NCBI RefSeq assembly: GCF_007859765.1
Contig: NZ_SIHJ01000001.1
Coordinates: 372,767 to 436,766 of the forward strand
Direction of reading: 5' to 3'
From: Posidoniimonas corsicana
GTDB lineage: Bacteria > Planctomycetota > Planctomycetia > Pirellulales > Lacipirellulaceae
Length of the DNA: 64,000 nucleotides
Positions 1-64,000 of this stretch are shown here, in pieces; position 1 is the first letter of the stretch, and every line of letters begins with the position of its first letter. The notes below the pieces were generated by a model. The model made no database searches, had not been told where the DNA came from, and worked only from the letters and a program-made list of their open reading frames with translations. A program made the translations under genes and the position numbers.

Positions 1-754
1 CCGGCGCTGGGCCGAGCCACATGTCGTAGTCGAACCCAGCGGGCACGGGCGCCTCTTGCCAGCCGGGGCCGGGACCAACCTTGTTGTGGCGACCGACGTT
101 GCAGACAACACGCTCGACCTTCCCGATCCCGCCGTCTCGCACAAACTCGCACGCGGCGCGGACGTAAGGGTTGGATCGCTCGTGAGAACCCGTTTGCACG
201 ACCCGGCCGTTCTCTCGGGCTGCGGCGATCATGCGCCGCTGGCCCGCGATGGTTCGCCCGAGCGGCTTCTCGCAGTAAATATCTTTGCCTGCATTGGCCG
301 CGGCAATTGTCATCGCTTCATGCCAGTGGTCGGGCGCGACGACGATCACCGCGTCGACATCGTCCCTGGCAAGAACGTCGCGAAAGTCGCTGTAGGCGTC
401 GCACCCTTTGTAGGTCCCACCTTCACTGCGGCGGCTGTAGTGTTGTTCTACCATCTGCTTGGCCGGTTCACGGCCGCGGACATCCTCCGCGTTCTTGTAC
501 CCGCCGCTCCCCCGATTGACGTCGCAGACCGCGACCAGCTGGCAGTCTGGCTGGGCCATGAACAACTTGAGATCAAGAAACCCTTGGTTCCCCGTTCCTA
601 TGCACGCCACGTTAATGCGGTTGCTTGGCGCCGTCGCGCCGAACACCGACGGCGGGACGATGGTCGGGGCGGCGAATGCGACAGCCGCTGCTGACCTCTG
701 GAGGAAATCCCGACGGGTCCGCTCGGCGCTAGAGGGTGACTTGGGTTCGCTCAT
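1..754 (-). CDS. Gfo/Idh/MocA family oxidoreductase, Tat-exported (partial, C-terminus beyond window)
   Basis: The reading frame is open from ATG 754 to the window edge (251 codons). The N-terminus has a twin-arginine signal (RTRRDFLQRSAA) followed by a hydrophobic stretch, so export is expected. It continues with a Rossmann fold (VACIGTGNQG, then VAVCDV) and the family motifs APDHWHEA and YCEKPLGR, where the Lys of EKP is the usual catalytic or cofactor-positioning residue. The family performs NAD(P)-dependent oxidation or reduction of sugars. Planctomycetes carry many exported copies whose substrates are unknown. It lies 35 bp downstream of the PL6 lyase on the same strand, so it probably belongs to the same transcript and acts on uronate-type products; that role is inference. 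Confidence 0.88.
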   Translation of the reverse strand, partial: MSEPKSPSSAERTRRDFLQRSAAAVAFAAPTIVPPSVFGATAPSNRINVACIGTGNQGFLDLKLFMAQPDCQLVAVCDVNRGSGGYKNAEDVRGREPAKQMVEQHYSRRSEGGTYKGCDAYSDFRDVLARDDVDAVIVVAPDHWHEAMTIAAANAGKDIYCEKPLGRTIAGQRRMIAAARENGRVVQTGSHERSNPYVRAACEFVRDGGIGKVERVVCNVGRHNKVGPGPGWQEAPVPAGFDYDMWLGPAP

Positions 755-789
755 GATCTCTCCCTGCTCTTGGGAACAGTTGCTGAATT

Positions 790-3048
790 CTAGTCGGTGG
801 GACAGTTGCGAAGATTGGACTGTTGGTGGCTAACGAGAAGCACCACCGCAGCGAGCCAGGCTGAACAAGGCTCGGGTGCCGCCGAGGTCGCGGGCGGTCC
901 AGCGCCCAAGCCGAAGTTCCGCCGCCAAACGCTGTAGTCACCGACGCCGATCTGACCGTTACGGTCGCCGTCTGCCGCTAGGCCTCCGCCCACTTCGCCT
1001 AGGCTGTCACGCCAAACGCTGTAGTCGGCCGCGTCTACCGTTCCGTCGTTGTTGTAGTCGCCGTCAATGCTGGCGAACATCGCTTCGAGCTGGCCGTCCG
1101 ACAGCTCCCAGTCGCTGCTCAACACGAAAGCGTCCAGCTCGGCCCGCTGCTCTCTCATTGCCAGCCGCAGTTCCAGCGGCACGCCAATCATTGTGGCGTC
1201 GACAACGAATCCGGTGTCGCTTCGCTCCCAGCGAAACACTCCGTTGCTTGATAGTGATTCGTTGACGTCAGGGGCGATGCCGAACCCATCGGGGGCGTGG
1301 AAGCTGTCCGACGAACTGTCAAACCCTCGAGCGCGGTAGTACGCCCGGTAGAGTCCCTCCGATTCAAACTCCAAGTCATAGGTGGCGATGGTGTCGTGCT
1401 GTTCGGCGCCAAGGTCGACCCGGTCACCGTTGGGCGCTTTCAGGACCTCGTCCCCCAATGCCCCGTAGGCGACCGCTACCGACCACACGGCGCCGTTGTC
1501 ATCTGGATCGAGGATAGAGGAGTAGCTCTCGGCCTGTATCGCGCATCCCAGGGCGAGCCCGCAGCCGCTAAACGAGGTTGAGCCGGTCACACCCGCCAGC
1601 CAGTCTGGCCCGACGTCCCGGGCGGTAAGTGGCTTGCGGACAATGACTGCATTCGAGTATTCATCGGCGCCAACATCCCCTACGCCAACCCGTGGCTGCC
1701 CATCCATGTCATGCGTTGCGATGCTGCCCAATCCAGGGGTTCCGCCATCAATCAACGGGCTGGTTGCTTGCGGTCGATAGAGGCCATCAGGTCCAGGCGC
1801 CAATTGAGGGTCAATCACCGATACTCCGGTATGCACTGCCGACCCCAGCGACTGCCCGAACGCGATGTTTCCTGACCAACTCCAGTCCGCGCCTTCGGCG
1901 CCACTGAACAACGGATCGTTCGTGCTCCACACCGCGTTGTTGACGATCTTCACCCTCTCGGCAAGCAGCGTCCGCCCGCTAGAGCCGAGACCTTCATCGA
2001 ACTTGATCGCGGCGCCACTCACATCGACGATAGTGTTGTGCGCGACGACCGCGTCTTTGACCTGATAGTACTCGTTGACGGCCGAGTTGGGCACGCCGGC
2101 CGAAATCGAGACGGCTCCCCCCGCTCTGCCATCGAGTCCCTGAAAGTAGTTGTTTACGACCGTCTGCCCCTCACCGATGACGCGAACGCCTCCGGTCCCT
2201 TCTCTCCCCTCGCCCAGAAAGAAGTTTCCTTCGACAAGGTTGTTGTTGCCGTGACGCAGCGTGAGGGTGCCGGATGAGCCTCGAAACGTGTTGTAGCGGA
2301 AGGTGTTAGCGCCGGACTTGTTCGAGATGATCTCGATCTCGCCGTCTACCCGCTCGAAGAGGTTGTTCTCTACCGTGGTGAACGAGTCGCTCAGCGACTC
2401 ATCACTTGTCCCAACCCTGATCGTTTCAAATCCGTTCCCGTTCCCTTCTGGTCTGTCGGCGAAGAAGTTGCCGTCAATCCGGTGGAAGTCGGCCTCCGAT
2501 GAGTTTCGCCAGACCGTTACCGTAACGCCCGAATGGTTCTGACCGGAGAAGTAGTTGCTGTCCACACGATTCAACTGGCCGTACATCGACACCCAGAAGT
2601 AGCGGGTGTCGGTGCTGGCGGGGTTGTAGTTGACGATCGCCGAGTTTGTGAAACGCGAGTTCGTCGCCTCTCCGTTTGACCCTCGGAACTCTACGATGTG
2701 ATCGCCGGGGCCAAGGGCCCCGCCCTCAAACCTAAGGCCGTCCGCAACTAACCAGTCGCCGGAGATGTTCAGCGAGGAATTGCCATTCAGATGCACCTGG
2801 CCGGGAGTCTCCGCACGCAGTGTGATTGGACTGCCCGATTCTCCGAACCCAGCGAAGCTGATCTGCTGGTTAGTCCAGACGCCGTTCGACATGATCAGCG
2901 AGTCGCCGGGCTGAGCCGACTGCATCGCCAGCGCGATTTCATCCGCCGACGAGACGTAATACTCAGCGCCGTTCACCGCACTGGCCAGCACAAGAACGGC
3001 CAGTACGGCATGCGGGGAGAACGGTTTCGTGAGGAATATTTGTCGCAT
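790..3048 (-). CDS. Polysaccharide lyase family 6 (alginate lyase/chondroitinase B type) with dockerin-like repeats and a PEP-CTERM-like tail
   Basis: This 752-residue protein has a signal peptide ending near residue 27 (ASAVNG-A) and a right-handed beta-helix. Residues about 28-110 match the PL6 start (SNGVWTNQQI, then ETPGQVHLNG). The catalytic core is recognisable: GEIEIISNKSG places Glu239 and Lys244, and TLTLRHGN places Arg265. The Glu-Lys-Arg spacing (5 and 21 residues) equals that of the Ca-dependent catalytic residues of chondroitinase B. After a beta-rich middle come two dockerin-like calcium repeats (about 665-725, with DYNNDGTVDAADYSVWRD) and a tail with APEP plus a hydrophobic stretch, but without the usual terminal arginine cluster. 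PL6 enzymes cleave alginate or dermatan by beta-elimination. The PL7 gene at 11123 favours alginate. Confidence 0.88.
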   Translation of the reverse strand: MRQIFLTKPFSPHAVLAVLVLASAVNGAEYYVSSADEIALAMQSAQPGDSLIMSNGVWTNQQISFAGFGESGSPITLRAETPGQVHLNGNSSLNISGDWLVADGLRFEGGALGPGDHIVEFRGSNGEATNSRFTNSAIVNYNPASTDTRYFWVSMYGQLNRVDSNYFSGQNHSGVTVTVWRNSSEADFHRIDGNFFADRPEGNGNGFETIRVGTSDESLSDSFTTVENNLFERVDGEIEIISNKSGANTFRYNTFRGSSGTLTLRHGNNNLVEGNFFLGEGREGTGGVRVIGEGQTVVNNYFQGLDGRAGGAVSISAGVPNSAVNEYYQVKDAVVAHNTIVDVSGAAIKFDEGLGSSGRTLLAERVKIVNNAVWSTNDPLFSGAEGADWSWSGNIAFGQSLGSAVHTGVSVIDPQLAPGPDGLYRPQATSPLIDGGTPGLGSIATHDMDGQPRVGVGDVGADEYSNAVIVRKPLTARDVGPDWLAGVTGSTSFSGCGLALGCAIQAESYSSILDPDDNGAVWSVAVAYGALGDEVLKAPNGDRVDLGAEQHDTIATYDLEFESEGLYRAYYRARGFDSSSDSFHAPDGFGIAPDVNESLSSNGVFRWERSDTGFVVDATMIGVPLELRLAMREQRAELDAFVLSSDWELSDGQLEAMFASIDGDYNNDGTVDAADYSVWRDSLGEVGGGLAADGDRNGQIGVGDYSVWRRNFGLGAGPPATSAAPEPCSAWLAAVVLLVSHQQSNLRNCPTD

Positions 3049-3057
3049 CCACGTTTA

Positions 3058-3489
3058 CTACTTCGATCGCTTTTGCTTGGGGTCGCCCCATGTAAGCTCG
3101 ATAGTCAAGTTGTCGACAGGCTCGGTGATCTCAGCGGTCAGTCCGGATGATCGGTAGTCGGCGTACTTCGCAGGGGCGTGCCAATGCACCTTTGATCCGC
3201 CGATGATCTCACTGGCGGAAACCTGAACCTGATGGAGCCCAGTGACGGCTCCGTCCCCACTCTCGAAGCAGCTGAGCGTGAATCTTCCTTCATCGTCCAC
3301 TTGGCCGTAGGAGGGGCGGGCGCCCTCCGGGACAAAGCGAACATTGCCGACGGTAAGCGGCTTGCCGTCGATGAGCACCGTGCCGGACACGGGAACTCTC
3401 TTGGGCCCTCCGTCGCCACACCCGACGGCGGCAATCGACGCCAACGCTACCATGGCGTAGCAACGGATGAGGTGGTGAGTAGATTCCAT
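3058..3489 (-). CDS. Small lipoprotein with carboxypeptidase-regulatory-like (transthyretin-like) domain
   Basis: This 143-residue protein begins with a lipoprotein signal (VALASIAAVGCGDGG, lipid-attachment Cys near residue 24). One beta-sandwich follows with the pattern VSGTVLIDGKPLTVGNVRFVP, then DDEGRFTLS, ending in a short Lys/Arg-rich tail. Very similar small lipoproteins sit beside DUF1559 genes throughout planctomycete genomes. Here it lies between the pilin-like gene (71 bp upstream) and PL6 (9 bp downstream), so co-expression with the lyase is likely. The function is unknown; a cell-surface or periplasmic partner of the pilin-like protein is a guess. Confidence 0.8.
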   Translation of the reverse strand: MESTHHLIRCYAMVALASIAAVGCGDGGPKRVPVSGTVLIDGKPLTVGNVRFVPEGARPSYGQVDDEGRFTLSCFESGDGAVTGLHQVQVSASEIIGGSKVHWHAPAKYADYRSSGLTAEITEPVDNLTIELTWGDPKQKRSK

Positions 3490-3560
3490 AGCGGACTATG
3501 CTGGATCGACCGGTGAATGCTGACGGATTGCAACTGAAAACCTGAGCAGCGCATCCCGTC

Positions 3561-4589
3561 CTAGTCGCAGTAGTCGTTGTCGATCGCATCACGCTCTTCT
3601 GGCGTGCCGGCGATCGTCGACATGTCTTGGTAGAGGGTGAAATCAACGCCGTCGGCAATGAACTCCACGTGGCCGTCGAGGAATGTGAAATTGCCGCCCC
3701 CAATGTGCCGGCTTGCGAATGCTCCGTTGACCACCGCCGCGTTCGTGCCTACCGCCTTCGCGTCAACGCCCGTCGGCGTGTTCAGGGCGACATTGGTCAC
3801 CCGGAAGCAGTCCGCGTATCGGAACGCGTAGGTCCACAGGTTGGAACCGTCCACCGTGTGAGCGTCGATGACCTCTCCCGTGGAGAACGTCTTAGATGTG
3901 CCGTCGATGACGTGCCGCAGTTTCTTGGCCTTCCAATACAAGTGGGGCCCGGTGTTGTTGTGCTTGGTCAGGCAAGCATTGACAGGCTCGGGGCTGTTGG
4001 GCCCTCGGTGACCGCCGTTGAACGCATACGAGCCGGTCGCAGGCGCTGCCGACCAGCTTTGGAACCGGGGGTTCTCCGAGTAAGGCAAAGACGTGTCGGA
4101 CGGGCAGACAAAGATATCGGGCCGCGTGGCCAGCAGTGGCTCTCGCGCTGGCACATACGCGGGATTGTGCCAGTTTCCGGAGGGGTCGTAGATCCCTGCG
4201 GGCCAGATGCTGTTCTTGTCAAAGATCTCCAGCCCATCGTAGGTTGACTGCAGTTCAAGCTGGGGGAGCATCAGGACGAACCCACTCGCTCCGGAACGCT
4301 CTACCGCTGTCCTCAGGTTGCGGACCTCGTCGGTCCCTGTGCTGTCGGGCCCCAAACGTGAAGGCGGCAACTCGCCCTTGGTAGACTCGTAGTTGAGGAC
4401 AGCGAGTCCTATGTTCTTGAGGTTGTTGGTGCACGACATCCGCCGAGCGGCTTCCCTAGCGGACTGAACGGCTGGCAGCAGCAGAGCGATCAGAACTCCG
4501 ATGATGGCAATCACGACGAGCAACTCCACGAGAGTGAAGGCGGCTTGCCGGTGCTGGCGTCGGTTCGGTGTGTTGTATCCAGTTCGCAT
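3561..4589 (-). CDS. DUF1559 domain protein, type IV pilin-like (prepilin N-terminus)
   Basis: The chosen start, ATG 4589, gives 342 residues. A longer in-frame extension to 4661 is possible but would put 24 unneeded residues before the signal. Residues about 17-45 are a textbook prepilin segment ([19 protein letters not shown], with the conserved Glu five residues after Phe), followed by the family's [19 protein letters not shown]. The C-terminal H-X9-DG signature is present ([12 protein letters not shown]). DUF1559 proteins are greatly expanded in planctomycetes and are thought to be processed by a prepilin peptidase and exported by a pseudopilus-like system. Its place inside a polysaccharide-lyase gene group suggests it helps capture or import glycan; this is inference. 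Confidence 0.92.
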
Positions 4590-4716
4590 CGTTAATCCTT
4601 TGGCTTGCAGCTCGTTCACCACTTGAACGAATTGACGATACCCAATGCTCACGCTCGACACGCTCGGCTCCTAGTTCAAAGCCGCCGCGCTGCCCGACGC
4701 GGCGCAACATCAACGC

Positions 4717-6300
4717 CTAGGTTCGCGGCTTCCAACACGACCGGCGTCGCCTTCCGAGCGTGGCGGCCGCAGCGACCGCTAGCCAGACGCCAGATGGCTC
4801 TGGCGCCACGCTGGAGGCCGAGGCGCCCGGCCCCACGCCTTCGCCAAACTGCGACCTCCAGAGGTCGTAGTCGCCCGCGTCAACAACGCCGGACCCGTCC
4901 CCCGCGTTTCCGATCAAGGATTCGTCGGCGGCGTTGAGGTTGTCCCGCCAAACCGTGTAGTCGGCTGCGTCGACTACAAGGTCGCCATTAAAGTCGCCAA
5001 GCAGCACCGCGCTGGAGCCCTCCACCTCGATGGTGAAGTTGTCCATGATGAAGTCGAACTCGCCTCCACCGCTGCTGGCGTTTCGGATCGCGAAGTAATC
5101 CCAGGAGTCGCTGTCGAGCCCGGGAAGGTTGATGTCATCAAGGTCGTTGGTGTCGCCGAATGACTTGACCGCGCCCGACTGCTTGTCCGTGACCCGAAGC
5201 TCCGCATGGATAGTGTCCGCCTCCTCCGTAAGCGTCGCCCGCGTGAGCACGAGCTCGATGTTGTAGACCTTCGTGAGATCAAGGTTGATGAAGTCGTACT
5301 CCGGAGGGTCGAAGGGGCCCCCGGACGCCATATTCTCAGGGCGTGCAACGGTCTCGACGTCTGTGCTGCCCTGCAAGAGCCGGTCCGCGTTGACCTCTTC
5401 TCGGATCCGACTCCCGCCGCCATCGGGCACGAGTGCGTCCCCCATGTGGACGCTGGCTTGCCACCCGGCGTCGCCATTAGCGCCGATCTCGTCACCGGCG
5501 CCTTGGGTTCCGGTAAGAGCGCCCTCGAAGAGCCCCTGTTCCTGGCCCCAGACAGCGGGCATAAAGTCGGCGCTCTGATTGGGCAATGGGTTTCCTTCTT
5601 CGTCGACCTGTCGACCCGCGAAGGGGTTCGTCATGCCGAGTTGGTTATCGGTGTCCTGGTACAGACCGAACCTGAGCTCACCGAACGAGGGCGAATTATT
5701 GGAGTCGGCGCCGCTGTTGGTGTTCGGTGCGTCGCGCCACACCCGGAAGTCAAAGCTCACCTTGACGGTGTCGCCCACTGTCGAGCCGAGCGAGATCGTG
5801 CGGTCGAAGAAGCCGGCCGCGACCGAACCACCTCCCCGCGACTCCCACGCCATGGCGTAGCCGCTGTCGATCGCATCGATGCCTAGGCCTCCTGCGCCAC
5901 CGCTGGTCTCAACCATTGCGCCCTGGGTGTCGTCGACGATCGTAATCTGAGGTTTTGGGCTGCCCGGCCCAGGGTGCGCCGTGTCAAGAGCATCCGACCA
6001 GCCGCGGATCTGCAGCCAGCGAATGCCCGTGTCGGCCGCGTCGAGTACGCTGGCGACTTCCGTGTTTGTCCGCTCGCCACTCATGCCGTCAACGTACAGC
6101 CGACCGGGTATGTAGGTGGTGCTCTCCACGCTTCCCTGCACGCTGACATCATAGTCTTCAAGCGGGACGCCGTTGTTGTCGAGGTCGGCGTCCCCAAACC
6201 CATCGAAGATTGCGACGACGCCCATCGCAGGGTGACAGAAAGTGATTAACGCCGCAGCCGCCAGAAAGTTGGGTGGGATCCGCAATTGCCAACTACCCAT
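4717..6300 (-). CDS. Secreted PEP-CTERM protein with dockerin-like calcium repeats, function unknown
   Basis: This 527-residue protein has an N-terminal signal (LAAAALITFCHPAMG), a long beta-rich domain with no motif I can name, then two dockerin-like repeats near residues 440-490 (GDFNGDLVVDAADYTVWRD, then GSGVVDAGDYDLWRSQFG). The C-terminus is a standard PEP-CTERM signal: APEP, a hydrophobic helix, then RRRR. PEP-CTERM proteins are sorted to the cell surface by an exosortase. It lies between another PEP-CTERM gene and the pilin-like gene on the same strand and is probably part of the alginate transcript. The middle region could be a laminin-G-like or carbohydrate-binding sandwich, but no decisive residue is visible. 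Confidence 0.75.
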   Translation of the reverse strand: MGSWQLRIPPNFLAAAALITFCHPAMGVVAIFDGFGDADLDNNGVPLEDYDVSVQGSVESTTYIPGRLYVDGMSGERTNTEVASVLDAADTGIRWLQIRGWSDALDTAHPGPGSPKPQITIVDDTQGAMVETSGGAGGLGIDAIDSGYAMAWESRGGGSVAAGFFDRTISLGSTVGDTVKVSFDFRVWRDAPNTNSGADSNNSPSFGELRFGLYQDTDNQLGMTNPFAGRQVDEEGNPLPNQSADFMPAVWGQEQGLFEGALTGTQGAGDEIGANGDAGWQASVHMGDALVPDGGGSRIREEVNADRLLQGSTDVETVARPENMASGGPFDPPEYDFINLDLTKVYNIELVLTRATLTEEADTIHAELRVTDKQSGAVKSFGDTNDLDDINLPGLDSDSWDYFAIRNASSGGGEFDFIMDNFTIEVEGSSAVLLGDFNGDLVVDAADYTVWRDNLNAADESLIGNAGDGSGVVDAGDYDLWRSQFGEGVGPGASASSVAPEPSGVWLAVAAAATLGRRRRSCWKPRT

Positions 6301-6482
6301 ATTTGTCGCCCATTCCAGTGTGAGAGTCTGCGAGGTGCAGTATCGACTGCTTGCTTAGTTCAGGGGTGACTGAACCGCCCGGTCACGCTTCGCGGCCAGG
6401 TATTGCGAAGCGGACCGAGCCGAAACTTGTTGAACAGCGGTGCGCAGCCCGTTGCAGGCCCGCGACGGCACAGGCCATGCCG

Positions 6483-7406
6483 CTAGCTTGTCCGGCGACG
6501 TCGAGTCGCCCCGGACAGAAGGGTCGCAATGAGTAGACCCGCCGCCGACGCGGGTTCGGGAACGCGGTTCCCGATGTCAACTCCGGTTGTAAGGATGATG
6601 TTGTCGTAGTAAACGTCGGGGTCGGTATTCGATGTGCCGCTGCCGAAGAGCGCGAACTGCTGTAGGCCAAGCGCGGTGTCATACGTGGTGCCCGACTTGT
6701 CGTAGTGGAACTGAAGCCCGTTCTTGAAGTCGTCGTGCTTCGTGTCGCCAGGGCTGCTCGAGTTGAGCAGAACCCCGTCGATATACAGGTCGTAGTGCAA
6801 TGGATCCAGCGTGCGGGTTTCGCCGAAGATGTCGTAGGTGTAGACACCGGAGAGGGCGGCGTTGGCCACCATCGTGACGTCGACAATCACATTCAGCATC
6901 GGGTCGGTGCTTGTCGTGTCCACGTCGCCGACGCCATCCTCGGCGCCGCTGTACTTGGCGTTCACATCGCCGTCCGCCTGCCAGGACACCGAGAAGGCGG
7001 CGTTGTTCTCTGAGGTCACGTTGACGTCGTTGTTCCCCATCCGAAAGCGTATCGCGCTGGAGCTTGCAACGGTGCTGTCGTTGTACGACTGGAAGTCGAC
7101 CCGAAACGGCTCGAACAGCGGGGCCGCCAACTGGCCGTGAATCTCCGGCTTGTCCTCATCGGTGAGGTCAACGACTCGGAGGCCCTTGCCGGTGGTGAAC
7201 GGCGTGGTGCCGAAGCCGGCGTCGACATCATCGACCTCAAAGACGCCATAGGGCAGCACTCCGTCGCCCAGGTCGTTGCGTCCGGTGTCGTTCCATGCGC
7301 TTAGGTCCTCTGTATAGAGAACGACAGTACCAGCTTGAATCGAGGCGGCCATTCCGGCGCCGACGCACCAAGCGATTGCGAGGAGATACCAGCGATTGCC
7401 ACTCAT
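6483..7406 (-). CDS. PEP-CTERM sorting domain protein, first gene of the lyase transcript
   Basis: The start is ATG 7406 (307 residues), because the protein then opens with a normal signal peptide (MSGNRWYLLAIAWCVGAG); the frame stays open to 7724 but that extension is not signal-like. The mature part is acidic, beta-rich and Asp/Gly/Thr-rich, with the laminin-G-like phrase YDLYIDGVLLN near residue 205. It ends in VPEP, a hydrophobic helix and TRRRR, a canonical PEP-CTERM signal. A stretch of 320 bp without a gene separates it from the XylR-like regulator, so it is the likely first gene of the leftward transcript through PL6. A glycan-binding role is plausible but not shown. Confidence 0.72.
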   Translation of the reverse strand: MSGNRWYLLAIAWCVGAGMAASIQAGTVVLYTEDLSAWNDTGRNDLGDGVLPYGVFEVDDVDAGFGTTPFTTGKGLRVVDLTDEDKPEIHGQLAAPLFEPFRVDFQSYNDSTVASSSAIRFRMGNNDVNVTSENNAAFSVSWQADGDVNAKYSGAEDGVGDVDTTSTDPMLNVIVDVTMVANAALSGVYTYDIFGETRTLDPLHYDLYIDGVLLNSSSPGDTKHDDFKNGLQFHYDKSGTTYDTALGLQQFALFGSGTSNTDPDVYYDNIILTTGVDIGNRVPEPASAAGLLIATLLSGATRRRRTS

Positions 7407-7726
7407 TGAATCTAAACCCCTGTTGATGAGACCGAGTGTGCCGAGGCGCCCTGTGCGGCGACGACAAGAAAAGCACGACTTCATTTCGCTCGCCCACACG
7501 GGGGCGGGCGGTTGCAAGTCTGTTAGTCGCGGACCTACGACTCTGAAAAGCGAACTCAGGAGGAGGCAGCTCAAGCGGATGCCCAAGCTCTCCTTCGAGT
7601 TTAGGCATCGCCTGAAAACACTGCTATCCGAAAACTCGGATTGCGATTCCAATTTTTGGAGCGCAGCAAGGCGTGCTGGATTCGCTACGTCTCGGGCGCC
7701 GTTGAGCGGACACCTGCGAGTCAACG
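7407..7726. promoter_or_regulatory. Non-coding stretch upstream of the lyase transcript
   Basis: About 320 bp lie between the stop of the XylR-like gene and the start of the first PEP-CTERM gene. No coding sequence is supported. It is the only long gap upstream of the leftward lyase group, so the promoter is expected here. A TCGGATT heptamer at 7636-7642 also occurs twice in tandem at 9089-9110 in the region on the other side of the regulator gene; it may be part of a shared operator, but a heptamer is also expected by chance in this much sequence. Confidence 0.45.
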
Positions 7727-8893
7727 CTACGCGTCGCGAAACCTCTTCCGGTACTCGGTGGCGGTAACCCCTTGGTGCTTACGGAACACCTCGCAAAAGT
7801 ACTTAGGCTCGGCGAACCCGGTGCGCACTGCAATGGCGGACACATTGAGTTCCGTCTCGGCGAGTAGCAGCTTAGCTCGATCTAGGCGGACACGGGTGAT
7901 CTCTGCCTTGATCGTTCTGCCAAGGATGCTCTTGAAGCGGCGTTCTAGGGTTGTGGGGCGGCTGCGGGCCTGCGCTACAACGTCCGCAGCACGCACGCCA
8001 CTGGTGGCGTTTTCACGGATGTAGCGGATTGCTAACTCGACGTCGGCATCGTCGATAGCAAGCATCTCTGTGGATCTGCGTGCAGCAATTCCGCGGGGCG
8101 GACCTAGCAGGGTGGTCATCTGTGCGGGACGCTTGCCACGCATCATTTTTCCCAACATCTCCGCGGCGGCAAACCCGATCCTGCTGGGGTTGACGTCGAT
8201 GCTTGTCATTGGCGGCGTGCTGAGGTTGCACAGGTGGGAGTCGTTGTCGACGCTTATCAACGCCACCGTGTCGGGAACCGAGATAGATGCCCGACGGCAC
8301 GCGTCGAGTACTTGCTGCCCACGGTCGTCATGGCAAGTCATGATCCCAACCGGCTTGGGAAGGTCCTCAAGCCAAGCAGCAATCTGCTGCTGCTGATCTT
8401 CCCACGAGGGCGCTCGTTGACGCTGCTGCTCCCCGAGGAGCACGTGGCATTGGGCGCCGTCTTCTTCTACGAGTTCGACGAAGTACTGGCACCGGAGGTC
8501 CTGGTTCGGGTTCTCGCCCTTGGGGGTGCCGCAGAAAGCAAAGTTCTTCAACCCCAGGTCCCGCAAGTGCTGGTAGCCAAGCTTAGCAATCGGGCGATTG
8601 TCGACCCCGATGAACGGCAGCTCCAGTCCCACTAGCGCCCCCCTTAGGTCGATGGCGGGGATCCCGGTCGCGAGAATCTCATCCGCCATCTCCCGGCTGT
8701 TGACCCGGGCAAGGATACCGTCGCCCTTCCAGTCGACCAACCAATCAGGTGGTGGATCATCGAGCCCGTGTGGCTCGAAGTAGATCGACCAGGGGCCGCG
8801 CTCTCGCAGGTACGTCGCCACGCCACGCAGCAGCCCGCGCGCGTACTCCCTTGAGGTCTCGATGAGGAGGGCGACATGGGGGGTCTTCTGCAT
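7727..8893 (-). CDS. XylR-type AraC family transcriptional regulator (LacI-like sensor plus AraC DNA-binding domain)
   Basis: This 388-residue protein starts at ATG 8893. Residues about 5-275 form a periplasmic-binding-protein-like sensor of the LacI/XylR kind (HVALLIETSREYARGLLRG at the start; FIGVDN, then GFAAAEMLGKMM further on). Residues about 285-388 carry the two helix-turn-helix motifs of AraC regulators (RAADVVAQARSR, then NVSAIAVRTGFAEPKYFCEV). This arrangement matches E. coli XylR, which binds a sugar and activates catabolic genes. It stands between the leftward lyase group and the rightward TIM-barrel/SDR/PL7 group and is the obvious candidate local regulator. An alginate-derived sugar as ligand is inference. 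Confidence 0.9.
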   Translation of the reverse strand: MQKTPHVALLIETSREYARGLLRGVATYLRERGPWSIYFEPHGLDDPPPDWLVDWKGDGILARVNSREMADEILATGIPAIDLRGALVGLELPFIGVDNRPIAKLGYQHLRDLGLKNFAFCGTPKGENPNQDLRCQYFVELVEEDGAQCHVLLGEQQRQRAPSWEDQQQQIAAWLEDLPKPVGIMTCHDDRGQQVLDACRRASISVPDTVALISVDNDSHLCNLSTPPMTSIDVNPSRIGFAAAEMLGKMMRGKRPAQMTTLLGPPRGIAARRSTEMLAIDDADVELAIRYIRENATSGVRAADVVAQARSRPTTLERRFKSILGRTIKAEITRVRLDRAKLLLAETELNVSAIAVRTGFAEPKYFCEVFRKHQGVTATEYRKRFRDA

Positions 8894-9316
8894 AGTGTTG
8901 CTCGGCCACGCGAATCGCTGGCGGGTTTCGCTGGAAGCGTGCTCCCGATGGTGTTCGCAGGAAGCCGTAGGAATTACGAGTGAATCTGTGCGTACCTGTA
9001 GAGTAGGGACTCATCGGAAAGCGATCGTCACGCACTCGCAGGTGGATGCTACCGGGGTCCGGAGCGAAAGGGAACCGAAAAACCGGAGTCGGATTCCGTA
9101 AAATCGGATTGGTCGCAGGCTCTCATGGTTTACTGTTAATTGAACGTAGTGAGGTCCGCTTGCTGCACCAGGCTAAGTCCTCCGGGGCGCCGGTGACGCC
9201 TGACGGAAGTGCTAGAGGTCGTTCGCCGCCTTGCGCGCGGTCGCTGTGATATCGCGGCGTCGTCTACGATGGCTAGTTGAAAACGTCTTATCCTTTTCTT
9301 AGCGAGGTTCTCCCGG
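8894..9316. promoter_or_regulatory. Divergent control region between the XylR-like regulator and the TIM-barrel/SDR/PL7 genes
   Basis: This is a 423-bp gene-free region with outward-facing genes on both sides. Two direct copies of TCGGATT at 9089-9095 and 9104-9110 are spaced 15 bp start to start; the first lies within CGGATTCCG (9090-9098), which is symmetric around its central base. AraC-family proteins often bind paired direct half-sites, so this is a candidate operator. No confident -35/-10 pair was identified. Confidence 0.4.
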
Positions 9317-10246
9317 ATGAGCGAGAACGAAAGTAGTTCTAAGAGTTTCTCTGGCGGCGTCCGCCGCCGCGCATTCCTCGGCGCCACGCTGGCGTCGGCG
9401 GCTTCTGCCGGCGTCCCTTCTTTCGCGAGCGAACACGCCCAAGAGACGGACAGACCGGAGATTTGTGTCTTCACTAAGTTCCTCCAGCCGCTCAGCTATG
9501 GGGAGATGGCGGAAGCAGTCGCAGCTGTTGGCTTCGACGGGGTTGAAGCCACTGTCCGCAAGAATGGGCACGTATTGCCTGAGCGAGTTGAGGAGGACCT
9601 TCCCAAGCACCAAGAGGCGATCCATCGAAACGGTCTGAAGACCACCATGATCACCACCGACGTGCTAGGCCTGGACCAGCCCAACACAGAGAAGGTGCTC
9701 CGCACGGCTGCGTCCTTGGGGATCAAACAGTACCGGATGGGGTTCTACCGGTACGACAGCGGCCGCGGCGTCCGAGAACAGCTCGCCGAGATCCGACCAC
9801 GGCTACTTGAGTTGGCTGCCTTGAACCGAGAACTGGGCATTTCGGCAGTGTACCAGAACCACTGCGGCGCCGATTTTGTAGGGGCCCCGCTGTGGGACAT
9901 CCACAGCCTCATAAACGACATACCGGCGAGCGAGATCGGGTCGGCCTTCGATATCCGCCACGCGACCGTGGAGGGCGGGCTCGCTTGGCCACTGCACTAC
10001 GACCTCATGAAGCCGCACATCGGCGCCGTGTACGTCAAGGACTTTCGATGGGCCGGACCCAAGCCTGAACACGTCCCGCTGGGGACGGGCCGGGTCGACA
10101 AACGGTTCTTGAAGATGCACCGTGAGGCAGGGGGCGATTGCCCCATATCTCTTCACGTCGAGTACCTGAAAGGCGCCGATGCGCAGGAGAACCTTGCCGC
10201 TATCAAACGCGACTACGGCGTACTGAAGGAGTGGCTCCGGGCCTAG
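9317..10246 (+). CDS. Sugar phosphate isomerase/epimerase-like TIM-barrel protein, Tat signal
   Basis: This 309-residue protein starts at ATG 9317 with a twin-arginine signal (VRRRAFLGATLASAASAG). The rest is a xylose-isomerase-like (AP endonuclease 2 type) TIM barrel: FTKFLQPLSYGEMAEAVAAVGFDGVEATV near the start, YQNHCGADFVG mid-protein, SAFDIRHATVEGG and VYVKDFRW toward the end. The family includes sugar isomerases, epimerases and inosose dehydratases; substrate cannot be read from sequence. It is followed 74 bp later by the SDR gene and then by PL7, so a role in processing uronate products is likely but unproven. Confidence 0.83.
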   Translation: MSENESSSKSFSGGVRRRAFLGATLASAASAGVPSFASEHAQETDRPEICVFTKFLQPLSYGEMAEAVAAVGFDGVEATVRKNGHVLPERVEEDLPKHQEAIHRNGLKTTMITTDVLGLDQPNTEKVLRTAASLGIKQYRMGFYRYDSGRGVREQLAEIRPRLLELAALNRELGISAVYQNHCGADFVGAPLWDIHSLINDIPASEIGSAFDIRHATVEGGLAWPLHYDLMKPHIGAVYVKDFRWAGPKPEHVPLGTGRVDKRFLKMHREAGGDCPISLHVEYLKGADAQENLAAIKRDYGVLKEWLRA

Positions 10247-10320
10247 CGTATCCGCTGGAGGGTTCACCACGCAGGGAATACGCTGCAGCACGTTGGTTTA
10301 TCAGGTGGAGTAGGATAGGA

Positions 10321-11070
10321 ATGGAGCTACAAGGCAAGCGGGCGTTAATCACCGGAGGAACACGGGGCATAGGGGAGGCGATTGCGACCGACTTCGTAAG
10401 TCACGGGGCAAGCGTAGTGGTCAACAGCCGGACCGACGACCCCGCGGCCAGAGCCGCGGTGGCTCGACTTCGGTCGCTCGGCCCGGCGGAGCACATCGCT
10501 GCAGACATCGCCGACGCGGAAGATATCGGCTCGCTGGTCGAGAAAGCCGTGGCTTTCATGGGAGGCCTCGACATCCTCGTGCACAATGCAGGCGGACCCG
10601 CCCCTGGCACGGTCGAGAGTATACCCCCCGAAGACTGGATGCTGGCTTTCGATGTGCACGTTCACGCCGCGTACCACCTGTGCCGCTTCGGCCTTCCCTA
10701 CCTCCGGCAGAACACTGAGGGCGTGATCCTGTTGATGTCGTCCGCAGCCGCAATCCGCGGCTGCCCCGGCGCCCTGGCTTACGGAACGGTGAAGGGGGCG
10801 ATTACCCAATTCACCCGGATGTTGGCGCGCGACGTCGCTGACGACAACATCCGAGTGAACGCGGTAGCGCCGGGCATCATCCGGACACGTTTCCACGACG
10901 CCATGACGCCCGACGCGCAGAGCCACAATCTAGCCAACCGCATCCCGCTGCACCGCGAAGGCACGGTAGACGATGTCGCCGAAGTAGCGCACCTGCTCAC
11001 GACAAACGAGTTCATAACCGGCGAGACCTACGTCATCGACGGCGGCATGAGCATGCAGATGGTGCGATGA
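10321..11070 (+). CDS. SDR family oxidoreductase, candidate uronate (DEH) reductase
   Basis: The start is ATG 10321 (249 residues), because the Rossmann motif then begins in the classical position (MELQGKRALITGGTRGIGEA). Other family signatures are the NAG motif (HNAGGPAPG), the catalytic Ser in LMSSAAA, and YGTVK for the catalytic Tyr and Lys. The C-terminus has the usual VAPGIIRT and GETYVIDGGMSM. Classical SDRs of this size are NAD(P)H-dependent alcohol/ketone reductases. Alginate pathways use an SDR (DehR) to reduce 4-deoxy-L-erythro-5-hexoseulose uronate to KDG. The PL7 gene begins 52 bp downstream, which makes that activity the leading guess. Confidence 0.88.
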   Translation: MELQGKRALITGGTRGIGEAIATDFVSHGASVVVNSRTDDPAARAAVARLRSLGPAEHIAADIADAEDIGSLVEKAVAFMGGLDILVHNAGGPAPGTVESIPPEDWMLAFDVHVHAAYHLCRFGLPYLRQNTEGVILLMSSAAAIRGCPGALAYGTVKGAITQFTRMLARDVADDNIRVNAVAPGIIRTRFHDAMTPDAQSHNLANRIPLHREGTVDDVAEVAHLLTTNEFITGETYVIDGGMSMQMVR

Positions 11071-11122
11071 ATCCGCGTCGACCACGCAACGATGGGACGG
11101 GTCCGAATCCAAGGGGGCTTGC

Positions 11123-11890
11123 ATGGGCGTGAATCCGCGGTGTCCGCGGCGGATCAGAGGAGTGCTAGTGGCCGCAGTGGCCCATGCCGCGTTGGCGCCC
11201 ACCTTAGCGGCAACACCGCCTGGGAAGGTGCTGGACCTCTCCTCTTGGAAGCTTACGCTCCCGTACGACACGAAACACCAATCGGGCAACCCTGACGAGG
11301 TGACCCAGCCAGAGCTGGCCACGTTTAGTGACCCGGAGAACTTTCGCACGTCCGACTCAGGGGACTATGTGTTGTTCCGTGCTGCCTGCGACGGGAAGGG
11401 AACCGAAAACTCGAAGTACCCACGATCGGAGCTGCGGGAGATGAGCCCCACGGGGCGAACTGAAGCAGAATGGGCCACCGACGACGGTGGGGCACACGCT
11501 ATCGAGGTCGAGATCGCGGTCACCCAGACGCCCCGCACCAAAGAGCATGTTGTCTGTTTGCAGATCCACGATCACGAGGACGATCTGCTCATGGTGCGAT
11601 TGGAGGACGATTTGCTTTTCATCGAACGTGACGGCGAACCCGATGTCATCCTCGACTCAGAATACCGTCTTGGCAAGCGTTTCAAGATCCGCATGATTGC
11701 GAAGGCAGGACGCGTCAAGACCTGGCACAACGGCGTTCTAGCAATGGATTGGCCTGTCAAGGCGAGGCGGTGCTACTTCAAGGTCGGGTGCTACACCCAG
11801 TCCAATCGTTCGCGAGAAAAGAGGCCAGGGTCGTACGGCGAGGTTGCAGTCTATCGTCTGGGGCTATCGCATTCCGGCTCCACAGAATGA
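11123..11890 (+). CDS. Polysaccharide lyase family 7 (alginate lyase)
   Basis: This 255-residue protein begins at ATG 11123 after an AAGGGGG ribosome-binding site. A signal peptide of about 30 residues ends near TLAA. The three signature motifs of PL7 are all present: RSELRE (residues 101-106), QIH (147-149) and YFKVGCYTQ (218-226), together supplying the Arg, Gln/His and Tyr of the active cleft. The first strand region (LDLSSWKLTLPYD) also fits the family. PL7 enzymes cleave alginate between mannuronate and guluronate units. The gene ends the rightward group and meets the leftward GH141-like gene tail to tail, with only 62 bp between stops. The QIH variant is often associated with polyguluronate preference; that assignment is tentative. 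Confidence 0.92.
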   Translation: MGVNPRCPRRIRGVLVAAVAHAALAPTLAATPPGKVLDLSSWKLTLPYDTKHQSGNPDEVTQPELATFSDPENFRTSDSGDYVLFRAACDGKGTENSKYPRSELREMSPTGRTEAEWATDDGGAHAIEVEIAVTQTPRTKEHVVCLQIHDHEDDLLMVRLEDDLLFIERDGEPDVILDSEYRLGKRFKIRMIAKAGRVKTWHNGVLAMDWPVKARRCYFKVGCYTQSNRSREKRPGSYGEVAVYRLGLSHSGSTE

Positions 11891-11952
11891 TCCAACGCTT
11901 GATCGCGGAGCGGGACTGTCCGGCGCCGGCTGTCGCGGGTATTGCTGAACGG

Positions 11953-14877
11953 TTACTTGCCGATCTCTACCGCTAGCTCTTGGAACGCCGTGTTCTCTTC
12001 AGAGTTGGTGACTGGGTAGACCCGCCACACGACCCATCGAAACGCGCCGAGGGAGCTCCCCGCTCCCGCGGCGACGCCTGACATCTCGAACTCCGACCGT
12101 GGCAGCCGTGTTGTGTCCACCGAAGCAATAGGAGTGAACCGCTCACGATCGGCCACATTCCAGCCAGGGTCTCGGCTCAATGTGCTGCCGTAGAGCGTCA
12201 GCCGCTGCGCTCCGCGTCTGCCGTGCTTATTGTGGGACCAAGCCCGGATTGCTTTGACGTCCTGCACCTTGCCTAGGTTGATCTTGTAGGCGCCCCCGTT
12301 CTCACCGTTGGGGAAGACCGGCCCGTAGCTGTCGGCCACGTTTCCGTCAGTCAGGCTGCGGAGCGGGCTGTTGGAAGTCGCCTTTGCGGCCGTCACCGAT
12401 AGCGACGACGTGGTGGGCACGGCCAGCTCGTCGACGTTGTCGGACGTTTCAAAGTCTATCTTGACCGAAGGCGATACGGCGACCTCTACTGGCTGCTGGT
12501 CCCGAACAATCTGGACCAGCAACGGAGATGGACCTGACTCTGCGACCGCCCCGAGGAACTGCGCAATGCCTGGAGTCGCCGCCCCATTGACTGCTTGGAT
12601 GAGGTCGTTCGTCTTGAGGCCGACCGCGGCGGCGAGAGAGGACTCTGGCGCCTCGACCAAGGCGACGCCGCCGTCTGCTTTGCGGGTTCCAAAGGCCGAG
12701 TACTCCTCCCCCTTGAGGCCGTGAAGCTTGGCGCCCAGCCAGAAGAATTCGGCATCAGCAGCTTTCGGGCGTCGGCGGCCTCGACTCTCATGCCCGTCGC
12801 CCGGTTTGAGCGGCGGGATCTCAGGCGTTCTCGCGATCGATCGGAGGGATGATTTCTTCACCCCGAACTGGTCCATCGGGAAGTTGCGGAAACCGACCTC
12901 GCGGGCGGGCGACCCCTCGGCCACCCGGAAGTCGCCGGAGGACGGATCGATGAATCGGGGGTTAGCTACGATTGAGTCGACGTCCCATCCGAACCGGGCG
13001 TAGCGGTCGACAGTGCGAGCGTCCGTCACGAAGAACAGGTTTGCGTCGATGCGTTTTCCTTGGGCGTTTTCCGCGGGGGTTTGGGCCCCCCGGTGCCCCG
13101 CCATGAAGATGTTCGAGAAGACCTCGTCTTGGCTTTGATCGAACCACACGTGGGGGTGAAACCCATTGTTGACCGTGATATTGTTCCACGCGCGACGGCG
13201 GAAGCCTTCGCGTAGCTTGAGCCCGCCGTTGAGCATCAAGTTGTTGTAGATGTCGTAGTTGCTCGAACCGTCGTCAAGGTCGATGTCCCAGCCGTGATCG
13301 CACCGCCACCTGCTGTTCCTGATAACAGTAGTCTCGGCTGCGTCCAGGAACGGCAGGTTTGGGTCGGCGTCCACGGCCTCTTGGGTCACACTGCGGTCGC
13401 TGCGCCAGTACCGATCACGACCCCACGAGTTGAACGATCCGTGGTCGTGGGTCTCGAGCACCGTGTCAAAGACATCGCACCGCTCAATCAAGTGACCACC
13501 CCAGCAGCCGTCGCCGATGTTGATTCCAGCTCGAGCGCAGTCGTAGATTGATGTGTCCCGCACGGCGATTGCTCGTGACATCGAGATCTGCACGCCTGCC
13601 GGCTGGCGTTCAACACGGCCGATGCCGTGTATGAGGCAATCCTCCACTACCCCATCCGCCGGGTAGTTCTCTGACTGCGGGCCTGGGGTGCGGTCGATTC
13701 TCTGGAGGTCGTTCTTCTGCCGGTACTCAAACAGCGGGTTCCGAACCGCGTCGGCGTCCCCCACAAAACAGACGCCGCTCGCGCCGACATCGTGGATGTG
13801 GCAGCCCTGCACCCGGACTCGGCGGTTGTAGTTGTTGAAGAAGATGGCGTTGCCGCCTAGCTGGTCGAACTCCATGTCACGGATGATTATGTCTTCGCCA
13901 CCGGTGACCAGGAGGGCGCCGCCCCGGTGGATCGCCCAGTCCGAGCGGAGGAGGGGCTCGTCTGTCTGCATGAAGGTGCGCGCAGCGTGGCGCACCACAA
14001 AGCCCTCCAGAGTGATGTTGTGGACCGGTTCCTCAAGCGAGCCCCGGATGTCGATGACACGCGGGAGACGCACCACCTCAACCACCGATTCCTCCGGTGA
14101 CTCTCCATCGATCGGCATGTAGTAGAGGATGCGGTTTGTTGCGTCGTGGAACCATTCGCCCGGGGCGTCTAGCTCCTCGAAGATGTTCTCTACCATCCGG
14201 TGCTCTTCGTGCATCCCCATGCGACGATTGTTCTGCCAGCCCCCTTCGTACGTCACTTCTCCGCTGGGCTTCTTGCCGGTGATCCGGTAGTGGTAGCCGC
14301 CCCAGCGGGAGCGGTGCATGGCGTGGATGTAGCCGCCCGTTGGATCGGCCCAGCCGGCCGCACGCTGCTTCGCGAAGGCGTCCTTGGCGAACCCCTGATA
14401 GGCCGAGGTCGTCTTGGTCGCGTCGTGGTTAGGGTAGCGCGCCATGTGGCGCCGAACGCCATTCACGAAGAGCTGGTCAATCGCGATCCCTTCAGGCGTT
14501 GAGGCCTGAAGGATTCCATCCTGGTAGGTGGTCCACCGCAGTTCGAGCCGAGCACCGCCGCTCAGGACCGCGCCGCCCTCGTTCTCTGATCGGTACACGA
14601 CCGGAGTATCCGGGGCGCCGGAGTCCGCCGGCGTAAAGGTCAGCGGCTCAGCAAGGTAGTAGACGCCGTCCGCAACGATGACGGTTACAGGCTCTTTGCC
14701 GGCCTGCATCCGAGCCCGGTCGCGGGCGGCGGAGAGCGTTCTGAGCGGGGCTGACCGCGTCCCCTTATTGGCGTCCGCGCCCTGGGGCGCGACGAAGATC
14801 TCGGCGGCCCCGAAGGCCTGAGTCGCGAGCAAGCCCGCCGCGAGGATAAGAGCAGCAGTCGGTTGGGCGCCGTTCAA
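11953..14877 (-). CDS. Secreted right-handed beta-helix protein, GH141-like, with PDZ and discoidin-like C-terminal domains
   Basis: TTG 14877 is preferred as start because GAGG lies 6 bp upstream and a clean signal peptide follows (AALILAAGLLATQAFGA); the frame stays open to a TTG at 14940. The protein has 974 residues. The first 650 are a parallel beta-helix starting IFVAPQGADANKGT, with the phrases RSDWAIHRGGAL, AIFFNNYNRRVRVQGC, AGINIGDGCWGG and DHGSFNSWGRDRYW. I associate these with the GH141 group (fucosidases and xylanases), from memory of the family. A PDZ-like segment follows (SLAAAVGLKTNDLIQAVNG), then a C-terminal F5/8-type sandwich (GGAYKINLGKVQDVKAIR). It sits next to a GH29 fucosidase gene. 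Confidence 0.7.
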   Translation of the reverse strand: MNGAQPTAALILAAGLLATQAFGAAEIFVAPQGADANKGTRSAPLRTLSAARDRARMQAGKEPVTVIVADGVYYLAEPLTFTPADSGAPDTPVVYRSENEGGAVLSGGARLELRWTTYQDGILQASTPEGIAIDQLFVNGVRRHMARYPNHDATKTTSAYQGFAKDAFAKQRAAGWADPTGGYIHAMHRSRWGGYHYRITGKKPSGEVTYEGGWQNNRRMGMHEEHRMVENIFEELDAPGEWFHDATNRILYYMPIDGESPEESVVEVVRLPRVIDIRGSLEEPVHNITLEGFVVRHAARTFMQTDEPLLRSDWAIHRGGALLVTGGEDIIIRDMEFDQLGGNAIFFNNYNRRVRVQGCHIHDVGASGVCFVGDADAVRNPLFEYRQKNDLQRIDRTPGPQSENYPADGVVEDCLIHGIGRVERQPAGVQISMSRAIAVRDTSIYDCARAGINIGDGCWGGHLIERCDVFDTVLETHDHGSFNSWGRDRYWRSDRSVTQEAVDADPNLPFLDAAETTVIRNSRWRCDHGWDIDLDDGSSNYDIYNNLMLNGGLKLREGFRRRAWNNITVNNGFHPHVWFDQSQDEVFSNIFMAGHRGAQTPAENAQGKRIDANLFFVTDARTVDRYARFGWDVDSIVANPRFIDPSSGDFRVAEGSPAREVGFRNFPMDQFGVKKSSLRSIARTPEIPPLKPGDGHESRGRRRPKAADAEFFWLGAKLHGLKGEEYSAFGTRKADGGVALVEAPESSLAAAVGLKTNDLIQAVNGAATPGIAQFLGAVAESGPSPLLVQIVRDQQPVEVAVSPSVKIDFETSDNVDELAVPTTSSLSVTAAKATSNSPLRSLTDGNVADSYGPVFPNGENGGAYKINLGKVQDVKAIRAWSHNKHGRRGAQRLTLYGSTLSRDPGWNVADRERFTPIASVDTTRLPRSEFEMSGVAAGAGSSLGAFRWVVWRVYPVTNSEENTAFQELAVEIGK

Positions 14878-14952
14878 GAAAAGCCTCGAAAGGAGTTGGG
14901 GCAAGTCGCAATACCGACTCAGCGAATCGCAGCAGGACAACAGGGCCGGCTG

Positions 14953-16707
14953 TTATTGCTGAGCCACGGGGCGCAGCTCGACTTGTCGGAGGTTTACCGG
15001 GGTCCAGCCGCCGGGAAGGGGCTTTATCTGCAGCTGGTGATTGCCGGCTGAATCGATCGAGATTGTCCCGAGGCGCCGATTTGCGTACTTGTGGTAGCTG
15101 CCCGTTTCTGCCGCTGTTGTCGCGACCATCTTGCCGGGAACGCCGATCTCAAACTGGCTGTCGCCCTCTCCCGTCGCTAGCTCCGCACAGACATCGTACT
15201 TCCCGGGCTGCTCGATGTTGACAGACCATTCCACCCAGGCTTGCGCGTCCTTCCAGTACCCGAGGTTCTGCACTTTGCCGTGCCGCTGGATGCGGATTGC
15301 TGGCGCGCCCTCGTTGTTGTGGAGGAACGCCTTGCCAGCGGTTAGCACGAGCGATCCGTCTGGTCTAGCGGTCGCCCCTTGCGGTTCTACTTTCAGATTG
15401 CCGCGAGTCTCCAAGACGACGACCGAGTTGATCGTGCTCGGCGCTTGGAGGGGAAGCCCAAGCGTGAGCACCTGGTCCTCCACCCCAACGTCGACTGGGT
15501 CTCCGCCGTCGAGCAGATATGCCTTGTCGACCACTGTCTTTAGGCCCGGAATCAAGAGCTGACCGTCGGTCGGCCAGTCGAAGATGTGGAGGTACAGCCG
15601 CGCCCCACCGGCCCCGCGCCGCATGGTGCACCGCCCCCATTCCAACTGCCCTAGGGGGCTGGCGGTGGTTCCGTAGATGGAATCGCCATTGGTGCGCATC
15701 CACTCGCCGATCTCTTCGAGTCGCTCCACGGCTTGGGGGAGCAGCGTCCCCTCGCCGGTTGGGCTAACGTTCAGCAAGTAGTTGCCCCCCTTGCTTGCGA
15801 TATCGGCCAGGTTGCGGATCAAGGTAGTGGCCGATTTGAAGTCGGTGTCCGATCGTTTGTAGCCCCAGCTTCCGCTGATCGGCATGCACACCTCCCAGTC
15901 GGCCGCGCCGGGGGCGTCCTTGGGGATGTGGCGCTCAAACGTCTTGTAGTCGCCCGGGTAGTCGTCACCAAGGCGGTCGTTGGTGATGGTGTTGGGCTGC
16001 AAGCCAGTCAGCGAATGAAGCTTATCGAACGACTCACGGGTCATCCTCCTGGGCGTGTCCCACCAGAAGATTGCAATCGGGCCGTACTCGGTCAGCAACT
16101 GCCTCACCTCGGGCACCGCCTTTTCATCTACGTACGTATCGTTGCTGACGCGGCGGATGCTCTTATCCCACCCGTTGCCAAAACCGCCAGGGTGCCGCCA
16201 GTCTTGAGCCTGCGAGTAGTAGAAGCCAAAACGGATGCCTTGGTTCTGGCACGCGACCGATAGCTCCTTCATGATGTCCCGCTGGAATGGCGTGCTGTCA
16301 ACCACGTTGAAGTCATTGCTGTCCGAGTCGAACATCGAAAACCCGTCATGGTGCTTGGCCGTGATCACCAGGTACTTCATGCCAGCATCTTTCGCCAGCT
16401 TGACGAAGGCGTCGGCGTCGAAGCTGGTCGGGTTAAACCTGCCGGCGTACCGCTCGTACTCGGCCACCGGAATCTTTCCGCGGGCCATCATCCACTCGGC
16501 ACTGTTGGGCAGCTTCTGGCCTTTGTACTCGCCGCCGGTTACCGAGTAGATGCCCCAGTGCACGAACATGCCGAACTTGGCGTCCCGCCACCAGTCCATT
16601 CGGTCGCTGCTTGACGGCGCCGCTTTACTCAGGGTTTCGGCGTAGAGCAGGGAGGGCGCCATTGGGGCCAGCAGGAGGGCAAAGGCGATCAACTGTTTGT
16701 ATTGCAT
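14953..16707 (-). CDS. Alpha-L-fucosidase, glycoside hydrolase family 29
   Basis: ATG 16707 is chosen as start because it gives a standard signal peptide (KQLIAFALLLAPMAPSLLYA); the frame is open further upstream to 16896 without signal-like character. The 584-residue protein shows GH29 motifs in order: WWRDAKFGMFVHWGIYS, LVITAKHHDGFSMFDS, FGFYYSQAQDW and IFWWDTP. The Asp of the last (Asp217) is the expected nucleophile. NYLLNVSPTGEGTL closes the catalytic domain. A C-terminal beta-sandwich (about 475-580) resembles a carbohydrate-binding module. GH29 enzymes release terminal alpha-L-fucose with retention of configuration. The stop is 75 bp from the start of the GH141-like gene, consistent with one transcript. 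Confidence 0.94.
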   Translation of the reverse strand: MQYKQLIAFALLLAPMAPSLLYAETLSKAAPSSSDRMDWWRDAKFGMFVHWGIYSVTGGEYKGQKLPNSAEWMMARGKIPVAEYERYAGRFNPTSFDADAFVKLAKDAGMKYLVITAKHHDGFSMFDSDSNDFNVVDSTPFQRDIMKELSVACQNQGIRFGFYYSQAQDWRHPGGFGNGWDKSIRRVSNDTYVDEKAVPEVRQLLTEYGPIAIFWWDTPRRMTRESFDKLHSLTGLQPNTITNDRLGDDYPGDYKTFERHIPKDAPGAADWEVCMPISGSWGYKRSDTDFKSATTLIRNLADIASKGGNYLLNVSPTGEGTLLPQAVERLEEIGEWMRTNGDSIYGTTASPLGQLEWGRCTMRRGAGGARLYLHIFDWPTDGQLLIPGLKTVVDKAYLLDGGDPVDVGVEDQVLTLGLPLQAPSTINSVVVLETRGNLKVEPQGATARPDGSLVLTAGKAFLHNNEGAPAIRIQRHGKVQNLGYWKDAQAWVEWSVNIEQPGKYDVCAELATGEGDSQFEIGVPGKMVATTAAETGSYHKYANRRLGTISIDSAGNHQLQIKPLPGGWTPVNLRQVELRPVAQQ

Positions 16708-17054
16708 AATGTGTTGCTTGGCGTGGACTCTGCCGCAAGCGGATTCGAGACAGCGTCGTGTTGTGGTTCGTGGCGATAGTCGGCGCCGTTGCGGCCCTTG
16801 GGGCGGCTCGCCTTGATCGCGACAAGAAGGTCGGAGCACAATGTGGCGGTGCATAGACTCAGTTTGTTCGCAGCTGCTTCGGATTCGGATCACCATCTGA
16901 GCGCCGTCGTCAACTAGGACGCGTAAACGAGGACGAGCTCTACTGCGGCGGCGGCCGCCGGTTTTCGATCAACCACTCACGGTGGGATCCCGTCCACCAA
17001 CAGAAGTCCATCGATTGCCGGCCACAGGGTAGGGCAATAGGAGCCGCCAACCGG
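16708..17054. other. Gene-free stretch between the oxidoreductase and the GH29 gene
   Basis: About 350 bp between two leftward genes. No convincing coding sequence, RNA gene or strong hairpin was seen. Being upstream of GH29, it probably holds that gene's promoter. A tandem TCGGATTCGGAT at 16879-16890 is the only repeat noted and may be coincidental. Confidence 0.4.
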
Positions 17055-18389
17055 TTAGACTTCTGGGTACTCAAAGCCAGACCGAGGCGCACGGCTCATC
17101 ATTGCGGACGCCTGATCGTCGCCCATGATCTGTTCGCTTTGCGGGTCCCAGCGGATTGTCCGCCCGAGCCGTGCGGCGATGCTCGAGAGGTGGCAGGCGT
17201 TCATTGTCTGAACGTGTGAAAACACATCCGACACCGGCAGGCCGCCCTCACGCACGCAGCGGAAGAAGTTCGCTTTGTGTCCTTCGTGCGGCTTTCCTTT
17301 GTAGAGGTTGGCAAGATCGTCCTGTGTGAAGAGGTCTTTGTCCCAGCTCTCTTCCACCGGGCGGCCGGTGATGCGCCGCCGATTAACAAACAAGCGGCCC
17401 TTCGAGCCTTCGAACAAGATGCCGTTGTCGCCCCGGCTGGTCACGTGCATCTCCAGCCCACTCGGGAACCTGTGAACGACGTTGAAGTCGTGTGACGTGT
17501 TGTAAGAGTCATTAACGGTCGGGCGTCCGTTCTCGAAGGGGACCGGGTGCTCGGCGTCGGCACCATCGATCTCGGTGGGCCCACTCCCGTGCTGGTCTAA
17601 CCCCAACGCCCACAGGGCAATGTCGATGTGATGCGCGCCCCAGTCGGTGAACTTGCCGCCGGAGTACTCGTACCACCAGCGGAACTCGTAGTGGCAGCGA
17701 CGCTTCATGTAGCCGGTCTTCGGCGCTGGGCCGAGCCAGCGGTCCCAGTCGAGCTCGGCGGGTGGCGTCTCGACCTTGAACGGCCCGCCCGTGGGGCTCC
17801 CGTTGATGCCGCACGTCACCTTGGTGACCTCGCCGAGCAGACCCTTGCGGACCAGGTTGACCGCACGCAGGAAGCGGCGTTTGTCGCCACGCTGCTGGGT
17901 GCCCACCACGAACGCTAGCTCGGGGTGCGTCTGGCAGGCCTGGCGGATCAAGCGGTTCTCTTCCAGGGTCAGCGTTAACGGCTTCTGACAGAAGACGTGC
18001 TTGCCGGACTGCAACGCTTCGATGGCGACCTTCACGTGCCAGTGGTCTGGCGTGACAATGCTTACAACGTCGATGTCGTCGCGATCAAGGACTCGGCGGT
18101 AGTCGTTGTAGGCGTCGGCGCGTCCCCTTCCAATCCGCTCGTCATTCCTTGCGCGCTCGCTGTGCCGATCGTCCACATCGCACACGGCAAGGATGTCGCC
18201 GAACTCGGAGTGCTGGTGGGCGTCACCCATCCCCATCTTCCCTAGCCCAATGCAACCGATCCGGGGGCGGTCGTTCTTTGCCGTGTTCGCGAAAGCCTGA
18301 CGACCGCAGGACCCCCAAGGAATCGTGGTGCAGGCGGCCGCTGCCCCGAGAAAGCTCCGACGATCAAGGGCTGGAAGGGGGTAGCTCAC
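17055..18389 (-). CDS. Gfo/Idh/MocA family oxidoreductase, Tat-exported
   Basis: This 444-residue protein starts at GTG 18389, with GAGGA about 7 bp upstream. A twin-arginine signal (DRRSFLGAAAACTTIPWG) leads to a Rossmann domain (IGCIGLGKMGMG, then ILAVCDV) and the family motifs TPDHWHVKVAIEAL and FCQKPLTL, where QKP replaces the more common EKP. The C-terminal half contains WWYEYSGGKFTDWGAHHIDIA, typical of large planctomycete and Bacteroidota members annotated as exported dehydrogenases. It lies upstream of GH29 on the same strand and divergent from GH95. Action on fucose or a fucose-containing oligosaccharide is possible, but the substrate is unknown. Confidence 0.9.
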   Translation of the reverse strand: MSYPLPALDRRSFLGAAAACTTIPWGSCGRQAFANTAKNDRPRIGCIGLGKMGMGDAHQHSEFGDILAVCDVDDRHSERARNDERIGRGRADAYNDYRRVLDRDDIDVVSIVTPDHWHVKVAIEALQSGKHVFCQKPLTLTLEENRLIRQACQTHPELAFVVGTQQRGDKRRFLRAVNLVRKGLLGEVTKVTCGINGSPTGGPFKVETPPAELDWDRWLGPAPKTGYMKRRCHYEFRWWYEYSGGKFTDWGAHHIDIALWALGLDQHGSGPTEIDGADAEHPVPFENGRPTVNDSYNTSHDFNVVHRFPSGLEMHVTSRGDNGILFEGSKGRLFVNRRRITGRPVEESWDKDLFTQDDLANLYKGKPHEGHKANFFRCVREGGLPVSDVFSHVQTMNACHLSSIAARLGRTIRWDPQSEQIMGDDQASAMMSRAPRSGFEYPEV

Positions 18390-18993
18390 GTTGGGTCCTC
18401 AGAGGAGGCAAGTAGATGACGCCGAAGGCCTTTCGTGGCCTCCGCAGGAGTTTCCACAGGCGGGCTGGGAAAATACGAAGGAATCTTCGAGAAACCACTA
18501 GATTCCTCTCAACGCTGGCCACCAGGACATCACTTCCAGAATACCCCTGTACTGCAGTCTGTCGGCTGCGTAGTCTCGGGCAGGCTCTGTGTTTACCGCG
18601 CCGCGGGCGAGGGAGCCGCGAGCAAGCGCTTTCCAAGTCCGATTGAAGGTCCACAGCAAGGCGGTCGTGCGATAGGCAAGTTCGGAGCGCTCTTGCGTGC
18701 GACCCACACGCGCGGCCGAACACGGGCGATCGTTGTCGGTTCCTATCGTTTCAGGTAGAACGCCGGTTTGATAAGCGTTGGCGCGAGTAACATAGTTATT
18801 AAGCCACAGTGATTGAATCGGCCAAGCTTTGGACTCTACGTTTTGCGTGGTCCTTTGGCGCCGCGTCTCGCACTTGATGCCACGGGTTGGAGCTGAAGTA
18901 GCGCAAGCAACGGGGGCGCGCCAGCGGCGTCGGACGGAGTTGCATATGCCCTGCTGCGTGCTTCAGGCAGTCCGGTCTACAAAGGAATTAGCT
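18390..18993. promoter_or_regulatory. Divergent intergenic region between the oxidoreductase and GH95 genes
   Basis: About 600 bp lie between outward-facing starts and should hold promoters for both the leftward oxidoreductase/GH29/GH141-like group and rightward GH95. Short open frames exist, but none has a recognisable domain or ribosome-binding site. No clear operator was identified. An AT-richer patch just after 18780 (CATAGTTATTAAG) is the most promoter-like segment for GH95. Confidence 0.4.
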
Positions 18994-21372
18994 ATGAGTA
19001 GAGCTAGGGTGGTCTCAGCAGCGGTTGTGACCCTCGTCGGCGCAGCGCTTGGTGCGACGGTCGGCGTGTGCCACGCAGCAGCTGCGGACTCAGAATCGGC
19101 AGTCCCATACTTCATCGATCCGGCGTCGCCGCCCAGCGAGCCGATGACGCTCTGGTACCGACAGCCGGCTCGCGACTGGGAGAGGGAGGCGCTGCCTGTA
19201 GGGAACGGGCGGCTCGCCGCCATGGTGTTTGGAGGGGTGAACTCCGAGCGGATTCAGTTCAACGAGGAAACCGTCTGGGATGGAGAGCCGACCGACTACA
19301 CCAACCCAGCGGCGAAGGATGCGTTGCCAACGGTGCAACGCCTGCTGTTCGAAGGGAAGAACGCCGAGGCGACCCGCCTGGCCAAGATGGAGATGATGGG
19401 GCGACCGTTCAGGATTAAGTCTTACCAGACGCTAGGCGATCTGCATCTCGACTTTCCGGATGTCGAGGTGGTCTCGAACTACCGCCGCAGCCTGAACCTT
19501 GCGAACGCGACCAGTCGGGTGCAGTACACGGCAGACGGCGTAACCTACAGCCGCGAGGTGTTCGCCAGCTCGCCCGATCAGGTGATCGTCATCGCCCTCA
19601 AGGCGGACCAGCCCGGAAGGATCAGTTTCAGCGCGACCCTGGCCCGCGAAGGGGCGACGATATCATCTGAGTCAGGGCGGCTGATCCTGCGGGGAAAGCT
19701 AGGCGTGCGATACGAGGCGCAGCTCGCGCCGAGAATCCGTGGTGGGCAAGTGGACTGCCGTGACGGCAGGCTTGAAGTCTCGGGCGCCGATGAAGCGGTG
19801 CTGCTGCTGGTCGGGGCAAGCAGCTACAACAACGCGAGCGACATCTCTGGCGACCCCACCGAGCGTTGCGACGCGGTCCTTCGCGCGGTCGGCAACAAAC
19901 CTCTTGAGCGGCTGCGTTCCGCACACGTCGCAGACTACCATCGACTATTCAACCGGGTGCGGCTGGACCTGGGCGGGGCCGTTGCGCCGAACGTGGCGAC
20001 CGACGAGCGGCTCAACGCCGTGAAGCAAGGCGCGGCCGACCGACGGCTCGAAGAGCTGTACTTTCAATTCGGCCGCTACCTGCTGATCAGCAGTTCGCGT
20101 CCGGGCTGCCTCCCGGCCAACCTGCAAGGAAAGTGGTGCGATGCGTACAAAGCCCCCTGGAACAGCGACTACCACTTCAATATCAACTTCCAGATGAACT
20201 ACTGGCTGGCCCAGAGCTGTAACTTGGCCGAGTGCCATCTGCCCTACTTCGACTATCTCGAGAGCCTGGCGCCTTTTGGTGAGAAAACGGCCCGGGTTCA
20301 CTACGGGGCGGACGGCTGGGTAGTCCACCACCTCTCGGACATTTTTGGGATGGCGGCGCCAGCCGACGGTGTGCACGGCGTCTGGCCTATGGGAGCGGCG
20401 TGGGCGGTGCGTGACCTGCTCGAGCACTACCGGTTCAATGGGGACCGCGAGTTTTTGGTCGAACGGGCGTACCCCATGATGAAGGGCGCCGCCCTGTTCC
20501 TGCTCGACTTCTTGGTGGTGGCCCCGCCGGGCACGCCAGCGGCTGGCAGGCTCGTTACCAACCCGTCTCATTCGCCGGAGAACTCGTTTATCAAGGCCGA
20601 CGGCACGGTCTCCGAGTTTACCTACGCCGCGACGATGGACCTGCAGATCGTGCACGACCTGTTTAGCGGGGTGCTCGAGGCAAACCACGCCATCGACCCG
20701 TCCGGCGATTTCGATCCGGCGTTCAGATCGCGGATCGAAGCCGCCCTGTCGAACCTGCAGCCGCTGCAGGTTAGCCAATCAACCGGCCGACTGATGGAAT
20801 GGGTGGAGGACTACCAGGAGAAGGACCCACGGCACCGGCACACATCGCACCTCTTCGGGCTGCACCCGGGTCAGCAGATCACCGCATCCGGCACGCCCGA
20901 GCTGTTCGAGGCGGCGCGGAGGACGCTCGAGGCGCGGGGCGACCGCGGGACCGGCTGGAGCATGGCCTGGAAAGTCAACTTCTGGGCCCGGCTTCATGAC
21001 GGCGACCACGCCCACCTGCTGCTCATGAACCTTCTGCGCAAGAACACGCTCAGCAACCTCTTCGACAGCCATCCCCCCTTCCAGATCGATGGCAACTTTG
21101 GCGGCGCGGCGGCGGTTGCGGAGATGCTTCTCCAGAGCCACGAGGGTGAGCTGCACCTGCTACCGGCCCTGCCGTCGGCTTGGCCAGCGGGGTCGATCGA
21201 AGGGCTTCGCGCACGGGGCGGATTCGAGGTCGACATGCACTGGGCAGACCACAAGCTCACCCGCGCGGTCATCCGTGCGTCGCGCCCAGGGGACCTTAAG
21301 GCAAGATACGGCACGCAGGCCGTGGCGGCCCACCTCGCGACCGGAGAGTCCTACCAATGGGAATTCGACTAG
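18994..21372 (+). CDS. Alpha-L-fucosidase/alpha-L-galactosidase, glycoside hydrolase family 95
   Basis: The start is ATG 18994, preceded by AAAGGA and followed by a signal peptide ending near CHA-AA; an in-frame extension to 18829 is rejected for lacking both. The protein has 792 residues. Family features appear in order: an N-terminal sandwich with [15 protein letters not shown] and [11 protein letters not shown], then an (alpha/alpha)6 barrel with [29 protein letters not shown] (whose Glu lies in the expected catalytic region), [13 protein letters not shown] and [20 protein letters not shown]95 enzymes remove alpha-1,2-fucose or alpha-galactose by inversion. It is divergent from the oxidoreductase/GH29/GH141-like group, and together they form a fucose-glycan locus. 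Confidence 0.94.
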
Positions 21373-21689
21373 TGGTGCGTAGCCCCCCGCGTGAGGTCCG
21401 AGGGCACGCAGCGATGCTCGGCGGTGCGCAACGCTCCCTCACGGTTGCGAGGGATGCTCGGCGAGCTGACCACGGCCGAAGCCTTCGCTGTCGCCCTTAA
21501 GTCAACTTGCTCTTATGGGCCAGGGGCGTTTTGGGCTGCAATGACACTTACCCCTTCGACACGCCACGGTCCCCGCGAGATAAACTTGCTGCCCATCTCA
21601 ACCTGCCAGCCCTGCCCGCTGACTCAGACCACTCAGGCATGCGAACCATAGGTAGCACTGCGGCTGCCGGATCGCAGCCGTATCCATTA

Positions 21690-21925
21690 GAAACCGGCCA
21701 CCCGGAGCGATCTAATAGTAGGCGGGGACAGCTCTACCGCCGCGTGTTCAGCCGCTCAGAGAGGACGTAGTAGAGTCCGCCTCTCGCGGACGAAATCGGA
21801 CAAGACCCTCCCCCGGCTCCACCTGGGGTCCGCTGTAAGTCGCTATTGCAAAACGACTTAAGCGGAATGGCCAGGAGAAGTGCGGTCCGAGTTTTGTCCG
21901 CTTCGCGCGTGTTTTCGGACAAAAC
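21690..21925. repeat. Composite non-coding element, copy 1 (conserved box plus hairpins)
   Basis: Parts in order: box A at 21690-21727, beginning GAAACCGGCCACCC and ending AGGCGGGG; hairpin B at 21775-21791 (GTCCGC/GCGGAC, 5-nt loop); an extra hairpin at 21829-21866; hairpin C at 21891-21925 (GTTTTGTCCG/CGGACAAAAC, perfect 10-bp stem, 15-nt loop). Box A, a hairpin B and a hairpin C recur in the same order at 44204-44439, again between two convergent genes. That argues for one repeat family rather than chance. A role at 3' ends (termination or transcript protection) or a small mobile repeat are both possible; neither is demonstrated. Confidence 0.6.
21829..21866. terminator. Strong hairpin with one bulged base, possible bidirectional terminator
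   Basis: TCCGCT at 21829-21834 pairs with AGCGGA at 21861-21866, and TAAGTCG at 21836-21842 pairs with CGACTTA at 21854-21860. This leaves one bulged G and an 11-nt loop, a 13-bp stem in all. It lies between convergent genes, but no U-rich tail follows on either strand, so an intrinsic terminator is only one option. Confidence 0.4.
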
Positions 21926-21989
21926 CTCATTGGCCGAAACCAATGCGGGCGCAGCGCCCGGGTTTGATGCGCGGGCGGGCGGATGAGGG

Positions 21990-23417
21990 CTAGGGGGCGG
22001 GAGACGGCACGGGGGGCTGATCGCCGGTCCTGGTCATCAGGAAGTCGACGATCTGGGTGAGCTCTGCGGAGGTGATGCTGCTGGCGAAGGCGGGCATGTT
22101 GTAGCCGCCGTTGTTGATGCGGACGATCAGGTCGTCGCGGGTGAGCTGCTGCCCGATGGTCGACAGGTCGGGGCCGCGGTGGCCACCCGATCCGGAGATC
22201 GCGTGGCAGTACAGGCAGCTCTTGGAATGGACCAGCTGGGCGCCGTTGAACACCGGCCCCTCGGTCGCGCCGATGACGCTGGGCGCCAGTTCTGGCACGT
22301 CGAAGTCGGGTGACCAGGGCTTACGGTAGCCGTAGGCGGTGAGCACCACGAAGCCGGCCGACGCGGCGATCACGATGCCGACGGCCCAGGGGCGCTTGCT
22401 CGGCGCCCGGTGGCCTTTGTTGGAGAGCAGCGGCAGGCAGAACAACGCCAGGAACCCGAGTACCGGCACGCCGAGGATGAACCAGACCTCCAGCGCGGGG
22501 GGCAGCAGCGACAGCACCGCGAAGTACCACCAGAAGTACCAGTCGGGCATCGGGTTGGAGTGCACGTTGGCGGGGCTGGGCGCCGCGTCGAGCGCGGGCG
22601 GGCCGAACACGAGCGCGCAGCCGACGATCACCGCCCCGACGAACGCCGAGAACACCACGTCGCGCCACATCGCGGTGGGCCAGAACGACACGCCGGTCTC
22701 GCGCAGGCGGGCCTCGTAGGCCGGCTTGTAGGTGGTGGGGTCGACCGGCTGGTTGACGTCGGGCATCTCGGACACGCCGTGCCGGAACAGCAGGAACAGG
22801 TGCAGGCCGACGCCGGCGATCACCACGCCCGGCAGCACGAACACGTGGTAGACGAAGAAGCGGGTCAGCGTCGAGCCGCCCACGGTCTCGCCGCCTAGCA
22901 GGAAGTGGGAGATGGCCGGCCCGACGATCGGCGCGCGGGAGGCCATCTCGGTCGCGACGAACACGGACCAGACGCCGTTGGCGTCCCAGCGGAGCAGCTG
23001 GCCGGTGAACGCCATGCCGAGCACCGCGAACAGCAGCACCACGCCGGTCATCCAGTTGAGCTCGCGGGGGTACTTGTATGCCGCGTGCAGGTAGACCTGC
23101 GCGAGGTGGATCGCCACAAGCATGATCATCGCCGAGGCGCCGTACGCGTGCATGCCGCGGAGCACCGATCCGAACGGGGCTTCCTCGGTGATGTACCGCA
23201 GGCTGGCGTAGGCCAGGTCGCCGCCGGGCACGTAGGCCATCGCCAGGCACACCCCGGAGCAGACCTGCACGATGAACGCGGTGAGCGTGGCGCTGCCGAA
23301 CACATACCACCAGCGGGCGTCACGCGGCACGGTGTGGCCGATGATCGGCAGGATGCAATCGGTGAATCCGAGGCGGCTGTCGATCCAGTCCCACGATTTT
23401 TTGAGGAGCGGAATCAT
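21990..23417 (-). CDS. Cytochrome b fused to a c-type heme domain (bc complex, QcrB-like)
   Basis: This 475-residue integral membrane protein is the quinol-oxidising core of a bc complex. Heme b ligands are visible as His90/His104 (13 residues between) and His191/His206 (14 between, the b6f-like spacing). The Qo-site signature is PDWY at 291-294 instead of the commoner PEWY. After the last helix a c-type domain follows, with CLYCH at 401-405 and a distal Met in GGYNMPAF. The gene therefore carries its own cytochrome c function, and no separate c1 gene is present. It is the last gene of the leftward operon, 7 bp after the Rieske stop. Confidence 0.93.
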   Translation of the reverse strand: MIPLLKKSWDWIDSRLGFTDCILPIIGHTVPRDARWWYVFGSATLTAFIVQVCSGVCLAMAYVPGGDLAYASLRYITEEAPFGSVLRGMHAYGASAMIMLVAIHLAQVYLHAAYKYPRELNWMTGVVLLFAVLGMAFTGQLLRWDANGVWSVFVATEMASRAPIVGPAISHFLLGGETVGGSTLTRFFVYHVFVLPGVVIAGVGLHLFLLFRHGVSEMPDVNQPVDPTTYKPAYEARLRETGVSFWPTAMWRDVVFSAFVGAVIVGCALVFGPPALDAAPSPANVHSNPMPDWYFWWYFAVLSLLPPALEVWFILGVPVLGFLALFCLPLLSNKGHRAPSKRPWAVGIVIAASAGFVVLTAYGYRKPWSPDFDVPELAPSVIGATEGPVFNGAQLVHSKSCLYCHAISGSGGHRGPDLSTIGQQLTRDDLIVRINNGGYNMPAFASSITSAELTQIVDFLMTRTGDQPPVPSPAP

Positions 23418-23424
23418 GCGGGTG

Positions 23425-23964
23425 CTAGACGTCCTCGAGCGTGATGGTCGTCGTCAGTGGGACGGCCGCCGTGTGGATCTCGACCTGCCCGTCGCGGACG
23501 CGGGTGCGGTAGCGGTAGAGCGGCTCGGGCGGCGGCCCGCCGGCTACCGTGCCGTCGCTGTAGTAGACGCCGCCGTGGCAGGGGCACATGAACAGGCTCG
23601 CCTTCTCGACCCAGCGGACCGGGCAGCCGAGGTGGCGGCAGTTGATGGCGAACGCGGTGAAACGCTGGTCGTCCTCGCGACGCAGCCAGGCGGCCGTCTT
23701 GGCGGTGACGCCGGCCCACAGGCGGGGCGAGGGGTCCTCGAACTCCACCAGCACGGTGCCGCCCTGCTGGAACTTGTCGACGGCGCCCACCGCACGCCAC
23801 CGGTGCGGTGCCCGGCGGAAGAGCGGCGCCAGCACGAAGCCGAGTCCGGGCGTTGCGATCATGGCGCCGATCGCCGCGGACAGGCCAATCGACAGCTTGG
23901 CCTGGAACGACCGCCGGTCTTCTTGCTCGCAGCAGCACTTGGACGGGGCGTTGGGGTCGTTCAA
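23425..23964 (-). CDS. Rieske 2Fe-2S protein of the bc complex
   Basis: TTG 23964 is preferred as start: it overlaps the TGA of the preceding gene by 4 nt (TTGA), matching the ATGA and GTGA couplings elsewhere in this operon. It gives 179 residues. One membrane anchor lies at about 24-48. The cluster motifs are CRHLGC (Cys109, His111, Cys114) and CPCH (Cys127, Cys129, His130), so both Cys/His pairs and the disulfide cysteines are intact. A Cys-rich stretch near the N-terminus (SKCCCEQED) is unusual. The protein passes electrons from quinol to the c-heme domain of the cytochrome b-c fusion. Confidence 0.9.
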   Translation of the reverse strand: MNDPNAPSKCCCEQEDRRSFQAKLSIGLSAAIGAMIATPGLGFVLAPLFRRAPHRWRAVGAVDKFQQGGTVLVEFEDPSPRLWAGVTAKTAAWLRREDDQRFTAFAINCRHLGCPVRWVEKASLFMCPCHGGVYYSDGTVAGGPPPEPLYRYRTRVRDGQVEIHTAAVPLTTTITLEDV

Positions 23965-24191
23965 CGGTTGGCCTCCCAGACGAGGACGATCTCGTGAATC
24001 CAGCTCTTCAGAGACCACGCAACCAGGCCAACACCGGCGACCGACATGAACCACATGGCGTTGATGTTGAACGTCAGCGCCATCAGCCCCCAGAAGGTCA
24101 TCGCCACGCCCATCGCCATCGCGATCGGCGCGTAGGTGGGGCAGGGCGGCGGGGCGGCTTCCGGCTTGGTAGGTGGGTCAGGCGCTGGCAC
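23961..24191 (-). CDS. Small membrane protein of the oxidase/bc operon
   Basis: This 76-residue protein from GTG 24191 has a Pro-rich start and two hydrophobic segments (APIAMAMGVAMTFWGLMAL and WFMSVAGVGLVAWSL), ending in a charged tail. It starts 3 bp after the CtaG stop and its own stop overlaps the Rieske start, so it is translated as part of the operon. Position and size suggest a subunit-IV-like accessory polypeptide of the oxidase, but no residue pattern confirms that. Confidence 0.7.
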   Translation of the reverse strand: MPAPDPPTKPEAAPPPCPTYAPIAMAMGVAMTFWGLMALTFNINAMWFMSVAGVGLVAWSLKSWIHEIVLVWEANR

Positions 24192-24194
24192 GAC

Positions 24195-25004
24195 TTAGAC
24201 TCCATTGTTAGCGGCCGGGGCCAGTTGATTCGGCTGCGGTTCGTGGGCCGCGTACCAGCGGCCCAGCAGGCCGATGATGGCGCCAATGTACAGCACACAC
24301 GGGGGCGCCCACATCAGCAGCCCGCCGATGTGCTGATCGATGCCCGGCGTCAGCCCGGCGTTGTAGAGCGAGTTCATGATGCCGATGCGATCGGCCGGGT
24401 TGGCGAACGCCGGGCAGACCGACAGCGGCGCGAACGTGATGTAGACGCCCAGCAGCGTGCAGCCGAGGCACGCGGAGAACAGGTAGCCGATGCCGCTCAG
24501 CGGCGGCATGCGGTAGCGCTCGCACGGCGCGTAGATCGGCCACCAGAATGCGATGCCGGACGCGACGAGCGAGCAGTCTCGCAGGACGCCGACCGCCGGG
24601 TTCAGCGCGGCGGTGCTGCAGAGCTGCGGCACGTGCCAGAACCACATGGCGCCCACGCCGCAGACCCAGCCGAAGGGCGCTGTGGCGAGCAGCCGCCCGA
24701 CGCGGTCAGGCAGCGGACGGTTGAAGGAGCGTTCGGCGGCTTGGCTCGGCAGGGCGAGCAGCAGGCACGCCGGCACGACCAGCAGCAGCACCAAGTGCTG
24801 CACCATGTGGGCGCTGAACAGGTAGCCTTCGGCCAGCACGCCGACGGGCGAGACAAACGCCAGGACCAGGAGCCCCAGGCCGACAAGCAAAATCGCAAGT
24901 TGTCCGCGGCTGCGACCGACCGACGCTGCGAGGTAGGCCAGCAGCAGCACGGCCGCCGCTGCCCACACGGGCGATGTCCAGCACCACAGTTTGCCGTCGG
25001 TCAT
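24195..25004 (-). CDS. ctaG: CtaG-type cytochrome c oxidase assembly membrane protein (caa3 family)
   Basis: ATG 25004 overlaps the stop of the CtaD-CtaE gene (ATGA), which fixes the start; the frame is open further upstream but lies inside that gene. The 269-residue product has about seven membrane helices. Family-typical phrases are SAHMVQHLVLLLVVPACLLL, GAMWFWHVPQL and TPGIDQHIGGLLMW, whose His and Met residues are candidate copper or heme contacts. Proteins of this family (DUF1404/CtaG of Bacillus) support assembly of caa3 oxidase. Its place between the oxidase and bc genes agrees. Confidence 0.88.
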   Translation of the reverse strand: MTDGKLWCWTSPVWAAAAVLLLAYLAASVGRSRGQLAILLVGLGLLVLAFVSPVGVLAEGYLFSAHMVQHLVLLLVVPACLLLALPSQAAERSFNRPLPDRVGRLLATAPFGWVCGVGAMWFWHVPQLCSTAALNPAVGVLRDCSLVASGIAFWWPIYAPCERYRMPPLSGIGYLFSACLGCTLLGVYITFAPLSVCPAFANPADRIGIMNSLYNAGLTPGIDQHIGGLLMWAPPCVLYIGAIIGLLGRWYAAHEPQPNQLAPAANNGV

Positions 25005-27232
25005 AGCCGGAACGCCCCCAGGTAGATGATCGCGAACACCAACACCCAAACCACGTCGACAAAATGCCAGTAGACCCCGATGGCGGAGTACGGACCGGAC
25101 TGCGGCTGGCGGACATGGCCGCCCCGGTCCAGCGCGCACATGATCCCCAGAGCAACCAGGCCGGCCGCCACATGCAGCGCATGAAACCCGGTGACCGTGA
25201 AGAACGTCGAGGCGAACAGGTTGCTCGCCACGTTGACCCCGCCGGACAGCAGCCCGGCGTACTCCCACGCCTGACCGCACAGGAAGACAATGCCCAGCGC
25301 GATGGTCGCCGTGAGCCACTTGGTGAACTCCGCCTGGCGGCCTGCTCGCAGGGCGCGTTCAGAAAGCCAGAAGGTCACGCTGCTGGCGAGCAGGAAGACA
25401 CTAAACGTGGCCGTGCGGGGAACGTTCAGGACCGACTGGGCGGTGGGGCCGTCCTGTTGCTCGCCGGAGTTGAACACGACGTACGCCACCAGCAGCATCA
25501 CGAAGAACACCGCCTCGGAGGCGACAAACGCCCAGACGCACACCGCGGCCCGGTTGGGGCGGGCGCCGCGGTCGGGGGGAGTTGGGTCGGACTTCCAGTC
25601 GGCGTGTTCCGGGTGCTGCTGATCCCACACCGGCCGCCGACTCTGGATCTCCGGCAGCGGCCCAACGAAGTTTTCTTCTGGCGGCGGGGAAGCGGTCGAC
25701 CACTCCAGCGTGAAGGCGTCCCAGGGGTTGTCGCCCGCGGGCGGGCCGAGGCGGAGGCTCCTTACCACGTTCCACACCAGCACCAGGGTGCCGGCCGCCA
25801 TGAACACGACCGACGCGGAAGAGATCCCGTTGAGCAGCGCCCAGCCGGGGTGGTCCGCGTAGGTGTAGACCCGCCGCGGCATGCCCATGGCGCCGAGGAA
25901 GTGCTGCACCATGAACGTGCCGTTGAACCCGACCAGCCACAGCCAGAATTGCCACCGCCCGAGCCGCTCGTCGAGCATCCGGCCGGTGATCTTGGGGAAC
26001 CAGTAGTAGGTCGCGGCGAAGATGGCGAACACGATGCCGCCGATCAGCACGTAGTGAAAGTGGGCGACCACGAAGTAGGTGTCGGTCATCTGCCAGTCGA
26101 TCGGGACCGCGGCGAACATCACGCCGGTCAGGCCGCCGATAACGAACTGGATGAGGAACGCGATCGCGAACAGCATCGCCGTGGTCAGGCGGATCGCGCC
26201 GCCCCACATGGTCGCGGTCCAGTTGAAGATCTTCACGCCGGTGGGCAGCGCAATCAGCATGGTCATCGCCGAGAAGAAGATGTTCGCGCTCGACCCCAGC
26301 CCGACGGCGAACATGTGGTGGGCCCACACCCCGTAACTCAGCAGCAGGATCACCGTCGACGACCCGGCCACAAATGCATAGCCATAGATCGGCTTGCGGG
26401 AGAAGACCGGGATCACCTCGGAGATCATGGCGAACGCCGGCAAAGCGAATACGTAGACCTCTGGGTGACCGAAGATCCAGAAGAAGTGCTGCCACAGCAG
26501 CGCCGAGCCGCCCCGCGCCGGCTCGAAGAACGCGGCGCCCAGCCAGCGGTCGACGCACAACAGCGCGAGCGCCGAGTTCAGCGGCGGGATGGTCACCACG
26601 ATCAGCATCGCCTGCATCAGCATGATCCAGACAAACAGCGGCACGCGCTGCAGGCTCATCCCCGGCGCGCGCAGGCAGAGCACGGTGGCGATGATATTGA
26701 TGGCGCCGGCCACCGACCCGATTCCCATCACCACCAGGCCGACAATCCAGTAGTCGACGCCCGGGCCCAGGCTGTAGGGCTTGGTCGACAGCGGCGCGTA
26801 GGAGAACCAGCCCGCGTCGGGCGCCGAGCCGGTGAGGAAGCTGAAGTACAGCAGGAACCCGCCGAACGGCAGCATCCAGAAGCTCATCGCGTTGAGCCGC
26901 GGGAACGCCACGTCCCGCGCGCCGATCATCAGCGGCGTCAGGTAGTTGGAGAACCCTGTGAAGACTGGCATGCCCACCAGGAACACCATCGTTGTGCCGT
27001 GCATGGTGAACATCTGGTTGAACGTCTGGGGCGACAAGAACATGTTGTTTGGCGTCGCCAGCTGGATGCGGATCAGGATCGCCTCGATGCCGCCGACCAC
27101 CAGGAAGAAGACCGCGAGCAGGATGTAGAGCACGCCGATCCGCTTGTGGTCGACCGTGGACACCCACGAGAGCAGGCCCGCGGACGCCCCGCCGTCGATG
27201 ACGTCGTGTTGTTCGGCGACGGCCGTGCTCAC
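25001..27232 (-). CDS. ctaD: Cytochrome c oxidase subunit I/III fusion (CtaD-CtaE)
   Basis: GTG 27232 overlaps the stop of ctaC (GTGA) and is the start; 743 residues. Residues 1 to about 530 are subunit I: MHGTTMVF (heme a ligand), FGHPEVY (Cu_B His, cross-linked Tyr and D-channel Glu, hence A1 type), WAHHMF (Cu_B His pair), LPTGVKIFNW (K-channel Thr and Lys) and AHFHYVL (heme ligands). After a linker (about 530-565), subunit III follows with five helices (CVWAFVASEAVFFVMLL, GFHALHVAAG, YWHFVDVVW). Fused I/III subunits are known from some caa3 oxidases. The complex reduces O2 to water and pumps protons. Confidence 0.95.
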   Translation of the reverse strand: MSTAVAEQHDVIDGGASAGLLSWVSTVDHKRIGVLYILLAVFFLVVGGIEAILIRIQLATPNNMFLSPQTFNQMFTMHGTTMVFLVGMPVFTGFSNYLTPLMIGARDVAFPRLNAMSFWMLPFGGFLLYFSFLTGSAPDAGWFSYAPLSTKPYSLGPGVDYWIVGLVVMGIGSVAGAINIIATVLCLRAPGMSLQRVPLFVWIMLMQAMLIVVTIPPLNSALALLCVDRWLGAAFFEPARGGSALLWQHFFWIFGHPEVYVFALPAFAMISEVIPVFSRKPIYGYAFVAGSSTVILLLSYGVWAHHMFAVGLGSSANIFFSAMTMLIALPTGVKIFNWTATMWGGAIRLTTAMLFAIAFLIQFVIGGLTGVMFAAVPIDWQMTDTYFVVAHFHYVLIGGIVFAIFAATYYWFPKITGRMLDERLGRWQFWLWLVGFNGTFMVQHFLGAMGMPRRVYTYADHPGWALLNGISSASVVFMAAGTLVLVWNVVRSLRLGPPAGDNPWDAFTLEWSTASPPPEENFVGPLPEIQSRRPVWDQQHPEHADWKSDPTPPDRGARPNRAAVCVWAFVASEAVFFVMLLVAYVVFNSGEQQDGPTAQSVLNVPRTATFSVFLLASSVTFWLSERALRAGRQAEFTKWLTATIALGIVFLCGQAWEYAGLLSGGVNVASNLFASTFFTVTGFHALHVAAGLVALGIMCALDRGGHVRQPQSGPYSAIGVYWHFVDVVWVLVFAIIYLGAFRL

Positions 27233-28170
27233 TCGAGGGTCTCCAGGTACGCGACCAGCTGCCGAACGTGCGGTTCGGTGAGCCGGAAGTTGGGCATCTT
27301 GCACCCCGGCTTGATCGCCTGCGGGTCCGCTAGCCAGCGGGCGAGGTTCTCCGGGGAGTTCTCCAGGGCGCCGCCGGCCAGCTCCTTGCGGGATGCGATG
27401 TGGGACAGGTCGGGCCCGATGGTGGCTACAGCGCCGGTCCCGTTGATCGCGTGGCAGTTGACGCACGAGAGCGACCCGAACAGCCGCTGGCCTGCCGTGG
27501 CGTCGGCGCCGGCAGGGTCGGCGGGCGCGGCGAGCCGGGCGGATTCCCAAGCGGCGTACTCGCCGGGCGGCAGGGCGTACACCTTGAAGTTCATCCACGC
27601 GTGCTGTGTGCCGCAGAACTCGGAGCAGAGCCCCTGGTAGCCGCCGGGGTTGTTTGCCTCGAGCCAGATGAAATTGTCCCGCCCCGGGATGGCGTCCATC
27701 TTGCGGGCCAGCTGGGGAACCCAGAAGCTGTGGATCACGTCGGCCGACTGAAGCCGCACGCGGATTCTTTTGCCGACCGGGATGTAGATCTCGTTCGCGC
27801 TGACGATGCCGGACGCGTGGTGCCGGACCTCCCACCACCACTGGTGACCGATGACGGTGATCTCCGGCTCCGCCGACGCGTCGTGCGGTGAGTGGATCGC
27901 GGGCACGGCGTTGACCGTGAGGATCAGGTTGGCGCTGATGGCGGCGATCCAGACGACCACGATCGCAGGGCCCACCATCCAGTACATCTCGGACCGGGCG
28001 CTGCCGAACTCCTGGGTGGGAAGCTCGACACGCGACCGCCCCCGCCACAACGCGACGATGATCAGCACCGCCACCACCGTGAAGATCCCCGCGCTGATCA
28101 GCATCACCAGCCAGAACAGGTCAAAGATCGCCTGCGCCTGGGGGGATTCGGGGCGGAAGACCGGGAACAT
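27229..28170 (-). CDS. ctaC: Cytochrome c oxidase subunit II with C-terminal cytochrome c domain
   Basis: The start is ATG 28170 (313 residues); the open frame extends to 28440 but upstream residues are not protein-like. Two membrane helices (about 12-42 and 66-86) precede the Cu_A domain: His147 in VIHSFWVPQ, then Cys182, Cys186, His190 and Met193 in CSEFCGTQHAWM. A c-type domain follows, with CVNCH at 236-240 and a Met ligand in GCKMPNF. This is the subunit II architecture of caa3 oxidases, which accept electrons through their own heme. It couples to the CtaD-CtaE gene by a GTGA overlap. Confidence 0.95.
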   Translation of the reverse strand: MFPVFRPESPQAQAIFDLFWLVMLISAGIFTVVAVLIIVALWRGRSRVELPTQEFGSARSEMYWMVGPAIVVVWIAAISANLILTVNAVPAIHSPHDASAEPEITVIGHQWWWEVRHHASGIVSANEIYIPVGKRIRVRLQSADVIHSFWVPQLARKMDAIPGRDNFIWLEANNPGGYQGLCSEFCGTQHAWMNFKVYALPPGEYAAWESARLAAPADPAGADATAGQRLFGSLSCVNCHAINGTGAVATIGPDLSHIASRKELAGGALENSPENLARWLADPQAIKPGCKMPNFRLTEPHVRQLVAYLETLE

Positions 28171-28232
28171 TGTGCTGGCCGTCGGCGTGGTCGGTGCAAC
28201 GCGGCCCGCCACGGGCCGCGCACGCGGGGAGT

Positions 28233-28382
28233 CTACTTCGGCTGCATGAGCCGCATCGCCAGCGACAGAACAAGCGTTAGCACCAGGCTGCCGATGATCG
28301 AGATGTGCAGGTGAAAGAAGAAGTTCAGCGCGACCAGCAGCAGCACAAACACAACGAGCTGGGACACTAGGCTGCGGTTCAT
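28233..28382 (-). CDS. Very small hydrophobic protein at the head of the oxidase operon
   Basis: A 49-residue protein from ATG 28382 made almost entirely of two hydrophobic segments (VSQLVVFVLLLVALNFFF and IIGSLVLTLVLSLAM), ending MQPK. The longer in-frame extension to 28604 is Arg-rich and unlikely. It lies 62 bp upstream of ctaC on the same strand. Small helical subunits are common in oxidase operons, but this one matches no family I know. Confidence 0.55.
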   Translation of the reverse strand: MNRSLVSQLVVFVLLLVALNFFFHLHISIIGSLVLTLVLSLAMRLMQPK

Positions 28383-28642
28383 CAGGGGCCCCGTTCGTGC
28401 TGGGCGGCTTGGATTGGGTCGAGGTGAGTTGCAGGCGCACCTGCGTCGGCGTCCGGACTGCCGATTGCCCTGGCGAGATGGCGACAGGCGGGGCGGACCC
28501 GGGCCGAGCGTTGCCCAGTATAGCGGAGAATCGCCAGTGGGCGAGAGAAAACGCGGTGCGCAGCGGCGGTGTTGCCCCGCCCTAGACAGAACGGAGCGAT
28601 TCACTCTCCTGCGGCGAGATCACCAGCAAACAGCAAGCCGGA

Positions 28643-31600
28643 TCAGCTCAACGCCGAGTCGGCGTCCTGCAGCTCGTCGCCCCAGTCCTCGGTAAGCTCC
28701 GCAAGCGCCGTGTCGGTGCTGCTCTCTGCCGGCGCTGCTTTTGGCGCCGTATCCAGATCGTCCAGTTCCGGTTCACGCGGGGCGTCTGCGAGCAGTGCGA
28801 ACGTGGTCTGCCTGGCCCGCCAGACGTCAGCTCCCTCGATCTCATCCGACGAGGCTGCCGCTGATAGCGCGGGAGCGTTCTCGCTGCTCATCACGGACGC
28901 GGCGGCAAGCCAGACCTGTTCGCCTTCGCCCAGCGGATCCCCAATCGGCATGGCGGCGAGGACCGGTTCGGCGGCTAGCGGGGCCGACGCCGCGCCGGCC
29001 ATCTGCAGGATCTGCTCAGCAGAGAGCGCGTCGCCGTAGATGCGGAAGTCGTCGATCCGGCCCTGCAGGGGCGGGTCGGCCGGGTACTGCGAGTCGCCCA
29101 GGTAGTTCTGCGTGGTGAACCCTAGGTCGCCCGGGCTGAGGGTCATGTTGTTGTTGGCGCCGACCGCGACCCCGTCCAAGTAGAGCGTGCCGGTGGCGCC
29201 CGATAGGGTCACCGCCACATGATGCCACTGGCCTGCAGAGATGGCCGGGCCATTGATCTGCTGCTCGCCGCCACCGCTGCCGGTGGTGATCGCAAACCGC
29301 AGGGCGCCCCCGCCGGCCTGCGGCGTTAGAAACATGTTGGTGCTGGTGCCGCTGCCGAAGTCGAAGACGCGCGACCAGGTTGCAATGGAGTCGAGGTTGA
29401 TCCAGGTGGCGATGGTGAAGTCATCCAGCCCGCTGACGATGCCGTTGCGGAGCTCGGCGTGGCCGCCGCTGAGCTGCAGGGCGTTGCCGTCGACGCCCTG
29501 TGCCCATGAGAACGAACCGGTGACCGAGCCTGCGGCGCCGCCCGTGGAGTCGACCAGAGTAGACCCGAACGACTGGTTGGCGGCGAACAGGGCGACTGGC
29601 TCTACCACGTTCAGCACGGCGGTGGCGTCGCCGGAATCGGTCTCGACCAGCACGGTGACCGGGCCGCCCGACGTGGGTGCGGTAAACAACCCAGCGGGGT
29701 CGACAGTGCCGCCGCCGCTGCTGATCGACCAGACAGCTCCGTTCGGAGCGCCAATAGGCGCCCCGAACTGGTCGATCTCGACGGCGGTCAGCTGCAGCTC
29801 GGCGTCTGCCGCCACAGAGACTGCGGTCGGCGTCACCACGACGCCGGCAACCGCCTGCTCAACCGTGACCACAACCGAGCTGATGGCGATCGACTCGGCC
29901 GTGGGGTTCTCGATCGTGGCCGTGAAGGTGTAGTCGCCCGCTTGGCTGAAGGAGGCGATAGTGTTTTTGGCGCCGTTCGTCACGTTCGCGGCGAATTGCA
30001 CTGCGGCGGGGCCGGTGGCCGACCAGGTGTAGACCAGCTGCCCCTCGCCCGCGCTCAGACTACCGAGGACCGAAAGCATAGTCGAGTCGCCCGTCACCGT
30101 TGTGGGGGTTGCGGAGGCTGGGGCTGCCACCGTCGGCTGCTGCGCCACGGCGTCCCGCCACACGGTGTAGTCCGCCGCATCGACGACGCTGTCCTCGTTG
30201 CCATCGGCGCGGAGGTCGCTCGTCGAGCCGTAGGTCGATCGCCAGACGGCGTAGTCGTTGGAGTCGACCGTTCCGTTGCCGTCGTAGTCGCCGGCCAGGC
30301 TGGGCACGGAAAACGTCGCCTTAACGAGTCCCGACCATTGGCCGGACGGCTCACGCAACCGCGCCCACACGGTGGTATCCTCGGTCAGCACGATTGGCGC
30401 GCCGTAGGCAAGCACCTCGGACGACGGGTTCACGCCGCCGCCTACCTGCCGCGGGTCGGTCTCACCGTCGAGCGAGTAGTAAATCGTCCCGCCGCTAGCA
30501 GAGAGCTCCAGTGGGAACCCTGGGGTGACCTCACCACCGTGCTGGCTGAAGACCGGCGCGCCCAGTTCGTTGAGCAGCCCGGCGTCACGCAGCTGTTCGA
30601 TGACCAGGTCGCCGCGAACCTGGAGGTAGGTGTCGCGGAGCCAGGCGGCTTCCGCGTCCCAGTCGGACTTGTTGTAGGGCGTGGATCGCTTGGCGTCTCC
30701 CCAGCGGGCGGCGTTGGCGATAATGGCGGGTCCGACCTGGGCGATCCGCTCGTCCAGCCGCGCGACGCTGGCGTCCACCGTCAACGCGCCGCCGTTGAAC
30801 ATCAACTCCTGCGCTTCATCGATAAAGCGCTGCACGTACTCCGGGTGCGACAGCAGGTCCTGGTGCAGGAACGCGGGGTTGAAGTACTCGAAGTCGTCGT
30901 ACAGGTCGCCGCTGAAGGGGCCGGTGCGGTCGATGTCCACCGTGCCGTGCAGGGTGCCGTTGATCTCGCCGGCGCCCATCGAGTGCTCGTTGTCGTGCAG
31001 GAAGAACTGGAAGCCCTGGTCGGCGGCCGCGCGGTCGTAGATGCCGAACCAGTTGTTGGCGCGCTGGTTGCCGAAGAACGCCGAGATGCCGGTGTCGTGC
31101 CCGCCGGTGTAGAAGATGATCATCATGTAGTCGACCAGGTTCTCGACATCCAGCAGGACGGGCAGGCTCTCGTTGCGTGTGCCGTCCGGGTTGAGGCCTT
31201 GCATGGTCCAGTAGTTGTTGGCGGCCCCGGCGGGGTTGTCGGCTAGCCCCTGCGCGAGCTCGAAGAGCTGCCGCCACGCGACGTCGGTGCCGTCGGCGAT
31301 CTCGGTGCCGCCCGACTCGAACGGGTCCGACTTCACGACGTCATAGTCCTCTGGGTCGCCGCCGAAGTAGGCCTCGCCGAACTGCTCCTGGATCCGCTCC
31401 TGCGTCATGAACACGCCCCAGTACTGCCCGTTCAGGTACAGGTGCACGTAGGTGCTGCGGGTGTGGGGCTGGTCCATGTCGGCCTGGGTGTCGCGGGCGA
31501 AGACCTCACGCAGGAACGAGTTCTGCTGGCCGTTGACTGAGTTGCCCCAGTTGGCCCACGAGTAGTTCTGCGACGAGCGGAGGTCGAGCACGTCGAACTC

Positions 31601-33373
31601 GTCGGCGCCGTCCTCGCCGTGCAGCGGGTAGTTGAGCAGGCCGTCGCCATAGTCGCTGCGGAAGTACAGGCGGAACGCGTGCTTGGGGTTGCCGTCGTTC
31701 CGCGATGCGCCGCCGCGGATCCTCAGCCCGGCGTTGGTCGAGAAGCCCTCGGTCTGGTCTGGGTAGATCAGCTCGACCGACGCCTCACGCTCCCACTCCC
31801 GGCCGCGGTTCTGGGCGTTCACGTAGATGCCCGTCGACGAGTCGAACAGGTTGGCCACATCGGTGGTCAGGTTGATGGTCGGCAGCGACGACAACGAGTC
31901 CTTCACCGCCTGCTCGCCGTACAGCGAGACGATCTCCGGGTCGATCCCGTAGTCCAGGAACTGGCCGTTGACGTTGTTGCTCGGCCAGCCCGTCGGCGCC
32001 TGGCCGAAGGGCGACTGATCCACAATGTCGTCCAGGAACAGGTAGCTCGCCGCCTGCACAAACGACGGCTGGAAGTCCTGCTTGAAGGCGATCGCCCGGA
32101 GGGTCGTTGTGCCGTTGACTGTGATCGGGCCGGAGTACGCCTGGCCGTTGATTGGGTTCAGGTTCTGGTCGACCGCGGGCGTCGAGCCGTCGGTCGTGTA
32201 GACGATCATCGCGTCTGCGGTTTCGGTGCTGACCGCGACCTGCTGCGCCGAATTGTAGAACCCGTGCGGAACGCTGAAGGTCGGCTCGGCGGCGAATCCA
32301 GCGAAGCTCTGCCCGTTGCCGTAGCCTGGCGTGGCGGCTTCGAAGTAGCCCAGCTGATCGGGCTGCGTGATCGACGACTGGCTCGCGACCAATTCCGGCA
32401 CGACGAGGAAGTCGGAACTGCCGGCTGAGAAGTTGAGCGCGTGGACCGCCAGCACGTTCTCGCCGTCGACCAGCGTTGACAGGCTGGCGGACACGTCGAA
32501 CTCGACGAACTCGATCGCGTCGAAGTCGTCGTGGATCGACGTGGCTGTGGATTGGTAGCTGAGCGACGCCGGCGCGTTGGCCGAAGCGATCTCCACGCCG
32601 TTGAGGTACGCGACAAACCCGTCGTCGTACTTCATGCGGAGCGTTAGCTGCCCGATCCCCGCGACCGAGTCCAGATCAAACGCCACCCGCACATACAACG
32701 ACGAGGTCCCCGATGGGACGCCGGTGTTGAACTCGCCGACAAAGTTGGGGTTGCCGCCCGGGGAGTTCTCGTAGCCGAAGCCCGAAGGCCCCTGGATGTT
32801 GAACACGTTGTCGTTGAACCCCGGCTGCATCCACGACGCGTCGTGGACGCCGCTGGTCGGGACCCACGCGCGCGCCTGGGCGCCCTCGGCAACGATCGTC
32901 TCGGGGACGCTGGTCATGGTGAGGCCGTACGACACGTCCTCGAACTGCTGGGGGAACCCCGGCGCAAACCCGTCGATCACGGTGACGCCATCGGCCGCAA
33001 CCAGTCCGAGGTACTCGCCGTCGGCGCCCATCTTGAAGTTGGTATGCAGCTCGCCGTTGGGCGCCTGGAGGTCCTTGTCCGACGCGAACACCACCAGGAA
33101 CTGGCCCGGATCGATTGACGCGCCTTGGGGGAACTCCCACTTGTTCAGTTCTTCTGCGTCGTCGGTAAGGAACAGCCCACCGAGATCAACGGCCGAAGTG
33201 GTCGGGTTGTAGATCTCAATCCAATCGGCGGCGTCCCCTTCGAAGTCGTTGAGGGTGTCCTCGTTGGACGCCATGATCTCGGTGATGCGGAGCGCCGACG
33301 CGTCGAGCACCTGGCGCTCCTCGAGCCGCTGAAACTGGAGGGTCCGCCGGCGACACTGGGTGTGCTGCGTCAT
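28643..33373 (-). CDS. Giant multidomain surface protein: LEPR-XLL-like N-terminus, lamin-tail domain, CotH kinase domain, dockerin-like repeats, LamG
   Basis: The start is ATG 33373 (1576 residues; a TTG 9 bp upstream is an alternative). Domain order: FQRLEERQVLDA, a variant of the planctomycete LEPR-XLL extracellular signature; a lamin-tail domain (about 27-140; ADWIEIYNP); a chitobiase-like C-terminal domain (about 370-440; IVYTTDGSTP); CotH (about 535-900; LRIRGGASR, then HLYLNGQYWGVFMTQERI and FFLHDNEHSMG); a second chitobiase-like segment (YYSLDGETDPR); dockerin-like repeats (about 1080-1125; GDYDGNGTVDSNDYAVWR); an Ig-like region; and a LamG fold (about 1330-1490; GTLYLDGVAVG). The tail is acidic with no PEP signal. 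CotH kinases phosphorylate proteins; this one is presumably extracellular and its substrate is unknown. Confidence 0.88.
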   Translation of the reverse strand: MTQHTQCRRRTLQFQRLEERQVLDASALRITEIMASNEDTLNDFEGDAADWIEIYNPTTSAVDLGGLFLTDDAEELNKWEFPQGASIDPGQFLVVFASDKDLQAPNGELHTNFKMGADGEYLGLVAADGVTVIDGFAPGFPQQFEDVSYGLTMTSVPETIVAEGAQARAWVPTSGVHDASWMQPGFNDNVFNIQGPSGFGYENSPGGNPNFVGEFNTGVPSGTSSLYVRVAFDLDSVAGIGQLTLRMKYDDGFVAYLNGVEIASANAPASLSYQSTATSIHDDFDAIEFVEFDVSASLSTLVDGENVLAVHALNFSAGSSDFLVVPELVASQSSITQPDQLGYFEAATPGYGNGQSFAGFAAEPTFSVPHGFYNSAQQVAVSTETADAMIVYTTDGSTPAVDQNLNPINGQAYSGPITVNGTTTLRAIAFKQDFQPSFVQAASYLFLDDIVDQSPFGQAPTGWPSNNVNGQFLDYGIDPEIVSLYGEQAVKDSLSSLPTINLTTDVANLFDSSTGIYVNAQNRGREWEREASVELIYPDQTEGFSTNAGLRIRGGASRNDGNPKHAFRLYFRSDYGDGLLNYPLHGEDGADEFDVLDLRSSQNYSWANWGNSVNGQQNSFLREVFARDTQADMDQPHTRSTYVHLYLNGQYWGVFMTQERIQEQFGEAYFGGDPEDYDVVKSDPFESGGTEIADGTDVAWRQLFELAQGLADNPAGAANNYWTMQGLNPDGTRNESLPVLLDVENLVDYMMIIFYTGGHDTGISAFFGNQRANNWFGIYDRAAADQGFQFFLHDNEHSMGAGEINGTLHGTVDIDRTGPFSGDLYDDFEYFNPAFLHQDLLSHPEYVQRFIDEAQELMFNGGALTVDASVARLDERIAQVGPAIIANAARWGDAKRSTPYNKSDWDAEAAWLRDTYLQVRGDLVIEQLRDAGLLNELGAPVFSQHGGEVTPGFPLELSASGGTIYYSLDGETDPRQVGGGVNPSSEVLAYGAPIVLTEDTTVWARLREPSGQWSGLVKATFSVPSLAGDYDGNGTVDSNDYAVWRSTYGSTSDLRADGNEDSVVDAADYTVWRDAVAQQPTVAAPASATPTTVTGDSTMLSVLGSLSAGEGQLVYTWSATGPAAVQFAANVTNGAKNTIASFSQAGDYTFTATIENPTAESIAISSVVVTVEQAVAGVVVTPTAVSVAADAELQLTAVEIDQFGAPIGAPNGAVWSISSGGGTVDPAGLFTAPTSGGPVTVLVETDSGDATAVLNVVEPVALFAANQSFGSTLVDSTGGAAGSVTGSFSWAQGVDGNALQLSGGHAELRNGIVSGLDDFTIATWINLDSIATWSRVFDFGSGTSTNMFLTPQAGGGALRFAITTGSGGGEQQINGPAISAGQWHHVAVTLSGATGTLYLDGVAVGANNNMTLSPGDLGFTTQNYLGDSQYPADPPLQGRIDDFRIYGDALSAEQILQMAGAASAPLAAEPVLAAMPIGDPLGEGEQVWLAAASVMSSENAPALSAAASSDEIEGADVWRARQTTFALLADAPREPELDDLDTAPKAAPAESSTDTALAELTEDWGDELQDADSALS

Positions 33374-33689
33374 GAATGCCAATCTGTTCCGGGGCGCCGT
33401 CGCCCGAACGGGCGTAGGCGAGTAGGTGGGAGGAGGGGGTAGCGGGCTGCACTACGCGGTGCGGCGGCGCGCCGCGTGCGGGATACATAAATTAAGTTTA
33501 TATGAAGGGCCTGTTAAGATCTAGCAAATGGCCTGAAATATCCACGCAGCCTGGGTGAGACGGGACAAAGCCACGCGTTCCAGAGCATTTTGCCCCACGT
33601 GACTGCTAATCGCCGCCAGCGGACGGCCGGCGACGCTGTGATACAATCTGCTCGGCGCGGCAGCTCATCACCCATCCGGAGCCGTAGAC
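33374..33689. promoter_or_regulatory. Divergent intergenic region with an AT-rich patch
   Basis: About 315 bp between the outward-facing CotH gene and the small coiled-coil gene. The segment 33488-33540 (AATTAAGTTTATATG and following) is far more AT-rich than its surroundings and is the best candidate promoter for the CotH gene. No operator or RNA gene was recognised. Confidence 0.4.
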
Positions 33690-33959
33690 ATGCCCACACG
33701 CGATCAATTGGGCGAGTTGGTAGCCAGCCTGCAGCAGGAACGCGACGAGCTGAGGCTCCGCATCCACCTCGCCGGGATGGAGGCCCGCGACGAGTACGAG
33801 CGGTTGTCGGGCAAAGTCGGCCAATTGGGCGAGCAGTTCGAGCCGGTCCGCGACGCTACGGAGGAGGCCGCCGGCAATGTCTTTGCGGCGTTGATGCTGG
33901 CCGCCGGCGAGATGAAAAGCGGGTTCGAAAGGGTGCGCCGCGCCATCAAGGACTCGTAG
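33690..33959 (+). CDS. Small predicted coiled-coil protein, function unknown
   Basis: An 89-residue protein from ATG 33690 with GGAG about 9 bp upstream. It is highly charged and helical, with no signal peptide or membrane segment, and its first half (LVASLQQERDELRLRI) has coiled-coil spacing. No catalytic motif is visible. It is a single gene, convergent with the lipase gene (75 bp between stops). It is probably a real cytoplasmic protein, but no family is recognised. Confidence 0.6.
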   Translation: MPTRDQLGELVASLQQERDELRLRIHLAGMEARDEYERLSGKVGQLGEQFEPVRDATEEAAGNVFAALMLAAGEMKSGFERVRRAIKDS

Positions 33960-33989
33960 TCGCTGCTGAGACTGCCCAGGTGCACCGGG

Positions 33990-34013
33990 CTAAGGCGGGC
34001 GGGATCCGCCTAG
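33990..34013. terminator. Small GC hairpin between convergent genes
   Basis: AGGCGG and CCGCCT pair around a 7-nt loop, extended by CTA/TAG with one bulged A. It sits between the stops of the coiled-coil and lipase genes. There is no U-run, so terminator function is only suggested by position. Confidence 0.3.
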
Positions 34014-34034
34014 CAGTTCCAGCGCGCCCGTCGG

Positions 34035-36083
34035 CTAGTGGGCGTGACGATCTGCCGGCGCGACTGCGGTCCGCGGGGCATCGCCGTCGAAATGCTGGGT
34101 TGCAAGCTGCACGCGCGGGTAGCCATAGCCCGGCGACTGCAACTCGCTGACCTGCTCGAGCAGGATCCGGCGGACCTCCAGGATGCTCTGCGGGTGCCGG
34201 TGCAGCGTGAGGTGATCGGACGGCACCACTAGCTGCGAATCGAGCTGGGGCGAGCCGTCTAGGCGGGCGCTGTCCAGCGCCACGACGCCGTCGCCCTCGC
34301 TGCCAATCAGCGTCCGCCAGCCGGACTCGGGAGCGTCGCCCATGATGTTGTGGTAGCTGACCCATGGTCCTGGGGGCGCGTCGAGCAACGGCGGCAGCAG
34401 CGTGGAGTCGGGCGCCAGCGAATCGATGCTGGTCCGCAGACTGACCGGCGAGTGCAGACGGAAGTAGCCAGGGTTCTGCGCGAACAACTGCTGCCGACCC
34501 TGCATGGCCCGCATTGGGGCGGCAATCAGCTTGCGTCCTAACCAGGTGGTCAGGCCGTTGGCGAACTTGCTGCCCCGGTGGGGGGAACCGATCGTGACCA
34601 CCCGCCGCACCGACGGGTTAGGCCGGAAGAAGTACGTCGACGCGAGCGTCCCTTTGGTCTCTTGATCGGCGATGAGCGACTCGAACGGCCGCTCGGTGTT
34701 GGCCTCCCAGAACAGCCGCTTGCTGTCGACGCTCTGCATCCGCGACACCAGGCCCCCCATGCTGTGCCCGACCAGCACCATTTGATCGAGCGCCGGCGCT
34801 CGTCGTTGCGGGTCCAGGTCGGCCCGCAGCCGATCGAGGTCCTGGCGGAGCTGCGCGGCGCTGGCCTGGAAGGGCTGACCGGACGGGTACAGGTAGAACC
34901 AGAACTGGTAGTGGTCGCGAACGTTGGGGTCGCTGCGGAGGTCGTTGAACATCTCCATCCACGTGACCGGGCTCGACCACAGGCCGTGCACCATCAGCAC
35001 CGGCATCTTGTGGGGGTCGTAGGGCTCTAGCATGTAGAGCCCCTGCAGCTTCTTCACGCTGTCGGGACGCAGCAGCCCTAGCGTGGAGATCTCGTCCTTG
35101 CGGAGCGCCGGCTGGTTGAGGTAGTACGCCAGCGGCGTGCTGAGGTCAGACTCAAGTGGCACCACGCGGTCGCGGATGGAGATGGTCTGCCGGTCGAGCG
35201 GGTCGTGCAGCTCGAGCACAAACGCCGGCGCCGGTTCGGCCGGGTTGACCAGGTCGTGCTCGTTGTGGCTCACGTTGCGGACGCGGTCCTCGGGCGCCGA
35301 CTCGGTGTTCACGCGGAGGAACGCGGTGAGCGGGAACGACAGCCGCTCGGGCATGTACGCCTCGGCCGGGTCCTCGGTGTCGTGCCGCCGCCGCAGCGCA
35401 ATCAGCGGGACGCCCAGCCCGTAGGAGTGGAAGTGGTTGCGGAGGCCGTTGACTTGGTAGTCGCTGACAAACTCGAACCGGTCGAGGTCCTCGTCGTGCC
35501 AGCCGGAGCTGCGCAGCACGACATTGAACGAGCAGACGTGGTGGGCCGTTTTCAGCGTGCGTCGTTCGCCGGGGCGGAGCTGGCCCTCTTTGCTGACCAG
35601 CCTCAGCAGCCCCTCCAGCGACTGGTTGTACAGGTCGCACGCCCCGCGGAAGTGCGGATCGAACTCGCTGACGGCAGCCGCGTCGTCGAAGAGATAGGCG
35701 TACGCGTTGCGGAGCGAGGTGCCGTACAGCTCGGTCGCGCGGGCCGGATCACGCTGCTCGCTGGCGCCGAGGTAGGCGAGCTCCGCCATTGCGTAGCGGT
35801 GGGCTTGGCGAGTCATGGGCGTCGACAGCTTGTCGATGGCCGCAATCAACGCCGGGCGGTCACCGGAGAGCTCGCCGAGCAGGTCGAGCTGGCGGAGCAG
35901 CTGCTCCGTGCGTGCCGAGGGCCGAGCGCCCATCGGCGACAACGCGTCCATCCGCGTTGCGAGGGGGTTTTGCGGTGACTCACGCAGGGAGACCCACTGC
36001 GTTCCCCCAGCGCAGCCGACCAACATCGCGGCGCAAACCAACCACAGCAGATGGAGCGGTTGGGTTCTGATTGGGTGGGACAC
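34035..36083 (-). CDS. Lipoprotein alpha/beta hydrolase (lipase/esterase-like)
   Basis: GTG 36083 is preferred as start because a compact lipoprotein signal follows (LHLLWLVCAAMLVGC, lipid Cys at about residue 24); the frame is open to GTG 36164, which would add 27 Arg-rich residues. The protein has 682 residues. The N-terminal half is helical without a recognised domain. The C-terminal half is a lipase-type alpha/beta hydrolase: the oxyanion segment VLMVHGLWSSPVTW, the nucleophile elbow VLVGHSMGGLV, then TIGSPHRGSKFAN, with a His late in the chain (SDHLTLHRHP). It probably acts as an anchored esterase at the outer face of a membrane; the substrate is unknown. Confidence 0.85.
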   Translation of the reverse strand: MSHPIRTQPLHLLWLVCAAMLVGCAGGTQWVSLRESPQNPLATRMDALSPMGARPSARTEQLLRQLDLLGELSGDRPALIAAIDKLSTPMTRQAHRYAMAELAYLGASEQRDPARATELYGTSLRNAYAYLFDDAAAVSEFDPHFRGACDLYNQSLEGLLRLVSKEGQLRPGERRTLKTAHHVCSFNVVLRSSGWHDEDLDRFEFVSDYQVNGLRNHFHSYGLGVPLIALRRRHDTEDPAEAYMPERLSFPLTAFLRVNTESAPEDRVRNVSHNEHDLVNPAEPAPAFVLELHDPLDRQTISIRDRVVPLESDLSTPLAYYLNQPALRKDEISTLGLLRPDSVKKLQGLYMLEPYDPHKMPVLMVHGLWSSPVTWMEMFNDLRSDPNVRDHYQFWFYLYPSGQPFQASAAQLRQDLDRLRADLDPQRRAPALDQMVLVGHSMGGLVSRMQSVDSKRLFWEANTERPFESLIADQETKGTLASTYFFRPNPSVRRVVTIGSPHRGSKFANGLTTWLGRKLIAAPMRAMQGRQQLFAQNPGYFRLHSPVSLRTSIDSLAPDSTLLPPLLDAPPGPWVSYHNIMGDAPESGWRTLIGSEGDGVVALDSARLDGSPQLDSQLVVPSDHLTLHRHPQSILEVRRILLEQVSELQSPGYGYPRVQLATQHFDGDAPRTAVAPADRHAH

Positions 36084-36365
36084 AGAAGGCTCGCGACCAG
36101 GCCTAGCTACGAAGCTGGGGCGACCGCTCCATGAGCGGCGTCGCGGGACTCTACTAGCAATCACGCCGGCGGGTCAATATTGAAGCCGGCGGCTAGAAAT
36201 ACCTGATGAGGTGACAGTGCGAAAACTCGCACGGGGTGCTAGCTCGCATTCGCCGCAGGGCCGATTGCCCCAACGTAGAATCGTGGGGCAATCGACCGTG
36301 CGCGGGCGGATTGCATGCGGTCGCTTTCCGCCCGCCGTGGTGCGGCGTCGAGCTAGGGTAGGTCG

Positions 36366-36653
36366 TTAACCGACCGCTTGGGCGCGGTTGTCGGCATACG
36401 CCGAGTGAAGCCGCGGCAGGGGCAGTCGGGCGTGCTCGACGGTGTAGGCGTCGTCCGGTTCTCCGGAGCCTTCCTCGACGAGATCGACCTCGAATTCGGT
36501 GGCCGCTTGCTTCAGCTCTCCCCGCAGGATGCGGACGTCGCGCGGCGCGTTGATGGCTACGGTGACACGGTTTCCGGCGATCCGGCGGATCTCAACCGTC
36601 ACGTTGTCGCCGATCTGGATGGACTCGTTCGCTTTTCTACTGAGAACTAACAT
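36366..36653 (-). CDS. csrA: Carbon storage regulator CsrA
   Basis: This 95-residue protein opens MLVLSRKANESIQIGDNVTV and continues with INAPRDVRILRGEL, the two RNA-binding segments of CsrA including the conserved Arg of the APRDV/R region. AAGGAG lies 10 bp before the ATG. E. coli CsrA has 61 residues, so about 35 extra residues follow the fold (SGEPDDAYTVEHARLP and onward), a moderately long tail. CsrA binds GGA motifs in mRNA leaders to control translation. It stands alone, with gene-free sequence on both sides. Confidence 0.95.
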   Translation of the reverse strand: MLVLSRKANESIQIGDNVTVEIRRIAGNRVTVAINAPRDVRILRGELKQAATEFEVDLVEEGSGEPDDAYTVEHARLPLPRLHSAYADNRAQAVG

Positions 36654-37024
36654 CAGCCATCGTCTCCTTGTTAATCCTTGCGTTCCGAGCGAGGCTCCTA
36701 CCTCGCTGCCGTGCTTGCCGCGTGACGCGACCGAATCCCCTTCTGCAAGTCCGGCGCCAATCGATGCAATCCCGGTGGCCGTGGATGCTAGCTTGCGGAA
36801 ATGGCGGGATTGCGTCCTTTATCCCGCTTAGCAAGAACGCCTGGTCGTCGTACGGAGTGGGTGCCCGTCTCAATAAGAGATCATGGATCCTGGATTGGGA
36901 CGCAAAGAGGGCGATCTTGGCTACTGGAATGCGGTCGCGGCGGTAGTCGCGAATCGCCTGATCAGGTATCCCTAGAGGCCGTTCTTCATGCTTCGCTACA
37001 GCCCCGTTACGGAACCGCAGAACC
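36654..37024. other. Gene-free stretch between csrA and the M24 peptidase gene
   Basis: About 370 bp between outward-facing starts. Short frames cross it on both strands, but none has a domain or a usable ribosome-binding site. Promoters for both genes are expected here. No RNA gene or strong hairpin was recognised. Confidence 0.4.
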
Positions 37025-38140
37025 GTGTCTAACCCCTGGGACGTCGACCTCAACGCCTGCCGCGGCCGGCAGCAACGCCTCCTTGCCGAGATGAATCGCC
37101 TGGGGGTTGGCCTCGTGGTGCTATCGCGGTCCAAGTCAGTCCAGTGGCTTACCGGGGGCTACGTGGGCCCATTGTTCCCGGTGCTAGCCGCGATCGACGC
37201 CCAGGGCCGCACGGTGCTGGTGCTGCCGAGCCGGAAGGTAAAAATCTCCGCCGCGGCGGATGAGGTGCATGGCTATGAGGAGAAGCTGCTATCAACCATG
37301 CGGGACGCTCCCGACCAGATTGTCGCGAGCGTGGCCACGTTGTTCGACCACCTGGCGCCGCCGACGGGCAGGGTCGCCTGTGAGTTTTCCGCTGCAAGCC
37401 ACCACCTGACCCGGTCGTGGTCCGACGACTGGCTGGACTTTGACAGCGTGGTCTTTGCGCTCCGCCGCCAGAAGGACCCCGACGAGCTCCGCATGCTGGC
37501 CCGGGCGAATGAGGCGAACGAGGCGATGTACCGCGCCGCGCGCCAGATCGTGAAGCCTGGCGTGAACGAGCTGGAAGTCTACCGCGAGCTGCACTCGGTC
37601 GCGGTGGAAACGCTGGGCGAGCCGCTCACCTACTTCGGCCAGGACTTCCAGGCGTGCAGCCGCGGTGGGCCGCCGCGCGACCGCAAGTGCGAGGCGGGCG
37701 AGCTCTACATCCTGGACCTTGGCGTCGGGTTCCGAGGCTACTACTCGGATAACGCCCGCACGCTAGCAGTCGGGGGCGACCCCTCGCCGCAGCAGCAGAA
37801 GGCGTGGGATCTGATCGGCGAGGTGTTCGCGCTGGTGGAGTCGACCGTCGCGCCGGGCGCAAGCTGCAAGGCGTTGTTCGAGCAGGTGAACCACCTCCTC
37901 GCGGACGCGGCGCCGTGGCTCTTCAACCACCACCTAGGCCACGGCGTTGGCCTGGCGCCGCACGAGGGTCCCCACCTGAACCCCAACTGGGACGACACCT
38001 TCAAGCCGGGCGACTTCTTCACCGCCGAGCCTGGGCTGTATCACGAAGAGCTGCGGGCCGGGATGCGTCTGGAGCAGAACTACCTGGTCACCGAGACCGG
38101 CGTTCAGCTGCTGACCGACTGGCCGCTGGGGATGGTGTAG
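37025..38140 (+). CDS. M24 family metallopeptidase (Xaa-Pro aminopeptidase/dipeptidase-like)
   Basis: This 371-residue protein starts at GTG 37025. The N-terminal creatinase-like domain (about 1-150) includes LVVLSRSKSVQWLTGGYVG. The C-terminal pita-bread domain has the five-ligand metal set in place: the Asp pair in LDLGVGFRGYYSDNAR, His in HHLGHGVGLAPHEGP, Glu in TAEPGLY and Glu in RLEQNYLV. The family removes residues next to proline using two metal ions. There is no signal peptide, so it is cytoplasmic. It is followed on the same strand by the PHP-type phosphatase gene. Confidence 0.88.
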   Translation: MSNPWDVDLNACRGRQQRLLAEMNRLGVGLVVLSRSKSVQWLTGGYVGPLFPVLAAIDAQGRTVLVLPSRKVKISAAADEVHGYEEKLLSTMRDAPDQIVASVATLFDHLAPPTGRVACEFSAASHHLTRSWSDDWLDFDSVVFALRRQKDPDELRMLARANEANEAMYRAARQIVKPGVNELEVYRELHSVAVETLGEPLTYFGQDFQACSRGGPPRDRKCEAGELYILDLGVGFRGYYSDNARTLAVGGDPSPQQQKAWDLIGEVFALVESTVAPGASCKALFEQVNHLLADAAPWLFNHHLGHGVGLAPHEGPHLNPNWDDTFKPGDFFTAEPGLYHEELRAGMRLEQNYLVTETGVQLLTDWPLGMV

Positions 38141-38237
38141 CGGAGCCGGCGGACCGGCGGTGGTTTGTCTTGACCTGTGGCGGCGTGCCCCTATACTCCG
38201 CCGCCGTCCTGCCACCGCCCCCCACCTTGGGTACGCC

Positions 38238-39032
38238 ATGCCGCCCAACTTTGTCGACATCCACTGCCACATGCTGCCGGGCATCGATGACGGCGCCCGC
38301 GATAACGCGGACTCGCTCGCCATGGCGCTGCTGGCGGTGGACGAGGGGATCGAAACGGTTGTCGTGACCCCTCACCAACTCGGCGCATTCTCGCACAACC
38401 TCGGCGATGAGATCCGCGTGCGTGCGGTCGAGCTCCAAGAACTGCTGCGGGCCAACGGAACGCCGCTGAAGGTGCTCCCGGGCGCCGACGTGCGGATCGA
38501 CGACGGCCTGATCGACAAGCTGCAGAGCGGTGAGGTGCTGAGTGTTGGCGACCACCGCCGGCACGTCCTGCTGGAACTGCCCCACGAACTCTACCAGCCA
38601 CTCGAGCCCGTGCTCGAGGCGTTGGTGGCCCACGGGATCACAGGAATCCTTACGCACCCCGAGCGCAACCGCGGCATCCTCGCCCAGCCCGGGCTTGTGG
38701 AGCCGCTGGTCGAGTTCGGCTGCCTGATGCAGGTCACCGCCGGCAGCCTGACCGGCGCCTTCGGCGACGCCCCCCGGGCGATGGCTGAACGCATGTGCTC
38801 CCGGGGCCTGGTGCACTTCCTGGCGACCGACGCCCACGGGCCGCGGTCCCGCCGACCAAAGATGCTCGACGCATTCCGCCGCGCTGAGGAGCTGGCCGGC
38901 GAGGAGGCCGCCATCGCCTGGTGCTCTGGCAACCCATCGCTCGCCGCCGCGGGAAGGGAGGTGCCTGCCGGCGCAACGCAGGTCCGCCCGGCCAGGAAGT
39001 CCGCGTGGTCCTTCTGGCGGAAGGCGGCTTGA
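38238..39032 (+). CDS. PHP-domain phosphatase of the CpsB/CapC/YwqE family
   Basis: The start is ATG 38238 (264 residues). Metal-binding motifs of the PHP fold are intact: DIHCHMLPGIDDG at the start, VVTPHQLG, then ILTHPERNRG and LATDAHGPRSRRP. These match the Mn-dependent protein-tyrosine phosphatases CpsB and YwqE, which dephosphorylate capsule or exopolysaccharide tyrosine kinases. No capsule genes are nearby, so the target is unknown. Its stop overlaps the next start by one base (TGATG), so the two genes are probably translated together. Confidence 0.88.
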   Translation: MPPNFVDIHCHMLPGIDDGARDNADSLAMALLAVDEGIETVVVTPHQLGAFSHNLGDEIRVRAVELQELLRANGTPLKVLPGADVRIDDGLIDKLQSGEVLSVGDHRRHVLLELPHELYQPLEPVLEALVAHGITGILTHPERNRGILAQPGLVEPLVEFGCLMQVTAGSLTGAFGDAPRAMAERMCSRGLVHFLATDAHGPRSRRPKMLDAFRRAEELAGEEAAIAWCSGNPSLAAAGREVPAGATQVRPARKSAWSFWRKAA

Positions 39033-39832
39033 TGGCGGTTGTCACTCGACGCGCGTGGCTGGCCGCGGCGGCGGGGTGCCTGGTGGCGTCCCGCGGCGCG
39101 GCGGCGGCCGCATCGTCGTGGGTCGACCAGTGTCAGTTCGGGCCGTTCCAGGTACGGGCGACCTTTCCGCTCGATTCTACCACCGCACTGCTTAACGAAC
39201 TGCCCGCACTGGAGCTCGAGCTCCGCCGCGTGCTGGCCCTCAAGCCGTGCTCAGAGCCGATCGACATTGAGCTGCTCTCCGACAAGCGGCAGCACCGCGA
39301 CTACCTCCGCCGCCGATTCCCCGGCACGCCCTACCGCCGCGCGTTGTTTGTCCGCCAGAGCGGCCGCTCGACGGTGTTCGCGTACCGCGATGAGGAACTG
39401 GCGGTGGACCTCCGGCACGAGTGCACGCACGCGCTGCTGCACGCCGACCTGGCGATGGTGCCGCTGTGGCTCGACGAGGGCCTCGCCGAGTACTTCGAGA
39501 TGCCCAAGGACCAGAGGGCGTTCGGCAACCCTCACGAGAAGCTGCTGCACTGGGACCTGCGGTTTGGTCTGGTGGAGCGGCTCGACCGACTCGAAGAGAA
39601 ACGCGACCTGTCCGAGATGACCTCGGGCGACTACCGCTCGGCGTGGGCCTGGACGCACTTCCTGCTGCACGGTCCGCCCGCGGCCGCCCAGCAGCTGTGG
39701 TCATTCCTCAATGCGATCCGCCGCGGCGAGCCGCCGGGACGCATGTCTGAGCGGCTCGAGTCGGCCCTGCCTGGCGTCGACGGCAAACTCGCGCGGCATT
39801 TCCAGCAGTGGGCCCGGCTCACCAAGCGGTAG
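39032..39832 (+). CDS. Exported gluzincin-like metalloprotease domain protein (peptidase MA-like)
   Basis: This 266-residue protein starts at ATG 39032, overlapping the phosphatase stop. It has a Tat-like signal (MAVVTRRAWLAAAAGCLVAS). Residues 129-133 read HECTH, a zinc HExxH motif, and WLDEGLAEYFE follows 15-20 residues later, supplying the third ligand Glu as in gluzincins. The rest has no clear match. Similar short HExxH proteins in planctomycetes are annotated as DUF1570 or peptidase-MA-like. The link to the phosphatase is only positional. Confidence 0.72.
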   Translation: MAVVTRRAWLAAAAGCLVASRGAAAAASSWVDQCQFGPFQVRATFPLDSTTALLNELPALELELRRVLALKPCSEPIDIELLSDKRQHRDYLRRRFPGTPYRRALFVRQSGRSTVFAYRDEELAVDLRHECTHALLHADLAMVPLWLDEGLAEYFEMPKDQRAFGNPHEKLLHWDLRFGLVERLDRLEEKRDLSEMTSGDYRSAWAWTHFLLHGPPAAAQQLWSFLNAIRRGEPPGRMSERLESALPGVDGKLARHFQQWARLTKR

Positions 39833-39991
39833 ACCGCGGGCGTACGCGGCGAGAACTTGAGCAAATCCCTCAAGCCGCCGGCCGCTGCGGGCCGACACAA
39901 GCTGCTAGGTGCAGATCTCGACACGCCGGGGCGCCGCATCCCGGCTTCTTCGCACCAAGAGTTAAGGGCTCAAAATCTCAGGAAGGTAGCG

Positions 39992-40504
39992 ATGAAGATC
40001 AAGACGATCCAGCAGCTGGCCGCGATGGTGGCCGCCGTCGGGATGATGCTCCCGCAGTCAGCCATGGCCGCCCAGCCGAAGGCCGCGTCGCAGGGCGATG
40101 TCGCCCTCCGCACCGGCGGGGTGTTCGTCGGCCAGTACGTCGACGCCCAGGGCGCCGCCGTCGCTGGCGTTGACGTCGCGATGCACGCGGGCGGCAAGAC
40201 GGTCGCCGTCACGAAGACCGACAAGCAGGGCCGCTTCGCAGTCAAGGGCCTCAAGACCGGCCAGTACGACGTCGTGGCGATGAATCAGAAGCAGTCCTTC
40301 CGCTGCTGGGACGGCAAGGCCGCTCCCCCGCACGCCCGCAACGGCGCGCTGATCGTCACCGGCTCTGACGTGGTGACCGGCCAGGGCGGCCTGCTGGGCT
40401 TTGTGCAGAACTACCCGCTGATGTCCGCCGCCGCTGTAACCGCGGCGATCGCCATCCCGGTCGGCATCGCCGCCGCCGACGACGATCCCCCCGCGAGCCC
40501 GTAG
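39992..40504 (+). CDS. Exported carboxypeptidase-regulatory-like protein ending in DDDPPASP, paralogue 1
   Basis: The start is ATG 39992 after AGGAAGG (170 residues). A signal peptide ends near SAMA-AQ. Residues about 40-100 are a transthyretin-like fold (GVFVGQYVDAQGAAVAGVDV, then TDKQGRFAVKGLKTGQYDVV). A hydrophobic helix near the C-terminus (AAAVTAAIAIPVGIAAA) runs into the last eight residues DDDPPASP. The next gene encodes a protein with the same layout and the same last eight residues. The tail resembles a sorting or anchoring signal, but that is inference. Confidence 0.72.
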   Translation: MKIKTIQQLAAMVAAVGMMLPQSAMAAQPKAASQGDVALRTGGVFVGQYVDAQGAAVAGVDVAMHAGGKTVAVTKTDKQGRFAVKGLKTGQYDVVAMNQKQSFRCWDGKAAPPHARNGALIVTGSDVVTGQGGLLGFVQNYPLMSAAAVTAAIAIPVGIAAADDDPPASP

Positions 40505-40674
40505 CTGGCCGCTGGCAGGCACGAACAATCAGCCCCGTGGGGCGTTCTTGGCGGGCAACCGCCGGGTCCGCTCTACGGGGTTGGTCTTTTTGCGGTAAGC
40601 AATCTCCGCTACCATCCGTCGCAATCGCCCGAGGAGCGGGCGTGTGGCCGCGTTAGTATCACTGAGGTGAAACG

Positions 40675-41244
40675 ATGCCCCCGATTGCGAAACGGATGTT
40701 CGCCTTCCTGATGGCGGTGACACTCGGCGCTCCGGCGCCCCTGGTGTGCGGCGCAGAACCTGCTGCCCAGCGTGTCGATCCAGCCAAGCCTGTCGCTGCG
40801 GCCGCGCAGGATTTAGCTCTCAACAAGGAAGGCCTGTTCGAGGGGCAGCTGCTTGGCGCTGAAGGGCAGCCGATCGCGGGCGGCAAGGTCTGGCTTGCGA
40901 ACGCCAAGCTGCGGCCGGTGGCCGCGGTCACCGACGCGCAGGGGCGATTCGCCTACCGCGGCCTGAAGCGGGGCGTCTACTGCCTGCAGGCCGGCGAGTC
41001 GCTGCGGGTCTGCCGGGTCTGGGATCACAAGGCCGCGCCGCCGAAGAGCCTGGGAGCCCTGCTGATCGTCGCCGACGAAGCAGCGGTGCGTGGCCAGTCC
41101 GGTCCGCCGCCCATGCTCAACACCTTCGTGCAGCGCAGCAAGAAGTTCTTCTCGCACCCCGTCGGCATGGTGACGCTCGGCGCCGCCATCGCGACGCCGA
41201 TTGTGCTGTCCGCCTCCGACGACGACCCGCCCGCCTCGCCGTAG
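40675..41244 (+). CDS. Exported carboxypeptidase-regulatory-like protein ending in DDDPPASP, paralogue 2
   Basis: This 189-residue protein starts at ATG 40675, with GAGG about 8 bp upstream. A signal peptide ends near CGA-EP. Layout matches the preceding gene: GLFEGQLLGAEGQPIAGGKVW, then TDAQGRFAYRGLKRGVYCL, then a short charged stretch, a hydrophobic segment (PVGMVTLGAAIATPIVL) and SDDDPPASP at the end. Overall identity to the first copy is modest, so the duplication is old. A 170-bp gap separates the two genes, which may be expressed together. Confidence 0.72.
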   Translation: MPPIAKRMFAFLMAVTLGAPAPLVCGAEPAAQRVDPAKPVAAAAQDLALNKEGLFEGQLLGAEGQPIAGGKVWLANAKLRPVAAVTDAQGRFAYRGLKRGVYCLQAGESLRVCRVWDHKAAPPKSLGALLIVADEAAVRGQSGPPPMLNTFVQRSKKFFSHPVGMVTLGAAIATPIVLSASDDDPPASP

Positions 41245-41380
41245 TCGACACGGTGGACTTTGACGGCGGCGCGGCTCCCGCTGCACGCGACCGGTTCTAA
41301 CGGTCGATCGTACTCCTGTTGTCGGATTGGCGCCCAGCGTGCGCCAACCGTTCTCGGCAGGGCAGTCAGGGAGTGACGCA

Positions 41381-41929
41381 ATGTCCGCTATGGGGTGGTT
41401 TCGCTTTGCTTTTCTCGCGTACGCCAGCAAGCCGGTCGCCGATCGCCAGATCTACCGCTCGGTCCGCAGGCTCAAGATCACCTCGGTGCTAGAGGTCGGG
41501 GTCGGTTCGCTCGAGCGGGCCAAGACCATCGTGGCGGCGTGTCAGCGTTGCTCGGATGGGGCCACGGTGCGGTACGCGGCCGTCGACTGGTTCGAGGAGC
41601 GGCCGGAGTCGATGACGCCGTTGTCGCTGATCCAGGCCCACCGCGAGCTCAACGCCACCGGCGCCAAGGTGCGGGTCTCGCCCGGCGGGCCCGCCGCGAT
41701 CGAGGCGGTCGCCAATGCGCTGCCCAATACCGACCTGGTGCTGATCTCACCGGACGTCGACGACGACTGCCTGGAGCGGGGCTGGTACTTCCTCCCGCGG
41801 ATGTGCCACGCCGGCACGGTGGTGCTGCGGGGCAGGGCGGAAGGTAATGGGGAATACCGTTACGAGCAGCTGTCGCACGAGGCGGTCGCCGCCCTGGCGC
41901 AGCCCGGTCACCGCTCGCTGGCGGCCTAG
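41381..41929 (+). CDS. Protein with possible SAM-methyltransferase-like fold, function unknown
   Basis: The start is ATG 41381 with GGAG 7 bp upstream (182 residues). The segment ITSVLEVGVGSLERAK resembles the glycine-rich SAM-binding motif I of class I methyltransferases, followed by VRYAAVDWFEERPESM, which fits motif II. No catalytic motif IV is clear (LVLISPDVDD in that position). It could be an active methyltransferase for an unusual substrate or a degenerate relative. It lies between the DDDPPASP pair and the kinase gene. Confidence 0.55.
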   Translation: MSAMGWFRFAFLAYASKPVADRQIYRSVRRLKITSVLEVGVGSLERAKTIVAACQRCSDGATVRYAAVDWFEERPESMTPLSLIQAHRELNATGAKVRVSPGGPAAIEAVANALPNTDLVLISPDVDDDCLERGWYFLPRMCHAGTVVLRGRAEGNGEYRYEQLSHEAVAALAQPGHRSLAA

Positions 41930-42081
41930 TCGGCCCAGGGGGCTGCGGGCTGCCCAATCAGGAGCGAACCGTCTAGGATGGGGTGCGTAGCAAGGGTGCG
42001 CGGCCCTGGCTGCGAGCGTGGTCGCCAGCCGGGCGCTGGCCCACGTCCTGAGCTCTCTCCCCCCGCGGCCTCGCCCCGGTT

Positions 42082-43815
42082 ATGTCTTCCTCTCAGTCGC
42101 AGTTCGAGAACGCCGAAACCATCGACGCGTCCCCCCCAGCGGGGCGGACCTCCACCCGCGAGGCGGTCCGGCAGACCGCGCGACGCATGGTGGCGTTGGT
42201 CGAGGGGTCGTCGCCGCACCTCAGCAGCGAGACGCGGGACATCCTGCGCAGCCGACTGCGGACGGTGGCCGCAATCTTCTTCTGCGTGTTCTCGGCGTTC
42301 CTCACCCGCTGGCTGGTGCTGGGGATCGACTCCGAGCACCGCTGGCTGTTCATAACGCACACCCTGGTTACGGTGCTGATGGGCGTGCTGTGGTCTTACC
42401 TGACTTGGGGCCAGGGTTTCACGCTCACGCGGCTGCGGATCGCCGAGTTGCTGGTGTTTGGCGACCCGGCGTTGTTCTTCCTGGTGCTCAGTCAGCAGAA
42501 GCTGCACCACATGGCCAACCTGCCAGAAGGCGGGCACCTGCCGGTGATCCTAGTGCCGTGGACGATGCTGATCTTCACCTACGCGATCTTCATCCCGAAC
42601 TCGTGGCGGCGGGCGTTTGCGGTGATCGGCCCGATGGGCCTGGCGCCGATCGCGGTGATCCTGATGCAGCGTTTTGCCTGCCCCGGCTTCCAGCACTGCG
42701 TCAAGCTGCCGGAATTCGAGAACTACGCGACCGAGCAGGCGCTGCTGATGATCGCGATGGTGGCCATCGGCGTGATCGGCGTGCACACCATCAACACGCT
42801 CCGCCTGCAGGCGTTCGAGGCCAAGCGGCTGGGCCAGTACGTGCTCCGCCGCAAGCTGGGCTCCGGCGGAATGGGCGAGGTTTACCTCGCCGAGCACCAG
42901 ATGATGAAACGCCCGTGCGCCGTGAAGATCATTCGGCCGGAGAAGGCGGGCGACCCGCTCACGCTGGCCCGGTTCGAGCGCGAGGTGCGGTCGACGGCCA
43001 AGCTGTCGCACTGGAACTCGATCGACATCTACGACTACGGCAGCACGCCGGACGGCACCTTCTACTACGTGATGGAATACTTGCCAGGGCACAACATCGG
43101 CGAGCTGGTCGACGAGTATGGCCCGCTTCCCCCAGAGCGGTGCGTCTACCTGATCGAGCAGGTCTGCAAGGCGCTGGCCGAGGCGCACAACACCGGCCTG
43201 GTGCACCGCGACATCAAGCCCGCCAACATCTTCTGCGCGTACCGCGGCGGCGAGTTCGACGTGGCGAAGCTGCTCGACTTCGGGCTGGCGAAGCCGTCGT
43301 TCTCGGGCGCCGACGCGACCCTCACGCAGGAGGGCGCGATCACCGGCTCGCCGATGTTCATGTCGCCGGAGCAGGCGACCGGCGAACGCGAGGCCGACGC
43401 CCGCAGCGATATCTACTCGCTTGGCTGCGTGCTGTACTACCTGCTCTCGGGACGCTACCCGTTCCCGTACAAGCAGTCGGTCAAGGTGATCGTAGCGCAC
43501 GCGTCGGAGCAGCCCGACTCGCTGCGGGAGGTCAAGCCGGAAATCAGCGAGGCGCTCAACGAGGTCGTGATGCGGTGCCTGGAGAAGGACCCGGAGGACC
43601 GCTTTCAGACCGTCGAGCAGCTGCGCCGGGCGCTGCTTGATCTGCCGGTGGCCAGCCGCTGGTCTAGCGAGAAGGCCGCCGAGTGGTGGAGCTGCCACGG
43701 CTGCCCCGAGCGGAAGGCGATGGCGGCCGCCCTGGTCGAGGCCGCCGCCGAAGGCGCCGCCTGCGCCTGGCCCGCTTCGCAGTCCCAGGCAGTCCCCGAA
43801 GCCGGTGCGGTCTAG
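42082..43815 (+). CDS. Membrane-anchored Ser/Thr protein kinase with the kinase domain at the C-terminus
   Basis: This 577-residue protein begins at ATG 42082. Residues about 55-240 contain roughly six membrane helices. The kinase domain starts at residue 254 (VLRRKLGSGGMGEVYLAEH) and has the Lys of CAVKIIRP, the catalytic loop HRDIKPANIF (His375) and DFGLAK (Asp399), so it should be active. The usual bacterial PASTA kinase has the kinase first and the membrane segment after it; here the order is reversed. A short Cys/Ala-rich tail ends the protein (WWSCHGCPERKAM). Such proteins are expanded in planctomycetes; the signal sensed by the membrane part is unknown. Confidence 0.92.
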   Translation: MSSSQSQFENAETIDASPPAGRTSTREAVRQTARRMVALVEGSSPHLSSETRDILRSRLRTVAAIFFCVFSAFLTRWLVLGIDSEHRWLFITHTLVTVLMGVLWSYLTWGQGFTLTRLRIAELLVFGDPALFFLVLSQQKLHHMANLPEGGHLPVILVPWTMLIFTYAIFIPNSWRRAFAVIGPMGLAPIAVILMQRFACPGFQHCVKLPEFENYATEQALLMIAMVAIGVIGVHTINTLRLQAFEAKRLGQYVLRRKLGSGGMGEVYLAEHQMMKRPCAVKIIRPEKAGDPLTLARFEREVRSTAKLSHWNSIDIYDYGSTPDGTFYYVMEYLPGHNIGELVDEYGPLPPERCVYLIEQVCKALAEAHNTGLVHRDIKPANIFCAYRGGEFDVAKLLDFGLAKPSFSGADATLTQEGAITGSPMFMSPEQATGEREADARSDIYSLGCVLYYLLSGRYPFPYKQSVKVIVAHASEQPDSLREVKPEISEALNEVVMRCLEKDPEDRFQTVEQLRRALLDLPVASRWSSEKAAEWWSCHGCPERKAMAAALVEAAAEGAACAWPASQSQAVPEAGAV

Positions 43816-43866
43816 CCCGCTCCCTCACCCCTCAGCAGACGCCCGGCCGGGCCAGGACGCCGTTCG

Positions 43867-44157
43867 ATGAATCCCCCCCCGTGGCTGCGGCGTGCGTGTG
43901 TGATCTCGCTGCTGGTGGGGCTGCTGCTGGTCGTGCTCGGGCCGGTGATCGCATCGGTCGCCGCGTGGTCGATGGTGGACGAGCAGGCCGCCGACCGCGT
44001 TGAGGCGTTCAATCAAGCCAGGGCGCCGTGGCTGAAGGTCCTGATCTGGACCACGCCGATCGGCATGGCGATGGTGTTTCAGGGGATCATCGGGCTGCTG
44101 TTCCTGTGGGTCACCCGCGTGGCGGGACCGCCGCCCGAAGCCGGCAGCCGCGAGTAA
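43867..44157 (+). CDS. Small two-helix membrane protein, function unknown
   Basis: A 96-residue protein from ATG 43867, 51 bp after the kinase gene. Two hydrophobic helices are clear (ACVISLLVGLLLVVLGPVIA and MAMVFQGIIGLLFLWV), separated by a charged loop. No known motif. It may share a transcript with the kinase. Confidence 0.6.
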   Translation: MNPPPWLRRACVISLLVGLLLVVLGPVIASVAAWSMVDEQAADRVEAFNQARAPWLKVLIWTTPIGMAMVFQGIIGLLFLWVTRVAGPPPEAGSRE

Positions 44158-44203
44158 GCCTGCGGCGACTTAGGGACCGGGGCTTTCTCACGAGTTTTCA
44201 GTC

Positions 44204-44439
44204 GAAACCGGCCACCCCGAGTGGTCCAATTGAAGGCGGAGTGAACTCTGCGTCCACGTGGCTTGGACGCGTTCCGACTTTTGTCCCTATCGCGCGCATC
44301 GGTGGGACAAAACTCAAACCCCTAAGCCCCCGCCTTGATCGGACCACCCTTAAAAACAAGGGATAAACCGCTGCTCAGGCCGGATGTGTCGCCCGACTTT
44401 TGTCCCTAAGAATCGATAGCGCCAGAAGGGACAAAAGTC
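44204..44439. repeat. Composite non-coding element, copy 2 (conserved box plus three hairpins)
   Basis: Parts in order: box A at 44204-44241 (GAAACCGGCCACCC and onward, AGGCGGAG); hairpin B at 44250-44270 (GCGTCCA/TGGACGC, perfect 7-bp stem, 7-nt loop); hairpin C at 44279-44312 (TTTTGTCCC/GGGACAAAA, 9 bp); hairpin C' at 44395-44439 (GACTTTTGTCCC/GGGACAAAAGTC, perfect 12 bp, 21-nt loop). The order matches copy 1 at 21690-21925. Both copies lie between convergent gene ends. It fills almost all of the 301-bp gap between the small membrane protein and the Bax-inhibitor gene. Confidence 0.62.
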
Positions 44440-44458
44440 CGGCTGGTGGGCGGGCGCT

Positions 44459-45211
44459 CTAGTCGCGGCTGGAGAGCGCCATGAACAGCCGCAGCACGTA
44501 CCAGAACAGCAGCGCCACCGAAGCAAACAACGCCAGCGAAGCGGCGACGTGCTGCGACGGTTGGTAATGGTGCATCACGTTGGATGTGTCGTACAGGATG
44601 TAGCCCGCCGCCACCGCGATCATCGCGATGCTGAAGAACACCCCGAGGTTGAAGCCAAAGATCAGGCTGGCGAATACGAGCAGGATGGCCGCGATCGTGG
44701 CGATTGACAGCACGCCCCCCAGGAACGAGAAGTCAGCCCCGGAGAACCACGCCACGCCGGTCAGCGCCGCGAAGAGCACCAGCGTGGCGATTCCGGCGGC
44801 GGGCACCACGCCCAGCGTGCCGGCCACGCCCGTGTTGATGGTCATGTCCTGAGCGAAGTACAGCATCGGCGCCAAGATCACCGCCTGCGCGACGACATAC
44901 AGCGAGAGCCCCAGGTATTGCATCCCAACCGAAGCCTGCGAGTTGGCCCAGCGGTTGGCGAGCCAAGACACACCGAGGAAGCCCAGCAGCAGCACCAGCA
45001 TGGTCCCGTTGCCCATCAACGCCGGCATCAGGTTGTCCATAACCCCCGACGACAAGATCAACCACTCAATCGCCGCCAAGGCGTACACCGCGGCGGTCAG
45101 GTGCATGTAGGTGCGGCGGATGAAGGCCGCCCGTGCATCGGCCGGCGAGTCCGCCACCGAGGTACCAAACGAGGCGTACGGGTTGTCGGCCTGCCACGGG
45201 GATGCTGCCAT
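44459..45211 (-). CDS. Bax inhibitor-1/YccA family membrane protein
   Basis: This 250-residue protein from ATG 45211 has seven hydrophobic segments after a short polar N-terminus. The order and loop pattern fit the BI-1/YccA family: RTYMHLTAAVYALAAIEW for the first helix, VSWLANRWANSQ, then the late ILYDTSNVMHHYQ motif, where the Asp contributes to the proposed pH or calcium gate. The family regulates calcium leak in some bacteria and FtsH activity in E. coli. It is a single gene, divergent from the 45674 gene. Confidence 0.9.
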   Translation of the reverse strand: MAASPWQADNPYASFGTSVADSPADARAAFIRRTYMHLTAAVYALAAIEWLILSSGVMDNLMPALMGNGTMLVLLLGFLGVSWLANRWANSQASVGMQYLGLSLYVVAQAVILAPMLYFAQDMTINTGVAGTLGVVPAAGIATLVLFAALTGVAWFSGADFSFLGGVLSIATIAAILLVFASLIFGFNLGVFFSIAMIAVAAGYILYDTSNVMHHYQPSQHVAASLALFASVALLFWYVLRLFMALSSRD

Positions 45212-45673
45212 TGTCGGGATTGCTCGCGTTCAGATGGAGGAAACAAGCTTGCGGGTATTCCGCACACCTAAAAGCTAAGACGCGCTGTGTGGCCCGTCAA
45301 GCAGATTCGGTCAATCGGGTGGGTCGAATCCAGTCAGCCGCCGCGTGCGGGCCGGCGCTTTCTCCACCTGCAGACCCCGTGTATATTGCCCTGCTTAACG
45401 GTCGCGGGATGTCGCGGATGCGCCGCTCGCTCCATCGGCAGGAGCCCTGGCGGTAACTCCTGCTAGCAAAGCCGCGACGCGCGACCCGCCAGTTTTGCAG
45501 GCTGCAGATTCAGCCGTCGATGATGGAGGGTGGCTGGTTTTGTGCCCGGGCGGATCCCCGGGCCCACGCCCGCCGCCCGCCCCCAACCGCCCTCCCGATT
45601 TCCTGCCGGGCGATCGCGGCGCTGAACGGCGTCCGCAGGGGCCCACGCGAGCCACTATCTCTGGAGCAAACCT
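45212..45673. promoter_or_regulatory. Divergent intergenic region, no gene recognised
   Basis: A 462-bp gap between the Bax-inhibitor gene and the secreted protein at 45674. No coding sequence, tRNA or strong hairpin was recognised. GGAG at 45663-45666 is the ribosome-binding site of the rightward gene. Promoters for both neighbours are expected here. Confidence 0.4.
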
Positions 45674-47596
45674 TTGAGCACCTTCCCCTTGAAGCTCTGG
45701 TCGACGCTGGGTGCGGTCGGAATCGCGGTGTTGGCGTCCACCCCGTCGCTGGCGGCGCCGGCCGCCCAGGACGTGTTCCCCGCCGAGACCGTGTTCTGGC
45801 TGTCGCTCCCGGACACGCCGGCGTTTGACGAGAAGTTCTCCCGCACGCAGATCGGCTTGCTGGCCCAGGACGAAACGCTCAAGCCGTTCGCCGAACACAT
45901 CCGGCGGCAGTCGCTCGACCGGCTGGGCGAGGTCCGCGACACGCTCGGCGTTTCGCTGGACGACGTCATGTCGGCGGCGGGCGGCGAGCTGGCGATCGGC
46001 GTCGCGCACCGTGAAGGGAAGCGGGCCGTCAGCGTGCTGCTGATCGACCCGGACGGCAAGCGGGCCGAAGCGGACGCCCTGATCCGCAAGGTCGACGCCG
46101 CGCTGACCGGACGCGGCGCCAAGAAGAGCACGATGAACCTCGGCGGCGCCGCCGGCACCGTGTACCAGCTGCCCCAGGACGAGGACGCCAAGATCGACCG
46201 CGAGGACCTGGTGCTCTTCGAGTCCGGCGGCCTGATCTGCTTCGTCGAGACGCCCGCCGAGGCCCAGGCGGTCCTGGCCCGCATCGCAGGGCAGGGGGCG
46301 CCCGCGCTGTCGAGCAACCCGGCCTTCGATAAGACGATGCAGCGCTGCGAGCAGGCGTACGACGGCGGCCCCGACGCCCGCTGGTTCCTCGCGCCGTTCA
46401 AGTACGACCTGGCCCGCCGGTCGCGCGAGGCGAAGCCCGCGCTGGCCGACAAGAAGGACACGCTCACCATCCTCCGCGAGCAGGGCTTCGACGCCATCGA
46501 GGGCGTTGGCGGGCACGTGGAGGTGGCGGTTGACGCCGTGAAAGACTTTGTGCACCGCACGGCCGTCTACGCGCCGCCGAAGGCGGGCGCCGAAGGCAAG
46601 CCGGCCAAGGACCGCTACGAGCTCGGCATGCGGATGGCTGAGACCCCGAACGTCGCGACGTTGGACGTTGAGCGGTGGGCGCCGCGCAGCACGGCCAACT
46701 ACAGCACCTTCAGCATCGACATCCAGAACGGCTTCGAGAACCTGGAAAGCGTGTTCGACGCGATGTCGGGCTACGAGGGCGCTTTCCGCTACACGCTGGA
46801 GGGGTTTGAGCGCGACGAGTTTGGCCCCCAGATCAAGGTGCGGGAGCAGATCATCGCGCACCTGGGCGACCGCGTCACCCGGATGGCGGACTACCAGCTG
46901 CCGATCACCACGGACTGCGAGCGGTTCCTGTTTGTCATCGAGGCCACCAACCCGGCCGCGTTGCAGGACCCGATCGACAAGTGGATGGACACCGACGGCG
47001 CCATCCTGCAGGAGGTCCGCGGCGTGAAGTACTGGGAGATCCTCCCAGAGGACGAGACCGCGGTCACCGTGCCGCTGGGCGGCGGGCTCATCAGCCCGAT
47101 CGACTCGGCCGCGTCCGACCCGGCCGAAGAAGAATTCCTCCGCCGCGCCGCGGTGTGCGTTCACAACGGCCACCTGATCATCGCCTCGGACGTGGAGTTC
47201 CTGGAGCAGGCGGTGTTCGGCGTGGACCCCACCGAGTCGCTCGCCGGCAGCTACGACTACCAGGCCGCGATGCGTGAGCTGGGTCAGCTGACCCAGCAGC
47301 CCCGCTGCAGCTTCTCGTTCACCCGCAACGACGAGACCATCCGCCCGACCTACGAGCTGATGCGTGAGGGCCGCCTGCCCGAGGGGCAGACCTTCTTCGC
47401 GCAGCTGCTGAACCGGGTGCTGACCACGCCGGAAGAGCTGGAGAAGTCGATCGTCCGCCGGCAGCGGATTGATGGCAGCCAGCTGCCGTCGTTCGAGCTG
47501 GCGCGGCGGTACTTCGGCCCTTCGGCGCGTGCGGTCACCGCCGAGGACGATGGGTGGTTCATCACCGGCGTGGTGCTGAACAAGGCGGGGCAGTAG
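45674..47596 (+). CDS. Large exported protein of unknown function (planctomycete type)
   Basis: This 640-residue protein begins at TTG 45674, 7 bp after GGAG. A signal peptide ends near SLAA-PA. The rest is a soluble alpha/beta protein with no catalytic motif that I can identify; phrases such as AAGGELAIGVAHREGKRAVSVLL and GLICFVETPAEAQAVL resemble DUF3352-like planctomycete proteins that report a per-item fitness or substrate pattern, but this is weak. It converges with the hydrolase gene with only 5 bp between stops. An antisense open frame of 592 codons overlaps it and is regarded as a GC-bias shadow. Confidence 0.7.
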   Translation: MSTFPLKLWSTLGAVGIAVLASTPSLAAPAAQDVFPAETVFWLSLPDTPAFDEKFSRTQIGLLAQDETLKPFAEHIRRQSLDRLGEVRDTLGVSLDDVMSAAGGELAIGVAHREGKRAVSVLLIDPDGKRAEADALIRKVDAALTGRGAKKSTMNLGGAAGTVYQLPQDEDAKIDREDLVLFESGGLICFVETPAEAQAVLARIAGQGAPALSSNPAFDKTMQRCEQAYDGGPDARWFLAPFKYDLARRSREAKPALADKKDTLTILREQGFDAIEGVGGHVEVAVDAVKDFVHRTAVYAPPKAGAEGKPAKDRYELGMRMAETPNVATLDVERWAPRSTANYSTFSIDIQNGFENLESVFDAMSGYEGAFRYTLEGFERDEFGPQIKVREQIIAHLGDRVTRMADYQLPITTDCERFLFVIEATNPAALQDPIDKWMDTDGAILQEVRGVKYWEILPEDETAVTVPLGGGLISPIDSAASDPAEEEFLRRAAVCVHNGHLIIASDVEFLEQAVFGVDPTESLAGSYDYQAAMRELGQLTQQPRCSFSFTRNDETIRPTYELMREGRLPEGQTFFAQLLNRVLTTPEELEKSIVRRQRIDGSQLPSFELARRYFGPSARAVTAEDDGWFITGVVLNKAGQ

Positions 47597-47601
47597 GCCG
47601 G

Positions 47602-49941
47602 CTAAGGGTGCTCGAGCTTCGCCCAGTAGGGCCGGTTGCGTTCACCACGGGTCCGCGCGTCCTCCAAGAGCACCCGGAGGTCGGGCCCGATGGGGTTCTT
47701 GCGGTCGGTGACGCGGCGGTTGTTGATCTCGATCTCGATCGGCTTGTCGAAGTCCACCAGGTCCGGCGACAGCCAGACGGTGGTCTTGCCGGCCTGGGCG
47801 AACACGCCGAGCTTGTTGTTGGGGTACCGCCGGCCCCGCAGCCGCGCGGCCTTAACGCCGCGCCCGGGCGGCCAGGCGCTGGGGGCGACCATGGACTTCT
47901 CCGGTAGCTCCTGGAACTCGACCCACCAGAAGTAGTTGTCCGACGGACGCATCGAGTGCACCTCGAACTCCTCGGGCGCGTTGGGGCGGGTCTTGCGGCC
48001 CATCCAGTCGAACAGCCGCTGGATCTCGTCGGTGAACGGCTCATGCCCGCGGCCGAGGAACTCGGCGATGGTGGTGTCGATCTTCGGCTTCAGGTACTGG
48101 TCGAACTCGTAGGCGTTCTGCTCGATCTTGTCCCCGTCCAGCTCGCCACACACGAAATACCAGGACAGGTACGACGCGTTGTCGGTGTAAAACTTGATGT
48201 ACTTGTCGGCCGCGGCCAGCACCGGGATGACGCCTGCCCACAGGTCGGGGTGCGCGAGGGAGATGTCCCAGGCCGCCTCGGAGCCGATGTCGTGGCCCGA
48301 TAGGTAGACGCGGTCAGTGTCGATCGACAGGCGGCGGATGGCGTCCCGGTAGGCGGCGAGCACCGCCTGGTGCTCGGTGGTCGTGAAGTCGTACGAGTAC
48401 TTGTGCGGCTCGAGCCAGTCGACCGCCACCGTGATGTACCCGTGCCGCATGGCCTGGCCGCGTCGGAGGCCGTCGGGGCCCGCGCCGCCGGCCCAGTAGT
48501 CCAGCTGCATCTCCGGCGTGAAGCCGGCGCCGTTGAGGGAGAAGATCGTGGGGTACCTACGCAGCGGGTCGTACTCCGGCGGGAGCTGCACCAGGTAGCG
48601 CACGTCCCCCTTGCCCGACCCCATGGGCGTCCGCAGCTCGAACACGCCGGGCTGATCTTCCGCAGGATCGGGCAGCGGTAGCGGGGGTTTGATGAGCTTG
48701 AGCAGTTGGGCCACACGGCGGACGTCGCCGGCCTCGCTGTCGCGGATGTCGATCAGCAGCTTCTCGCGTTCGCCGGCCAGGGGCTCGCGGAGGTACGAAA
48801 CGACCTTCGTCCTAACGTCGAACAGCGACAGCGCCGAGGCCAGGTTGTCGGTCGCCTGGTTGGCGCCTAGCAGCCACCCGCTAATGGCGAGCGCCGCCTT
48901 GCGGTCGGCGTCGAGGGCGTCGCCGTCGGCGAGGTTGAGGAACGCGGTCATGCGCTGCAGCGAGGCGGCGTTCAGCTCCTGGGTGATCTCGGCTTGGATC
49001 TCCTCGGCGACCTGCTTGACGGCGGGCTCGCTGATGGAATCGACAAGCTGGCCCAGCAACTCGTGCGTCCGCGTGACGCGTGCGTCCTGCTCGTCGAGCG
49101 CGACCAGCATCTCGCGCACCCGCTCGAGCGTCTTGCCGTCGACCTCCGAGGCGGGGAAGTTCTCAAGTAGCGCCCGCACGAGCTGGTGCTGCCCGGCGGC
49201 CTGGCGTAGTTCGATCTCGTCCAGGACCGCCTTGGCGCCGAGCCGCCGGAGCTGCCGGAGCTCGTCACGCAGGTCCTCGAGCTGAGGGAAGTCTTCGAGC
49301 ACGCCCTCCAGCTCTCGCCGGGCGTCGATGTACCGCTCGGCTTGCAGGTAGAGCCGGACGATCTGCAGCCGGGCGTCGGGGTTGTTCTCGGGGACCGCGT
49401 TCTGCAGGATGCTGCTGAGGGTCTCGCGGGGGATGCTGCTGGTCGCCAGCCGCTGGTCCCAGACGTAGCTCCGCGGTTCGGCGTTCAGGCCACGCACGCG
49501 GGTGTAGGTGGGCGTCACCTCGGTCACGCCCTGCACGACCGCGATCGACCCGCCGGCGGCCTGCATCTCGTAGATCCGGCGGCCGAACTCGTCGAACGGC
49601 GTGACCCGCAGCTGGCGGCCGACCGCCCCGACCATGCCGCCGTGCTCGGCGTGGTCCTGCCAGACGTCGATCACGATTGGCTTCTCACGCTGCGCGTCGA
49701 GGATCTCGCGCACGCGGAACTTGTTGACGAACGTGCGGCGGAGCCCGTCGTCGATGATCAGGATCGGCGTGACCTTGACCTCGCCCGCCGACGGGGAGGG
49801 CCGGGTTGGGTCGTCTGCTACGCCCGAAGTCTGGCCGATGTCGCCGGTGAGGGTCCGACCATCGTTCATCTGGATAGTAGCGGACCGGGCCGTGGCGGCG
49901 GCCAGGGCGAGGCAGAGCGTCAACGAGAAGCAGCGGAGCAC
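47602..49941 (-). CDS. Exported helical-repeat protein with C-terminal alpha/beta hydrolase domain (Asp at the nucleophile position)
   Basis: GTG 49941 is preferred as start: AGGA lies 8 bp upstream and a signal peptide follows at once (LRCFSLTLCLALAAATARSA). An in-frame TTG at 49992 has neither. The protein has 779 residues. The first part has a short beta segment (IQMNDGRTLTGDIG), then a long helical region with TPR-like spacing. The last 350 residues are a prolyl-oligopeptidase-like hydrolase: YPTIFSLNGAGFT, then the elbow YLSGHDIGSEAAWD, where Asp551 stands where Ser is expected. A late His is in GRGHEPF. It may use Asp as nucleophile or be inactive. Confidence 0.78.
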   Translation of the reverse strand: MLRCFSLTLCLALAAATARSATIQMNDGRTLTGDIGQTSGVADDPTRPSPSAGEVKVTPILIIDDGLRRTFVNKFRVREILDAQREKPIVIDVWQDHAEHGGMVGAVGRQLRVTPFDEFGRRIYEMQAAGGSIAVVQGVTEVTPTYTRVRGLNAEPRSYVWDQRLATSSIPRETLSSILQNAVPENNPDARLQIVRLYLQAERYIDARRELEGVLEDFPQLEDLRDELRQLRRLGAKAVLDEIELRQAAGQHQLVRALLENFPASEVDGKTLERVREMLVALDEQDARVTRTHELLGQLVDSISEPAVKQVAEEIQAEITQELNAASLQRMTAFLNLADGDALDADRKAALAISGWLLGANQATDNLASALSLFDVRTKVVSYLREPLAGEREKLLIDIRDSEAGDVRRVAQLLKLIKPPLPLPDPAEDQPGVFELRTPMGSGKGDVRYLVQLPPEYDPLRRYPTIFSLNGAGFTPEMQLDYWAGGAGPDGLRRGQAMRHGYITVAVDWLEPHKYSYDFTTTEHQAVLAAYRDAIRRLSIDTDRVYLSGHDIGSEAAWDISLAHPDLWAGVIPVLAAADKYIKFYTDNASYLSWYFVCGELDGDKIEQNAYEFDQYLKPKIDTTIAEFLGRGHEPFTDEIQRLFDWMGRKTRPNAPEEFEVHSMRPSDNYFWWVEFQELPEKSMVAPSAWPPGRGVKAARLRGRRYPNNKLGVFAQAGKTTVWLSPDLVDFDKPIEIEINNRRVTDRKNPIGPDLRVLLEDARTRGERNRPYWAKLEHP

Positions 49942-50055
49942 GGCAAGATTCCTGGGGTTACCCCATTCTCGCTTGGCTCCGGGCGGGGTCAAACGAACAG
50001 GGCGATGCCCGTCCGATTCGTCGCCGGTGGCGCCGGTTATTGCGGCTGGGAGGGC

Positions 50056-52515
50056 CTAGTCCCGCTGGACGACCTCGTCGCCATCACGGGTGGCGAGCGC
50101 CCGCAAGATGTTGATGTCCAGATCCTCCTGCAGGAACTGGACGCTGCCGTCGGTCATCAGGAAGCTGGCGCCTCCGGGGTGCTCGCTGGCGAACTCCAGG
50201 TCGTTGAGGGGGAGCTTTCGCTCGCCGGGGGCGCCGTGGTGGATGAGGGCGTAGCCGAACGAATCGCGTGTGGCGTTGATTGGGTAGACCACGTTGCGAG
50301 AAGACCCCATGCAAATGCGGCTGTAGTTTCCCCCGCTGCCGGCCCAGTTCGCGCCGTGCAGCCAGTGGTGGAAAATGTAGGTCCGCTCGCCCACCGCCAG
50401 CGTGTGGGAGGTCCCATCGGTAATGCGTGAGATCTTCACCCGGCTCTCCGGGTACATCACACCGTTCTGCATGATGTCGCCGCAGGTCGCCTCGCCCGCG
50501 GTCCAGGCGCCGACATCCCCGGCGGCGCCGGCGATTGCATCGTAGTGGGAGGTGACGTTGCTACCGTCTAGCGTTGGCTGGCTTGGGCAGCGGAATACGT
50601 TGAGCTCCATTTCACGTGGACCAGTGTTACGCATCCCGCCATAGTCGGACGCACGCTTGTCCTCGACGGCAGAAATCGATTCGAAAAGGGGCTCCTGCTC
50701 AAGGTAGGGCAGCACCAGCACGCGCCACGGGGCGCCGATGTCCTGACTCCGGCTTGGCAGGAGCGTCCCCGGCGGCAGGCTGCCCCGCTGGTCATGGTGG
50801 AGCAGCAGCGCGAGTCCTTGCTGCTTCAGGTTGTTCTTGCAGGTGCTCCTCCTGGCCGCTTCGCGGGCCATCTGGACCGCCGGCAAGAGCAACGCGATCA
50901 AGACCGAAATGATGGCGATCACCACCAGCAGCTCCACGAGTGTGAAACCACGGCTCATCGGCGGGCTCGATCCCTTCATACGCCGCCGGCGACCGACGAG
51001 CGGAGCGGCCGCCAACGCGGCGAGCACTGCCGAGCCTGGCTCGGGAACAGCAATCAGGCCGAGCCGCACGGCCGCGTACTCGGCGGCGGGGCTGGGCAGC
51101 TTGGCGACAAACAGATCGATGTCCCCGAAGTCTAAGTGGCCGTTGGCGTTGGTGTCGCCGGTGTAGTCGGCCGAGAAGCCTATCGGATAGCCGTCGAGGT
51201 CGTAGTTAAAGTATGCGTCCCGGTTGCGGAGGGCCAGCACGAACAGATCGACATCATCTTTGTCGAACGAGCCGTCGAAGTTCATGTCGCCGGTCTCGGC
51301 GATGACCATGCTCATGCTGGTGGTGCTGTACTGCGGCGCGGCAAACATGTCGAACGGCAGCAGGCCGTCGATGTCGACCTGGTCAAACTGCTTCTCGACC
51401 ATCAGGTCGCCCGCGCTGATCAGCTCGAACTCTTCGCCGGGGACCGGCGCCTTAAGCTGCGAGAAATCAACCATCAGCGAGCCGCCCAGCTCAACCTGCC
51501 CGGCGACGTCCAGGTGGTCGATCTCGCCCGGCGTGTTCTCGAAGACGTCCATGTGCAGTTCCCCGCCGGTGGACTGCTGGTAGTCGCCTTGGATCTGGAA
51601 CTCGCCGATGCCGGTCCGCACATCGCCCGGGCTCACCAAGCCGCCGCTGGCGACGCTGACGAGACCAGTAATCTCGCCGTTTCCGAGGAACTCCGAGGCG
51701 ATGTTCACGGTGGCCGCGCCGGTCACTAGCTGGCCGCCCCGCATGCGGACAGCGCCGCCGGGGCGGAGGTTGAGCTCGCTCGTCACGACGCGCCCTTGAT
51801 TGATGTCCAGTACGCCGTTCGACATGACGTTGATCGCACGAGACGAGGACAGCGTCGCGGCGGACGAGTCGACCCGCAGCGTCATGACACGCGGGCCGTC
51901 ACCCTCGATGAACAGTTCGTGGACGAATGCGGACGCCTGGCCGCCGGCGGGGGAGCCAACCTGGACAACCTGGTTCTCGGCGCCTGGGATGTTGGTCAGG
52001 CGGATGAGGTCCGTTGAGGTCGGAGTCAGCCCATTGGTCCAGTTCTCGCCGACAAACCAGTTCACCACCGATTGGGGTGACTGCAACGCGACATCCCCGT
52101 TCGGCGCGACAAACTGCACCCGGAATTCGTTGGAGTCGTAGACCAACTGTGCCGCCACGTCAGGAGGAGGTGGCGAGGTGAACAGGTACGAGGCAAACTG
52201 CCCGTCGATCCCGCCACCTCCAAGAATCAGCGTCACCTCATCGCCCAGGGCTGGCTGGTAACCGTTGATGAAGTTCAGGTCCAGGCGGCCATCCAGGTTC
52301 ACCGGACCGCCTACCAGGTACTGGTCGTGCTCCTGGCCGGGGACCAACCCGCCGATGTCGGCGAATAGAACGTCCTCGGGCGCTTGGAACAAAAACGACG
52401 ACGTAATAATCTCCGGCACCCCCGGCGTTTGGGCGTACGACACGCCGGTAGCCAGCAGGGCGGCCAGGGCCGCGATGGCTCTCACGCAGGCGGATAAGGG
52501 GCGGAGTAGAAGCAT
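50056..52515 (-). CDS. In-frame fusion of a dockerin/PEP-CTERM protein with a DUF1559 pilin-like protein
   Basis: From ATG 52515 the frame stays open for 819 residues. Residues 1-512 form a complete PEP-CTERM protein: signal peptide (AALAALLATGVSYA), a beta-rich passenger with repeated RGGQ/NGVLD-type segments, dockerin-like motifs (GDMNFDGSFDKDDVDLF, GDTNANGHLDFGDIDLF), then VPEPGSAV, a hydrophobic helix and GRRRR. With no stop codon it runs into residue 513 (Met at 50979) and [15 protein letters not shown] (Met520), a prepilin segment. A full DUF1559 domain follows, with H-X9-DG (HPGGASFLMTDG). Two genes could have merged by loss of a stop, or the second may start independently at 50979 or 50958. 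Confidence 0.8.
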   Translation of the reverse strand: MLLLRPLSACVRAIAALAALLATGVSYAQTPGVPEIITSSFLFQAPEDVLFADIGGLVPGQEHDQYLVGGPVNLDGRLDLNFINGYQPALGDEVTLILGGGGIDGQFASYLFTSPPPPDVAAQLVYDSNEFRVQFVAPNGDVALQSPQSVVNWFVGENWTNGLTPTSTDLIRLTNIPGAENQVVQVGSPAGGQASAFVHELFIEGDGPRVMTLRVDSSAATLSSSRAINVMSNGVLDINQGRVVTSELNLRPGGAVRMRGGQLVTGAATVNIASEFLGNGEITGLVSVASGGLVSPGDVRTGIGEFQIQGDYQQSTGGELHMDVFENTPGEIDHLDVAGQVELGGSLMVDFSQLKAPVPGEEFELISAGDLMVEKQFDQVDIDGLLPFDMFAAPQYSTTSMSMVIAETGDMNFDGSFDKDDVDLFVLALRNRDAYFNYDLDGYPIGFSADYTGDTNANGHLDFGDIDLFVAKLPSPAAEYAAVRLGLIAVPEPGSAVLAALAAAPLVGRRRRMKGSSPPMSRGFTLVELLVVIAIISVLIALLLPAVQMAREAARRSTCKNNLKQQGLALLLHHDQRGSLPPGTLLPSRSQDIGAPWRVLVLPYLEQEPLFESISAVEDKRASDYGGMRNTGPREMELNVFRCPSQPTLDGSNVTSHYDAIAGAAGDVGAWTAGEATCGDIMQNGVMYPESRVKISRITDGTSHTLAVGERTYIFHHWLHGANWAGSGGNYSRICMGSSRNVVYPINATRDSFGYALIHHGAPGERKLPLNDLEFASEHPGGASFLMTDGSVQFLQEDLDINILRALATRDGDEVVQRD

Positions 52516-52788
52516 GGGAGGCTGAGAGGCGGTTACCCGGGGCCAGGGACCGCCTCTCAGTATAACCCGGCGGCGCATCTGCGCACCGACAGGGGGCCTC
52601 CAAAGGTCAGGTCGTGGCTGGCTGTGTCGACGATCCATCGGGATTCCTGGCGGTTTGCCCCTCAACCAGCCCATCAACAAACGGACACGGACCCCGCCAT
52701 ACTTTCTGGAGGAATCTCAGGTTTCGGCCTAGAATGGGCGGATCCGGTGCTTTCTTGGTTCACGAATCCCCCCTGGTGTCGACACCCG

Positions 52789-53799
52789 ATGTGCTGGCGG
52801 CCCGTACTGCTGCTGTTGTGCTGCCTCCCTTGGGGACCGGTACGCGCACAAGCAGCGCCTGCCCAGTTCTGGCTGTCGCTCGATGATTCGTCCCCAACGG
52901 GCCCGGGGGTCGCCAGCGGGTACGCGGTTGACGGCACACCGCTCCGGGTGCACGTGTGGGGCCGCCCCCAGACAGCCGGAAGCACGCAGCTGACCAACTT
53001 CTCGCTGAACATCGTCTCGGCGTCGACAGGGTTCGACGTGGATGCCGCGTCGATTGAGGTCTACAACCCGGTGTTGACCACGACTCGATCACGCTTCGAG
53101 TATGTCAGCGACTCGTCGGAGGGACTGGTGGACGTCGATGCCAACCTTCCCGTAGCGTTCAATCGCGGGGTCGCTGGGCTGCAGGGTTTCACGATCGACT
53201 CGGCCACCGCCGATGGGTTCGGTGGGAGTTGCGACGCCAAGGACGACTACTGCGACGACTCGTCGGGTGTCGAGTCCTGGCTCATCGCGTCGTTCTCGCT
53301 GATTCCCAATACAGCGATTGGAGCGGCGGACCTGTACCTACAGGTCGGCCTTAATGGGATGAACCATTCGGGCGAGTTGCCCGCGGACATGGAGGTGACC
53401 TTCGGCGTCGATTCGGTCGGGCCGGCGCCGCCTGCCTACGACCCGTCGTTCGACCTGCAGCAGACGCACGCCGACGATGACGCCGACGCGTCATTGATGT
53501 ACCTCATGCCAGGCGACTACGACACCGACGGCGACGTCGACACCGACGATTACACTGAATGGCGCACCAGCTACGGGGGCGCCAACTACGCTGCGGACGG
53601 CAACTCCGACCGGGCGATCAACGCCGCCGATTACACGGTTTGGCGGGACCACCTGCCACCGCCGCCCGCGCCGGTTGCCTCGGCAAACGCCGCTCCCGAG
53701 CCGGGCGCGGCCTTAATCGCGGCAGAATTGCTGATGCTGTATGGTGTTAGTCGGAAGCGAGCGCCGCGTCGGCTTCCTGCTTCCAATGTGACCGGATGA
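52789..53799 (+). CDS. Secreted PEP-CTERM protein with dockerin-like repeats
   Basis: ATG 52789 is chosen as start because a signal peptide follows directly (MCWRPVLLLLCCLPWGPVRA); the frame is open to 52624 without signal character. The protein has 336 residues: a beta-rich domain, dockerin-like repeats (GDYDTDGDVDTDDYTEWR, then NSDRAINAADYTVWRD), and a PEP-CTERM tail (APEPG, helix, SRKRAPRR). The mature domain resembles cohesin or adhesin-type sandwiches in layout, but no decisive residue is visible. It is divergent from the fusion gene and its last 53 bp overlap the end of the sigma-factor gene on the other strand. Confidence 0.75.
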   Translation: MCWRPVLLLLCCLPWGPVRAQAAPAQFWLSLDDSSPTGPGVASGYAVDGTPLRVHVWGRPQTAGSTQLTNFSLNIVSASTGFDVDAASIEVYNPVLTTTRSRFEYVSDSSEGLVDVDANLPVAFNRGVAGLQGFTIDSATADGFGGSCDAKDDYCDDSSGVESWLIASFSLIPNTAIGAADLYLQVGLNGMNHSGELPADMEVTFGVDSVGPAPPAYDPSFDLQQTHADDDADASLMYLMPGDYDTDGDVDTDDYTEWRTSYGGANYAADGNSDRAINAADYTVWRDHLPPPPAPVASANAAPEPGAALIAAELLMLYGVSRKRAPRRLPASNVTG

Positions 53800-54379
53800 G
53801 GCCCGTCTTCCGTTCGACCGTCCTCGGTGCGACCCCAAGCTGAGTGGCGATCTCGCTGGTGGTGTACCCGGCCAGCTTGTGCTTAGCGATCTCCTGCAGG
53901 ATCGGCTCCGGCAGAAGATTGATCAGCCGATTGCACTCCTCGCTCAGCGCGACGATCGACGCGGGAGAAAGATCGTCCTCGACGAAGTCGATCTGCCGCG
54001 GCTCTCCGTCCCGCCCGGCGCCGCCGGCTTCGGACGCCGCCACTACCCGACCGCCGCCCCGCTTGGCCGCCATCTGCCGCTTGCGCTGGTTGATCGCCTT
54101 GCGGGCGGTGATTTTGGCGAGCAGGGGCCACAGCCCGTCGCGGTCCCGAAGGTCCGGGAACTCGCCCTGCTGGACTCCGTCGAAGAAGCTCTTCAGAGCG
54201 CTGAGCGCGACGTCTTCCTCGTCCTCGGCACCGCGTGGGCTGGCGCCGAGCGTCTGCCGAGCCAGCCCCACCAATCGGGCGAAATACCGCTGCCACAATG
54301 CGTGCTGCGCAACCGAGTCCTCGCCGTCCTTCAGGTCGGCGATCATGCAGGTGATTGATCGATCGGACGGGCCGGGCAT
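53747..54379 (-). CDS. ECF-like RNA polymerase sigma factor (planctomycete type)
   Basis: This 210-residue protein starts at ATG 54379 (ATG 54346 is an alternative). Region 2 appears as WQRYFARLVGLARQTLG and DEEDVALSALKSFFDG; the linker is acidic; region 4 has a helix-turn-helix (AGYTTSEIATQLGVAPRTVERK). This is the ECF-like sigma-70 arrangement abundant in planctomycetes. No anti-sigma gene is adjacent. Its 3' end overlaps the PEP-CTERM gene by 53 bp tail to tail, and its start faces the metal-efflux operon 246 bp away, so control of that operon is possible but unproven. Confidence 0.85.
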   Translation of the reverse strand: MPGPSDRSITCMIADLKDGEDSVAQHALWQRYFARLVGLARQTLGASPRGAEDEEDVALSALKSFFDGVQQGEFPDLRDRDGLWPLLAKITARKAINQRKRQMAAKRGGGRVVAASEAGGAGRDGEPRQIDFVEDDLSPASIVALSEECNRLINLLPEPILQEIAKHKLAGYTTSEIATQLGVAPRTVERKTGLIRSHWKQEADAALASD

Positions 54380-54625
54380 GGTGCTAGCGGTGGCGGTGCT
54401 GGCGGCAGAGGTCGCGAGAACGACAGCATACGCCTACCCGAAGCGCCCGTCAAAGAGGAGCCCCAGCGGCAGGCGTTGGCGTGTTCGGGCTGCGGTTTCT
54501 TGCAGTTGGTCGGTGTTCCAATGGGCTTGATATTGGGCAAGACGGACGGGAGACGCCGGGCGCTTGCCGGTTTGCTGATGCTGACGGTCGTAGGGGGTCG
54601 ATCTCGAGCCGATAAGGGGGACCTC

Positions 54626-56050
54626 ATGACGTACATGCAGGCATTCCGGCTCGCCCTGCCAGCACTGCTGCTGACTGGCTGCGGCGCCGTTGCGACACGA
54701 CAGGCTGGCGTCGACGCTCAACCGCTTGTGGGCGGGCCTGAGCCGGTCCAGACCGTTGCGTACGAGCAGCCGCTGCCCGTCGAACAAGCCACCGACACTA
54801 TCCTGCTCCAGCAGCCAGTCGATCTGGTGCAGGAGGAAGGCGTCGGTGCTGCGTCGCCCCGTCGCCTGCCAGCGGCAACGACGGCTCTCAGTCTCGGCGA
54901 TCTCGAGCAGTTGGCACTCGCGAACAATCCATCGATCAAGCAGGCGCACGCCAAGGTGAGAGCCCTGCGGGGCAAGCGTGTGCAGGCGGGGCTGCCGCCC
55001 AACCCTACGATCGGATACGCCGGGAGCGAGATCGGCGACGACGGCGCCGCGGGGCAGCAGGGTGGGTACGTCGCACAGGAGTACATCGTCGCTCACAAAC
55101 TCCGCCGCGACCAGGCGATTGTCACGGCCGAGATCCGGCGGGCCGAACAGGACGTCGCCGCGGCCGAGCGGCGCGTGAAGAGTGACGTGCGGCGTCGCTT
55201 CTACGAGGTGCTGCTTGCCCAGCGGCGGGTGGAACTGACGCAAGAGTTGACGCAGCTATCGGACCGGGCCGCGGACGCGTCCCGGGCGCTGCTCGAGGCG
55301 CAAGAGATCCCGGTTGCCGGGCTCTTGCAAACCGAGATACAGCAACGCAACGCTTCGTTGCGGGCGGTGACCGCGGCCAATCGGCTGGAGCAATCGTGGC
55401 GCGAACTGTCGGCCGTGCTGGGCGCCGGTCAGATGCCGGATCAGCCGCTCGTCGGCGACCTGACGGTTCTGCCAGATCCGCTCGATTGGGAAGCGGAGCT
55501 CGCCCGACTCCAGACCCAAAGCCCCGAGTTGGCGGCCGCGATCGCCGAGGTCGAGCGGGCGCGTCGTGTCCTGAACCGGGCATGTGTTGAGCCGCGTCCC
55601 AACATCACGAGTCAGGTAGGCGTCCAGTACGACTACGCCTCGGGCGACGCGATCGCCGGAGTTCAGGTCGGGCTCCCGCTGCCGCTTTGGAACCGCAACC
55701 AGGGCGCCATCTGCGAGGCCCAAGCAGAGATCACCCGCACGCGTCGCAACGTCGACCGTGTAGAACTGGCCCTGCAGGAGCGGCTTGCCAGCGCGTTCCG
55801 CGAGTTCGCTGACGCCCGAGTGACGGCTGAGACCTACCAGCAGGAACTGTTGCCGCGGTCGCAACAAACCTTCCAGCTCGTGGAGACAGGCTACCAAGAA
55901 GGGGAAATCGGCTACCTGGCGATGCTGGCTGCCCAGCAGACGAACTCCGAGACCAGCCTGGCCTACCTGGAAGCCCTGGGGAGCCTCTGGCGCAGCAAGG
56001 TGCTGATCGATGGGCTACTATTGGAGGGGAGTCTCAACGCCGAGTATTAG
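54626..56050 (+). CDS. Outer-membrane efflux protein, TolC/CusC/CzcC family lipoprotein
   Basis: ATG 54626 follows AAGGGGG and starts a lipoprotein signal (LALPALLLTGCGA, lipid Cys at residue 19); the frame is open to 54476 but upstream residues do not fit. The 474-residue protein has the two-repeat helical-hairpin pattern of TolC proteins: LSLGDLEQLALANNPSIKQA opens the first repeat, PLPLWNRNQGAICEAQAEI opens the second, and a periplasmic coiled coil lies between. CzcC/CusC members form the exit duct of RND metal pumps. It is the first gene of the efflux operon, ahead of adaptor and pump. Confidence 0.88.
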   Translation: MTYMQAFRLALPALLLTGCGAVATRQAGVDAQPLVGGPEPVQTVAYEQPLPVEQATDTILLQQPVDLVQEEGVGAASPRRLPAATTALSLGDLEQLALANNPSIKQAHAKVRALRGKRVQAGLPPNPTIGYAGSEIGDDGAAGQQGGYVAQEYIVAHKLRRDQAIVTAEIRRAEQDVAAAERRVKSDVRRRFYEVLLAQRRVELTQELTQLSDRAADASRALLEAQEIPVAGLLQTEIQQRNASLRAVTAANRLEQSWRELSAVLGAGQMPDQPLVGDLTVLPDPLDWEAELARLQTQSPELAAAIAEVERARRVLNRACVEPRPNITSQVGVQYDYASGDAIAGVQVGLPLPLWNRNQGAICEAQAEITRTRRNVDRVELALQERLASAFREFADARVTAETYQQELLPRSQQTFQLVETGYQEGEIGYLAMLAAQQTNSETSLAYLEALGSLWRSKVLIDGLLLEGSLNAEY

Positions 56051-56144
56051 GCCAGTTTGGCGTAAACGCGCTCAGATCCTGACTTTTCCTCGTTGGCTTT
56101 CGGCGTTACGATTCACAGACTCGTACCTCCTGCTTCGATCGCAC

Positions 56145-56561
56145 GTGCCTCGGTTCCTCAATCTACTGATCGCTTCGAGCATTCTCGCCCACGCGATGCT
56201 GGGGTGCGAGGCTCACTGCGCCTGCGCCGATCACGATCAGGTGGCCCCCCACGCCCACACGCACCCGGGTGAGGCTGCGGAGGACTGTGACTCGAAAGCG
56301 ACAGGTTGCTGGGACGGCCGCCCATCAGGCGGGCCGGCGGCGCCTTGCTCCTGTGACCACAGCAACTGTCAGTGGACTGCCTCAGGCGGGCGTGGGGCCG
56401 TTATCGCCCCGTTGATGCTGGCCGGGTTCTCTCCGGTGCTAGAGCAGGACGCAACCTTGCCCCGCGAGTGCCGCCCCACAAAAGGCCCTAGCGGTCTAGT
56501 TGGACGGGCAATTGCGCTGCCGGTGCGCGCGCACCTCGCGAACTGCGTGATGCTTATCTGA
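56145..56561 (+). CDS. Small exported Cys/His-rich protein in the metal-efflux operon
   Basis: GTG 56145 is preferred as start because it yields a signal peptide (RFLNLLIASSILAHAMLGC), giving 138 residues; the frame is open to 56010. After the signal comes a dense run of potential metal ligands (HCACADHDQ, HAHTHPGEAAEDC, CSCDHSNCQW). The C-terminal third is hydrophobic-basic. It lies between the outer-membrane component and the adaptor, so it is a good candidate for periplasmic metal binding, but no known family is recognised. The start codon is a judgement. Confidence 0.6.
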   Translation: MPRFLNLLIASSILAHAMLGCEAHCACADHDQVAPHAHTHPGEAAEDCDSKATGCWDGRPSGGPAAPCSCDHSNCQWTASGGRGAVIAPLMLAGFSPVLEQDATLPRECRPTKGPSGLVGRAIALPVRAHLANCVMLI

Positions 56562-56698
56562 GCCGGCTGGCTCGTCGCGCGTCCGCCTCACAACGGACGT
56601 GTTTCTCCCGCTGCGGGCAGCTGCGGCCTATCAGTGCCTGCTCCGCTCTCTGACGCCCCATGTTGTCGTGTGGGCGGCCTGCTCCCATGAGGTCTGCT

Positions 56699-58045
56699 AT
56701 GTCGGCACGTACCTACTCATTGACTTCTACGCTCGCCGTTGCTGCTCTGGCCGCGTTCGGCGCTGGGGTCGCGGTGCTCACTTGGACCCGCTCCGGCGGC
56801 AAGGAGTCGGCGCCGGCAGCGGCCGCTGCCGAAGACGATCACCACCACAGCCCCAGTGATCATGCCGAGATTAAAATCACCGCCACAGGGCTGCAGAACG
56901 TTGGATTCGAGCCGTTCACCGTCGACTTCCGCGACTACGAGCGGCGGTTAGAGCTCCCGGCAATGGTTGTAGAGCGCCCCGGTCGATCGCAGACGCATAT
57001 CACGGCGCCGTTGACCGGCGTCATCTCGGAGATTGGCGTCGTGGAGGGACAGTCCGTGACGCCTGGCGACCCACTACTCCGGATGCGTCTGACGCACGAG
57101 GAGCTGGTCTCGGCGCAGCGAGACTTCTTGGCTGACCTCGCGCAGCTCGAGGTAGTCGAGCGCGAGGCGGCCCGCCTCAAAGGCCTTGGAAAAGGCGTGG
57201 TGCCGGGGAAGCGGATCATCGACTTGGAGTACGAGCAGCAGAAGCTGCTCGCCTCGCTCCACGCCGAGAAGCAGGCGATGGTGCTGCACGGGCTCACCAA
57301 GCAGCAGGTGAATCAGATCCGCGACCAGAAGCGGCTTCTGCAGACGATCGTGGTCAGCGCCCCGGATCACACCCACGAGGACGGGGCGATCGACGAGCAC
57401 CCGCTGATCGTGCAGCGTCTGTCCGCTGCGGTTGGGCAGCAGGTGGAAGTAGGGGAGGAACTCGCCGTGCTGGCCGACCACCATGAGCTGCTGGTGGAGG
57501 CGTCAGCCTTCGCTGATGACGCCCAGGCGATCCGCGCATCGGCCGCGGAAGGGCGGAAGGCGTCGGTGCGGCTCGCAAGCGGCGGCGAGGCGCCTAGTCT
57601 GCCCGGCGGGCTGGAGGTGCTGTATGTGGCGGGTCAGGTGGACCCGGTCTCTCGGGCGCTTAAGGTCTACCTGCTGCTCCCCAACCGAGCGGCGTTAGAC
57701 AAGACCACGCCCGACGGGAAGCGGTTCTTCGAGTGGCGGTTCAAGCCGGGCCAGCGGATGCAAGTCGGCGTTGCGATCGAAAGTCTCGAGAATCAGCTGG
57801 TGCTGCCCGCTGCGGCCGTCGTTGATGATGGCGTCGAAGCCTACGTCTACCGCCAGAACGGCGACCACTTCGAGCAGGTGCCGGTCCACCTGCGGGCGCG
57901 CGACAAGGAGTGGGTCGTAGTCGCCAACGACGGTGCGCTGTTCCCGGGCGACGTCATCGCCGGCCGTGGCGCCTACCAGATCCATCTGGCGCTCAAGAGC
58001 CAAACCGGCGGCGGGGTTGACCCGCATGCGGGGCACAACCACTAG
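56699..58045 (+). CDS. RND efflux periplasmic adaptor subunit (CusB/CzcB-like)
   Basis: ATG 56699 is the likely start (448 residues). A membrane anchor or signal is followed by a His-rich linker (EDDHHHSPSDHAE). The membrane-fusion fold is clear: THITAPLTGVISEIGVVEGQSV for the lipoyl half-motif, a helical hairpin (about 125-215), the second half-motif (RLSAAVGQQVEVGEELAVL), then beta-barrel strands and PAAAVVDDGVEAYVY. It ends DPHAGHNH, again His-rich. It links the inner-membrane pump to the outer-membrane duct. The His-rich ends favour a divalent metal such as zinc or copper. Confidence 0.9.
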   Translation: MSARTYSLTSTLAVAALAAFGAGVAVLTWTRSGGKESAPAAAAAEDDHHHSPSDHAEIKITATGLQNVGFEPFTVDFRDYERRLELPAMVVERPGRSQTHITAPLTGVISEIGVVEGQSVTPGDPLLRMRLTHEELVSAQRDFLADLAQLEVVEREAARLKGLGKGVVPGKRIIDLEYEQQKLLASLHAEKQAMVLHGLTKQQVNQIRDQKRLLQTIVVSAPDHTHEDGAIDEHPLIVQRLSAAVGQQVEVGEELAVLADHHELLVEASAFADDAQAIRASAAEGRKASVRLASGGEAPSLPGGLEVLYVAGQVDPVSRALKVYLLLPNRAALDKTTPDGKRFFEWRFKPGQRMQVGVAIESLENQLVLPAAAVVDDGVEAYVYRQNGDHFEQVPVHLRARDKEWVVVANDGALFPGDVIAGRGAYQIHLALKSQTGGGVDPHAGHNH

Positions 58046-58071
58046 ACGCCCGCAGGGAGCTGAGCCACGCC

Positions 58072-61000
58072 ATGCTGAACGCAATTATCCGATTCTCGTT
58101 GACCAATCGACTGCTCGTGGTGGCCGCGTCGATCGCTGTGCTGGCCGTAGGCGCCTGGCAGGCTACCCAGTTGCCGATCGACGTGTTCCCGGACCTCAAC
58201 CGCCCGCGGGTGGTGATCATGACCGAGGCGCCCGGCATGGCGCCAGAAGAGGTGGAGTCGCTCATCACCTTCCCCCTCGAGACGGCGCTCAACGGCGCGA
58301 CCGGCGTCGTGGCGGTGCGCAGCTCGTCGGGAATCGGCCTGTCGGTCATCTACGTCGAGTTCGACTGGGGCACCGACGTGTACGACGACCGACAGATCGT
58401 CGGCGAGCGGGTTGCAGTGGCGCGAGAGTCGCTCCCCGTTGGGGTGCGGCCACAGTTGATGCCCATCTCTTCGCTGATGGGGCAGATCATGGTGGTTGGC
58501 ATGACGGGCGGGGAGGTCGTCTCGCCGATGCAGCTCCGCACGCTGGCCGACTGGACCGTGCGCCAGCGGCTGCTGACGATCAGCGGCGTCTCGCAGGTGA
58601 TCGTCATGGGGGGAGACAGGCGCCAGCTGCAGGTGCTGGTGGACCCGGATCGACTGATCGAGTACGGCGTGTCGCTGCACGACGTCAAGCACGCGATCCT
58701 CGAGAGCAACCAGAACACCACCGGCGGCTACCTCGACGAGCAGGGGCCCAACGAGCTCCTCGTCCGCTCGATCGGCAGGATCAAGACCGTCGACGACCTG
58801 AAGGAGGTGGTGGTCACGCACCGCGACCGGCAGTCCGTCACGCTCTCTCAAGTCTCTCAGATCGTGGAGGGGCCGCAGGTGAAACGGGGCGAGAGCTCCG
58901 CGTACGTGCGGGCGGACGGCGCCGCCGCCTCGCCGGGCGACGCGGTCCTGCTGACGGTGCTCAAGCAGCCCGGCGCTGACACCAGGCGGGTCACTAAGGA
59001 TGTCACCGCCGCACTTGCGGCGATGGGGCCGTCGCTCCCCGAGGGCGTCCGGTTGGAGCCGACGCTCTACCAGCAGCGGGCGTTCATCGACCTGGCCATC
59101 CAGAACGTTATGGAAGCGCTCCGCGACGGGTCACTGCTCGTGGTGGTCTGCCTATTCGCCTTCCTGCTGAACGTCCGCACGACTCTGATCACGCTGGCCG
59201 CGATCCCGCTTTCCATAGCGGTGACGGCAATTGTCTTTGCCGCGGCGGGCATGTCGGTCAACACCATGACGCTGGGCGGCCTGGCGGTCGCCATTGGCGA
59301 GCTCGTCGACGACGCGATCGTGGACGTCGAGAACATCTTCCGCAGGCTGCGCGAGAACCGCCGCGATGGCTCTCCCCGACCGGCCCTGCTGGTGGTGTTC
59401 CAGGCAAGCGTCGAAGTGCGACACTCGATCGTTTACGGGACGATGATTGTGGTGCTGGTGTTTGTGCCGTTGTTCGCGCTGTCGGGCATGGAGGGGCGCC
59501 TGTTCACGCCGCTGGGGGTGGCCTACATCGTGTCGATCCTGTCGTCGCTGCTGGTGTCGCTGACCCTGACGCCCGTGCTGTGCTACTGGCTGCTGGGGCG
59601 GCAGGCGGGCGGCGGTGGCGAGTCCGACGGGCCGTTGCTACGGGCCCTCAAGCGGGCCGTCGGTGTGCTGATCGCCGGCAGCGTCCGCCTGGCTTGGCCG
59701 GTGCTAGTCTGCGCGTCGGCCGCCGCCCTGGCGGCCGGCTGGGGGCTCCTGGGGCTCGAACGAGACTTCCTGCCGCCGTTCAACGAGGGCGCCGTGCAGA
59801 TCAACGTGCTGTTGCCGCCCGGCGCATCTCTCGCCGCGTCCGACCGCGTCGCCGCGATCGTCGGCGGTCGCCTGGCCCAGATCGACGATGTAGTCTCGTT
59901 CGCGCGAAAGACCGGCCGAGCGGAACTCGACGAGCACGCCGAGGGCGTGAACGTCACCGAGTTCATCGCCATGATCGACCCGAACAGCCCACGAACGCGT
60001 GAAGAGATCATCGAAGAAGTGAGCGACACCGTCGCGGAGGTGCCCGGCGTAGCGGCGTCGGCGGAACAGCCGCTTGCGCACCTGATTTCGCACATGCTCT
60101 CCGGCGTGAAGGCGCAGGTGGCGATCAAGCTGTACGGCCCAGACCTGGACGTGCTGCGGGCGGAGGCCGAGGCCATCCGCGCCGCAATCGACAGCGTGCC
60201 CGGCGTCCGCGACCTGATGGTGGAGCAGCAGTCGATCGTCCCGCAGCTGCGGATCGAAGCGGACGGCGCCAAGCTGCGGTACTTCGGGCTGCGGAGGGCC
60301 GACGTGAACGAGCTGATCGAGACCGCCATGCAGGGCGAGGTGGTGTCGCCGGTGTACGAGGGGCAGCGGCAGTTCGACCTGCTGGTTCGACTCGACGAGC
60401 GGCGCCGCGAAGACCTAGACGCGCTCCGCCGACTGCGGATCGACCTGCCGGGCGGCGGCAGCGTCAAGCTGGAGGATGTCGCCAACATCTACCGGGCCGG
60501 GGGTCCCAACACCATCAACCGAGAGCAGGTGAGCAGGCGGATCTCGGTGCAGTGCAACGTCTCGGGACGCGGTCTGGTGGACGTGGTCGACGACATCAAG
60601 CAACGGCTTGAGCCGATCGCGCAGGAGCTGCCCACCGGATACTTCCTTGAGTACGGCGGGCAGTTTGAGAGCCAGCGTTCGGCATCGCGTGTGATCGGCG
60701 CGCTGTTCCTGGTGTCGCTCGCGGCAATGTTCTTGCTGCTGTACAAGATGTTCCACTCCGCCAACCTGGCGCTCCAGGTGATGGCGGCGTTGCCAATGGC
60801 CTTCATCGGCAGCGTCGCCGCGTTGTGGCTGACGGGCCAGACGCTGACGATTGCCAGCATGGTGGGGTTTGTCTCGCTGTGCGGAATCGCCTCCCGCAAC
60901 GGCATCCTCCTGCTCAACCACTACCTCAACCTGGTCCGCTATGAGGGCGAGGGCTGGACGCCGGGCATGGTGGTCAGGGCGGGGCAGGAGCGGCTGGCCC

Positions 61001-61251
61001 CGATGCTCATGACCGCGCTGACGTCTGGAATCGGCCTGGTCCCGCTGGCACTCTCCGCGGGCGAGCCCGGCAAAGAGATCCTGTACCCGGTGGCGACCGT
61101 GATCATCGGCGGCCTGATCTCTTGCACTCTGCTGGAGTTTCTCGTCCGTCCCGCGCTCTTCTGGTCCATCGGTGTGGGCGCCGCGCAGCGTTCGCTCCAC
61201 GCGGCGGATGATGCGGTCGCTCTCGTGACCCGGGACGGCGAATCTCGCTGA
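58072..61251 (+). CDS. Heavy-metal RND efflux pump, CusA/CzcA family
   Basis: This 1059-residue protein from ATG 58072 is full length for the family. It has an N-terminal helix (FSLTNRLLVVAASIAVLAVG), a first periplasmic loop with PIDVFPDLNRPRVVIMTEAPGMAPEEVE, then TM helices 2-6 including GGLAVAIGELVDDAIVDVEN, which holds the proton-relay acidic pair. The second half repeats the plan. The phrase ASRNGILLLNHYLN near the end is the family's late-helix signature. CzcA/CusA pumps expel Zn/Co/Cd or Cu/Ag using proton flow. The residues do not settle which metal. The gene starts 26 bp after the adaptor stop. Confidence 0.93.
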   Translation: MLNAIIRFSLTNRLLVVAASIAVLAVGAWQATQLPIDVFPDLNRPRVVIMTEAPGMAPEEVESLITFPLETALNGATGVVAVRSSSGIGLSVIYVEFDWGTDVYDDRQIVGERVAVARESLPVGVRPQLMPISSLMGQIMVVGMTGGEVVSPMQLRTLADWTVRQRLLTISGVSQVIVMGGDRRQLQVLVDPDRLIEYGVSLHDVKHAILESNQNTTGGYLDEQGPNELLVRSIGRIKTVDDLKEVVVTHRDRQSVTLSQVSQIVEGPQVKRGESSAYVRADGAAASPGDAVLLTVLKQPGADTRRVTKDVTAALAAMGPSLPEGVRLEPTLYQQRAFIDLAIQNVMEALRDGSLLVVVCLFAFLLNVRTTLITLAAIPLSIAVTAIVFAAAGMSVNTMTLGGLAVAIGELVDDAIVDVENIFRRLRENRRDGSPRPALLVVFQASVEVRHSIVYGTMIVVLVFVPLFALSGMEGRLFTPLGVAYIVSILSSLLVSLTLTPVLCYWLLGRQAGGGGESDGPLLRALKRAVGVLIAGSVRLAWPVLVCASAAALAAGWGLLGLERDFLPPFNEGAVQINVLLPPGASLAASDRVAAIVGGRLAQIDDVVSFARKTGRAELDEHAEGVNVTEFIAMIDPNSPRTREEIIEEVSDTVAEVPGVAASAEQPLAHLISHMLSGVKAQVAIKLYGPDLDVLRAEAEAIRAAIDSVPGVRDLMVEQQSIVPQLRIEADGAKLRYFGLRRADVNELIETAMQGEVVSPVYEGQRQFDLLVRLDERRREDLDALRRLRIDLPGGGSVKLEDVANIYRAGGPNTINREQVSRRISVQCNVSGRGLVDVVDDIKQRLEPIAQELPTGYFLEYGGQFESQRSASRVIGALFLVSLAAMFLLLYKMFHSANLALQVMAALPMAFIGSVAALWLTGQTLTIASMVGFVSLCGIASRNGILLLNHYLNLVRYEGEGWTPGMVVRAGQERLAPMLMTALTSGIGLVPLALSAGEPGKEILYPVATVIIGGLISCTLLEFLVRPALFWSIGVGAAQRSLHAADDAVALVTRDGESR

Positions 61252-61291
61252 TTGGCACTACTTATTCCCCTTCCAAGCAACGGAGTTCTTG

Positions 61292-61798
61292 ATGTCTACC
61301 AAATCTGCTTTCGCCGCGTTGGGTTGTACGTTTGCCGTAGTACTGGGCGGCTGCGGCCCGGCGTCACGTACGGCGCCGCCTGCGGTCGAGAGCAGCGATC
61401 ATGCTGTTCACGATCACCCAACCGAGGGCCCCCATCACGGCGCCCTAGTGGAGCTAGGTGACGAGCAGTACCACGCCGAGGTTGTGCACAATGAGCAAGC
61501 CGGAGAGGTTTCCGTTTATCTGCTGGATGCGGCGGCGACCAGCGCGGTTTCGATCGACGCGGCAGAGCTAACGCTCAACCTCACCCACGACGGCCAGCCC
61601 CAGCAGTTCAAGCTTGCCGCGGCGCCGGACGCGTCGGACCCGGCCAGCGCCGGTTCCCGGTTTACCTCAGCTGACGCCGACCTGCTTAAGGAACTGGCTC
61701 ACGGCCACGCCGAGGGGCAGCTTGTCGTGCGGATCGGCGGCAAGCAGTTCCGCGGCTCGCTGCCGCACGCCGAAGACGACGAACACCATGACCACTGA
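61292..61798 (+). CDS. Small His-rich lipoprotein following the metal pump
   Basis: ATG 61292 is preferred (GGAG 6 bp upstream; a TTG at 61289 is also in frame), giving 168 residues. A lipoprotein signal ends at VVLGGCGP. The mature start is His-rich (DHAVHDHPTEGPHHG), the middle is a beta-rich domain (YHAEVVHNEQAGEVSVYLLD), and the end is again His-rich (HAEDDEHHDH). It lies 40 bp after the pump gene and belongs to the same operon by position. Envelope metal buffering or delivery to the pump is plausible; no family name is known to me. Confidence 0.7.
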   Translation: MSTKSAFAALGCTFAVVLGGCGPASRTAPPAVESSDHAVHDHPTEGPHHGALVELGDEQYHAEVVHNEQAGEVSVYLLDAAATSAVSIDAAELTLNLTHDGQPQQFKLAAAPDASDPASAGSRFTSADADLLKELAHGHAEGQLVVRIGGKQFRGSLPHAEDDEHHDH

Positions 61799-61891
61799 CG
61801 CCGCGGGAGGCCGTGGTCCTAGTTTGCAAGGGCTCGGCGAGTTCGACTAGAATCGAGGCTTACAGTGCCCACAAACCACTCGAGCGACATC

Positions 61892-63460
61892 ATGCATATT
61901 CGTCTGGCGGCGATCCTGGCGGCGCTGTCCGTTGTTCCGGCAGTCGAGAGTTTGGCCGGCGACCGCCCCAACATCCTGCTGATCTTCAACGACGACCACG
62001 CCACCCAGGCGATCAGCGCCTACGGGTCGCGGATCAACCACACGCCCAACATCGACCGCATCGCGATGGAGGGGCTGCGGTTCAACCGCTGCTACGTGCC
62101 GAATTCGATCTGCGGCCCGTGCCGCGCCGTGGTGCTGACCGGCAAGTACAGTCACAAGAACGGCTTCCTCAACAACGGGAACACCTTCGACGGCACGCAG
62201 CCGACCTTCCCCAAACTGCTGCAGCAAGCCGGGTACCAGACGGCCGTCATCGGCAAGTGGCACCTGGGCAGCCAGCCTACCGGGTTCGACTACTGGGACA
62301 TCCTGCGGGGCCAGGGCACGTACTACAACCCGGTCCTGCTGAGCGAGGACGGCGAGCGGCGAGTCGAGGGGTACTGCACCGAGATCGTGACCGACCTGGC
62401 GCTCGACTGGCTGCAGAACAAGCGGGACTCGGACAAGCCCTTTATGCTGATGTACCAGCAGAAGGCGCCCCACCGCGAGTGGTCCCCCCCCATCAGCAAG
62501 CTGCACCTGTACGACGACGTCACGATCCCAGAGCCCCCGACGCTTTTCGAAGACTACGCCCACCGGGGCAGCGCGGTCAAGCACCAGGACATGACCATCG
62601 CCGAGACGATGGACCGCCTGGACCTGAAGCTCGACTTCCCCCGCAACCTCACCGACGAGCAGCGTGCCGCGTTCGAGGCGGCCTACGGGCCTAAGAACCG
62701 CGCGATGGAAGCGGCGAACCTGACGGGCCGGGACCTGGTGCGGTGGAAGTACCAGCGCTACATCAAGGACTACCTGCGGTGCATCGATTCGGTTGATGAG
62801 CAGCTCGGCAGGGTGCTCGACTGGCTCGACGAGTCGGGGCTGGCCGACAACACGCTGGTCATTTATTCGTCCGACCAAGGTTTTTACCTTGGCGAGCACG
62901 GCTGGTTCGACAAGCGCTGGATGTACGAAGAATCGCTCCGCACCCCGTGCCTAGTGCGGTGGCCGGGCGTGGTCGAGGCGGGCCGGTTCGACGACCACAT
63001 CGTGTCGCCGCTCGACTACGCCGCAACCTTCCTCCAGGCGGCCGGCGCGGAAGTTCCCGCCGACATGCAGGGCCGGTCGCTGGCGCCGCTGCTGGCAGGC
63101 GAATCGCCCGACGACTGGCGTAAGACGTTCTACTACCACTACTACGAATACCCGGGCTGGCACTACGTCCGCCGACACTACGGAGTGACCGACGGCCGCT
63201 ACAAGCTGATCCGCTTCTACGAACCCGACGTTGACGAGTGGGAGCTCTACGACCTGCTTCACGACCCCAACGAGCTCAACAATGTCGCCGGAAACCCTGT
63301 GTACCGTGCGGTGCGCGAGCGGATGGTCGGCGAGTTGGAACGGCTGCGGTCCGAGCTCGAGGTGCCGGCGACCGACCCGCCCGCTTCGAATCGCAAGACG
63401 GGCCCCCCGCGGCGCCGCCAGCCGACCGATCTGTCCGCGGATGCAGCCGAAGCCGCCTAA
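61892..63460 (+). CDS. Family S1 sulfatase (formylglycine-dependent)
   Basis: ATG 61892 is preferred as start (522 residues) because it begins a normal signal peptide ([20 protein letters not shown]); a GTG at 61865 is also in frame. The catalytic motif is C-G-P-C-R at residues 74-78 (SICGPCRA), the Cys-type site oxidised to formylglycine. Other motifs are the metal-binding start [21 protein letters not shown], and [19 protein letters not shown]. The C-terminal region contains [15 protein letters not shown]. The overall pattern recalls glucosamine-6-sulfatase-like subfamilies, but subfamily cannot be fixed by eye. No maturase gene is adjacent. It may act on sulfated marine or host glycans. 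Confidence 0.93.
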
Positions 63461-63540
63461 CCGCGCCGGGGTGGCGGCGGCCTTCCCCGCGCGGCACACT
63501 AGTCGGTCCCCGGCCCTGTCACCCCGCGGAGACTCGTCTG

Positions 63541-64000
63541 TTGCTTCAATGGATCCTCCCAACGCCCGCGCTCCTGCGCACCGCAGCCTGGTGTGTGCTG
63601 CTTGCCGCCTACAGCGTGCTGGCGGTGCTCAAAGAGCAGGGGCAGTACGCCAACTACGCCGACCTGCCACCAGGGCTCGAGGCGGCCATGTCGCTTGTGA
63701 TTGGCCTGTTGCTGGCTTTCCGCATCAACCGTGCGTTCGACCGTTGGTGGGAAGGGCGCACACTCTGGGGCCAGCTCGTCAACGCCCTCCGAAACCTGGC
63801 GGCCAAGGCCAACACGCTGACCCCAAGGGACGACCCGGCCCGCGATCGGCTGACCGAGCTGCTCGTCGCGTTCCCGCAGGAGCTGCGCAACCACCTCCGA
63901 ATGATGCCGCCGGAGGCGGATCAAATCGCGGGGCTGCCGGCTACTGGCGTGAAGCACCGCTGCGGCTGGATCGCCAATCAGGTGTACGGCATCTGCGAAA
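63541..64000 (+). CDS. Bestrophin-family chloride channel-like protein (partial, C-terminus beyond window)
   Basis: The frame opens at TTG 63541, with GGAG 9 bp upstream, and is open to the window edge (153 codons). The first helix is LRTAAWCVLLAAYSVLAV, then LEAAMSLVIGLLLAFRINRAF and the family motif RAFDRWWEGRTLWGQLVN, which is typical of bacterial bestrophin/UPF0187 proteins. The following region is Arg-rich and helical. Bestrophin homologues conduct anions or cations and are membrane pentamers. The start codon could lie elsewhere upstream only if a non-standard codon were used. Confidence 0.78.
   Translation, partial: MLQWILPTPALLRTAAWCVLLAAYSVLAVLKEQGQYANYADLPPGLEAAMSLVIGLLLAFRINRAFDRWWEGRTLWGQLVNALRNLAAKANTLTPRDDPARDRLTELLVAFPQELRNHLRMMPPEADQIAGLPATGVKHRCGWIANQVYGICE

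Follow-up and report, generated by a model that had tools for sequence, protein, structure and literature searches.

A high-copy, BIME-like composite intergenic DNA element with conserved half-sites and rigid geometry in Posidoniimonas corsicana

The window analysed here is a stretch of 64,000 nt from Posidoniimonas corsicana (C1:372767-436766 of the host genome, G000, which comprises 6.77 Mb in 13 contigs). It holds two copies of a composite element, and both lie, as the first-pass annotation had stated, between converging genes: copy 1 between gene ends at 21372 (+) and 21990 (-), copy 2 between gene ends at 44157 (+) and 44459 (-). The parts follow in the order box A, spacer, a first palindrome (H1), a core (M) in the interval behind it, and a second palindrome (H2):

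21690..21727, + strand: copy 1 box A, GAAACCGGCCACCC plus about 24 bp; 31/38 identical to copy 2; seen in the genome-wide logo
21728..21770, + strand: copy 1 variable spacer; the spacer is unconserved at the one orthologous pair compared
21771..21808, + strand: copy 1 H1, decayed, with the 5' half-site remnant GAGTCC and the 3' half-site TCGGACAAGACCC; contains GTCCGC/GCGGAC; positioned by eye with the help of the type II alignment, 86 bp from H2
21830..21866, + strand: copy 1 core M, of the AAGTCG..CGACTTAAGCGG type
21887..21925, + strand: copy 1 H2, foot CCGA plus GTTTTGTCC..GGACAAAAC; seen in the half-site logos
44204..44241, + strand: copy 2 box A; 31/38 identical to copy 1
44242..44275, + strand: copy 2 variable spacer, the box A-H1 interval
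44276..44315, + strand: copy 2 H1, GACTTTTGTCCC..GGGACAAAACTC
44345..44371, + strand: copy 2 core M, the CCCTT..AAGGG variant
44395..44439, + strand: copy 2 H2, GACTTTTGTCCC..GGGACAAAAGTC

The 38-bp box reported earlier at 21690 and 44204 is borne out: its first 14 positions match exactly (14/14) and 31/38 match overall, and the runner-up ungapped match to the 38-mer in the window, both strands scanned, reaches 22/38. The 10-bp GTTTTGTCCG/CGGACAAAAC hairpin of copy 1 was also found, at about 21890-21925. A further claim, that three modules recur in the same order in both copies, holds for the box and for H2; the middle module differs. The GTCCGC/GCGGAC hairpin is present in copy 1 (21775-21791) and absent from copy 2, whose middle module is a full TTTTGTCC..GGACAAAA palindrome (44279-44312). 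The short stem of copy 1 occupies the H1 position, so that copy 1 carries a decayed H1 where copy 2 has an intact palindrome. Features that the annotation had not described are the core that separates H1 from H2, the rigid spacing of these two palindromes, and the existence of two sequence types, copy 1 being type II and copy 2 type I. The pattern TTTTGTCC-(5-30)-GGACAAAA occurs 3 times in the window, always within the two elements, and 0 times in 100 shuffles. No described family had been recognised in the element; in agreement with this, the 64-kb window gave 0 Rfam matches at gathering thresholds, and searches for planctomycete repeats and RNAs in the literature outside subscription journals listed no description of the element.

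The annotation had made a repeat family depend on further copies in the host genome, and these are plentiful. Allowing at most one mismatch, the box GAAACCGGCCACCC occurs 123 times (68 forward, 55 reverse; reversed control 0), although the box matrix did not confirm some one-mismatch matches in the stretches that were read, which are non-elements. The palindrome TTTTGTCC-(14-26)-GGACAAAA occurs 192 times (reversed control 0), and the composite GGACAAAA-(76-94)-TTTTGTCC, which joins the facing half-sites of H1 and H2, 127 times (control 0). A first contig search with a type I hairpin pattern had given 0 matches. In the 2.06 Mb of host sequence read in detail, largely chosen around matches, 101 boxes score at least 8 bits, and reversed sequence gives 0 at 4 bits or more. 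These boxes are followed by two palindromes in 80 cases, three in 5, one in 11 and none in 5, and two of the five boxes without palindromes score merely 8 and 12 bits.

The anatomy of the copies is a mixture of variable and fixed distances. Box A has a consensus around GTAGAAACCGGCCACCCAGCGCGGTCCAATGGGGG, and the spacer between it and H1 ranges from 62 to 244 bp (85 copies), with no helical phasing detected. The H1-H2 interval measures 83-88 bp in 84/85 copies, even though the core and its flanks differ. H1 is 33-36 bp long, or 43-44 bp in 8/85 copies; H2 is 33 bp long in 41/85 and 39 bp in 37/85. Both palindromes are inverted pairs of one half-site, GASTTTTGTCC and its complement. Types I and II, the two main ones, differ in their arms, core and H2 length, and a type I core sits inside at least 5 of the 34 aligned type II modules, indicating that modules have been exchanged. 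The half-site TTTTGTCC is nearly restricted to elements (337 of its 352 occurrences in the 2.06 Mb; the reversed motif occurs 15 times). We considered the regulon of a regulatory protein and rejected it, as TTTTGTCC is found outside elements at the control rate (15 vs 15). Separately, C1:1137654 carries an array of palindromes with five TTTTGTCC/GGACAAAA sites and no box A by the matrix.

Half-sites are by far the best conserved part of the module. Their columns are 98.6% conserved in 36 type I modules and 95.4% in 34 type II modules, compared with 65-66% for other columns; the acceptance rule for palindromes (at most 3/16 mismatches) raises the half-site figures. The alignments cover 36/40 type I and 34/45 type II modules; modules with additional inner sites, with a long H1, with three palindromes or with a site that has decayed were left out. 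Among copies found through box A, 85/101 keep at least two palindromes, and 111/170 palindromes are free of mismatches; under 35% decay, about 2% of copies would be expected to have two acceptable palindromes. Compared in pairs, modules are on average 61-62% identical and at most 79% (type I) or 81% (type II), with 70/85 modules aligned. With module identity at most 79-81%, no recent burst or mobility of copies is seen. At least five whole-element pairs are 74-78% identical over about 300-350 bp (counting the 70 top-ranking of 3,157 alignments), and this similarity, which begins ahead of box A and ends beyond H2, points to past duplication as a unit.

At one locus, on which the evidence for orthology rests, one pair of orthologous genes encloses the element in the same gap both in the host (C5:123937) and in a genome of the same genus (G001, L212), the flanking proteins being 94% and 50% identical. 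The modules match at 33/37 positions in H2, 20/24 in M, 12/16 in the 3' site of H1 and 23/38 in box A, and the sequence outside them at 33/79 in the spacer, 8/28 between H1 and M and 39/86 upstream. Two other host elements, at C3:137804 and C3:144949, have no counterpart adjoining the orthologous gene of G001; since the other neighbour differs there, these are not clean empty sites.

We then looked at relatives. The exact composite is found in 7/43 genomes of the family (host 127, G001 88, G028 14, G027 7, and one each in G021, G031 and G011), with a reversed control of 1 in two genomes. Composite intervals in relatives are mostly 84-87 bp among the matches listed. Across 392 genomes of the phylum, 8 besides the host have one composite each, which is not above the reversed control. 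A variant search, TTTTGYCS-(14-26)-SGRCAAAA, in the 43 Lacipirellulaceae genomes returned 195 palindromes in the host, 113 in G001, 34 in G011, 27 in G016, 21 in G026, 13 in G021 and 9 in G013 (reversed controls for G026, G021 and G013: 0, 2 and 2). It extends the distribution to the sister genus g13 (G013 and G026), where both arms are changed, to TTTTGCC/GGCAAAA, in nearly all listed palindromes. Variant arms include TTTTGCCCCA/TGGGGCAAAA and TTTTGTCGCA/TGCGACAAAA, and some variant palindromes have a ATCGATTC loop resembling that of the host type I H2. At locus L251 of G026 the variant composite keeps the same interval (84 bp).

Three match strings from G028 and G021 also occur in loci of the Planctomycetota MAG OFTM39 and of Aeoliella straminimaris (Lacipirellulaceae, Pirellulales). 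OFTM39 accounts for 9/13 stretches examined, and all nine (9/9) have an upstream box, around GATGGAATTCCACCCACCATTCCACGACAATAAC, followed by H1, a different core, H2 and further half-sites. By eye, G011 has a box of its own, around CAAATAGCCACC, and that of G001 is different again (for example GAAAAGAGCCGCCCAGCGCGGTCCAAT in L208). The distance between half-sites repeated on the same strand is 10 bp in OFTM39, 8 or 11 bp in G011 and 14-16 bp in G001; host type II has its trailing half-site at 14 bp. Other Lacipirellulaceae genomes have the plan of the element in common with the host. An origin from phages or plasmids was rejected: copy 1 is unmatched in plasmids, copy 2 in phages and the composite in viral contigs.

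Two observations in these genomes concern other repeats. The spacer between box and H1 in OFTM39 (L260, L264, L270, L272) often holds another long palindromic repeat, GGGTGCCACTG..CAGTGGCACCC, and looks as if it were a landing site for it. G016 (26 copies) and G032 (5 copies) carry a distinct TTTTGTCC..GGGACAAAA palindrome, whose inner part, GGGGTCCCATGTTTTGGGACAAAA, hardly varies among most of the copies listed; it may be a young MITE that uses the same half-site.

A non-autonomous repeat had been one of the readings offered earlier. Whole-unit duplication speaks for it and makes a mobile origin possible; the recent mobility that it might also imply is not seen. In its most specific form, the element would be of REPIN/BIME or MITE type and moved by a Y1/HUH transposase, with the palindromes and the CCGA foot as recognition structures. 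According to the available text of PMC6006769, class 3 TnpAY1 transposases of Planctomycetes are associated with structures that have a CnGA foot and reach up to about 600 copies per genome. The H2 foot agrees with this, reading CCGA at positions -5..-2 (C82 C71 G97 A87 percent, two-palindrome copies), and the H1 foot is weaker. High copy number, intergenic position and the whole-element pairs fit as well, as does a slight bias by which orientation weakly tracks local GC skew (30/42 vs 14/33, P = 0.018). The host encodes two class 3-like TnpAY1 proteins (L228:1405-1881 and L226:1378-1920), with Y----Q and W[TA] features recognised by reading. One of the two genes has an element, on one side: its start lies about 160 bp past H2 at C2:772727. 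In G026, the class 3-like locus L251 has a GGCAAAA/TTTTGCC composite about 1.1 kb from the gene, and the G001 Y1 locus L156 also contains a composite.

Against such mobilisation, composites occur at 2/31 class 3-like loci (the host one and L251) vs 1/71 other loci of relatives (the Y1 locus L156), a comparison from which the window's own locus, L187, was excluded. The class 3-like family is found in 33/59 genomes searched, and G001, with its 88 composites, has one distant match. Hairpins flanking class 3-like genes in relatives mostly belong to other families, near-identical copies are absent (modules are at most 81% identical), and simple decay would not have spared the half-sites. As the gene family fails to follow the element and so few of its loci contain composites, we regard movement by a Y1/HUH transposase as possible if doubtful, and the role of a class 3 enzyme as resident mobiliser as unproven.

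In relatives, several class 3-like homologues are flanked by long hairpins of other families, for example GCGTTAGCGCCCGGAG..CTCCGGGCGCTAACGC in L236; Lacipirellulaceae thus carry several palindromic repeat families. In G018, where the patterns used detect no composite, an inverted repeat GACAAAAG..CTTTTGTC (L235:2127-2164) lies about 100 bp from a class 3-like gene and is perhaps another version of the half-site.

Are the palindromes conserved as stems or as sequence? In 36 type I copies, 81.2% of stem cells are paired vs 80.3% after shuffling of partners (27/500 shuffles as high), and the covariation score was reached by 44/500 shuffles, i.e. there is no covariation within the host. For core M alone the corresponding values are 66.1% vs 62.3% (16/500), with covariation reached by 110/500. 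RNAalifold gave 15 pairs for the host copies, 0/15 with both sides changed. The single informative inner pair of H2 is broken in 14/36 type I copies, mostly as C-C, and H1 of type II has a 3' half-site that hardly varies and a 5' arm, its would-be pairing partner, that is often decayed. This one-sided decay, together with the lack of covariation, makes the half-sites look conserved as sequence in the host. Between genera the picture changes. The two arms agree at the variable position in 9/9 palindromes of G013, 21/21 of G026 and 8/13 of G021, the remaining 5/13 of G021 having unlike arms, 2 of them T-G. Stem variation without compensatory changes, which the first-pass annotation had named as telling against its reading, is thus what we see within the host and not what we see between genera (G013, G026). 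Concerted arm change of this kind fits paired stems or twin half-sites equally. We allowed the change of both arms in genus g13 to raise an RNA reading slightly and to lower our preferred explanation slightly.

The placement of the copies bears on the same question. All 101/101 copies fall in gaps between gene calls, with overlaps of at most 13 bp (the calls come from a home-made caller, not from annotation). By gap type, 35 are convergent, 51 tandem and 15 divergent; all 1,495 gaps of the same region comprise 250 convergent, 1,007 tandem and 238 divergent ones. The proposed enrichment in convergent gaps is clear, P being 1e-5 when gap counts are the reference and 1e-8 when only gaps of at least 250 bp are, a comparison in which the element itself lengthens its gap; confinement to such gaps does not hold, since convergent gaps account for only 35/101 copies. 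Divergent gaps hold the share of copies that gap counts predict (P = 0.89); only in comparison with long gaps does this share come out low. Of the 202 gene ends adjoining elements, 121 are 3' ends (P = 0.007), and the median distance from H2 to the 3' end of the facing gene is 57-70 bp.

Both enrichments and this short distance would suit an RNA-level element, be it a 3'-UTR structure, a bidirectional terminator or a small RNA family, as would the arms changed on both sides between genera and the folding of 24 single copies into stems or one long rod. A small RNA, one of the earlier suggestions, finds no support within the host in the pairing and RNAalifold results above. The inner H2 pairs broken in 14/36 copies and the unlike arms of G021 also weigh against RNA, as do the 15/101 divergent and 51/101 tandem copies and the lack of Rfam matches in the window. 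A terminator scan of 21300-22100 reported only two other sites, both on the minus strand (21928-21960) and between the facing gene and H2 of copy 1, leaving H1 and H2 unreported. We consider a function at the RNA level unlikely.

Close neighbours are scarce. For 61 boxes on C1, 1 distance is below 10 kb vs 7.8 +- 2.4 at random, and 5 are below 20 kb vs 14.9 +- 2.9 for random gap placement, which used the gaps of one 400-kb stretch, tiled. This set omits matrix-unconfirmed matches and three unread ones and includes two positions, at 4.08 and 4.13 Mb, that were likewise unread; with the three doubtful matches added, the results below 10 and 20 kb stayed the same. In a wider set of 64 positions over 2.97 Mb the numbers are 4 vs 11.8 +- 2.8 below 10 kb and 16 vs 21.8 +- 3.0 below 20 kb, and the overall CV is not significant (P = 0.19). 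Even spacing could alternatively come from deletion between direct repeats. The copies might also be relics of Mu/Tn7-like transposon ends: a transposase would bind the array of GGACAAAA sites, box A would be the opposite end, and target immunity would keep copies apart. This would account for a set of several oriented sites facing a box of another kind and for the depletion of close neighbours, and TnsB sites of Tn7 contain GACAAAAT, but the resemblance is short and the distance from box A to the end of H2 (under about 0.5 kb in the 85 two-palindrome copies) too short to code a transposase, and we hold this to be highly improbable.

The element is itself a target of mobile DNA. One insertion sequence (ends AGCTCTGTAGAAA; DDE_Tnp_1 and DUF772 domains) sits in five H2 half-sites:

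C1:682671, 1445561, 2054548, 2743481 and 3292404 (host, G000): H2-inserted IS copies, in loci L054, L043, L072, L087 and L099, respectively

Both IS junctions are readable at two sites, where 8 bp of the half-site, ACAAAACT, are duplicated. The IS with ends AGCTCTGTAGAAA is a target-specific insertion sequence. A sixth interrupted H2, at C1:2449601 (L080:7949-9337), carries an insert of about 1.2 kb with a 463-aa frame in which an HTH_17 domain, a Resolvase domain and a weak Pox_D5-like match are recognised; the insert may be IS607-like or integrase-like. In all six, the insertion points lie within a few bp of one another, and distances in the 85 two-palindrome copies leave no room for similar inserts elsewhere. 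REP sequences are known insertion-sequence targets (ISPsy8, ISPa11, ISPpu9 and others, as far as the accessible part of PMC1525189 covers them). The present case is similar in that palindromes are hit by other mobile elements, and differs in that the target is the TTTTGT half-site and the transposase is of the DDE_Tnp_1/DUF772 kind.

Taken together, the evidence leads us to prefer a selected DNA element that binds protein to an RNA hairpin or to a recent transposon. More fully, we read it as a high-copy, BIME-like composite intergenic DNA element that is selected and docks a predicted dsDNA-binding protein, a reading that we hold tentatively and place somewhat short of even chances. Counted in its favour are the number of copies, the conserved half-sites and the near-restriction of TTTTGTCC to elements, the rigid geometry, seen in relatives too, the absence of covariation in the host, the one-sided decay of type II H1, the persistence of an orthologous copy and the scarcity of close neighbours, as well as the 10-bp (OFTM39) and 11-bp (G011) distances between half-sites repeated on one strand. 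Counted against it are the concerted arm change in g13, which does not decide, the non-uniform spacing of direct repeats (8, 10, 11, 14 or 16 bp by genome), the missing phase between box A and H1, the CV of the spacing and the single locus behind the orthology. The binding protein was not found, co-occurrence having been compared for Y1 transposases only.

On this proposal, a sequence-specific dsDNA-binding protein would dock on the inverted half-sites as dimers, which may clamp or loop the 85-bp interval; box A would bind the same or a partner factor, and protein and half-sites would drift together between genera. Less securely, the complexes might act in chromosome organisation or topology and be tolerated mainly behind gene 3' ends and apart from each other. 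The spread of the copies, through duplication or transposition, is probably old, and their persistence now due mostly to descent and selection. A bolder version makes the more than 100 rigid 85-bp modules, distributed at a distance from one another along the chromosome and lying behind genes, a family-specific, chromosome-wide system of docking sites for an undescribed architectural protein organising the planctomycete nucleoid, its half-sites and core drifting by genus (TTTTGTCC, TTTTGCCCC, TTTTGTCGCA) with geometry kept; this we think rather unlikely. Elsewhere, MatP/matS and gyrase-BIME sites are thought to organise chromosomes. Planctomycetes have unusual condensed nucleoids, and to our knowledge the proteins and sites that organise them are largely unknown. 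A selected, high-copy DNA element of fixed geometry would be a direct bait for a nucleoid-organising protein. As a sequence family with concerted genus-level changes it would test how REP/BIME-like elements become functional chromosomal sites, and it serves other insertion sequences as a safe landing site.

Among known repeats, REPs are defined as short stem-loops that carry the tetranucleotide GTAG or CGTC at one of their ends (PMC3733652, in its accessible portion). This tag is absent here, the foot of H2 being CCGA in the logo; box A often follows GTA and begins with G, but any stem at that place would have a variable left and a fixed right arm. The copies resemble REPs in being extragenic, in exceeding 100 (127 composites) and in lying in convergent or tandem gaps (86/101). 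The REPs of class 3 TnpAY1 share with them the CnGA foot, high copy number and a host with two class 3-like genes, one beside an element, and differ in that the repeat flanks the gene at only 2/31 class 3-like loci here. Bacterial MITE-like repeats such as Correia/NEMIS, RUP and ERIC are short, non-coding and mostly intergenic (PMC2229807, in the text available), as is our element, whose copy number of about 100 is like that of RUP; unlike in them, terminal inverted repeats were not seen at its outer ends, one being box A and the other H2.

The closest likeness is to BIME-1, whose copy number is about 100; such elements also go by the name RIP. In E. coli, going by the available part of PMC2817692, BIME-1/RIB consists of two inverted REPs around an IHF site, and BIME-2 is bound by gyrase. 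The present element likewise has two palindromes, three in some copies, around an internal core at near-fixed spacing, and it is intergenic, biased to 3' ends and present in about 100 copies. It departs from BIME-1 in palindrome loops of about 16-24 nt, in lacking a GTAG/GTGG tag and, by eye, an IHF consensus in M, and in the extra oriented box A 62-244 bp upstream. BIME-1/RIB is defined by the fixed spacing of two inverted palindromes together with a core that binds protein; the spacing is found here in 84/85 copies (83-88 bp), and the core may bind protein. Without claiming membership, we suggest by analogy that the element may work most like BIME-1/RIB.
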